DNA of 32,838 nucleotides from Deltaproteobacteria bacterium (GTDB taxonomy: Bacteria > Desulfobacterota > Binatia > Binatales > Binataceae), in the NCBI GenBank assembly GCA_021827495.1, contig JAKAVN010000022.1, forward strand, positions 1-32,838, written 5' to 3'. Below, piece by piece: positions 1-32,838 of this stretch. How positions within the stretch are numbered: the stretch's first letter is position 1; the number at the start of each line of letters is the position of its first letter. Under the pieces are notes generated by a model. The model did no database searches. It worked only from the letters and a program-made list of their open reading frames with translations, and was not told where the DNA came from. The position numbers were made by a program, and so were the translations under genes.

Positions 1-11
1 CCGGTCCGCAT
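1..11 (-). CDS. Possible 5' end of a gene leaving the window on the left
   Basis: On the minus strand an ATG at 11-9 follows a near-perfect Shine-Dalgarno, AAGGAGGTGA (24-15), at normal spacing, and the frame runs off the window. A second minus-strand frame starting with ATG at 60-58 is also open to the edge, so the assignment is uncertain. Only a few codons are visible and no function can be given. Confidence 0.3.
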
Positions 12-66
12 GCTTCACCTCCTTGCAGAAGTAAGACGGCCAGCGCCACATTTTATTCATCTTATT

Positions 67-546
67 TCAGGGACAGGATACTAGTAACTCCGCGCCCCGG
101 GCGTCTGTCAGCTCTATCCAGTCGCAGTTCAAGTCGACCAGATCCAGTGCGTAGTGGACTCGCCATTGCGTTCCCGTGCTCGCAGGCCGCTGCACGGTGG
201 TGCTGTCGATCGCCCGCGGTCGGAGCTCTCGCGGCAGCCGCGGCTGTTCGCGCAGCGATCGGGCCAGCTCGGCTCCCAGCCAGGCGAGCCAGGCTCCCGA
301 TGTGCGCAATCTCTTAAACAGCGCGACCTGCGACATCTCGGCGATTCCGCTGACCCGTGCTTGCGCAACCGTCTCGCGCAGCCCGCCGTCGTTCACGGCC
401 TGGAACAGCAGCAGCCGCAGCAACGATCCCGGAGCGGCTGTGTATCGGGCGCGCCGGAACGCGCCTCGCTCGCGAGCCGCCTCCTTCCAGCCAGCGGGCA
501 GCAATCCTTCGATCACCCTCCACTCGTCATCCGCCCCTACTCTCAT
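67..546 (-). pseudogene. Truncated IS4-type transposase, N-terminal part
   Basis: The 159-residue product resembles the N-terminal region and first catalytic block of IS4-family DDE transposases. It has a helical N-terminal domain, the stretch SQVALFKRLR, and then RAIDSTTVQRP, whose Asp would be the first residue of the DDE triad. It continues through WRVHYALDL and ends soon after LTDARGAE. Full-length members of this group are roughly 350-450 residues, so the second Asp and the Glu are missing. Family similarity appears to stop at about position 80, where a short unrelated tail (LLVSCP) precedes the stop, suggesting deletion or rearrangement. No terminal inverted repeat was recognised. It is a dead insertion-sequence remnant upstream of rpoZ. 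The family call is from memory of conserved motifs. Confidence 0.7.
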
Positions 547-614
547 GCCACATAGCTATCGCACCACCACCACCGCCACCGAATCAATCCTTAGGTTAAC
601 GCCTATGGGGGCAT

Positions 615-639
615 GGGGCCAGCGGCTGAAAGCCGCCCC
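615..639. other. Stem-loop upstream of rpoZ
   Basis: GCGGCT (622-627) and AGCCGC (631-636) form a 6-bp stem with a GAA loop. It can be extended by GGG/CCC pairing with a CCA bulge. It lies between the transposase remnant and the rpoZ promoter-like sequence and could insulate rpoZ. There is no T-tract, so its role as a terminator is unproven. Confidence 0.3.
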
Positions 640-642
640 GCG

Positions 643-671
643 TTGACAAAGCAGCCGTTGCGCCGGAAGAT
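643..671 (+). promoter_or_regulatory. Candidate sigma-70 promoter for rpoZ
   Basis: A perfect -35 hexamer TTGACA (643-648) is followed after 17 bases by a poor -10 match, GAAGAT (666-671). If used, transcription would begin almost at the rpoZ ATG (679) and give a nearly leaderless mRNA. The -10 match is weak, so this is only a candidate. Confidence 0.25.
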
Positions 672-678
672 TATCCTG

Positions 679-876
679 ATGGCAAGAATTACCGTCGAAG
701 ACTGTCTGGAACGGATTCCCAACCGCTTCGAACTCGTGCTGGCAGCCGCCAAGCGCGCCAAGCAGTTGCTCAAGGGCGCGCGCCCGCTGGTGGAGACCGA
801 CAACAAGGAAGTCGTCACCGCCTTGCGCGAGATCGGGGCGGGCAAGGTTTCGATCGAACGGCCTGTCGATGCCTGA
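679..876 (+). CDS. rpoZ: RNA polymerase omega subunit
   Basis: A 65-residue protein beginning [20 protein letters not shown], the conserved N-terminus of bacterial omega. Omega binds the beta' C-terminus and helps assembly and stability of RNA polymerase. The motif '[16 protein letters not shown]' and the later '[10 protein letters not shown]' are typical of the family, and the length is normal for short proteobacterial forms. The ORF track starts 22 codons earlier at 613, but the omega homology begins exactly at the ATG at 679, so that start is preferred. Only a weak purine stretch (GGAAG) precedes it. An RpoH-like sigma gene follows after about 100 bases on the same strand, placing two transcription-machinery genes together. 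Confidence 0.93.
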
Positions 877-972
877 GCGCCGCCTGATTCCTTGACGGAC
901 TGAGGCGCGCCCGGCCGCGGGACACGCCGCGCTTGGCGCGCTATCGGCGTTACGGGCGGATGTCGGCTATCT

Positions 973-2175
<1,203 letters not shown>

Positions 2176-2190
<15 letters not shown>

Positions 2191-2206
2191 GCGCGCGCCC
2201 CGCCTG
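2176..2206 (+). terminator. Strong GC hairpin overlapping the sigma-factor stop codon
   Basis: CAGGCGGGGC (2176-2185) pairs perfectly with GCCCCGCCTG (2197-2206), a 10-bp stem with an 11-base loop that contains the TAG stop codon. No U-tract follows, so it may be a weak or factor-assisted terminator, or an mRNA 3'-end stabiliser. Confidence 0.4.
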
Positions 2207-2286
2207 ACACCCCCGGTTGCTCCGCCGCGCCGCGAACGCGATAATGCAGGCTCGGGGAGCGGGCGGCACAGGCAGGGCCAAGCCTT

Positions 2287-3018
2287 ATGCGAGAGCGAAC
2301 GTGCGCCCTGGTGGTGGTGGGCAATGAAGTCCTGTCGGGCAAGACCCAGGACTCCAATGCGTATTTTGCGGCCCGCCAGTTGCGCGCCGTCGGCGTCGCC
2401 CTGCGGCGCATCGCGGTTATCCCTGACGAAGTCCCGTTAATCGCCGAGGAAGTCGGCTACTGCGCGCGGCGCTTCGACTTCGTTCTGACCTCGGGCGGCG
2501 TCGGCCCGACTCATGACGACGTCACGATGGACGGCGTCGCGGCGGCTTTCGGCCGCGAACTCGTAATGCATCCGGAACTCGAACGCCTCATCCGCACGCA
2601 CTTCGCCGACCGCCTAAGCGCTGCCGCACTCAAGATGGCGGTAGTGCCTGAGGGCGCCGTGCTCAATTCGACGGGCGACGTGCGCTTTCCGACCGTCCAG
2701 TTCGAGAACGTGTACATCCTGCCGGGGATCCCGCAAATCTTCGAGGCCAAGCTGGCCGCGCTGCTGGGCCGCTTCGCAACCGATCCATATTACATGCGGA
2801 CGATCTATACCTCGGCCGGCGAAGGCGCGATCACCGGGTACCTCAACCAGTGTCTTGCGCGCTACCCCGATCTTCTGCTGGGCTCTTATCCACGGGTCGG
2901 CGATCCGAATTACCGGGTGAAGCTCACGCTCGAATCCAAGGACCGTGATTATCTGGAGCGGGCCTTTGCCCATCTGATGAGTCTTTTGCCGGGTGAAGTG
3001 GTGGTGAGGACCGAATAG
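2287..3018 (+). CDS. CinA/MoaB-like molybdopterin-binding domain protein
   Basis: A 243-residue single-domain protein of the MoCF_biosynth/CinA N-terminal family. It begins with the typical strand and loop CALVVVGNEVLSGKTQDSN and has the signature TSGGVGPTHDDVT near residues 75-90, the phosphate/pterin-binding loop. VYILPGIPQIFEAKL follows later, as in CinA-type proteins. The C-terminal nicotinamide-nucleotide deamidase domain of full CinA (about 400 residues) is absent, so it is the short type often annotated 'competence/damage-inducible protein A'. The true substrate of this short type is not settled; a role in nucleotide or cofactor salvage is possible. It is preceded by a 96-base gap holding the sigma-gene hairpin and followed closely by a secreted-protein gene on the same strand. 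Confidence 0.8.
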   Translation: MRERTCALVVVGNEVLSGKTQDSNAYFAARQLRAVGVALRRIAVIPDEVPLIAEEVGYCARRFDFVLTSGGVGPTHDDVTMDGVAAAFGRELVMHPELERLIRTHFADRLSAAALKMAVVPEGAVLNSTGDVRFPTVQFENVYILPGIPQIFEAKLAALLGRFATDPYYMRTIYTSAGEGAITGYLNQCLARYPDLLLGSYPRVGDPNYRVKLTLESKDRDYLERAFAHLMSLLPGEVVVRTE

Positions 3019-3054
3019 TTTTTTCGTTCAGTTGCTGAGGGGGAGGAGGAGGAA

Positions 3055-3735
3055 ATGGCAATGAGGAAAGTTACGTGTTTGTTGGCGATGGTGGCGGCCG
3101 CGGCGATTGCGCCGCCAGCGATGGCGCAGAGCCCGAATAATACGGTGGGCGGCGCGCAGACCAACCAGGCGCAGGTTCCGCAGCCGCCTGACGACAACGT
3201 GAACTGGAAGGGCGTCGGGGTCGGCGCCGGCACCGTGGCCGGCAATCTCCTGTACGTGCCGGCCAAAATAGTCTACGGAATTCTCGGCGGAATTACCGGC
3301 GGGGCAAGCTACCTGCTCACCGGCGGTAATACGCAAACCGCCAATACCATATGGCGCAGCTCGCTCGGCGGCGACTACGTTCTCACGCCGGACATGATAA
3401 CCGGACAGCAGCCGGTCCATTTCAGCGGACCGACCATGACCCCGCCCGATCCCGCCCAGTCCACCTCGTCGTCGGCTGCGGCGGGAAACTCGGCGATGAA
3501 CTCGACGCCGATGCAGCCCGCGCCGACGACCCGGACGGCGTCGGCCGAGCTCGGCGGTTCCGTCACCAGCACGCCCATCACGGGTAATTCGACTGGCGCC
3601 GCCGCGATGCCTCAGCCGGCGGACCGCGGCACGGGGCCGCTGACCCCGGGCGCTTCGACCTCGGGCAACCGGGCCGGCCCCAGCGCGAACAGTGGCGTCG
3701 CCGCGCCGCCGCTGCCCGGCACCAGTATCGAGTGA
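3055..3735 (+). CDS. Secreted or periplasmic protein of unknown function
   Basis: A 226-residue protein with a clear Sec signal peptide: charged MAMRKV, a hydrophobic Ala/Leu core, and predicted cleavage after PAMA before QSPNN. A Shine-Dalgarno of repeated GAGGAGGAGG sits directly upstream. Residues ~50-90 form a Gly-rich hydrophobic segment (VAGNLLYVPAKIVYGILGG) that could insert in or associate with a membrane. The C-terminal ~120 residues are Ser/Thr/Pro/Gly/Ala-rich and probably disordered. No domain was recognised. It follows the CinA-like gene by 36 bases and may share its transcript. A strong hairpin follows the stop. Confidence 0.75.
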   Translation: MAMRKVTCLLAMVAAAAIAPPAMAQSPNNTVGGAQTNQAQVPQPPDDNVNWKGVGVGAGTVAGNLLYVPAKIVYGILGGITGGASYLLTGGNTQTANTIWRSSLGGDYVLTPDMITGQQPVHFSGPTMTPPDPAQSTSSSAAAGNSAMNSTPMQPAPTTRTASAELGGSVTSTPITGNSTGAAAMPQPADRGTGPLTPGASTSGNRAGPSANSGVAAPPLPGTSIE

Positions 3736-3771
3736 GTTGACCCGGCGAGGGAAGGGACGCTCAAGCGAATC

Positions 3772-3804
3772 CCGGCGCGCCTGCGATTGCGGCAGGGGCG
3801 CCGG
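3772..3804 (+). terminator. Hairpin downstream of the secreted-protein gene
   Basis: CCGGCGC (3772-3778) pairs with GCGCCGG (3798-3804). After one mismatch CCTGC (3780-3784) pairs with GCAGG (3792-3796), leaving a 7-base loop. The stem is stable and lies 36 bases after the stop codon, but has no T-run behind it. It would separate the secreted-protein gene from the ArsC/Spx-like gene. Confidence 0.4.
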
Positions 3805-3866
3805 AATTCGCCGGATCGCATCCGGCTTGAGTTAGTTTGCCTCAGCAACAACAGAAAAAGGCCAAA

Positions 3867-4217
3867 ATGAAGAAGGCGCGCTTTCTCTGGAAATCGACCT
3901 GAACCACCTGCCGCAACGCAAGAGGTTTCTTGCGTGACGAACTCCAGGTCGAACTCGACGAGCGCGACTACTCAAAGCAGCCGCTCGGCGCGGCGGAGCT
4001 CAAGCTGCTGTTTGCCGGGCGCGATCCGCGCGACTTCCTCAATCCAAAGAGCCCGGCCTTCAAGGCGCTGGGGCTCAAGGGGAGGAAATTGGCCGCCGCC
4101 GAGGCGCTGGAGCTGATGGCGCGGGAGCCGAACCTGATCAAACGCCCGCTCGTAGCCGCAGGCGGTGAGATCGTCGCGGGCTTCGACCGCGAGCGCCTGC
4201 GCGCACTGCTCTCGTAG
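3867..4217 (+). CDS. ArsC/Spx-family thiol oxidoreductase, candidate selenoprotein (in-frame TGA at 3900-3902)
   Basis: The ORF track lists only 3930-4217 from a TTG. In the same frame there is an ATG at 3867, with AAGG 6 bases upstream, giving MKKARFLWKST-[TGA]-TTCRNARGFLRDELQ. The TGA is codon 12 and falls where Spx/ArsC proteins have the first Cys of CxxC (compare Spx SCTSCRKAR), which is the catalytic Cys of ArsC. The second Cys is present (residue 15). Downstream the family pattern is complete: DERDYSKQPL, a helical region, and LIKRPLV...GFDRERLRALL, which carries the conserved Arg-Pro. The total of 116 residues is normal for the family, whereas the TTG version lacks the whole active site. 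A hairpin with GG-loop lies just after the TGA. I read this as UxxC, selenocysteine in place of the catalytic Cys; a nonsense mutation is the alternative. The LysR gene converges on it. Confidence 0.72.
3916..3935 (+). promoter_or_regulatory. Candidate bacterial SECIS element
   Basis: ACGCAAGA (3916-3923) and TCTTGCGT (3928-3935) form a perfect 8-bp stem with a GGTT loop. The stem starts 13 bases after the in-frame TGA and the loop starts 21 bases after it. Bacterial SECIS elements are stem-loops just 3' of the UGA with G at the first positions of a small apical loop, read by SelB. The codons forming the stem (GCA, AGA, GGT, TTG, CGT) are unlike the G/C-ended codons in the rest of the gene, which suggests selection on RNA structure. 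Confidence 0.65.
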
Positions 4218-4245
4218 GCTGTTTTTCGGTGAACTTGTGGAAGGC

Positions 4246-4265
4246 GCGTGGGCCAAGGCCCACGC
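4246..4265. terminator. Hairpin between convergent genes
   Basis: GCGTGGGC (4246-4253) pairs perfectly with GCCCACGC (4258-4265) around a CAAG loop. It lies between the stop codons of the ArsC/Spx-like gene (+) and the LysR gene (-), the usual place for a bidirectional terminator. No clear T-run flanks it. Confidence 0.45.
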
Positions 4266-4275
4266 CGCGCTATCG

Positions 4276-5304
4276 CTAAGCCCGTTCAGCCCGCTCGGCC
4301 TTTTCGGCGCGTGCGGTCTTCTCCAGGCGTTCAGGCTTCTCGGCGCGCTCGGCGCGAGATTCGCCACGGCTGCTATTGCTGTCGCCGCGGTCGGCTTTTT
4401 CGGTGCCGGTCCCCGGCGAAGGGATCTTTGCCGTGGTCAATACCTCGATGAACTTGCTCACGGCGGGCGAAAGTTCCCGCCCGCGCTTGTAGATTATCGC
4501 CAGCGGCCGCGTGAACGTGCCCTCGACGAACCCCAACATCTTGAGCGAGCCCCTGGTGGTTTCGTGCTCGACCGTCGACAGCGGCACGATGGCCACGCCT
4601 TGGCCGATCTCGACCGCGCGCTTGATGGTCTCGATGTTGTCGAACTCCATCGTGTACTGGGGCTTTACGCCGTATTCGCGCAAAATGCGGTCTGACGCCT
4701 TGCGCGTGGCTATGTCGCGTTCGTAGCCGACAAACTTCTGGCCCGCCAAGTCGCTCACGCTGACCTTGGAGTGCTTGGCGAGTGGATCGTCGGGCGGCAC
4801 CACGAGTACAAGTTGGTCGTGGCGGAACGCAATCGTGACTATCTGGCTGCGCTTGGCCGGGTAAGCCACCACGCCGAGGTCAATTTTACCATCGACCAGG
4901 TCCTCGTAAATTTTGTTGGAGCGCAAGTATTCCAAGTGCACGTTTACTTGCGGATAGGTGCGCAGAAACTCGGTCAAGTAGGGCGGGAGTTCGTGCAATC
5001 CGACGCTGTAGACCGTGCCGACCCGGATCGATCCCGCGACCACTGATCCGATCTCACGCAGCCGGTTCTCCAGCTCCATGAAGCGCCGCACGATCTCCTT
5101 GCTCGAGTTATAAAGTAATTGCCCGGCCGCAGTTGGTTTGACACCCGCACGCGCCCGTTCTAACAATCGACACTCGTACTTCTCCTCCAGGCTGCGGATC
5201 TGCTGACTGACCGCCGACTGGGTGACGAAGTTTTGCGAGGCGGCATAAGAAACGCTGCCACTCTCGATGACGTCGCAGAAAACCTTCAGGGTCTCGATAT
5301 GCAT
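4276..5304 (-). CDS. LysR-family transcriptional regulator with charged repetitive C-terminal tail
   Basis: A 342-residue LysR-type regulator. The N-terminal winged helix-turn-helix covers about residues 1-61 (LKVFCDVIESGSVSYAASQ, FVTQSAVSQQIRSLEEKYE). The effector-binding domain runs from about 90 to 295 (GSIRVGTVYSVGLHELPPYL, DLGVVAYP, IKRAVEIGQGVAIVPLS). The last ~45 residues are extra: low-complexity Arg/Ala/Glu/Lys with repeated RAE/KAE units (RAEKAERAERA), not part of the normal fold. The ATG at 5304 is the natural family start. It is divergent from gcdH, with 116 bases between, the classic arrangement for a LysR protein controlling the neighbour and itself. Control of gcdH is inferred. 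The effector is unknown. Confidence 0.9.
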   Translation of the reverse strand: MHIETLKVFCDVIESGSVSYAASQNFVTQSAVSQQIRSLEEKYECRLLERARAGVKPTAAGQLLYNSSKEIVRRFMELENRLREIGSVVAGSIRVGTVYSVGLHELPPYLTEFLRTYPQVNVHLEYLRSNKIYEDLVDGKIDLGVVAYPAKRSQIVTIAFRHDQLVLVVPPDDPLAKHSKVSVSDLAGQKFVGYERDIATRKASDRILREYGVKPQYTMEFDNIETIKRAVEIGQGVAIVPLSTVEHETTRGSLKMLGFVEGTFTRPLAIIYKRGRELSPAVSKFIEVLTTAKIPSPGTGTEKADRGDSNSSRGESRAERAEKPERLEKTARAEKAERAERA

Positions 5305-5316
5305 ACGAGTTACGTT

Positions 5317-5361
5317 CTTATATAAGGATAATTGATGCTCACGGCTGTGGCAATATAGCCG
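5317..5361. promoter_or_regulatory. Candidate operator/promoter region between lysR and gcdH
   Basis: Two dyads lie in the divergent intergenic region. CTTATATAAG (5317-5326) is a perfect AT-rich palindrome 13 bases upstream of the LysR start and could hold its -10 element. CGGCT-N10-AGCCG (5342-5361) resembles the interrupted dyads bound by LysR proteins, although the classic core is T-N11-A and this one has T-N10-A. Both are candidates by position and symmetry only. Confidence 0.35.
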
Positions 5362-5420
5362 CTGACAACCCGTAGCGCGCCCCGCAAGCTGCGGCCGGGC
5401 CTTCCTCTAGGAGTCGCAAA

Positions 5421-6590
5421 ATGGCGGATTTATTGAAAGATTTGGATTTTTTCAACCTCGACGAGATGCTCGGCCACGAGGAGCGGATGGTCCGCGACAC
5501 AGTGCGCCAGTTCGTCCAACGCGAAGTGCTGCCGACCATCGAGCGCCACTTTGCCGACGAGACCTTCCCCAAAGAGCTGGTGCCGCAGATGGCCGAGCTG
5601 GGCTTCTTCGGCGCCAACCTCAAGGGCTACGGATGCGCCGGGATGAATAACATCGCCTACGGCCTCATCATGCAGGAACTCGAGGCCGGCGATTCGGGCC
5701 TGCGCTCGTTCGCTTCGGTCCAGAGCGCGCTCGCGATGTACTCGATCTATGCCTGGGGCTCCGAGGAACAGAAGCGCCGCTACCTGCCCGAGATGGCCAA
5801 GGGCAAGCTCATCGGATGCTTCGGGCTGACCGAGCCCGACCATGGTTCCGACCCGGGCGGGATGGAGACGCGGGCGCGGCGCGACGGCGATGGATGGGTG
5901 CTCAACGGGACCAAGCGCTGGATCACCAACGGCTCGATCGCCGACCTCGCGGTAGTGTATGCCAAGGTCCCCGAGGGGATCACCGGCTTCCTGGTCGAGC
6001 GCGGCACGCCGGGCTTCACCACCCGCGACATCCACGGCAAGTTTTCGATGCGCGCGTCGATAACGTCGGAACTGATCTTCGAGGACGTCCGGCTGGACGA
6101 CAACGCGCGGCTGCCCGAGGCGCGCGGACTGCGCGCGCCGCTCTCATGCCTGACCCAGGCGCGCTACGGGATCTCATGGGGCGTGATCGGCGCCGCCCGC
6201 AGTTGCTACCATTGCGCGCTGGACTACACCAAGGAGCGCAAGCAGTTTGCGCGTCCGCTGGCCGGCTACCAGCTCGTCCAGAACAAGCTGGTGACGATGC
6301 TGACCGAGATCACCAAAGCGCAGTTGGTATGTCTTAGGCTGGGGCAGCTCAAGGACGCGAACAAGATGCGTCCCGAGCAGGTCTCGTTCGCCAAGCGTAA
6401 CAACGTCGGCATGGCGCTGGAGATCGCGCGGTTGGCGCGTGACATGCTGGGGGCCAACGGGATCGTCAACGAGTACCCGGTCATCCGCCACATGCTGAAC
6501 CTCGAGACGGTGAATACTTACGAAGGCGCTTTCGACGTCCAGACGCTGGTGCTGGGACGCGACATCACTGGCCTCAGCGCCTTCGAGTGA
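5421..6590 (+). CDS. gcdH: Glutaryl-CoA dehydrogenase
   Basis: A 389-residue acyl-CoA dehydrogenase-family flavoenzyme. The sequence follows mitochondrial glutaryl-CoA dehydrogenase closely: DSGLRSFASVQSALAMYSIY, LIGCFGLTEPDHGSDPGGME, LNGTKRWITNGSIADL, GKFSMRAS, ARYGISWGVIGAA, RNNVGMALEIARLARDMLG and NTYEGAFDVQTLVLGR. The catalytic base corresponds to Glu368 (YEG). Arg95 and Ser99 match the residues that bind the glutaryl gamma-carboxylate in the human enzyme, so the decarboxylating reaction glutaryl-CoA to crotonyl-CoA is likely. This reaction acts in lysine, tryptophan and aromatic-compound breakdown and passes electrons to ETF. AGGAG precedes the ATG. A LysR gene is divergent; cvpA follows after 19 bases and may be cotranscribed. 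Confidence 0.92.
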   Translation: MADLLKDLDFFNLDEMLGHEERMVRDTVRQFVQREVLPTIERHFADETFPKELVPQMAELGFFGANLKGYGCAGMNNIAYGLIMQELEAGDSGLRSFASVQSALAMYSIYAWGSEEQKRRYLPEMAKGKLIGCFGLTEPDHGSDPGGMETRARRDGDGWVLNGTKRWITNGSIADLAVVYAKVPEGITGFLVERGTPGFTTRDIHGKFSMRASITSELIFEDVRLDDNARLPEARGLRAPLSCLTQARYGISWGVIGAARSCYHCALDYTKERKQFARPLAGYQLVQNKLVTMLTEITKAQLVCLRLGQLKDANKMRPEQVSFAKRNNVGMALEIARLARDMLGANGIVNEYPVIRHMLNLETVNTYEGAFDVQTLVLGRDITGLSAFE

Positions 6591-6609
6591 GCGGTAGCCC
6601 TGGCGTGGG

Positions 6610-7182
6610 ATGAACGGGCTCGACTACTTGATTCTGGGGACGATCGCGCTGGGCGCGCTCTACGGCGCGGCGCGTGGGATTCTAAGGATCGCTTCGTCGC
6701 TGATCGCGCTGGTCGCGGCGGTTTACCTGGCCTCGCTTTACTACCGCGCGGCCGGCGCTTACCTCACGCGCGCATTCTCCGTGCGGCCGGAGACCGGCGC
6801 GGCGTTGGGCTACATCGCCATCTTTCTGGCCGTGATAGTCATCGTGGCGTGGGGCGGCGCGAAGCTGGCCGAGCTGATTCACGCCGTGCACATGAGTTGG
6901 GCCGACCGGCTCGGCGGCGCCGTGGTCGGCGCGGCGCTCGGCGCGCTGTTGGCTGGATTCGTCGTGGTGTGCGTTACGGTTATGCTGCCGGTCGACGCGC
7001 CGCTGGTCCGGCAATCGCAACTGGCGCCGCGCGTGCTGGAGTTAAACCACGAGCTGGCGGGATTCGTCCCGGTGCAGGTTCGTGACGCCTACTACTACCG
7101 CGAGTCGCAGCTTGTTACCTACTGGAACCAGCATAAAGCGGCGCCGCCCGAGCCTTCATCCGGACCCGCGGCGACGCCGTAG
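6610..7182 (+). CDS. CvpA family membrane protein
   Basis: A 190-residue inner-membrane protein of the CvpA family. It begins NGLDYLILGTIALGALYGAARG, the hallmark N-terminus. Hydrophobic segments lie at about residues 3-22, 26-46, 65-85 and 100-125, and between the last two is the conserved SWADRLGGAVVGAALG. The C-terminus is polar and Pro/Ala-rich. E. coli CvpA was named for colicin V production; in other bacteria it is linked to envelope stress and bile resistance, but its molecular activity is unknown. It starts 19 bases after gcdH and ends close to the convergent thioredoxin gene. Confidence 0.82.
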   Translation: MNGLDYLILGTIALGALYGAARGILRIASSLIALVAAVYLASLYYRAAGAYLTRAFSVRPETGAALGYIAIFLAVIVIVAWGGAKLAELIHAVHMSWADRLGGAVVGAALGALLAGFVVVCVTVMLPVDAPLVRQSQLAPRVLELNHELAGFVPVQVRDAYYYRESQLVTYWNQHKAAPPEPSSGPAATP

Positions 7183-7209
7183 CAGAGCTAACTTCAGTGG
7201 CCGGCGCGG

Positions 7210-7542
7210 CTAGCCGAGCGCGCTATCGACCGCGCGCACCAGATGGCTCTTCGGCACGGCGCCGACGATCTGCTCCTTGACCTGGCCGCTTTTGATGATG
7301 AGCAGGTTGGGGATGCCGCGGACCCCGTAACGCGCCGGCGTCTCGGGATTATCGTCGACGTTGATTTTGACCACCTTGAGGCGGCCGGCGTACTCGCCCG
7401 CCAACTCATCGATAAGGGGAGCGATGGCCCGGCAGGGCGCGCACCACGGCGCCCAGAAATCGATCAGCACCGCCTTGTCGGACTTCAGGACTTCCTGGTC
7501 GAAATTGGCGTCGGTGACATGGCTAACTAACTCACTGGCCAT
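7210..7542 (-). CDS. trxA: Thioredoxin
   Basis: A 110-residue, single-domain cytoplasmic thioredoxin of normal length. The active site is WCAPC (residues 33-37) rather than the common WCGPC. The fold is otherwise standard: VLIDFWAPWCAPCR, VVKINVDDNPETPARYGV and the cis-proline loop RGIPNLLII. It reduces protein disulfides using electrons from thioredoxin reductase. AAGGAG upstream of the ATG supports the start. It is convergent with cvpA and divergent from the DipZ-like redoxin. The Gly-to-Ala change in the active site occurs in other functional thioredoxins and may shift redox potential slightly. Confidence 0.93.
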   Translation of the reverse strand: MASELVSHVTDANFDQEVLKSDKAVLIDFWAPWCAPCRAIAPLIDELAGEYAGRLKVVKINVDDNPETPARYGVRGIPNLLIIKSGQVKEQIVGAVPKSHLVRAVDSALG

Positions 7543-7755
7543 CGGAACTTTACTCCTTACCGTTACGTTACAGTTTAAAGCTAGGGACGCCCAGCCGCAC
7601 AGTCAAGGCGATTGACGACCATCGGCCGGAGAGATTCTTACGTTACCACAGGCGTTTTCGATACGGCCGGCATCCTCGATACGGCCACAGACTCACGTTT
7701 GGGCTGGCCGGGCCAGTTGCGATTCCCAGGCTTGCGGTTGACACCTCGCGATTGC

Positions 7756-7792
7756 GGAGCATTCAATCATCGCAGGGGAGCATTCAATCATC
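7756..7792. repeat. 16-bp direct repeat upstream of the redoxin start
   Basis: GGAGCATTCAATCATC occurs at 7756-7771 and again, identically, at 7777-7792, a 21-base period ending 5 bases before the preferred ATG at 7798. It may be a local duplication or a pair of protein-binding sites. The second copy occupies the ribosome-binding region. Confidence 0.7.
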
Positions 7793-7797
7793 CCATT

Positions 7798-8940
7798 ATG
7801 GACCGATCGAAAGGGACTCTACAGTGGCGCCGATTGCGCCGGTTGCGCGTGGCGGCCGCCATCCTCGCCGTCGCGATCATTGTGGCGGGTGGCTCGGCGG
7901 CGCTGCGCGCCGAGATCGAGCGAATCGGTGCGCCGGCGCCCGACTTCAGTTGTGCGCCATGTCTTAACCACCAACCGTTCAAGCTGAGCGACTTGCGCGG
8001 CAAAGTGGTGCTGGTCGATTTCTGGGAGTACACCTGCATCAACTGCATCCGCACCTTTCCCTACCTGCGGCGTTGGGACAAGCTCTACCGGCCGCTGGGA
8101 CTGGTGATCGTCGGCGTACATGCGCCGGAGTTCGAGTTCGCCAAGAATCCCAAGCTGGTCGCCGACGCCACCAGGCGCTTCGGTTTCGATTTTCCGGTCG
8201 CCATCGATAGCGACTACAAGATCTGGTACGCCTTCCACAACGAGGCTTGGCCGGCCGATTATCTGATCGACAAGGACGGCAACGTCGCCTACCTGCACAT
8301 CGGCGAGGGCGAGTACGGCGACTTCGAACGGAAGATTCAGGAGTTGCTCAAACAGGCCAATCCCAAGCTCAACTTCAACCAGCCCAAGTATAAAATTCCG
8401 GGCGACGAAAATGTCGAACTCCACGGCGGCGTCTGTATGCGGGCTACGCCGGAGACTTATCTCGGCTTCGCACGCAGCATCAATATCGCCAATCCCGGCG
8501 GTGAGGACCGCACCCGCCAGACCGTTTACGTGGCGCCGGCCGGCATCCCACTCGACGATTTTGCGCTCAACGGACAGTGGCTCGCGGCGGCCGAGTACGT
8601 GCATCACGCCATCGGCGCCAAGCCGCCCGGCGATTCGGTCGAACTGCACTACAGCGCCAAGTCGGTCTACTTGGTGGCCGGGTCGGATGATGCGACCCCC
8701 CGGCGGCTTTACCTGACGCAGGACGGTAAGCCACTACCCAGGCAAGCCTGGGGCGTCGACGTGCGGGCCGCCAGCGGCGGGCGGACCTACGTCGAGCTCG
8801 GCGGCAAGCGGATGTATTATCTCGTGAACAACCGCGAGTTCGGCGGCCATCTGCTGCAGCTCTACGCACTGGACCCGGGCCTTTCGCTCTATTCATTCAC
8901 CTTCGGCAACAACTGCGAGAACAAGTTCGCCCATCGCTGA
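7798..8940 (+). CDS. Membrane-anchored DipZ-type thioredoxin-like protein
   Basis: A 380-residue protein from the ATG at 7798 (the track's TTG at 7612 adds 62 residues with no family character). Basic residues RRLRRLRVAA and a hydrophobic stretch (residues 18-34) form an N-terminal anchor or signal. The TlpA/AhpC-like domain follows: KLSDLRGKVVLVDFWEYTCINCIRTFPYL, with redox pair Cys80/Cys83 in a CINC motif typical of DipZ. The last ~150 residues match the DipZ C-terminal domain, with ETYLGFARS, FALNGQWLAAAEYV and LSLYSFTFG. The DsbD-like transmembrane electron-transfer domain of full DipZ is absent, so its electron source must be another protein. An extra CAPC pair (Cys52/Cys55) precedes the fold. 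It likely acts in extracytoplasmic disulfide exchange. Confidence 0.82.
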   Translation: MDRSKGTLQWRRLRRLRVAAAILAVAIIVAGGSAALRAEIERIGAPAPDFSCAPCLNHQPFKLSDLRGKVVLVDFWEYTCINCIRTFPYLRRWDKLYRPLGLVIVGVHAPEFEFAKNPKLVADATRRFGFDFPVAIDSDYKIWYAFHNEAWPADYLIDKDGNVAYLHIGEGEYGDFERKIQELLKQANPKLNFNQPKYKIPGDENVELHGGVCMRATPETYLGFARSINIANPGGEDRTRQTVYVAPAGIPLDDFALNGQWLAAAEYVHHAIGAKPPGDSVELHYSAKSVYLVAGSDDATPRRLYLTQDGKPLPRQAWGVDVRAASGGRTYVELGGKRMYYLVNNREFGGHLLQLYALDPGLSLYSFTFGNNCENKFAHR

Positions 8941-9172
8941 ACGCCGGCTGCTTGCGGCTCAACCCGCACTGGGCCGTAGCTTGCGCCTTGTTGCGCGCTG
9001 AGCCCTTCAGGGCTGGCTGACAGCATCCATCTGTTGCAATTCTGATTTCGGAGCGGTCATCTGCTGGCACGTCTTCCGGATCATCCTCTGACAGTGGATT
9101 TTAGTGTAAAATTAACTATTTAGGAGTCTATAGACACTAACTTGCGGCTGATGCACTATACGCAGCAAGGCT

Positions 9173-9604
9173 ATGGCATCGCGAGAAGTTGGCGAGGAAC
9201 TTGGCTACCCTTCATTGGCTGCGGCCCTCCTGACGGCGGCGCTGGTGCTCCTGCTCAGCGGTACGGTTGGACGGTTCCTGATGGAGCGTGACCCGGTGGA
9301 ACGCTTCATCGGCGACTGGCTGCCGGGCCTGCCGCTTCTGGAGGTATTCCCGGCGTGGGCGCGTGAGGCACCGTTCATCTTTGGCGGTATCGCGCTGGTT
9401 GCGATCGTTGCGGTGCGCTTGCTTGCGGGCGCCTTGCCGGGCTTGGCGATCTACCTGCTGGTATTGGCGGTGGCCTGCGCCATCGCGCTCCTGGCGCCGC
9501 CGGCGCGTCCGCCGGCGGGCGTCGAGGACTGGGTATTCGTCTGCTACGTGATCCTGGCGGCTTTTGTGGGCGGTGCACCAAAGCCTTACGAGGATCGCAT
9601 ATAG
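9173..9604 (+). CDS. Small membrane protein of unknown function
   Basis: A 143-residue protein with about four hydrophobic segments, at residues ~15-35, 65-85, 88-107 and 120-135. These are separated by a loop with charged residues (FLMERDPVERFIGDWLPGLP). No family was recognised. The ATG is preceded by AAGG. The upstream 230 bases have a locally AT-rich tract (about 9095-9125) in this GC-rich DNA that could hold a promoter, and no gene was seen in that gap. The final codons and stop lie inside the first copy of a 19-bp tandem repeat, so the present C-terminus (PKPYEDRI) may have been created by that duplication. Confidence 0.6.
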   Translation: MASREVGEELGYPSLAAALLTAALVLLLSGTVGRFLMERDPVERFIGDWLPGLPLLEVFPAWAREAPFIFGGIALVAIVAVRLLAGALPGLAIYLLVLAVACAIALLAPPARPPAGVEDWVFVCYVILAAFVGGAPKPYEDRI

Positions 9605-9624
9605 CCCTTACGAGGATCGCATAT
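9584..9624. repeat. Tandem direct repeat across a stop codon
   Basis: CCTTACGAGGATCGCATAT occurs at 9584-9602 and 9606-9624, a 22-base period. The first copy encodes the end of the membrane protein, whose TAG stop begins at its last base. The second copy lies immediately downstream. Confidence 0.8.
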
Positions 9625-9763
9625 GCATCGTGGTCCCGCCGCGCCGGCCGCCAGCTTGACAGCGGCGGCGGCGCTGTGGTCTACCAGCGGCATCGGGTCT
9701 GATCGTCCGCGCCGCTGTCGTGCGCGGCGCGTCCCGGCGCCGCAGGTGTTCAGAGTTCGCCGC

Positions 9764-9780
9764 TATACTCTTCAGGAGGT
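9764..9780 (+). promoter_or_regulatory. Candidate -10 element and strong RBS of the alcohol dehydrogenase gene
   Basis: TATACT at 9764-9769 is a good -10 hexamer in otherwise GC-rich DNA, but no convincing -35 is seen 17 bases upstream. AGGAGGT at 9775-9780 is a strong Shine-Dalgarno for the ATG at 9790. If the -10 is used the leader would be very short and the SD almost at the 5' end, so the promoter call is weak while the RBS call is firm. Confidence 0.35.
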
Positions 9781-9789
9781 CTGAGATCG

Positions 9790-10920
9790 ATGAAAGCCGC
9801 CGTGTTCTATGGTCCAAAGCAGCCGTTGGTTATCGAAGACGTCGAGATCGACAAGCCCCTCGACCGCGAAGTCCTCCTGCGCACCGTCGCCAGCGGCGTT
9901 TGCCACAGCGACCTTCATTTTGTCGATGGCTACTACTCCTTTCCCGCGCCCGCCGTCCTCGGCCACGAAGCCGCCGGAATCGTCGAAGCGGTGGGCAAGG
10001 CCGTGGACTACGTGAAGCCCGGCGACCACGTCATCTGCTGCCTGTCGGTCTTCTGCGGCTATTGCGACGACTGCATGTCGGGCCATCCCAACCGCTGCAC
10101 CAACCGCGCGGCGACGCAGCGGCGCAAGGGCGAGAAGCCGCGCCTTTCGTTCAAGGGCCAGCCGCTGCGCCAGTTTGCCGACCTCTCGACCTACGCCGAG
10201 AAGATGCTGGTGCATGAAAACGCGCTGGTGAAGATCGGCAACGACATGCCACTGGACCGCGCCGCGCTCATCGGGTGCGGCGTTACCACCGGGGTGGGCG
10301 CCGTGCTCAACACCGCGCGCATCGAGCCCGGTTCGACCGTTGCGGTCTTTGGCTGCGGCGGCGTCGGCCTAGCGGCGATCCAGGGCGCACGGATCGCCGG
10401 CGCCCGCATGATCATCGCGGTCGACCAGTTCGAATCGAAACTCGCGCTGGCGCGGCGGCTCGGCGCGACCCATACCGTGGACTCTTCCCATACCGACGCG
10501 GTCAAGGCGATCCGTGAGCTGGCAAGTCCGAGCCAGACGTCCGATCGGGCCGGCGCGGGCCGCGGCGCCAACGGCGGCGTCGACTATGCCTTCGAAGCCG
10601 TGGGAATAAAAAAACTTGCCGAGGACTGCTTCGAGTGCATCAAGCCGGGCGGCACCGCAACGATTATCGGCATGATCCCGGTCGGCCAGAAGGTCGAGCT
10701 CGAGGGGTCGAAGTTTCTCACCGAGCGCAAAATCCAGGGCACCAACATGGGCTCCAACCGCTTTCGCATCGACATGCTGCGCTACATCGACTTCTACCAG
10801 CAGGGCCGCCTCAACCTCGACGATATGATCACACGCCGCGGCAAGCTCGAGGACGTCAACGAGGCGTTCCGCGCGATGAAGGCCGGCGAGGTCGCCCGCA
10901 CGGTGTTGATGTTCGAGTGA
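9790..10920 (+). CDS. Zinc-dependent alcohol dehydrogenase (MDR family)
   Basis: A 376-residue medium-chain dehydrogenase with two zinc sites. Catalytic zinc ligands are Cys38 (GVCHSDLH), His59/Glu60 (LGHEAAG) and Cys163 (IGCGVTTG). The structural zinc cysteines are 89, 92, 95 and 103 (CGYCDDCMSGHPNRC). The Rossmann fold carries GCGGVGLAA, and Asp212 after the next strand (IIAVD) indicates NAD+ rather than NADP+. The architecture is closest to class III/NDMA-dependent-type dehydrogenases. A short Ser/Gly-rich insertion (SPSQTSDRAGAGRGANGG) interrupts the cofactor domain. It oxidises an alcohol or a thiol-aldehyde adduct; the exact substrate cannot be read from sequence. It stands alone as a transcription unit, with degraded toxin-antitoxin genes after it. 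Confidence 0.9.
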   Translation: MKAAVFYGPKQPLVIEDVEIDKPLDREVLLRTVASGVCHSDLHFVDGYYSFPAPAVLGHEAAGIVEAVGKAVDYVKPGDHVICCLSVFCGYCDDCMSGHPNRCTNRAATQRRKGEKPRLSFKGQPLRQFADLSTYAEKMLVHENALVKIGNDMPLDRAALIGCGVTTGVGAVLNTARIEPGSTVAVFGCGGVGLAAIQGARIAGARMIIAVDQFESKLALARRLGATHTVDSSHTDAVKAIRELASPSQTSDRAGAGRGANGGVDYAFEAVGIKKLAEDCFECIKPGGTATIIGMIPVGQKVELEGSKFLTERKIQGTNMGSNRFRIDMLRYIDFYQQGRLNLDDMITRRGKLEDVNEAFRAMKAGEVARTVLMFE

Positions 10921-10980
10921 TCCGCGGGTCCGCCCGATACTCGGCTGGGATGGGGTGCAAGGAGACGGTGGTCCCGGCCG

Positions 10981-11229
10981 TTGATCGCGCGCGCCGGCCA
11001 TCCCTCGACGTTGGTCATTCCACTAACTATTAATCTCATCGATGACGCCGAGCCGCTGCGTATCCGCGTGCCCGCGCAATCGTCGCTGAGGCATGGTTCC
11101 GATTTGCTCATCGATCAACTGCGCGCGATCGACAACCGCCGCCTCGTCGAAGGCCCGCTCGCTCATTTGGACGATCCGACGATGGTGCGCATTGCCGCCG
11201 CGCTCCGCGAGGTGCTCGACCTCGGCTGA
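10981..11229 (+). pseudogene. N-terminally truncated MazF/PemK-type toxin remnant
   Basis: The 82-residue ORF matches the C-terminal two thirds of MazF-family endoribonuclease toxins. It has AGHPSTLVIPLTINLIDDAE, then a LLIDQLRAIDNRRLVEGPL block and a final helix MVRIAAALREVLDL. Family members begin about 30-35 residues earlier with a conserved KRG(D/E)-W and RPVLIV segment. The upstream in-frame sequence is open but does not show these, so the first beta strands and catalytic Arg region are missing. No antitoxin gene was found beside it. It starts only at a TTG without a good ribosome-binding site. I take it as a dead toxin fragment. Confidence 0.6.
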
Positions 11230-11249
11230 CCTCATTTCCATCGCTCAAC

Positions 11250-11531
11250 TCAACCGGTTTGATTGGACATGCCGTCTGTTGAACGACCCGCGAGTAGTTG
11301 CCGGAGATCTTGCGATTCGTCGTCGGTCAGAACTTTACGACGCGGCAATACCTCGGCTGCCACAGCAAATTTGTTGCACACTTCCGAGAGACCTTTTGCG
11401 GCGCCCTCGCGCGCCTCTCGGGCCTGCTTATCAAGTCCCTGCGCATACGGGATGCCGCCTGGCCCTCCACGTTGCCGCGCTTGCCAATCGAGTTCGTTCG
11501 CGCCGGGCGAGAACTCGACCGTATAGGCCAT
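11250..11531 (-). pseudogene. Probable decayed RelE-type toxin
   Basis: The 93-residue frame begins MAYTVEFSPGANEL, which looks like the start of RelE/ParE toxins (MxYxVExSPxAxxxL). The rest does not follow the family in this frame. A neighbouring frame contains LLWQPRYCRVVKF, reminiscent of the toxin core strand (LWRVRVGDYRVVY). The gene starts 7 bases after the stop of a Phd-like antitoxin ORF, the normal antitoxin-toxin arrangement. I read it as a frameshifted relic. The call depends on short motifs and on the neighbour. Confidence 0.35.
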
Positions 11532-11538
11532 CGCGCTA

Positions 11539-11808
11539 TCAGTTGAGACCCAGTTCTTTTTTTATTCGCGTCCACGGAATCGTCCCCGTGCGTTTGACCT
11601 CGCGGAGCGCCGCACGGGCGGCTTTGACGTCCTCACGGTCCTCGATCATTTCAAGCAGCGCGATATCCTCGATCGGCACCCCTGCCGCCAGCAGACGGTT
11701 GCGCCGGGTTAACAGAACGCGGCCCGGATTCGGATCGGTTTCCAAGCCACGTGTGATTACCAGCGCCGTCTGTCGGGGCTCAGGGCCGGGGCCGCTGGAA
11801 CAGGACAC
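11539..11808 (-). CDS. Phd/YefM-like antitoxin, N-terminus degenerate
   Basis: The C-terminal ~60 of 89 residues fit Phd/YefM-type antitoxins: RVLLTRRNRLLAAGVPIEDI, then ALLEMIEDREDVKAARAAL and GTIPWTRIKKELGL. The usual N-terminal DNA-binding block (roughly 25-30 residues ending in a segment like GERVVLTRRGKxxAALV) is replaced by unrelated sequence. This part overlaps the 3' end of the hemerythrin-like gene by 29 bases. A RelE-like start follows after 7 bases. The pair is probably a broken type II toxin-antitoxin module; whether any product is made is unclear. Confidence 0.45.
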   Translation of the reverse strand: MSCSSGPGPEPRQTALVITRGLETDPNPGRVLLTRRNRLLAAGVPIEDIALLEMIEDREDVKAARAALREVKRTGTIPWTRIKKELGLN

Positions 11809-12274
11809 GGCGCATCACGGGGAACAGTTCGCGCTCCTCACCGGCTATGAGGTCATCCAGCGTAGTCGCGTAGACGCAAAGATTCCTCGCCTCGGCGGCG
11901 ACCGCCTCATTGCTCGCTTTTTCGAAGGAATGCGTGGCGATGATGTCGTGCAGCGCCAGGATTTGTTCGTGCTTTTTGCGTGCCCGGTCGACAAGTTGGC
12001 GGGGAAAGTCCCCCGCGAGCGACTCGGCCCAGGGCAGAACGGTGTGTTCCTCGTTGCCGAGGTGTCTGGCGATGACGGAATCGATCCGCGCCCATGCCTT
12101 GGCGGCTTTTTCACGGAGTTCGTGGTTGCCAGGGTCGAGCGCAAGCCTCGCTGCCACTGAGGCTGCCTCCAGAATCGGGCGCCTCAGCTTGATGTCCTCG
12201 TCGGCCAGCTTGGCCAGAGTGAATTTCATCTGCGACCCTTTGCTCGCAGCTTCCGGTAGCTGTTTGGTCTCCAT
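11780..12274 (-). CDS. Hemerythrin-like (HHE domain) protein with incomplete ligand set
   Basis: A 164-residue helical protein from the ATG at 12274, which follows GGAAGGGG at good spacing. Starts at 12358 and 12229 are also possible. It has the layout of HHE cation-binding proteins: a first helix (FTLAKLADEDIKLRRPIL), a second with H71-x3-E75 (ARHLGNEEHTVLPW), a third with His102 (RARKKHEQILALHD) and a last helix DDLIAGEERELFPVM. In typical members the first helix has a His and the last has HxxxEE. Here both histidines appear to be replaced, so a normal di-iron site may not form. The family senses or binds O2, NO or metal. The 3' end overlaps the antitoxin remnant. Confidence 0.65.
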   Translation of the reverse strand: METKQLPEAASKGSQMKFTLAKLADEDIKLRRPILEAASVAARLALDPGNHELREKAAKAWARIDSVIARHLGNEEHTVLPWAESLAGDFPRQLVDRARKKHEQILALHDIIATHSFEKASNEAVAAEARNLCVYATTLDDLIAGEERELFPVMRRVLFQRPRP

Positions 12275-12792
12275 CGGTTGGCCCCTTCCAAGCGCTCTGG
12301 CGACCAAGCGGTGCATTCGCTGTGCCATGGGCAGGATCCCCCGATAGAAGAGCACCACGGAAGGCTAAACGGCGGCGCCGCTGATGTCGGCGGTTTGCCG
12401 ACAGGGCCGCCCGCCCTTGAAGCTATTATGCTCTCCGCTTCAGCGACGGCTCATGCCTGGATGCGAGAGAATGTGCGCGACACCGCCCCCCCCCCCCGAT
12501 TGTCTCCTTCGGAGACAAAGGAAGATCCCGTAGGAGCCATGCCTGGATGTGAATGAGCCGCGCCGTGGCGATTTGTCCCACGTCGGGCACATGGTTCGCA
12601 CAACAGCCCTGACTGGCCAGCGGTCAGTGGCCGTGCTGCTTAGTTAAATCGAACAAACTGGTAGTATGCTGGCGCTCCAGACGGGACCGGCCCCCGCTTC
12701 GTATCGCCGCGACAATCATATCAGTGCGATGTTTCATCAAGGGCGCCTGCCAGAGTAGGCTTATAAGGGTCATACGCTTGGAGGTGATGCGA
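12275..12792. other. Gene-free interval with a C12 run and short repeats
   Basis: About 500 bases between the divergent hemerythrin-like and secreted-protein genes hold no convincing coding frame. Visible features are a run of twelve C (12486-12497), a perfect hairpin directly after it, and a 12-bp direct repeat CATGCCTGGATG at 12452-12463 and 12538-12549. The part after 12600 is less GC-rich and probably holds the promoter of the downstream gene, but no clear hexamers were found. Confidence 0.6.
12500..12518. terminator. Perfect 8-bp hairpin next to the C12 run
   Basis: TTGTCTCC (12500-12507) pairs with GGAGACAA (12511-12518) around a TTC loop. No gene ends just upstream on either strand and there is no T-tract, so termination is uncertain; it could be a relic or an RNA structural element. 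Confidence 0.3.
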
Positions 12793-13500
12793 GTGCGCCT
12801 GTATCGAATCTGGACGGCAGTCGGCGTCGTTGCGTTCATGACCGTGATTGGAGTTGGGCGGCGCCCGAGTTCGGCTCACGCGGCGAACAATCTGGCAGAT
12901 CAAGTCACTGTTCCGCAGTCCGTTCTGAATTCACTGATCGGCGAGCCGGACCGCCATTTCCATCGAGCAGCCGACCTTTACGCCAAGGGCGACGCCGACG
13001 GAGCGGCATCGGAGATCCGGGCCGCCGCCGCGCTGATTCGTATGGAAGCGGGACGTGGGAGCCTCCAGGACGCGGCCAAACTGCTGGCGGCGGCGACCGA
13101 TCTCGACACGATCGCCGGCAATGTCGTAAACGGCAATGTGGCGTCGCGGCGCGTCCTCGATCTCGCGTTTGCGCGCGCCGACCTCGCGTTGGCCGCCCAT
13201 TACAGATCGATGGCCGGCAAAGCTCTGGCCGACAAGGATCACGCCGGCGCAGGGCGATGGCTCAAGGCTGCCGGCGATTCCGTGGACGAGGCCGCAGCCT
13301 GGACCGGGCAGAGCCCGTCGGGCACGCAGGCCCAGGCGTGGGACCAGATGCATGCATTTCAGGCGAAGATTCATACCAGTGCCAACTGGAGTTACGATGA
13401 GGCGAAGAAGGGCGTTGGCTATCTGGGCGCGCAGATACAATATCTGGGTCGGCAGATGCAGAATTTCAGCGCTTCAGGAGCCCAGGGCGGCGCGAACTGA
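12793..13500 (+). CDS. Secreted helical protein of unknown function
   Basis: A 235-residue protein from the GTG at 12793, chosen because GGAGG lies 8 bases upstream; the track start at 12724 lacks such a site. An N-terminal signal (VRLYRIWTAVGVVAFMTVIG) ends with a probable cleavage at SSAHA before ANNL. The mature part is Ala-rich and almost wholly helical, with a DLYAKGDADGAASEIRAAA pattern like a short helical-hairpin repeat and a second one, ALADKDHAGAGRWLKAAGD. This recalls periplasmic helical-bundle proteins such as YfdX, but I cannot confirm membership. No catalytic motif or Cys pair is seen. It is convergent with the GH15 gene. Confidence 0.65.
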   Translation: MRLYRIWTAVGVVAFMTVIGVGRRPSSAHAANNLADQVTVPQSVLNSLIGEPDRHFHRAADLYAKGDADGAASEIRAAAALIRMEAGRGSLQDAAKLLAAATDLDTIAGNVVNGNVASRRVLDLAFARADLALAAHYRSMAGKALADKDHAGAGRWLKAAGDSVDEAAAWTGQSPSGTQAQAWDQMHAFQAKIHTSANWSYDEAKKGVGYLGAQIQYLGRQMQNFSASGAQGGAN

Positions 13501-13644
13501 GCAACTGCCGGTGCCATAGCGAGAGAGCGTGCGGCTCGCCGCCTATCATGGATCGGCACGGCGATCGAAGTTGAAGCCATTGGCATCGCGCCCCGCAAGT
13601 AATCGGACCGCCTATCGCATCAAAGACTGGCCGCGGCGTCGGCG

Positions 13645-15459
13645 CTATGCGGGAGGGGCTTCGCCGCTGGAGGCGCGATGGCGCGCCGGCCCGTGCACCA
13701 TCGAGAGATTGTAGGCGCTGTTGATGAGCGCGATGTGGGAGAACGCTTGCGGAAAATTGCCGAGCTGGCGCTTGAGCGCCGGGTCGTACTCTTCGGATAG
13801 CAGGCCGACGTCGTTGCGCAGCTCGAGCAGGCGGCTGAATATCTCACGCGCCTCCTGGTGGCGGCCGAGCGCCTGCAGGCAGTCAACCAGCCAGAACGTG
13901 CATGGCAGGAAGGCACCCTCGCCAGGCGGCAAGCCGTCGACGCCGTCATGTCCGAGGTAGCGCCGCACCAGCCCGTCGGCCATCAGTTCGCGCTGGATCG
14001 CCTCGATGGTGCCAACCACGCGCGGGTCGCTTGCGGGCAGGAACCCCACCAGCGGCATCAGCAGAAGCGCCGCGTCGAGCGTGTCGGCGCCGTAGTATCG
14101 GACGAACGCGCCGCGCGAGGAATTGAAGCCGTGGCGGCAGACGTCATCGTGGATACGCGCGCGCAGCGCGCGCCATCGCTCCAGCGGCCCTTGGGCCCCC
14201 GCGCGCTCGATCTCCTTGACCGCGCGATCCACCGCCACCCAGGCCATCACGCGCGAATGAACGAAGGGGCGGCGCTTGCCGCGGATCTCCCAGATACCCT
14301 CATCGGGTTTGTGCCAGACTGACTCCAAGAAATCGAGCAGCACGCGCTGCATCCGCCATGAATCATCGTCGGAGCGCAGGCCATAGCGGCGTGCCACGTG
14401 CAGCGCATCCATGATCTCGCCGTAGACGTCGAGCTGGAGCTGCTTATGGGCGGCGTTGCCGATCCGCACCGGACGGCTTCCCGCATAGCCTTGCAGCCAC
14501 GGCACCTCGTATTCGGTAAGGCGGCGCTCGCCGGCCAGCCCGTACATGATCTGCAGTTCCTGCGGCTGGCCCGCGGCGGCGCGCAGTAGCCATTGCCGCC
14601 AGGCTTGCGCCTCTTCGGTGTAGCCCGCGATGAGCAGCGCGTAGAGCGTGAAGGTCGCGTCGCGCAGCCAGCAGTAGCGATAATCCCAGTTGCGCACGCC
14701 GCCGATTTTCTCGGGCAGCGAGGCCGTCGGCGCGGCGACGATCGCGCCGGTCGGGCTATAGGTCAGCGCCTTGAGCGTGATGAGCGAGCGCAGCACGGCC
14801 GCGCGCCAGGGCCCGCTGATCGAGCAGCGCGACGACCATTGCCGCCACCAGGCCTCAGTCTCGCGCAGCATCGCGGCGGGATCGCGACCGCGCGGCTCGC
14901 CCAGATGCGAGGCGTAGCGCGTCATCACGAAGGAGACGCTTTGCCCGGCGGCGATCTCGAACTCGCCGACCGTGCGAAACTCCTCGCCGCGCAGGTCGAT
15001 CGGCGAGCGCAACTGCACCGCATCGGGGCCGGCGATCGCGCGCACGCCGTAGCGCCGCCGCCGCACCCACGGCACAATCCGGCCGTAATCGAAACGCAGG
15101 ATCACTTCGGTGCGCATCGGCACCCGGCCCGCACGTCCCTCGACCACGCGCACCAGGTCGACCTTGCCGATGCGTTCGGCGACCGGCATGAAATCGATCA
15201 GCGCAACCGTGCCGCCGGCGCATCGGAATTCCGTCTCGAGCACCAGCGTATCGCCGCGGTAGCGCCGGCGCGTCTGATGCTGCTGGCCGCGCGGGGCGAT
15301 CAGCCAGCGCCCGTTGTCAGGGGTGCCGATCAGCGCGGCGAAGCAGGCCGGCGAGTCGAACCGTGGCATGCACAGCCAGTCGATCGAGCCGTCGATCCCG
15401 ACCAGCGCGGCGGTGTGCATATTGCCGATGAGCGCATAATCCTCGATCCGCAGCGTCAT
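13645..15459 (-). CDS. Glycoside hydrolase family 15 (glucoamylase/trehalase-like)
   Basis: A 604-residue enzyme from the ATG at 15459, which is preceded by GGAGAGGAG; the track start at 15555 adds residues with no family match. It begins LRIEDYALIGNMHTAALVG and GSIDWLCMPRFDSPACFAAL, the hallmark of bacterial GH15 proteins, with an N-terminal beta-sandwich. The (alpha/alpha)6 barrel follows, with NWDYRYCWLRDATFTLYAL and the acidic motifs DEGIWEIRG (likely catalytic acid) and EGAFLPCTFWLVDCL (likely base). Characterised relatives hydrolyse alpha-glucans or trehalose by inversion, and the substrate cannot be told apart here. No signal peptide is seen, so it probably acts on cytoplasmic trehalose or maltooligosaccharides. 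It stands alone, divergent from a broken hydrolase gene. Confidence 0.9.
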   Translation of the reverse strand: MTLRIEDYALIGNMHTAALVGIDGSIDWLCMPRFDSPACFAALIGTPDNGRWLIAPRGQQHQTRRRYRGDTLVLETEFRCAGGTVALIDFMPVAERIGKVDLVRVVEGRAGRVPMRTEVILRFDYGRIVPWVRRRRYGVRAIAGPDAVQLRSPIDLRGEEFRTVGEFEIAAGQSVSFVMTRYASHLGEPRGRDPAAMLRETEAWWRQWSSRCSISGPWRAAVLRSLITLKALTYSPTGAIVAAPTASLPEKIGGVRNWDYRYCWLRDATFTLYALLIAGYTEEAQAWRQWLLRAAAGQPQELQIMYGLAGERRLTEYEVPWLQGYAGSRPVRIGNAAHKQLQLDVYGEIMDALHVARRYGLRSDDDSWRMQRVLLDFLESVWHKPDEGIWEIRGKRRPFVHSRVMAWVAVDRAVKEIERAGAQGPLERWRALRARIHDDVCRHGFNSSRGAFVRYYGADTLDAALLLMPLVGFLPASDPRVVGTIEAIQRELMADGLVRRYLGHDGVDGLPPGEGAFLPCTFWLVDCLQALGRHQEAREIFSRLLELRNDVGLLSEEYDPALKRQLGNFPQAFSHIALINSAYNLSMVHGPARHRASSGEAPPA

Positions 15460-15664
15460 AGTTCCGAGCCTCGCTCCTCTCCGTAAATTTACCCTGCTCG
15501 GCGCGCGCGTGCAGCGCCACGCGAAGGCCATTATGTGATGCGCGCAGGTTGCCATGGCCAGGAGGCCGCGCTATGGGCTCGCGAAGCCGCGGCTAAGCGG
15601 CGGTGGCGAAAGATCGGCCGTAGAGCGCGCGGCGAGGACGCGCGTAACGGAGTGGAGGCAGGCG

Positions 15665-15781
15665 ATGGAGCTCGCGAAAATTAACGGAATCGAGTTGTAC
15701 TGCGAGGTTCACGGTGCGGGGCCGGCGCCGGTGTTCGCGCACGGCGCCGGCGCCAACCATCTGAGCTGGCGCCAACAGGTG
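15665..15781 (+). pseudogene. Decapitated alpha/beta-hydrolase gene
   Basis: An ATG at 15665 with GGAGG upstream begins MELAKINGIELYCEVHGAG and continues VFAHGAGANHLSWRQQVP, the first two strands and oxyanion (HG-G) loop of alpha/beta-hydrolase fold enzymes. Similarity stops at about 15781. The frame then reads antisense through the end of the convergent glycosyltransferase gene to a stop at 15871. Normal members have roughly 260-300 residues, so the catalytic Ser, Asp and His are all missing. The start and RBS are intact, which suggests a recent break. It marks the left edge of the polysaccharide cluster. Confidence 0.75.
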
Positions 15782-15795
15782 CCGGTGCAGTCGGT

Positions 15796-16968
15796 CTACT
15801 GCGAGCGGCCCGCCGAGTTCAATCGCACGCTCGAAAACTTTCCGCGCACGGCGCCGGCCACTTCGCGGTAAACCTCGAGCGTGCGCCGGGCCATCAGCTC
15901 GGCGCTGAATTCGTCGCGCACGCGGTGGCGCGCCGCCGCGCCCATCGCGGCGCGGCGCTCCGGATCGTCGAGCAGCGCGTTCAGCGCCGCCGCCAGTGCC
16001 GCCGGGTCGCCCGGCGGGACGGTCAGCCCGGTCAATCCGTCGAGCGAGACGTGCGGCACCGCGGAGTCAAGCCACGTGTTGACGACCGGGCGCCCGCAGG
16101 CCATCGCCTCGAGCTGGACGATTCCGAATGCCTCGCTGCGCTCGACCGAGGGCAGCGCGAAGACGTCGCACGCGTGATAGCACGCCTTTAGATCGGCGTC
16201 GTTGACGCGGCCCAGCAGCACGACCCGATCGGCAACGCCGAGCCGCGCGGCCGCAGCCGTCAGCGCGGCGGCCAGCGGCCCATCGCCGGCGATCAACGCC
16301 GTCGCGCGCACGTCCACCATCGCGCGCACCAGATGTTCGAAGCCCTTGTAATAGATGAGGCGGCCGACGGCGAGCACGATGCGTTCGCCGTAACGCCGGC
16401 GCAGCTCGGCGACGCGCGCGGGGTCGGGGCGCTCGAAGGCGGCGGCGCGGATGCCGAAAGGAATTACGCGGCACAGGTTGCGCCGCGCGTTCAGCACCGC
16501 GGAGGTTTCGATATAGGCGGTGGAACCGACGATGATCGCGGCGCATCGCCGCAGCAGCAGGGAGAGCGGCGGTGCGAAGGCCGCCGCCGCGCGCCGCTGG
16601 CGCACCACGTCGCTGTGCCAGGTGACCACTATCGGTACGTCGAGCCGGCTCATGAGGCAGGCGAGCGCGGCCATCGGATTGGGAAAATGCAGATGGACCA
16701 GGCCGGGCCGCGCCTGGCGCATCGCGCGCGCCATCAGCGGCACGATCGGAGTGCCGTGAAGCATCAGTGGTGTGGCGAGCCGCACGACTGCAACTCCGCC
16801 CGGCGCCGAGCGTTCGCTCCGCCATCGATCGCCCGCCACCAGAACTTCGACCTCGAGCGACTTGCCGAGTTCTTCGCACAAGGTCTGAAGATGGGACTCC
16901 ATGCCGCCGGGGTGGGGCGGGTAAAACTTGCCCACGTGCAGGACCTTGAGCGGTGCGGCGCGCATCAT
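15796..16968 (-). CDS. Glycosyltransferase family 4
   Basis: A 390-residue GT-B glycosyltransferase, last gene of the cluster. The N-terminal domain opens KVLHVGKFYPPHPGGMESHL. The C-terminal donor-binding domain has VGRLIYYKGFEHLVRAM and the EX7E motif EAFGIVQLE, followed by AMACGRPVV. It transfers a nucleotide-activated sugar with retention at the cytoplasmic face. The ORF track runs it up to 17526, but the family start is the ATG at 16968, whose A is shared with the TAA of the upstream gene (TAATG) and which has GGAGG upstream. This implies translational coupling. The C-terminus abuts the hydrolase fragment and may itself be slightly altered. Confidence 0.88.
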   Translation of the reverse strand: MMRAAPLKVLHVGKFYPPHPGGMESHLQTLCEELGKSLEVEVLVAGDRWRSERSAPGGVAVVRLATPLMLHGTPIVPLMARAMRQARPGLVHLHFPNPMAALACLMSRLDVPIVVTWHSDVVRQRRAAAAFAPPLSLLLRRCAAIIVGSTAYIETSAVLNARRNLCRVIPFGIRAAAFERPDPARVAELRRRYGERIVLAVGRLIYYKGFEHLVRAMVDVRATALIAGDGPLAAALTAAAARLGVADRVVLLGRVNDADLKACYHACDVFALPSVERSEAFGIVQLEAMACGRPVVNTWLDSAVPHVSLDGLTGLTVPPGDPAALAAALNALLDDPERRAAMGAAARHRVRDEFSAELMARRTLEVYREVAGAVRGKFSSVRLNSAGRSQ

Positions 16969-18140
16969 TATTCGCCTCCGGCGGCGATCTCCCGGTACAG
17001 AGCCGCGCAGCGGTCGGCGTAGGCGGCCCACGAGAAGTGCGCAGCGTGGCGGAGCGCGGCCGCGCGCCGCTCGGCCCAGCGCTCGGGATGCCCGGCTCTC
17101 TCGCACAGCAGCGCGGTAAGCGCGGCGCTCCACGCCGGCACATCGGCGACGGCGCAATAGCCGGCGGCTTCGGCGCCGACCTCGCGCAGCACGGCGATGT
17201 CGCTCGCCAGCACCGGCGTCGCGCAGGCCATCGCCTCGATCAGCGGCAGGCCGAAGCCTTCGGCCGCCGACGGCATCAGCACCAGCGCCGCGCGCCGATA
17301 CAGCGCGGCCAGCACGGCGGGCTGCACGAACGGCATGGTGACGATTGAATCCTCCAGCTCGAGCGCCTGCGCCAGCCGTCGTTGATCGGAAGTGAGCGCG
17401 CCGCCCGCCTTGACCAGCCGCAGCTTGGGGTGCTCCGCGTGCACGGCGGCGAAGACGCGCAGCAGCACGTCGATTCGCTTTCGCGGGATGGTGCTGCCGA
17501 CGTGGAGAATCTCGGCGATGCCGCAATCGGCGGGGCCCAGCAGACGCGCCGCCGCGGCGTCGGCGGCTTCATCGGGGCGGGACGAACAGGCGGGATGCAC
17601 GCCGTTGGGAATTACCACGAGGCGGCCGGGCGAAACCAGCGCGTTGGCGACCAGCGCGTCGCGCGTGGCCACGCTGTCGCAGGCGACCCGCGCCGCCTTG
17701 CGCATTCCGGCGAGGATCCGCCGCGCCATCGCGCGCAACGCCGGCGAGCGCCGCTCGGCGCCGGAAGTGAGCAGGCCGCGAAACGCGTCGAGGTCGTGGC
17801 AGGTCACGACGGTCGGCGCGCCCGCTAACTCATGCACGAGATGGGCGTAGCTGTGGTCGACGACGTGGAAGAGGTCGAAGCCGCCGCGCAGGCGGCGCAG
17901 GGCGCGCGGGTAATCAAAGAAGCGGTTGAGCGCCCGATCGGCGTTGAAGCGCATGCGCGCTCCGCGCCCGCCGGCGGCGCGGCTTAGGCGGCGGACGAAG
18001 GCCGGCCGGATGCGCGTGACGTCGAGCGCCGCCGGATGGCGCGCCTTAAGCTCCGCGCAAAGCATTTCGCCGACCAGGTCCATACTGGGCCAGCCCTCTT
18101 CGGCATAATCGCAGACCACGGCCAGGCGCAGACGATCCAT
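16968..18140 (-). CDS. Glycosyltransferase family 4
   Basis: A 390-residue GT4 enzyme. The acceptor domain starts RLRLAVVCDYAEEGWPSMDL and includes DLFHVVDHSYAHLV and PTVVTCHDLDAF. The donor domain has EILHVGSTIPRKRIDVLLRV and EX7E as EGFGLPLIE, followed by AMACATPVLASD. The arrangement resembles mannosyl/rhamnosyl GT4 proteins (WbdA/B-like), but the sugar cannot be assigned. The stop overlaps the start of the next gene by one base; the gene begins 6 bases after the upstream GT4. A strictly cytoplasmic or membrane-peripheral role in glycan extension is expected. Confidence 0.88.
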   Translation of the reverse strand: MDRLRLAVVCDYAEEGWPSMDLVGEMLCAELKARHPAALDVTRIRPAFVRRLSRAAGGRGARMRFNADRALNRFFDYPRALRRLRGGFDLFHVVDHSYAHLVHELAGAPTVVTCHDLDAFRGLLTSGAERRSPALRAMARRILAGMRKAARVACDSVATRDALVANALVSPGRLVVIPNGVHPACSSRPDEAADAAAARLLGPADCGIAEILHVGSTIPRKRIDVLLRVFAAVHAEHPKLRLVKAGGALTSDQRRLAQALELEDSIVTMPFVQPAVLAALYRRAALVLMPSAAEGFGLPLIEAMACATPVLASDIAVLREVGAEAAGYCAVADVPAWSAALTALLCERAGHPERWAERRAAALRHAAHFSWAAYADRCAALYREIAAGGE

Positions 18141-18146
18141 GGGGGT

Positions 18147-19295
18147 TCAGGCGGCCAGCAGCTCGGCGAAAAATTCGAGATGGCGGCGCGCGACCACCGG
18201 CCAGGAGTACAGCGCATGCGCGCGGTCGCGTCCGCGAGCGGCGAACTCGGCCCGGCGCGCCGGGCTCTCGAGCAGCTCGGCCAGCGCGCGGCGCCATCCC
18301 GGCTCGTCGCGCTCGCCGACGATCACGCCGGCGTCGGCGACGACGTAGGGAATCTCGCCGCTGTCGCTGGCGATAACCGGCACGCCGCAGGCGAACGCCT
18401 CGACTAGCATACGTCCGAACTGCTCGCGCCATCGCACCGTGGTTTGGCTGGGTGCGAGCAGGACGTCCATCGCATTAAGGTGGTCCGGAACGCGGTCATG
18501 AGGAACGCCGCCGACAATTCGCACGCGGTCGCCATGGCGGGCGGCCCACTGTCTCAGCGCGGGCTCCCGCGGTCCGCCGCCGACGAAGAGCGCGCGCCAC
18601 GGCGACGTGGTCGTCTCCAGAACGCGCATCGCGACCCCGAGGCCTTTGTCCTCGACGAAGCGGCCCAGAAAGCCGGCCACGGGTGGCCCTTCGTCCTTCC
18701 ATCCCAGCCGTGCGCGCGCCGCGCGGCCAGCCTGCGGGTCGGGACGAAACAGTTCCACGTCCACGCCGAGCGGTATCACGCGATAGGGCTTGGCGCTCCA
18801 GCCGCGCCCAAGCTGGGTTTGCGCGACGGCTTCGCCACAGGGGAGCCAACCGGCGCAGCGCGCGGCGCACATCCGCTCGATCGCTGAGAAGGGTGGCGGA
18901 TAGCGCTTGGCAATATTCTGCGCGGTGAAGAACACCAGCGGGATTCGCGGCGGACACCACCAGGCGACCTGGCCGCCGGCGACTACGTAGGGTTCCTCCC
19001 AGCAATGCACCAGGTCCCAGCGCTCGCGCAGGACGGCGCGCAGGCTGAGCCCGTAGAAGAAAAGCTGCGGACTGCGGCTGAGATGGGCGTCGATCGGGAC
19101 CAGGCGGCAGAGCTCGCCCGGCTGCGGCTCGAGCAGGATCGGACGCAGATCGCCGTGAAAAAACCGCGGCGCGAGCGCGGTGACTTCCCACTCCTCGCCG
19201 CCCGCGCGCGCCATCTCGTGGGCCAGGCGGCGGTTGAGCGCGACGCAATAGGAATGCGCAATCGTAAGCAGGCGGTGTGGATGCCGAACGGCCAT
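18147..19295 (-). CDS. Glycosyltransferase family 4
   Basis: A 382-residue GT4 protein. The N-terminal half shows RLLTIAHSYCVALNRRLAHE, WDLVHCWEEPYVVAGGQVAW and FFTAQNIAKRYPPPF. The C-terminal half has GFLGRFVEDKGLGVAMRVLE, VPDHLNAMDVLLAPSQTT and an EX7E motif EQFGRMLVE, followed by AFACGVPVIASDSGEIPYVV. The unusual aromatic-rich acceptor domain (Trp-rich WEEPYVVAG) points to a distinct acceptor from its neighbours. Donor and linkage are unknown. It lies between two other GT4 genes with 6 and 18 base gaps. Confidence 0.86.
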   Translation of the reverse strand: MAVRHPHRLLTIAHSYCVALNRRLAHEMARAGGEEWEVTALAPRFFHGDLRPILLEPQPGELCRLVPIDAHLSRSPQLFFYGLSLRAVLRERWDLVHCWEEPYVVAGGQVAWWCPPRIPLVFFTAQNIAKRYPPPFSAIERMCAARCAGWLPCGEAVAQTQLGRGWSAKPYRVIPLGVDVELFRPDPQAGRAARARLGWKDEGPPVAGFLGRFVEDKGLGVAMRVLETTTSPWRALFVGGGPREPALRQWAARHGDRVRIVGGVPHDRVPDHLNAMDVLLAPSQTTVRWREQFGRMLVEAFACGVPVIASDSGEIPYVVADAGVIVGERDEPGWRRALAELLESPARRAEFAARGRDRAHALYSWPVVARRHLEFFAELLAA

Positions 19296-19313
19296 GATCG
19301 GGATCGAGCGTCC

Positions 19314-20564
19314 TTACGAGGTCCGTGCCAGTGCCGCCGCGTTCAGGCCGGTGACTCCTGCAAAAATCGCCAGCAGCGCATCGACATGCGCGTCGAGGTC
19401 AAAGCGGCGCGCTCGCCCCCGCGCGCCATTTCTCAGCCGTGCGAGTTCGGCCGGGTCGCGGACGCATTCGACGATCGCGCGCGCCAAGCCGGCGGCGCTT
19501 GGCGGGTCGCCCGGCGCGAGACGGCCGTTTACGCCGTCGCTCAGCCATTCCGGAATTCCGCCGACGGCAAACGCGGCGGCTGGGAGCCGGTGCAATCCCG
19601 CCTCCAGACCGACCAGGCCGAACGGTTCCGGCCACGTGCTCGGCACCACCAGCAGGTCGGAGCTGAGCATGAGTTGCTCGAGGCGGGAGGAATCCAACCA
19701 TCCGGTGAACTCTATCTTGAGGTTTGCGTTCGCCGCTTGCGTGCGCCGTGCCGCGTGTTCCCAGCGCTCCCGATCGGGGCCGTCGCCGGCGAAGCTTGCT
19801 TTAAGCGGCCGCCCGAGCGCGGCCGCAGCCAGCGTCAGCGCGTCAAGCATCAGCGGTCCGCCCTTGAGCCGGGTCATTCTGCCAACAAACAGCAGCCTGA
19901 TGTCGCGATTCTCCGCCGGCGCCACTTGCAGCGCCACCGCCGCGGGGAATTCAGGAAATCGATCAGGCGCGAGCGGAAGCCGCAGCGTGTGCACGCGCTC
20001 GGGTGGGAGACCATGGCGCACGAACTCGGCGCGCATGTGAGCCGAGGCGGTCAGGATCGCGGCGTAGCGGCGCATAAGGCCAAGACGCGCGCTCTCCAAC
20101 CAATAATCGGTCCACATGCGCATCGGATTGAGCCCGCCGCACCGACGGGGATAGTAATTGACCAGGCAGCGCCATCCGAAGCGCCGCGCGCACGGCCGCG
20201 GGCGCGGCGCGGCGAACATCTGGTTGCCGCTGATGCAGGTGCCGTAATAGCCGTGAGCAAAAAGCACGGCCGGCGCGATCTCGATTATTCGTGCCGCACT
20301 CGGCAGGCTCATACCGTGCACGTAGATGACCTCGGGGCGCCACTGCGCGAGTGCGGCGAGCGCCTGGCGCGCTCCCATTTCACTGGCGCACCAGGCCGGC
20401 GCGCGCTCGGGCAGCCGGATTCGCGGCGCGCCCGGCGGCGCCTCCAGCTCCGAGAAAAAAGCGATCTGATGGCCGGCGGCGGCAAGCGCGGGAATCACTG
20501 TGTCCAGATAGGTTTCGGCCCCGCCGACCTTGGCGCGATTGAGATTTACCGCCGCGATTTTCAT
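19314..20564 (-). CDS. Glycosyltransferase family 4
   Basis: A 416-residue GT4 enzyme starting MKIAAVNLNRAKVGGAETYL, the typical acceptor-domain loop. The middle has a Cys-rich stretch (GYYGTCISGNQMF, CARRFGWRCLVNYYPRRCGG) also seen in some actinobacterial and cyanobacterial relatives; four or five Cys there could bind metal. The donor domain has LLFVGRMTRLKGGPLMLDAL and the EX7E motif EPFGLVGLE. The likely role is addition of one sugar to the cluster's glycan. The start follows the GT2 gene after 29 bases. Confidence 0.86.
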   Translation of the reverse strand: MKIAAVNLNRAKVGGAETYLDTVIPALAAAGHQIAFFSELEAPPGAPRIRLPERAPAWCASEMGARQALAALAQWRPEVIYVHGMSLPSAARIIEIAPAVLFAHGYYGTCISGNQMFAAPRPRPCARRFGWRCLVNYYPRRCGGLNPMRMWTDYWLESARLGLMRRYAAILTASAHMRAEFVRHGLPPERVHTLRLPLAPDRFPEFPAAVALQVAPAENRDIRLLFVGRMTRLKGGPLMLDALTLAAAALGRPLKASFAGDGPDRERWEHAARRTQAANANLKIEFTGWLDSSRLEQLMLSSDLLVVPSTWPEPFGLVGLEAGLHRLPAAAFAVGGIPEWLSDGVNGRLAPGDPPSAAGLARAIVECVRDPAELARLRNGARGRARRFDLDAHVDALLAIFAGVTGLNAAALARTS

Positions 20565-20593
20565 TTATCGCTCTAGCCAGAGCCGCAGGCTTA

Positions 20594-21571
20594 TTAACCG
20601 CGGCGTGCGCGGCGCAGCGCCGTCAGCATGCCGATGCCGAGCGTGCCCGGCATGCTCGCTAACGCAAGCGCCCCTGCCAGCTTTGGCGTCGGGCCCATGA
20701 GCAGCATGGCGTTCCAGATATGTTTGCGAGCTTCGCGCGCGCGCCGTTTTTGCAGCAGGAAGAGTCCATGGGAAAGATGCGCGCTCGCGCATTTCCTCTT
20801 GAGGCCACTCCGTAGTGCGGCGAGCTCCGGCACCGCGATCAGCCGCGAATACACGTAAATCAGCCCGAGACCTCCACGCCCACTCCCTGTGGTGGTCAGG
20901 GAGCCGCTATGGAACCGGTACCTGGTCAATCGCTCAGGGAGATAATAGCAAGCCTTCTCGGTCCGGCACGCGAGATAGCCGAGCCATAAATCCCAGAACA
21001 CGTCGACCTCGGCCGGGAAGTCCTGCCAATCGATCGCGTCGCGTCTGATGACACTGGCCTGCGAGATGGGAAGACTTTCGTCCGCCAGGCATCGCCAGAA
21101 CGGCTGGTGCAGTCCAGGGGAGAGAACATCGCGGCGCCATCGGCGCGTGTTCTCCTCAGTCGCGGCCAGATCGATCCTGCCGTTCTCGTCCATCAGGTAA
21201 TGGTCGCAGAAGGCTATAACGACGCCGGGATTGTCCACTAAACCCGGGACCAGCTTGGACAGGAACGACGGCTCCCATTCATCGTCGTCGTTGAGTATCG
21301 AGACATATTCCCCGGACACCAGGTTGCGGAAGGCCTGGAAATGGTTGCTTCCGGCGCCAGGCCTCGTTTGATTTCGATGATAGACGATGCGCGTGTCGGC
21401 GAAGCCCGCGGCGATTTCGCGATTGACGTCGGTTCCGAGGTCGTCGGTCACGATAATTTCGACGTTCCGGTAATCGCCGCTTACGACACTGGCGATGGCG
21501 CTGCGAAGGTACGCGGGCCGGTTGTACGTCGCGATCACCACACTGACCAGCGGGCTTTCGGATGCCGGCAT
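20594..21571 (-). CDS. Glycosyltransferase family 2
   Basis: A 325-residue GT-A fold transferase. It begins PLVSVVIATYNRPAYLRSAI and has the UDP/metal region IIVTDDLGTDVN, then VSILNDDDEWEPSFLSKLVP, where DDD is the metal-binding DxD equivalent. A catalytic-base region FWRCLADESLPISQASVIRR follows. The C-terminus carries a basic helical tail (KRRAREARKHIWNAMLL) and a hydrophobic end that may touch the membrane. It inverts configuration on a nucleotide-sugar donor; sugar unknown. The ATG shares one base with the TGA of the preceding gene, so they are translationally coupled. Confidence 0.88.
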   Translation of the reverse strand: MPASESPLVSVVIATYNRPAYLRSAIASVVSGDYRNVEIIVTDDLGTDVNREIAAGFADTRIVYHRNQTRPGAGSNHFQAFRNLVSGEYVSILNDDDEWEPSFLSKLVPGLVDNPGVVIAFCDHYLMDENGRIDLAATEENTRRWRRDVLSPGLHQPFWRCLADESLPISQASVIRRDAIDWQDFPAEVDVFWDLWLGYLACRTEKACYYLPERLTRYRFHSGSLTTTGSGRGGLGLIYVYSRLIAVPELAALRSGLKRKCASAHLSHGLFLLQKRRAREARKHIWNAMLLMGPTPKLAGALALASMPGTLGIGMLTALRRARRG

Positions 21572-22725
21572 CAGCAGCCCTCGCGCAAGGCGGCAATCGT
21601 GTGCGTGATATCGAAGCGTTGCGCGTAAAGCGCGCCGGCCGCGGCTCCCAGACGCGCACGTTCCCCGGCATCATCCATCAGGTGTGCGAGCGCCGCGCCC
21701 ATCGCGACCGCATCGCCGACATCGACCAGCGCCACCGCGCCGCTTTGCCTCCACAATGGCTCGGTCACGATGCCGGTGGTGGTCAGCACGGGGCGGTGAT
21801 GCGCCAGCGCCGCCATCACGCTGGTCCGCCGCGTGCTCACGCCATCGCCATACGGCTGAAGCATCATGTCGCAGGCGCCCAGGTGGCGCGAGAGGTCCGA
21901 GGGCGCGAGCGGACCCGAGGCCCGCACCCGCGCGTGCAGTTCGGGAGCCCCGGCCAGCAGGCGGCCGCGCAAGTCGAGGCTGTCGCGGCCCAGCAGCAGA
22001 AAGGCCGCGCCGGGGCGCTCGCGCAGCAGCGGCAGCACCACGGCGGCCAGCCGCTCGGCGATCCAGGCCTCACGCGCGGTGCCGAAGTGGCCCAGAATCA
22101 TGCCGCCTTCGACCATCAGCGTCTTGCGGACCGCGCGCACTCCGGCCGGGTCATCGACCAGGGGCAGGTTGCTGGGCACCGGCAGCCAGATGACCGCGCT
22201 GCCGGCCGGCGCGAACGGGCGCAGCAGCGTCTCCCAATACGGCGTCGCCACGAAGCATCGGCGGGCGGCGCGGGTGAGCACGAAAACCATCGCGCGATTG
22301 ACGATGCCGATAGCGCTGTGGCGCAGCGGCTGGCGCCATGCGATCCGGACCGAGACCTCGTGAAACATGATGCTGATGCTGACGCCCGCACGCCGGCGCG
22401 CGAGCAGCCACAGGCACAGCGGCAGGTTCATTCCCTTCATGCCGAACCCCTGCGGCACATACTGTACCAATATCCGGCCGGGGCCGGCCGCCTTGAGCTC
22501 GTGGCCGAGCGCGGCGAGCGCGCGTGGGCCGAAGCGCCCGGGCAGGCGATGGACCTCGACCCCAGCCTCGGCCGGCCCGGCCTCCGTCACCGCGGGTGCC
22601 CACACGTAAACGCGGTCGCCGCGTGCGGCAAGTTCCAGCGCGACCAGCTGCGTGTAATCCGCGACGCCGCCGTCTTGGGGCGGATACTCGGGGCTGATGA
22701 TGTGCCAGGCGTGCGTGCGGCTCAA
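21571..22725 (-). CDS. GT4-like glycosyltransferase lacking the usual EX7E motif
   Basis: A 384-residue GT-B protein beginning HAWHIISPEYPPQDGGVADY, a common GT4 acceptor-domain start. The donor-side region has MILGHFGTAREAWIAERLAA and CDMMLQPYGDGVSTRRTSVM, then ALAHHRPVLTTTG. Where GT4 enzymes have EX7E, this one has DGVSTRRTSVMAAL, so the two glutamates are missing. Close relatives with this variant exist in my recollection of the family, so it may still be active with a different donor contact. The listed start is a TTG overlapping the SDR stop (TTGA), and no in-frame ATG lies near. Its stop overlaps the GT2 start. Confidence 0.8.
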   Translation of the reverse strand: MSRTHAWHIISPEYPPQDGGVADYTQLVALELAARGDRVYVWAPAVTEAGPAEAGVEVHRLPGRFGPRALAALGHELKAAGPGRILVQYVPQGFGMKGMNLPLCLWLLARRRAGVSISIMFHEVSVRIAWRQPLRHSAIGIVNRAMVFVLTRAARRCFVATPYWETLLRPFAPAGSAVIWLPVPSNLPLVDDPAGVRAVRKTLMVEGGMILGHFGTAREAWIAERLAAVVLPLLRERPGAAFLLLGRDSLDLRGRLLAGAPELHARVRASGPLAPSDLSRHLGACDMMLQPYGDGVSTRRTSVMAALAHHRPVLTTTGIVTEPLWRQSGAVALVDVGDAVAMGAALAHLMDDAGERARLGAAAGALYAQRFDITHTIAALREGC

Positions 22726-23684
22726 CTTGCGGGCAGCTCTCCATGCTCACGCAGGAATGTACGATACCATTCGATCGTCCGCTTGAGGCCCTGCTCGATC
22801 GTAACTTTGGGACGCCATCCGAGCATCTCTTTCGCGCGCGTGTTGTCGCAGTACATGCGCCAGACCTCGGTTGGCCGGTAGGGCAACGCTCCGATCTCGA
22901 CCTTGGATTTTGTATGGGTCAGCTCGGCGATTTTGAGCACCAGGTCGCGGATTCTGATTTCCTCGCCGGCGCCCAGGTTGATCACGCCCTCGATGCGTTG
23001 CTCGGCGCGCGCCGCCAGGATCATTCCTTCGACCAGGTCCTCGACGAAGTTGAACTCGCGCGTCTGCTCGGCGGGCGTGGTCCGGATCGGCCGGCCCATC
23101 AGGCACGCCGTGATCAGCTCGGGGATGATGGCCTTGGCGCCCTGGTAGGGGCCATAGGCGTTGAACGGGCGCAACACGATGGTCGAGGTCCGCTGCTCGG
23201 TGCGCTGTTTGAGGCGGCAGTAGAGCTCGCCGGCGTACTTGGTGATCGCATAGGGCGAGATGGGCTCGGGCGTGGCGGTCTCGATGAAGGGCACGCTCGT
23301 CTGATGGCCGTAAACTTCGGAGGTCGACGCGTAGATGAACTTTTGCGCGCCGGCCGCGACGTCGAAGACGTTGGCGGTGCCCTTGGCATTGACGTCGAAG
23401 CATTCCTCGACCTGGACGAAGCTGTCGCCGACGTGGTTGTAGGCGGCCAGGTGGAAGACGACTTGCGGCGCGAACTCGCCAATCGCAGCCAGCGCGCCGC
23501 GGTTGCGGATATCGGCCTCGATGACGTGCAGCGAGTCGTAGATGCCGCGCAGCCGCTCGTTGTGCATCGCATTGGCGTAGCGCACCACCACCGCGACCTT
23601 GCAGCCCTCGGCCAGCAGGCGGCGGACCAGGTGATGGCCGATGAAGCCCGAGCCGCCGGTCACCAATACGCGGGTGTTTTTCAT
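22722..23684 (-). CDS. NAD-dependent sugar epimerase/dehydratase (extended SDR)
   Basis: A 320-residue extended short-chain dehydrogenase. The Rossmann motif is TGGSGFIGHHL (residues 9-19). VVFHLAAYNHVGDS follows, then the catalytic ASTSEVYG and YAITKYAGE (Tyr-x3-Lys). The latter half has RPFNAYGPYQGAKAIIPELI and REFNFVEDLVEGM, conserved in sugar-nucleotide enzymes. The TSE triplet is like 4,6-dehydratases and UXS decarboxylases rather than a simple 4-epimerase (usually SSS), but this is not decisive. It likely converts the nucleotide sugar made by the adjacent nucleotidyltransferase, 4 bases upstream, into the donor for the cluster's transferases. Confidence 0.88.
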   Translation of the reverse strand: MKNTRVLVTGGSGFIGHHLVRRLLAEGCKVAVVVRYANAMHNERLRGIYDSLHVIEADIRNRGALAAIGEFAPQVVFHLAAYNHVGDSFVQVEECFDVNAKGTANVFDVAAGAQKFIYASTSEVYGHQTSVPFIETATPEPISPYAITKYAGELYCRLKQRTEQRTSTIVLRPFNAYGPYQGAKAIIPELITACLMGRPIRTTPAEQTREFNFVEDLVEGMILAARAEQRIEGVINLGAGEEIRIRDLVLKIAELTHTKSKVEIGALPYRPTEVWRMYCDNTRAKEMLGWRPKVTIEQGLKRTIEWYRTFLREHGELPAS

Positions 23685-23688
23685 ATTG

Positions 23689-24396
23689 CTATGCGTCCAT
23701 CACAGTGAGGAATTCGACGATCTGTTCCTCGGCCAGCGCCCGCTCCTTCTCGGTATTCACGGTGAGATGCTTGCCGCTGTGCCGGTATGCGTAAAGCCGG
23801 CCCACGCGCGCAAGGGCGCTTAAGAATTCGTCCATGTCGGCGCCGCGGCGCATCGCGGCGAAGGCTTCGCGCTCGCACAGCAGGTAGCCGATGTTGATCC
23901 AGTACGGCAGCCGCGGCTTTTCGGCGAAGGCGGTCACCCGTCCGGCGGCGTCGGCGGCTACGATGCCGAAGGGGCTGTGGAGCGGATAGACGGTGAGCGT
24001 GGCCAGCCCGCCGCAGGCGCGATGGAAGTTCAGGAGTGCGCCGATCTCAACGTTGGCGAGCGTGTCGCCGTAACAGACCAGCGCCCGCGCCCCGACGTGA
24101 GGGCTGGCGTCGAGAAGGCGGTCGGTCATGCTGGCGTCGCCCGAGTTGACGCAGGTGGTGGCGTCGCGAAACTCGGCCGACCCGGCCACAAAGCGCTCGA
24201 TCTGATCGGCCAGATGTCCGACGCAGAGCACGAAGCGGCCCACGCCGCTGAGCCTCAGGTAGCGGAGCACGTGATCCAGCAGCGGCCGCCCGTTGAGCGG
24301 CACCAGCGCCTTGGGGACGCTGTCGGTATACGGGCGCAGCCGTTCACCCCGCCCGCCACACAGGATTATCGCGCTAAGGTCGCCTTCAACTGCCAT
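23689..24396 (-). CDS. Sugar-1-phosphate nucleotidyltransferase
   Basis: A 235-residue enzyme beginning MAVEGDLSAIILCGGRGERL and continuing RPYTDSVPKALVPLNGRPLL, the GGxGxRLxPxT...PK signature for nucleotide binding. The Mg-binding region is VCYGDTLANVEIGALLNFHR and the sugar-binding part includes FAEKPRLPYWINIGYL. The pattern is close to glucose-1-phosphate cytidylyltransferase (RfbF) and heptose-1-phosphate guanylyltransferase groups; which nucleotide and sugar is not certain. The track start at 24459 overlaps the upstream GT4; the ATG at 24396 sits at the domain start. It makes the activated sugar used by the next gene, an SDR. Confidence 0.86.
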   Translation of the reverse strand: MAVEGDLSAIILCGGRGERLRPYTDSVPKALVPLNGRPLLDHVLRYLRLSGVGRFVLCVGHLADQIERFVAGSAEFRDATTCVNSGDASMTDRLLDASPHVGARALVCYGDTLANVEIGALLNFHRACGGLATLTVYPLHSPFGIVAADAAGRVTAFAEKPRLPYWINIGYLLCEREAFAAMRRGADMDEFLSALARVGRLYAYRHSGKHLTVNTEKERALAEEQIVEFLTVMDA

Positions 24397-24410
24397 CGTT
24401 TCAAGTTCCG

Positions 24411-25586
24411 CTAGTCCGCGCTCCGGGCATTGCCGCCATCCGCGATTGCGCCTGCGCAAAGCGCGCGCAGGCGCGAAACATAAAGCCGCCGAAATCGCGC
24501 GAGCGTCAGTTCCGCCGCCGTGCGCCGCGCCGCCGCGCCCATCCGCCGCATCAGCGCAGGATTATGATATAGATGCTCCAGCCGCTCCGCGATTGGGCCG
24601 CTCTGTCCGCCGGGCACGATGTAGCCGTTGTGGCCGTCGACCACGAGGTCGGCGGCGCCGGCGCCGGCGGCGACGATCACCGGCAAGCCGCTGGCCATCG
24701 CCTCCAGCACGGTGTAACCAAAGCCGTCGGTAAGCGAGGGGTGCACAAGTACGGACGATTTCGCATAGACCTCGGCATAACCGATTCGGCGTACCTCGAC
24801 CGGCCTGATGCTGATCGCGGGATTGCGCGCCATCGCCGCGCGCAGGAAATTGCTCACCGGCCGCGAGCCGGGACCTCCCCACAGGAGCAGTTCGCTGTCG
24901 GGCAGCCGCAATGCGTTGAAGGCGGCGATGAGATAGTGAAAGCCTTTCCACGGTTCGATCAGGCCGACGAAGCTGATGCGGAACTTCGGCGCGGCAAAAT
25001 CCGCGGCGGGAAACTCGCCGGGGTCGACATGTGGCGCTACCGCCACGATCCGGTCCTCGGGGAAACCCCGATCCAGGAAAGTGCGCCGCGCGCGCTCGGA
25101 CATCACGCGGACCAGGTCGGCGCCGGCATATTCGTCGAGCATCCGCCGGCGCGTCGCGCCGCTGAGCGGCGGCCGCACGCCGAAGCCTGCGCACTCGCGC
25201 GCGGCCTGCGCACGAAATTCGTCGACATGGGCCGTGACTACATCGACCACTGTACGCATGCCGCGTGCCCGCGCGGCGCGCAGGCTGAACGCGCATTGGC
25301 CGGTGATGCCCTGAAATAGCTCGGCGGCGGGCAAATGCGCGGCGACGTAGTGATCGAAATGCGTCGCCGACAGATGGCCCTGCAGGCCGCGCGCGCGGCG
25401 CAACAGCGGCGTCGTGCCGATTATGGCCTCGGTCCGCGAGCCAGGCACCACGTGCGCCGGTGCGATGCCGATCGGCGCGCGGCAGAACACTGAAAGCTCG
25501 AACGCTTCGCAGAGGCCCTCGGCCATGTGCTGAAGGTTGAGTCCCTGGCCGCCCTGTCCGGGGACCGCGTTGGCCGCGATTACCAT
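24411..25586 (-). CDS. Glycosyltransferase family 4
   Basis: A 391-residue GT4 protein from the ATG at 25586 (MVIAANAVPGQGGQGLNLQH). The track start is a TTG at 25673 that would overlap the upstream gene. The acceptor domain continues with HLPAAELFQGITGQCAFSL and RTVVDVVTAHVDEF. The donor domain has FVGLIEPWKGFHYLIAAFNA and the EX7E motif DGFGYTVLE, with Asp for the first Glu, then AMASGLPVIVAAG. Its first ~30 codons lie inside the left unit of the tandem duplication, and a fragment of them survives at 27048-27126. The sugar is unknown. Confidence 0.85.
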   Translation of the reverse strand: MVIAANAVPGQGGQGLNLQHMAEGLCEAFELSVFCRAPIGIAPAHVVPGSRTEAIIGTTPLLRRARGLQGHLSATHFDHYVAAHLPAAELFQGITGQCAFSLRAARARGMRTVVDVVTAHVDEFRAQAARECAGFGVRPPLSGATRRRMLDEYAGADLVRVMSERARRTFLDRGFPEDRIVAVAPHVDPGEFPAADFAAPKFRISFVGLIEPWKGFHYLIAAFNALRLPDSELLLWGGPGSRPVSNFLRAAMARNPAISIRPVEVRRIGYAEVYAKSSVLVHPSLTDGFGYTVLEAMASGLPVIVAAGAGAADLVVDGHNGYIVPGGQSGPIAERLEHLYHNPALMRRMGAAARRTAAELTLARFRRLYVSRLRALCAGAIADGGNARSAD

Positions 25587-25653
25587 GGGAGGCCTGCGCG
25601 CCGGATGCGGTGCGGCCGCGGGCGTGCCCACGGACTCAAGCGGCCGCTGATGG

Positions 25654-26955
25654 TCAGAGCGCAGCGCGTTCAAGCGCCTCTTCTTCGCGCACCTGGCGCT
25701 CCTCGCCTTGCACGCCGCCGGCCTGCGAAGCCACCATCAACAGCGCCGAAACATAGGCCAGTGCAAGCGATGCGAAGGCCGTCTCCAGCAATATGTGCCA
25801 GATATGCACATGCCCGACGAACAAACGCTGCAATCCCTCGGCGATAAAGCTGACCGTCGGACCGCCCACGACGAACGCCACGAGATAGCTGGCGCCGGCG
25901 GTATACACCACCCGGCGTGGCACCGTTCCGTCCTCACTGGCCGCTGCGATTCCCACGTAGACCGGAGGAAGGCAGGCCAGGAAGTGCGGCCACGCCACAG
26001 GCGAGAGCAGCGCGATCAAGGCAATCCACAGCGAGAAGCCGCAGCCATAAGGATCGTCCGCGAGACGGGTGGTCACGGCAAACGAGATGGCGGCGACTAT
26101 CAGCTCGACCACGAGCCCCGCGCCGGACGCCCAAGGGCGTGGGCCAATGCTGTGATCAACGACAAAACGGACAAACCAGCCGAGGTTGAAATTATACGGG
26201 TGCCTCAACCATCCCGCCGGCTGACCTAACACGGGCTTTCCGGGCAGCAGCGTGGTCATATTCGCGTAACTCGAGATCGGGCCGGCCCCCACAATGGCAA
26301 GGGTTAGCGCACCGCCGGCTATGCACGCGCCGAGCATGTATGCGCATGCTCTCCAGTTGCGGCGTGCAATCAGATACCCGAGCATGCCAAGCGGGTAGGC
26401 CCGCAACAGCGCCGCGATGCCAAGCATGATACCCGCCGCTGCATCCCGCCGCCGCCGCATCGCGATCAACGCCAGCACGAATAGCAAAAGCAGGACCATC
26501 TCGCCCCGGCCGAACGACATGCTCAGCGCGATCGGCGGATACAAAACCATCAGCGCCGCGACCGCCCACCCCTCTGCCCCCGGCGGCCCCAGTTCACGAA
26601 TGAGCAGAAATAACGCGCCCGCGAGCGCCAGTATGTTCAACGCTTGCCATGTCCAGTAAGCGGTCTCGAAGCCGAGGAACGTTAGCGGCTCGAACAAAAG
26701 AGTCCAGGTCGGCGTGTCAGCAAAATAATCCGTGTCCATATGGAGATCGCCAAGCGGACGCCCAACCTCGGTATAGACAGTCTCGTAGTCCACCTTGTAC
26801 GGGTCGATACCCTCCCGCATCGCCAGGGATCCCACGTAGTAGGAGGCGAAGTCGTGATGATCGGCGACGGTTGCAGGCGGTCTGCTGAAGAGACTTACCG
26901 CCGCGGCCACAGCGGCGATCCACAAGACGATCGCGAGATAGGCACGCATCGACAT
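25654..26955 (-). CDS. GT87-like polytopic glycosyltransferase, copy 1
   Basis: A 433-residue membrane protein with about ten hydrophobic segments, resembling the DUF2029/GT87 group of polyprenyl-phosphate-sugar-dependent (GT-C) transferases. After the first membrane helix (YLAIVLWIAAVAAAVSLF) comes the extracytoplasmic loop with HDFASYYVGSLAMREGIDPY; the Asp-Phe...Tyr-Tyr pattern is the family hallmark and the Asp is the probable catalytic residue. Further marks are WTWQALNILAL and ALLRAYPLGMLGYL. The soluble tail is Glu/Arg-rich (EERQVREEEALERAAL). It would add a sugar on the periplasmic side. It is a paralog of the next upstream gene, produced by local tandem duplication. Confidence 0.8.
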   Translation of the reverse strand: MSMRAYLAIVLWIAAVAAAVSLFSRPPATVADHHDFASYYVGSLAMREGIDPYKVDYETVYTEVGRPLGDLHMDTDYFADTPTWTLLFEPLTFLGFETAYWTWQALNILALAGALFLLIRELGPPGAEGWAVAALMVLYPPIALSMSFGRGEMVLLLLFVLALIAMRRRRDAAAGIMLGIAALLRAYPLGMLGYLIARRNWRACAYMLGACIAGGALTLAIVGAGPISSYANMTTLLPGKPVLGQPAGWLRHPYNFNLGWFVRFVVDHSIGPRPWASGAGLVVELIVAAISFAVTTRLADDPYGCGFSLWIALIALLSPVAWPHFLACLPPVYVGIAAASEDGTVPRRVVYTAGASYLVAFVVGGPTVSFIAEGLQRLFVGHVHIWHILLETAFASLALAYVSALLMVASQAGGVQGEERQVREEEALERAAL

Positions 26956-26972
26956 CTGCCAGTCCCTCCAGC

Positions 26973-27047
26973 TTAACCAAAGGTCCAGGTTACGGGCCAG
27001 AAGACCGGGCCGTCGGTTGGCCGCGGCAGTATCCCGGTGCCCAACAG
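26973..27047 (-). pseudogene. Fragment of the wzt 3' end left by duplication
   Basis: 75 bases, including the stop TAA, nearly match the last 25 codons of wzt (28447-28521), coding LPRPTDGPVFWPATW-like sequence. The fragment has no start and sits between the two GT87-like genes. It shows that the duplicated unit ran into wzt. Confidence 0.85.
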
Positions 27048-27126
27048 CTCGAAGCTTTCGCAGAGGCCCTCGGCCATGTGCGGTACGGCCGCAGGCGTGC
27101 CCACGGACTCAAGCGGCCGCTGATGG
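27048..27126 (-). pseudogene. Fragment of the GT4 5' end left by duplication
   Basis: Sequence matching 25497-25530 and 25609-25653 of the left unit. A 78-base stretch (25531-25608 in the left unit) that carries the GT4 start codon is deleted here, with TGC at both ends of the deletion. Not translatable as GT4. Confidence 0.8.
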
Positions 27127-28428
27127 TCAGAGCGCAGCGCGTTCAAGCGCCTCTTCTTCGCGCACGTGGCGGTCCTCGCCTTGCACGCCGCCGGCCTCCG
27201 AAGCCGTCATCAACAGCGCCGCAACATAGGCCAGTGCAAGCGAGGCGAAGATCGTCTCCGGCGCCATGTGCCAGATATGCGCATGCCCGGCGAGCAGACG
27301 GTGCAACCCCTCAGCGATAAAACCGACCGTCGGACCGCCCATGACGAACGCCACGAGATAGCTTGCGCTGGCGGCATACACCACCCGGCGTGGCGCCGCT
27401 CCATCTCTGCTGGCCGCCGCGATTCCCACGTAGACCGGAACAAGGCAGGCCAGGAAGTGCGGCCACGCCACCGGCGAAAGCAGGGTGATCAGCGCAATCC
27501 ACAGCGAGAAGCCGCAGCCATAAGGATCGTCCGCGAGACGGGCGGTCACGGCAAACGAGACCGCGGCGACTATCAGCTCGACCACGAGCCCCGCGCCGGA
27601 CGCCCAGGGGCGTGGGCCGATGCTGTGGTGGACGACAAAGCGCACAAACCAGCCGAGATTGAGATTGGCCGGGTGCCTCAGGAGTCCCGCCAGCAGACCT
27701 AACACGGGCTTTCCGGGCTGCAGCGTGGTCATACCCGCAAAACCCGCGATCGGGCCGGTTCCGAGAACGGCAAGGGTCAGCGCACCGCCGGCTATGCACG
27801 CGCCGAGCATGTATGCGCATGCTCTCCAGTTGCGGCGCGCAATCAGATACCCGAGCATGCCAAGCGGGTAGGCCCGCAACAGCGCCGCGATCGCAAGCGT
27901 GATACCCAGCGCCGCATCCCACCGCCGCCGCATCGCGATCAACGCCAGCACGAACAGCAACAGCAGGACCATCTCGCCCCGGGCGAACGAAATGCTCAGC
28001 GCGATCGGCGGATACAAAACCATCAGCGCCGCGACCCCCCACCCTTCAGTTCCCGGCGGCCCCAGTTCACGAATGAGCAGAAATAACGCGCCCGCGAGCG
28101 CCAGTATGTTCAACGCCTGCCATGTCCAGTAAGCGGTCTCGATCCCGGGGAACGTGAGCGGCTCGAACAAAAGAATCCAGGTCGGTGTGTCATTAAAATG
28201 ATTTGTGCCCGTATCGAGATCGCTCAGCGGACGCCCGGCCTCGGTATCGACAGTCTCGACGTCCCCCTTGTAGGGATCGATGCCCTTCCGTGCCGCCAGG
28301 GATTGCACATAATAGGCGCCGAAGTCGCGATAATCGGTGACGGTTGCGGACGATTCGCTGAAGAGATTTACCGCCGCGGCCACAGCGGCGATCCACAAGG
28401 CGATCGCGAGATAGGCACGCATCGACAT
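27127..28428 (-). CDS. GT87-like polytopic glycosyltransferase, copy 2
   Basis: Same length (433 residues) and topology as the copy at 25654-26955; by my hand alignment they differ at 73 positions (about 83% identical) without gaps. Differences cluster in residues 21-96, the first extracytoplasmic loop (26 of 76), while residues 101-120 and 181-220 are identical. The DUF2029-type DFGAYYVQSLAARKGIDPY block is kept, including the presumed catalytic Asp. Both copies are intact, which argues that both are under selection. The gene follows wzt by 18 bases and is probably cotranscribed with it. Donor and acceptor are unknown. Confidence 0.8.
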   Translation of the reverse strand: MSMRAYLAIALWIAAVAAAVNLFSESSATVTDYRDFGAYYVQSLAARKGIDPYKGDVETVDTEAGRPLSDLDTGTNHFNDTPTWILLFEPLTFPGIETAYWTWQALNILALAGALFLLIRELGPPGTEGWGVAALMVLYPPIALSISFARGEMVLLLLFVLALIAMRRRWDAALGITLAIAALLRAYPLGMLGYLIARRNWRACAYMLGACIAGGALTLAVLGTGPIAGFAGMTTLQPGKPVLGLLAGLLRHPANLNLGWFVRFVVHHSIGPRPWASGAGLVVELIVAAVSFAVTARLADDPYGCGFSLWIALITLLSPVAWPHFLACLVPVYVGIAAASRDGAAPRRVVYAASASYLVAFVMGGPTVGFIAEGLHRLLAGHAHIWHMAPETIFASLALAYVAALLMTASEAGGVQGEDRHVREEEALERAAL

Positions 28429-28446
28429 CTGCCCAGTCCCTCCAGC

Positions 28447-29730
28447 TTAACCAAAGTTCCAGGTTGCGGGCCAGAAGACCGGGCCGTCGGTTGGCCGCGG
28501 CAGTATCCCGGTGCCCAACAGGTCGGCGGGCGCCACTTCGAACGATATAGCGTCGCGGATGATGTCCAGGTCGCGCGACGGATCGCCGAAGTCCCCAAAG
28601 TACAGGTCGAGCAGATAAGTGCCCGGCATCAGCGGCAACCGCTCGAACCTGCACGTCACCCTGCCGCTCGACACGCGCTGATTGTTCACGCCCTGGTTGG
28701 TCCAGCGGTTGCTCACGCCGAACAGCGGCATCCCGTCTGCGGTCTTCAGTGTGATTCCGAGGATTGGCCGGATCGGATGAGGCGAGCTGAATTCGACTGT
28801 CGCTTCGAGTGGCACGCCCATCCGCACGACGCCGGTCGGCTCGTCGCCGCTCGAGACCAGGCGTATCGACGTCAGCATCGGTATCGAATCGCCGCGGCGC
28901 CCCTGATGGCCGGCCAGCGAGCGGACGCCGCCGTGCCCGCGCAGCTCGGAGGCCATGTAGCGCATCACGATCTGCGCCGGTTCGCCTTGGGCTTCGAGGC
29001 GGCCCGAACTAATCAGCAGGCAGGAGCTGCACAGCGACTCGATTGAAGCCATGTTGTGGCTGACGAAGATTATCGTGCGCCCGGCGCGCGCGACGTCGCC
29101 CATTTTGCCCATGCATTTCTTCTGGAAAGCGGCGTCGCCCACCGCCAGCACTTCGTCGACCAGCAGAATCTCGGGTTCGAGATGGGCGGCGACGGAGAAG
29201 CCCAGCCGCACGTGCATGCCGCTGGAGTAGTGCTTGACGGGCGTATCGACGAACTGCTCGACCTCGGCAAAAGCCACGATCTCGTCGAACTTGCGCTGGA
29301 TTTCGGCGCGCTTCATCCCGAGGATCGCGCCGCTCAGGTAGATGTTCTCGCGTCCGGTGAGTTCGGCATGGAAGCCGGTGCCGACCTCGAGCAGGCTGCC
29401 GACGCGGCCGTAAATCTCGGCGCGGCCGGCGGTCGGCTCGGTGATGCGCGAGAGCAGCTTCAAGAGAGTGGATTTGCCGGCGCCGTTGCGCCCGATGAGG
29501 CCCAGCACTTCGCCTGGCATCACGTCGAAGCTCACGTCGCGCAGCGCCCAGATATGGCGCTCGCCGTCTGGTGCCCGATTTGCGCGGGCCGATCCGGTGA
29601 GCAGCGCGCGGGCGATCCGCACCGGCGCGGTGGCCGTGCGCACGATGCTCTCGCGCAGGCTGTAATATTCCTGCCCGCCGCCGATGCGGTAGCGCTTGGA
29701 GAGATTTTCGACCCGGATTATTGGCTGCAT
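28447..29730 (-). CDS. wzt: ABC transporter ATPase for polysaccharide export with C-terminal glycan-binding domain
   Basis: A 427-residue ATPase from the ATG at 29730 (track start 29754 is 8 codons earlier). Walker A is GRNGAGKST (about residues 80-88), the ABC signature YSSGM (168-172), Walker B ILLVDE (188-193) and the H-loop His is at about 225 (VSHNMAS). The insertion ESIVRTATAPVRIARALLTG before the core is typical of Wzt/TagH types. From about residue 275 to the end lies a beta-sandwich like the Wzt C-terminal domain, which in O-antigen systems binds the modified end of the finished glycan and sets export specificity. With Wzm it moves undecaprenyl-linked polysaccharide across the inner membrane. 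Its last 25 codons lie in the tandem duplication. Confidence 0.92.
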   Translation of the reverse strand: MQPIIRVENLSKRYRIGGGQEYYSLRESIVRTATAPVRIARALLTGSARANRAPDGERHIWALRDVSFDVMPGEVLGLIGRNGAGKSTLLKLLSRITEPTAGRAEIYGRVGSLLEVGTGFHAELTGRENIYLSGAILGMKRAEIQRKFDEIVAFAEVEQFVDTPVKHYSSGMHVRLGFSVAAHLEPEILLVDEVLAVGDAAFQKKCMGKMGDVARAGRTIIFVSHNMASIESLCSSCLLISSGRLEAQGEPAQIVMRYMASELRGHGGVRSLAGHQGRRGDSIPMLTSIRLVSSGDEPTGVVRMGVPLEATVEFSSPHPIRPILGITLKTADGMPLFGVSNRWTNQGVNNQRVSSGRVTCRFERLPLMPGTYLLDLYFGDFGDPSRDLDIIRDAISFEVAPADLLGTGILPRPTDGPVFWPATWNFG

Positions 29731-29842
29731 CGCGGTGGCCCTAGCATGGGGCATTCCCCAGCCTCAGCTTTGCGTGCGCCTGATTGCGGCGAATCATTGA
29801 GCGCCGCTCCAATCGTTTCCGCCAAGCTCCCGGTGCATCTGC

Positions 29843-31393
29843 TCATGGTGATGCCGGTCCATAGCGGCGGCTTGGCAAAGTCGCTGCGCCAGGCATCCGA
29901 GTCCTTCGATATACTTGAAAAGAGTCGCCCTTCCAGATCATTCGATATTGATCGAGCGCTCGCCTGAAGACTGGCCAGTTGCTCAACACAGGATTATTAA
30001 GCGAGGCGGCCGGTATAACCACCACTGATGCGTCCGAAAGCTGCGTGAGCTTCCTGCTGATGTCCGTTTGGGTAGCCAAGCCGGGAACCAGATAGAGGGA
30101 AACCGGCATCTCGAAACCGGGAAAGAGCAACTCCGCACCACCTTCGACGTCGAGCATAGTGGCCCCCGCCGCTTGCGCCCGCGCGGCTTGGACAATGCCG
30201 AGCACACTGGTCCATTCGCTCCGTTCAGCCGGCGATGCCCATAGATTCGCCATTTCAGGGCTGGGCGCGGTGGCCCTCCAGGCATGGTACAGCCCCGAAA
30301 GCTCGGCTTTCTGCCCCACCGCCGCCATCAAGGCCAGAATGCATGCCACATAGCGGTAGCTGGGACCCCATGTAGCGGCGATCGCTGCTCCGATGAGGAG
30401 CAGATACAAATAGTAAAACCATGAAAAGAATCCGCCAAAGAACAGCCACACGAAACTGAGCTGAAGTATCGCACAGCACAGCACCACCTCGGCGGCAGCT
30501 CTGCCTTCGCCGGATGACTGGCGAATCCTCCTTGCCGCAAGCGCTCCGCATACCAGCAGCCAGACCGTACTGCCTATCCAGAAGCCGGCTACCGTCCCAA
30601 CGTAGTAAGCCAAATGCACGCCGGGGAAATACCAGAACGGACGCCCCGCGCCGAAAAACCCGAAGTGGTTGCTGCTATAGATACTCATGCCAGCGATCGG
30701 TAGCAGCGTGCCAAATACCGCGCTGGGTGTATAAATCACTGCTAGCACGGCGCCCAGCACGGCCACAGTGACGATGGCGGGAAGCAGTACGCGCAGGAGG
30801 GGGCGCAGCTTCAGTTGCCCGTCGCGCCGCAGTTCCCACAGCATGAGGAGCAACAGCACGAAACCATAGACGTAGGCCATGCTGGGCTTGGTGAAGGCAG
30901 CGGCGGCGGCCAAAGCCAGGGCACGGCCGCGCCTCGCGGCGACCTGTTCCGCCAATGCGTTACTGAGCAGGGCGGCTTCCAGAACGTGCGCGAGGTTCGG
31001 TGCGGGAAGAGGGATGGCCAAGGGCAGGGCAATGACGAACAACGCGATCCCCGGCAGGCCGACCCGGGCCGTGGTGGCGATTCTGGCCAGCGCCCACGCG
31101 ACGAGAGCGGCGCACAATGCCATCGCCGCAAGACACGCGGCGGGAGTCGCGCCAAAGGCATCAAACCATATCCGTCCGAAAAGTAATGGTAGTAGTCCGT
31201 ATGGGTAGCCGAAGCCGACCGTCGGGCGGTAGCCCGCCCGAATCAAGTATTGCACAACCAGATTGGCGCCCTGATCGTCGAAGGCCCAAAAATTGAAGTT
31301 CATCGTTGACGGAAGGAAGATGATATTGAGCGCAATGACCTCAAGGCATAGCAGAACGGCCAGCTTAAGCGAGCGTGGACGCGGTACATTCAT
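29843..31393 (-). CDS. Polytopic membrane protein, GT-C glycosyltransferase-like
   Basis: A 516-residue protein from the ATG at 31393; the track's longer version reads antisense-like sequence through the wzm gene, and a GTG at 31423 is an alternative. About ten to eleven hydrophobic segments are followed by a soluble C-terminal domain of ~130 residues. After the first helix comes FWAFDDQGANLVVQYLIRAG, an acidic pair in the first external loop as in GT-C enzymes (ArnT/PMT/GT83-like), then YRPTVGFGYPYGLLPLLFGR. No exact family could be assigned. It sits between wzm and wzt, so it probably modifies the same glycan on the periplasmic side. It starts about 35 bases after wzm ends. Confidence 0.65.
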   Translation of the reverse strand: MNVPRPRSLKLAVLLCLEVIALNIIFLPSTMNFNFWAFDDQGANLVVQYLIRAGYRPTVGFGYPYGLLPLLFGRIWFDAFGATPAACLAAMALCAALVAWALARIATTARVGLPGIALFVIALPLAIPLPAPNLAHVLEAALLSNALAEQVAARRGRALALAAAAAFTKPSMAYVYGFVLLLLMLWELRRDGQLKLRPLLRVLLPAIVTVAVLGAVLAVIYTPSAVFGTLLPIAGMSIYSSNHFGFFGAGRPFWYFPGVHLAYYVGTVAGFWIGSTVWLLVCGALAARRIRQSSGEGRAAAEVVLCCAILQLSFVWLFFGGFFSWFYYLYLLLIGAAIAATWGPSYRYVACILALMAAVGQKAELSGLYHAWRATAPSPEMANLWASPAERSEWTSVLGIVQAARAQAAGATMLDVEGGAELLFPGFEMPVSLYLVPGLATQTDISRKLTQLSDASVVVIPAASLNNPVLSNWPVFRRALDQYRMIWKGDSFQVYRRTRMPGAATLPSRRYGPASP

Positions 31394-31428
31394 GATGCGC
31401 TTGACGCTGCTGGTGGAACGCACAGGCC

Positions 31429-32355
31429 CTAAATGACGTCGGCGAAGAACCGTTCCATACGCCGGAATGACCATACCGCAAAGCCCGCGGCCCCGAGCGT
31501 CAGCCCCGCGCCGGCGGCGATCGCCGGCCAGTCGAACGGCTTGTCCAAAAGCGCCGACCGCAAGCCGCCGATGATGCCGGTGAGCGGATTGAGCATCAGC
31601 ACCCAGCGCCACTGCGCCGGCACGAAGTTGGCCGGGTAGATGACCGGCGTGGCGAACATCCAGAGCTGCAGCAGGAAGGGCAGCACGTATTTGATGTCGC
31701 GGTACTTGACGTTCATCCCCGCCATCCACATCCCCACCGATCCGGCAAAGATCGCGAGCAGCACGATCAGCGGCGGCAACATCGCGATTCCCGCGCCGGG
31801 CGCGATCCCATACCAGGTCATCATCGCGAACAGGATCAACGAGGCGATCGCGAAGTCGATCAGTGCGGCGCCGACCGCGGCGCCCGGGATGGCCATGCGC
31901 GGAAAATAAACCTTGGTGATGAGCTGGGAGTTGCCGATCAGGCTGGTGCCGCTCTGACCCACCGCGTTATTAAAAAACTGCCATGGAACGAGTCCGGCGA
32001 AGGCGAAGATCGGATAGGGCAGGCCGTCGGAAGGCACGTGGGCGAGTCTGCCGAACAGCACCGTGAAAACCACCATCATCAGGAACGGCTGAAGAACCGC
32101 CCACAGCGCGCCGAGCGCAGTCTGCTTGTAGCGCAATTTGACATCGCGCCAGGCCAGGAAATAGACCAGCTCGCGATGCGCCCATAGCTCGCGCAGGCCA
32201 ACCCACAGCGAGCCGCGCCCGGCCTCGATGACCAGGTGCGGTGCGCGGGCGGCTGGCGCGGGCGCGGCAGGCTCGCAGGCGGATGGTTCGGTCTTGTGTG
32301 GGAGTGCTTCCAAGGGTGCGCTCTGTGAGGGTTCGAAGCGGTACCGGTCCGTCAC
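31429..32355 (-). CDS. wzm: ABC-2 type polysaccharide export permease
   Basis: A 308-residue ABC-2 permease of the Wzm/TagG/KpsM group. A soluble Pro/Ala-rich N-terminus of ~45 residues leads into LRELWAHRELVYFLAWRDVKLRYKQTALG, the conserved amphipathic helix before membrane span 1. About six membrane segments follow, with FAGLVPWQFFNNAVGQSGTS, VYFPRMAIP and LQLWMFATPVIYP characteristic of the family. The GTG start overlaps the stop of the upstream GT4 (GTGA). It pairs with wzt, from which it is separated by the GT-C-like gene, to form the exporter channel. Confidence 0.92.
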   Translation of the reverse strand: MTDRYRFEPSQSAPLEALPHKTEPSACEPAAPAPAARAPHLVIEAGRGSLWVGLRELWAHRELVYFLAWRDVKLRYKQTALGALWAVLQPFLMMVVFTVLFGRLAHVPSDGLPYPIFAFAGLVPWQFFNNAVGQSGTSLIGNSQLITKVYFPRMAIPGAAVGAALIDFAIASLILFAMMTWYGIAPGAGIAMLPPLIVLLAIFAGSVGMWMAGMNVKYRDIKYVLPFLLQLWMFATPVIYPANFVPAQWRWVLMLNPLTGIIGGLRSALLDKPFDWPAIAAGAGLTLGAAGFAVWSFRRMERFFADVI

Positions 32356-32838
32356 GCGGCGAAGCCGGAGCGGCGTGTGCCGCGCACGGAACTTGACTGG
32401 TTACGATAGCCTTCGATGATCGCCATTATCTGCTCGGCCATCCTGCGCCAAGTGTGGCCGCGCAGCGCCGTCGAGAATGGGCGAATCTTGTCGCGCCACG
32501 CGTCGGCCCCATAGCGCCATCGCCCAAGTCGCGCCGCCAGGTCTTCGGCGTCTTCGGGGTCGGGGATGATCAGTTCGGCGAGTTCGGCTGGATACTGTTC
32601 CGCGATGCCCGAGGCCCGGCTGACCAGCGCGGGCAGCCCGCAGCACAGCGCCTCCTGCACCGGGCGGCCGTAACCCTCGTAGCGCGAGGGCAGCACCAGC
32701 GCGTCGCATCCCCACAACAGCCGCGCGATGAACGCATCGTCGCGGTCGAAACCGAGGAAGCGGATGCGCGGCGCTATCCCGGCCTCGGCCGCGCGCGCCT
32801 TCCATGCTGGCAGCTCGCCACCCATAGCCACAGATCGG
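32352..32838 (-). CDS. Glycosyltransferase family 4, C-terminal part (gene enters from the right)
   Basis: The visible 160 or so residues are the donor-binding half of a GT4 enzyme: RIRFLGFDRDDAFIARLLWG, CDALVLPSRYEGYGRPVQEA with EX7E as EGYGRPVQE, and LCCGLPALVS. The N-terminal domain is outside the window, and the frame stays open to the right edge. Its TGA overlaps the wzm start, so it is part of the same operon. Donor sugar unknown. Confidence 0.85.
   Translation of the reverse strand, partial: RSVAMGGELPAWKARAAEAGIAPRIRFLGFDRDDAFIARLLWGCDALVLPSRYEGYGRPVQEALCCGLPALVSRASGIAEQYPAELAELIIPDPEDAEDLAARLGRWRYGADAWRDKIRPFSTALRGHTWRRMAEQIMAIIEGYRNQSSSVRGTRRSGFAA

Follow-up and report, generated by a model that had tools for sequence, protein, structure and literature searches.

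The window analysed here, a stretch of 32,838 nucleotides, carries a short gene whose reading frame is interrupted by one TGA. The gene, the elements within it and its closest neighbours are as follows:

2287-3018, forward strand: CinA/MoCF-type upstream gene, a conserved neighbour
3055-3735, forward strand: uncharacterised upstream protein, a conserved neighbour with a normal TGA stop
3867-4217, forward strand: predicted selenoprotein coding sequence of ArsC/Spx/YffB fold, 116 residues, from the ATG at 3867 to the stop TAG at 4215-4217 (PF03960, AlphaFold and PDB folds)
3900-3902, forward strand: in-frame TGA, predicted to encode selenocysteine (Sec) as residue 12, the first position of U-x-x-C (TGA or TGC/TGT in all orthologues; Sec machinery present)
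3909-3911, forward strand: TGC codon of the putative resolving Cys15 of U-x-x-C (invariant in the alignment and in all 46 sequences of the residue comparison)
3916-3935, forward strand: bacterial SECIS-type (bSECIS) hairpin, stem 3916-3923 with 3928-3935 (8 Watson-Crick pairs), loop GGUU at 3924-3927
3921-3923, forward strand: AGA codon for Arg19, apparently demanded by the hairpin; AGA is rare in the genome
4276-5304, reverse strand: convergent LysR-family regulator (PF00126/PF03466), a conserved neighbour in many relatives

Translation of 3867-4217 with TGA read as U gives a protein that begins MKKARFLWKSTUTTCRNARGFLRDELQVELDERDYSKQPLGAAELK, and it reproduces the start, the TGA, the stop and the length of 116 residues given in the initial annotation. 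It had been claimed there that ordinary gene calling would yield a truncated protein and that the frame from 3930 has no active site, and both points hold: the list of open reading frames, compiled without recoding, offers TTG 3930 as the sole start for this gene (3930-4217), and the product from that start loses strand 1 together with both active-site residues. Across 20 Sec genomes, pooled pN/pS was 0.19 for codons 2-11, which precede the TGA, versus 0.35 for codons 13-115, so constraint on the part missing from the truncated protein is no weaker than on the remainder. This ratio indicates purifying selection on the codons 5′ of the TGA.

A census across the genome's own taxonomic family detected the gene in 40 of 41 genomes, the remaining one (G426) being matched only via its ArsC paralogue. 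Codon 12, read directly in these 40 orthologues, is TGA in 28, TGC in 11 and TGT in one, with no other codon; Cys and Sec forms share descent, and 28 against 12 does not amount to 40 independent observations. All such counts come from the census only, as the genome_contigs and whole-genome collections overlap (L014 and L043, for example, are one contig). The 28 TGA genomes have diverged to about 58% protein identity, and the matched stretch of every TGA-bearing orthologue is free of a second in-frame stop. The earlier proposal that the TGA falls on the first Cys of a CxxC motif in an otherwise intact gene is therefore borne out, since orthologues have TGA, TGC or TGT exactly there and stops nowhere else, the remaining Cys15 is invariant and PF03960 is matched. 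Close relatives aligned to the query likewise have TGA or TGC on residue 12. A scan with one genome per species returned 23 relatives, mostly deltaproteobacterial or Ca. Binataceae MAGs and two of them acidobacterial; TGA stands at this codon in homologues from two acidobacterial MAGs as well. TGA-interrupted homologues scoring 87-105 bits were also found in seven genomes of other families in a 395-genome sample of the phylum. On the protein tree, no fewer than four switches between Sec and Cys are required, and many of the deep branches are weakly supported. Distant TGA-bearing homologues at about 40% identity occur at L050-L056 (families f36, f70 and f106 of the same phylum), and the hairpin loop was displaced by 1-2 nt in the four of these that were examined.

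The hairpin downstream of the TGA, ACGCAAGA-GGUU-UCUUGCGU, occupies nucleotides 17-36 counted from the TGA. According to a 2026 review (PMC13188914), bSECIS elements have a loop of 3-9 nt with G in the first two loop positions, a stem of 4-16 bp, a distance of 16-37 nt from the UGA and an MFE of at most -7.5 kcal/mol. With its GGUU loop, 8 bp, TGA-to-loop gap of 21 nt and MFE of -13.1 kcal/mol (30-nt core), the window hairpin lies within all of these limits. Given the protein and the codon usage of the window, the probability that these 8 pairs arise by chance in the same columns is 2.5e-5. Taken by itself, the window sequence does not fold with unusual energy compared with synonymous shuffles (p about 0.09), and since folding energy fails to separate the window from the shuffles, the case for the hairpin rests on its conserved position, loop, sequence and codons. 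A contiguous stem of at least 7 pairs is found in 30 of 34 TGA genes versus 1 of 12 Cys genes, the four TGA genes with shorter or interrupted contiguous stems being those of G304, G403, G406 and G250. Three of the stem pairs show two-sided changes across 30 TGA sequences (C-G to A-U, A-U to C-G and G-C to A-U), and such changes exceed those of nearly all shuffles. An Rfam scan of the window gave no match.

The codon for Arg19 varies with the same division. AGA makes up 1.7% of Arg codons in the window genes, and it encodes Arg19 in 22 of 28 Sec genes versus 1 of 12 Cys genes; for AGA or AGG together the figures are 24 of 28 versus 1 of 12 (Fisher p 6e-6, uncorrected for relatedness). These codon patterns argue that the rare AGA is dictated by the hairpin; Cys versions of the gene mostly lose both.

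The genome encodes the whole Sec apparatus, in agreement with what the initial annotation would expect of a selenoprotein: a tRNA-Sec of 68.6 bits with anticodon UCA (ARAGORN tRNA-SeC, TCA), and profile matches to SelB (381 bits), SelA (552 bits) and SelD (382 bits). The SelD gene (L038, G000:C51:1895-2821) is itself broken by an in-frame TGA, in the motif CKAAG-U-AGKLG, and SelD is probably a selenoprotein too. Across the family, SelB was above cut-off in 37 of 41 genomes. Of the four others, G396 (85% complete) and G425 (53% complete) have TGA at codon 12 and retain SelA, while G221 (97% complete) and G264 (96% complete) have TGC at codon 12 and no SelA. The best tRNA-Sec scores in the latter two, 50.1 bits in G221 and 43.7 bits in G264, are at the level of the 48.9 bits that a tRNA-Ser of the genome analysed here reaches as a cross-match to the tRNA-Sec model, so neither contains a credible tRNA-Sec. 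By these profile scores, two relatives that have Cys at codon 12 appear to lack the Sec system. The loss in G221 and G264 appears recent, their close relatives G149 and G398 retaining SelA, SelB and tRNA-Sec.

With an in-frame TGA that aligns with the Cys of homologues, a hairpin within the bSECIS limits, and the four components of the machinery encoded in the same genome, we are highly confident, on genomic grounds, that the TGA at 3900-3902 is read as Sec in the window protein. If it were instead a true stop, the locus would be a pseudogene or would produce only the truncated protein from TTG 3930, and the ORF finder does call only 3930-4217. We consider this very improbable, because the TGA is kept at one codon in 28 genomes without another stop or frameshift, because the codons before it are under purifying selection, and because the truncated product would be deprived of the first strand and the active site. 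The window comes from a fragmented assembly of 264 contigs, which could raise the suspicion, voiced in the initial annotation, that resequencing might give TGC or TGT at this position; however, the same TGA recurs with a co-conserved hairpin in dozens of assemblies made independently in different projects, which excludes a sequencing or assembly error for practical purposes. Genome-wide recoding of TGA, to Trp or Gly for instance, is an equally negligible possibility: we found no support for such recoding, TGA is the stop codon of several Pfam-supported window genes (5421-6590 and 9790-10920 among them), the alternative codons at the site are those of Cys only, and the Sec machinery is complete.

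The window protein belongs to the ArsC/Spx superfamily by both profile and fold. With Cys substituted for U, residues 9-113 match PF03960 (ArsC) at 59.2 bits (E=5e-16), above the gathering cut-off of 24, and AlphaFold predicts a confident ArsC-type fold (pLDDT 94.5) in which residue 12 lies just before a helix spanning 13-25. Among PDB structures, those most similar in fold are Spx, YffB and related ArsC-like proteins, and Spx also gives the best profile matches. None of the NCBIfam models is passed by the protein: the best, TIGR01617 (Spx/MgsR type), scores 63.7 bits, under its cut-off of 75.05, and TIGR00014 (glutaredoxin-type arsenate reductase) scores 36.7 bits versus 106. Alignments of relatives show Cys15, Arg16, Arg93 and Pro94 to be invariant.

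The genome also encodes a second protein of this fold with a TGA in frame:

G000:C125:7153-7500 (L109 has the same coordinates), reverse strand: ArsC-fold paralogue with an in-frame TGA at the attacking residue (UxxS), in the motif NPG-U-GNSRGAL

Both proteins have the ArsC fold with TGA at the attacking residue, but the paralogue belongs to a different subfamily, is closer to true arsenate reductases and matches the known UxxS selenoprotein class. It scores 101.7 bits against TIGR00014 (cut-off 106) and matches the arsenate reductase ArsC of plasmid R773 (PDB 1jzw) with E=2.5e-16. The arsenate-binding arginines of ArsC R773 are R60, R94 and R107; R107 is kept in the paralogue, and R60 is kept in the phmmer alignment but not in the MAFFT alignment. 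Judged by these residues, the paralogue would fit the role of an arsenate reductase better than the window protein does, and no arsenic genes were detected by Pfam on the contig around it. Its orthologues have TGA in 16 of 26 family genomes and Cys in 10 of 26. Three genomes (G404, G402 and G121) combine Cys in the window-type protein with Sec in the UxxS paralogue, which may be one reason why they keep the Sec system.

The reading we favour, and think probably correct, is that the window protein is a YffB/Spx-like oxidoreductase working through Sec12 and Cys15, with its substrate and electron donor suggested by fold and motif. The initial annotation had instead named arsenate as a possible substrate, which would make the protein a Sec-containing arsenate reductase, that is, ArsC proper. 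Membership of PF03960 and retention of the attacking residue and of the R94-P95 pair speak for that assignment. We nevertheless regard it as unlikely: only R94 is kept among the three arginines, R60 being replaced by Asn and R107 by Phe, the TIGR00014 score is far from its cut-off, and the second Sec protein is far more ArsC-like. With two of the three arginines replaced and a separate Sec-containing ArsC encoded in the genome, arsenate is unlikely to be the substrate. Because Spx-type regulators head both the family and the PDB profile matches, the protein could conceivably serve as a Sec-based, Spx-like redox switch and bind RNA polymerase, although we hold this to be quite doubtful; if true, a Sec-Cys bond rather than a disulfide would control transcription.

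We propose that the UGA at 3900 is decoded as Sec by SelB and tRNA-Sec, steered by the hairpin within the gene. In the favoured oxidoreductase, Sec12 would be the attacking residue, placed at the N terminus of helix 1, and Cys15 would resolve it through a presumed Sec-Cys (selenylsulfide) bond. The product would be a small cytosolic oxidoreductase that may reduce a disulfide or some other oxidised substrate, glutathione/glutaredoxin or thioredoxin being the possible source of electrons.

Proteins of this general kind have been described before. A list of 2006 already included ‘ArsC-like’ selenoproteins (PMC1794560), and the Global Ocean Sampling data yielded ‘Arsenate reductase (ArsC) 1’ with UxxS and ‘Arsenate reductase 2’ with UxxC, cd03032 (PMC2398784); both classes appear in reviews of 2022 and 2026 (PMC9312934, PMC13188914), the UxxC class as NF041106. 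The window protein has in common with ‘Arsenate reductase 2’ and the ‘ArsC-like’ proteins the ArsC/Spx fold, Sec as the first residue of UxxC, the existence of Cys homologues and a prediction based on sequence; the published cases come from marine metagenomes and deltaproteobacteria, and the likeness is by description only. NF041106 (ArsC_rel_Se_1) is also an ArsC-like UxxC Sec family, but the window protein lies outside this subfamily, scoring 17.3 bits versus the curated cut-off of 85. YffB (PDB 1rw1, PA3664) and Spx (PDB 1z3e) share its fold (TM about 0.85), C-x-x-C spacing and RP motif, whereas both have Cys where the window protein has Sec, and identity in structural alignments is 30% to YffB and 22% to Spx. 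The glutaredoxin-type ArsC of R773 shares the Pfam family, the position of the attacking residue and R94, in contrast to its CxxS motif and to the two arginines that are replaced in the window protein.

Sec-containing ArsC-like proteins have thus been known since 2006-2008, and the window protein adds a member in a lineage for which our searches of the open-access literature returned no report of a selenoprotein; those for Binatota or Ca. Binatus gave a single paper, in which the word stands in a reference title. To the uncultured Candidatus Binataceae of soil it adds a selenoprotein that ordinary gene calling misses and that is above no NCBIfam cut-off. More broadly, the family offers a natural experiment: the gene occurs as a Sec form or a Cys form in comparable genomic settings, the Sec form is accompanied by the hairpin and the rare codon, and the Cys form is found in two genomes that appear to have lost the entire Sec system. 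Such a family should be well suited to studying why Sec is retained or lost at a single catalytic site.

The order sigma factor, CinA-like protein, uncharacterised protein, selenoprotein, LysR regulator and acyl-CoA dehydrogenase is conserved in many relatives; this neighbourhood does not point to arsenic metabolism and names no substrate. The LysR gene at 4276-5304 was considered as a selenium regulator and rejected: its best NCBIfam match, NF040786 (selenium metabolism-associated LysR), is below cut-off at 193.6 bits versus 250, and the LysR gene also adjoins the Cys gene of L020, the same contig as one of genome G221, a genome without a Sec system. For these two reasons we claim no link between the LysR gene and the selenoprotein. 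Further along the window, at 7612-8940 on the forward strand, a ResA-like redoxin is fused to a thioredoxin-like C-terminal domain (PF17991) and weakly matches the selenoprotein-related model NF041054.
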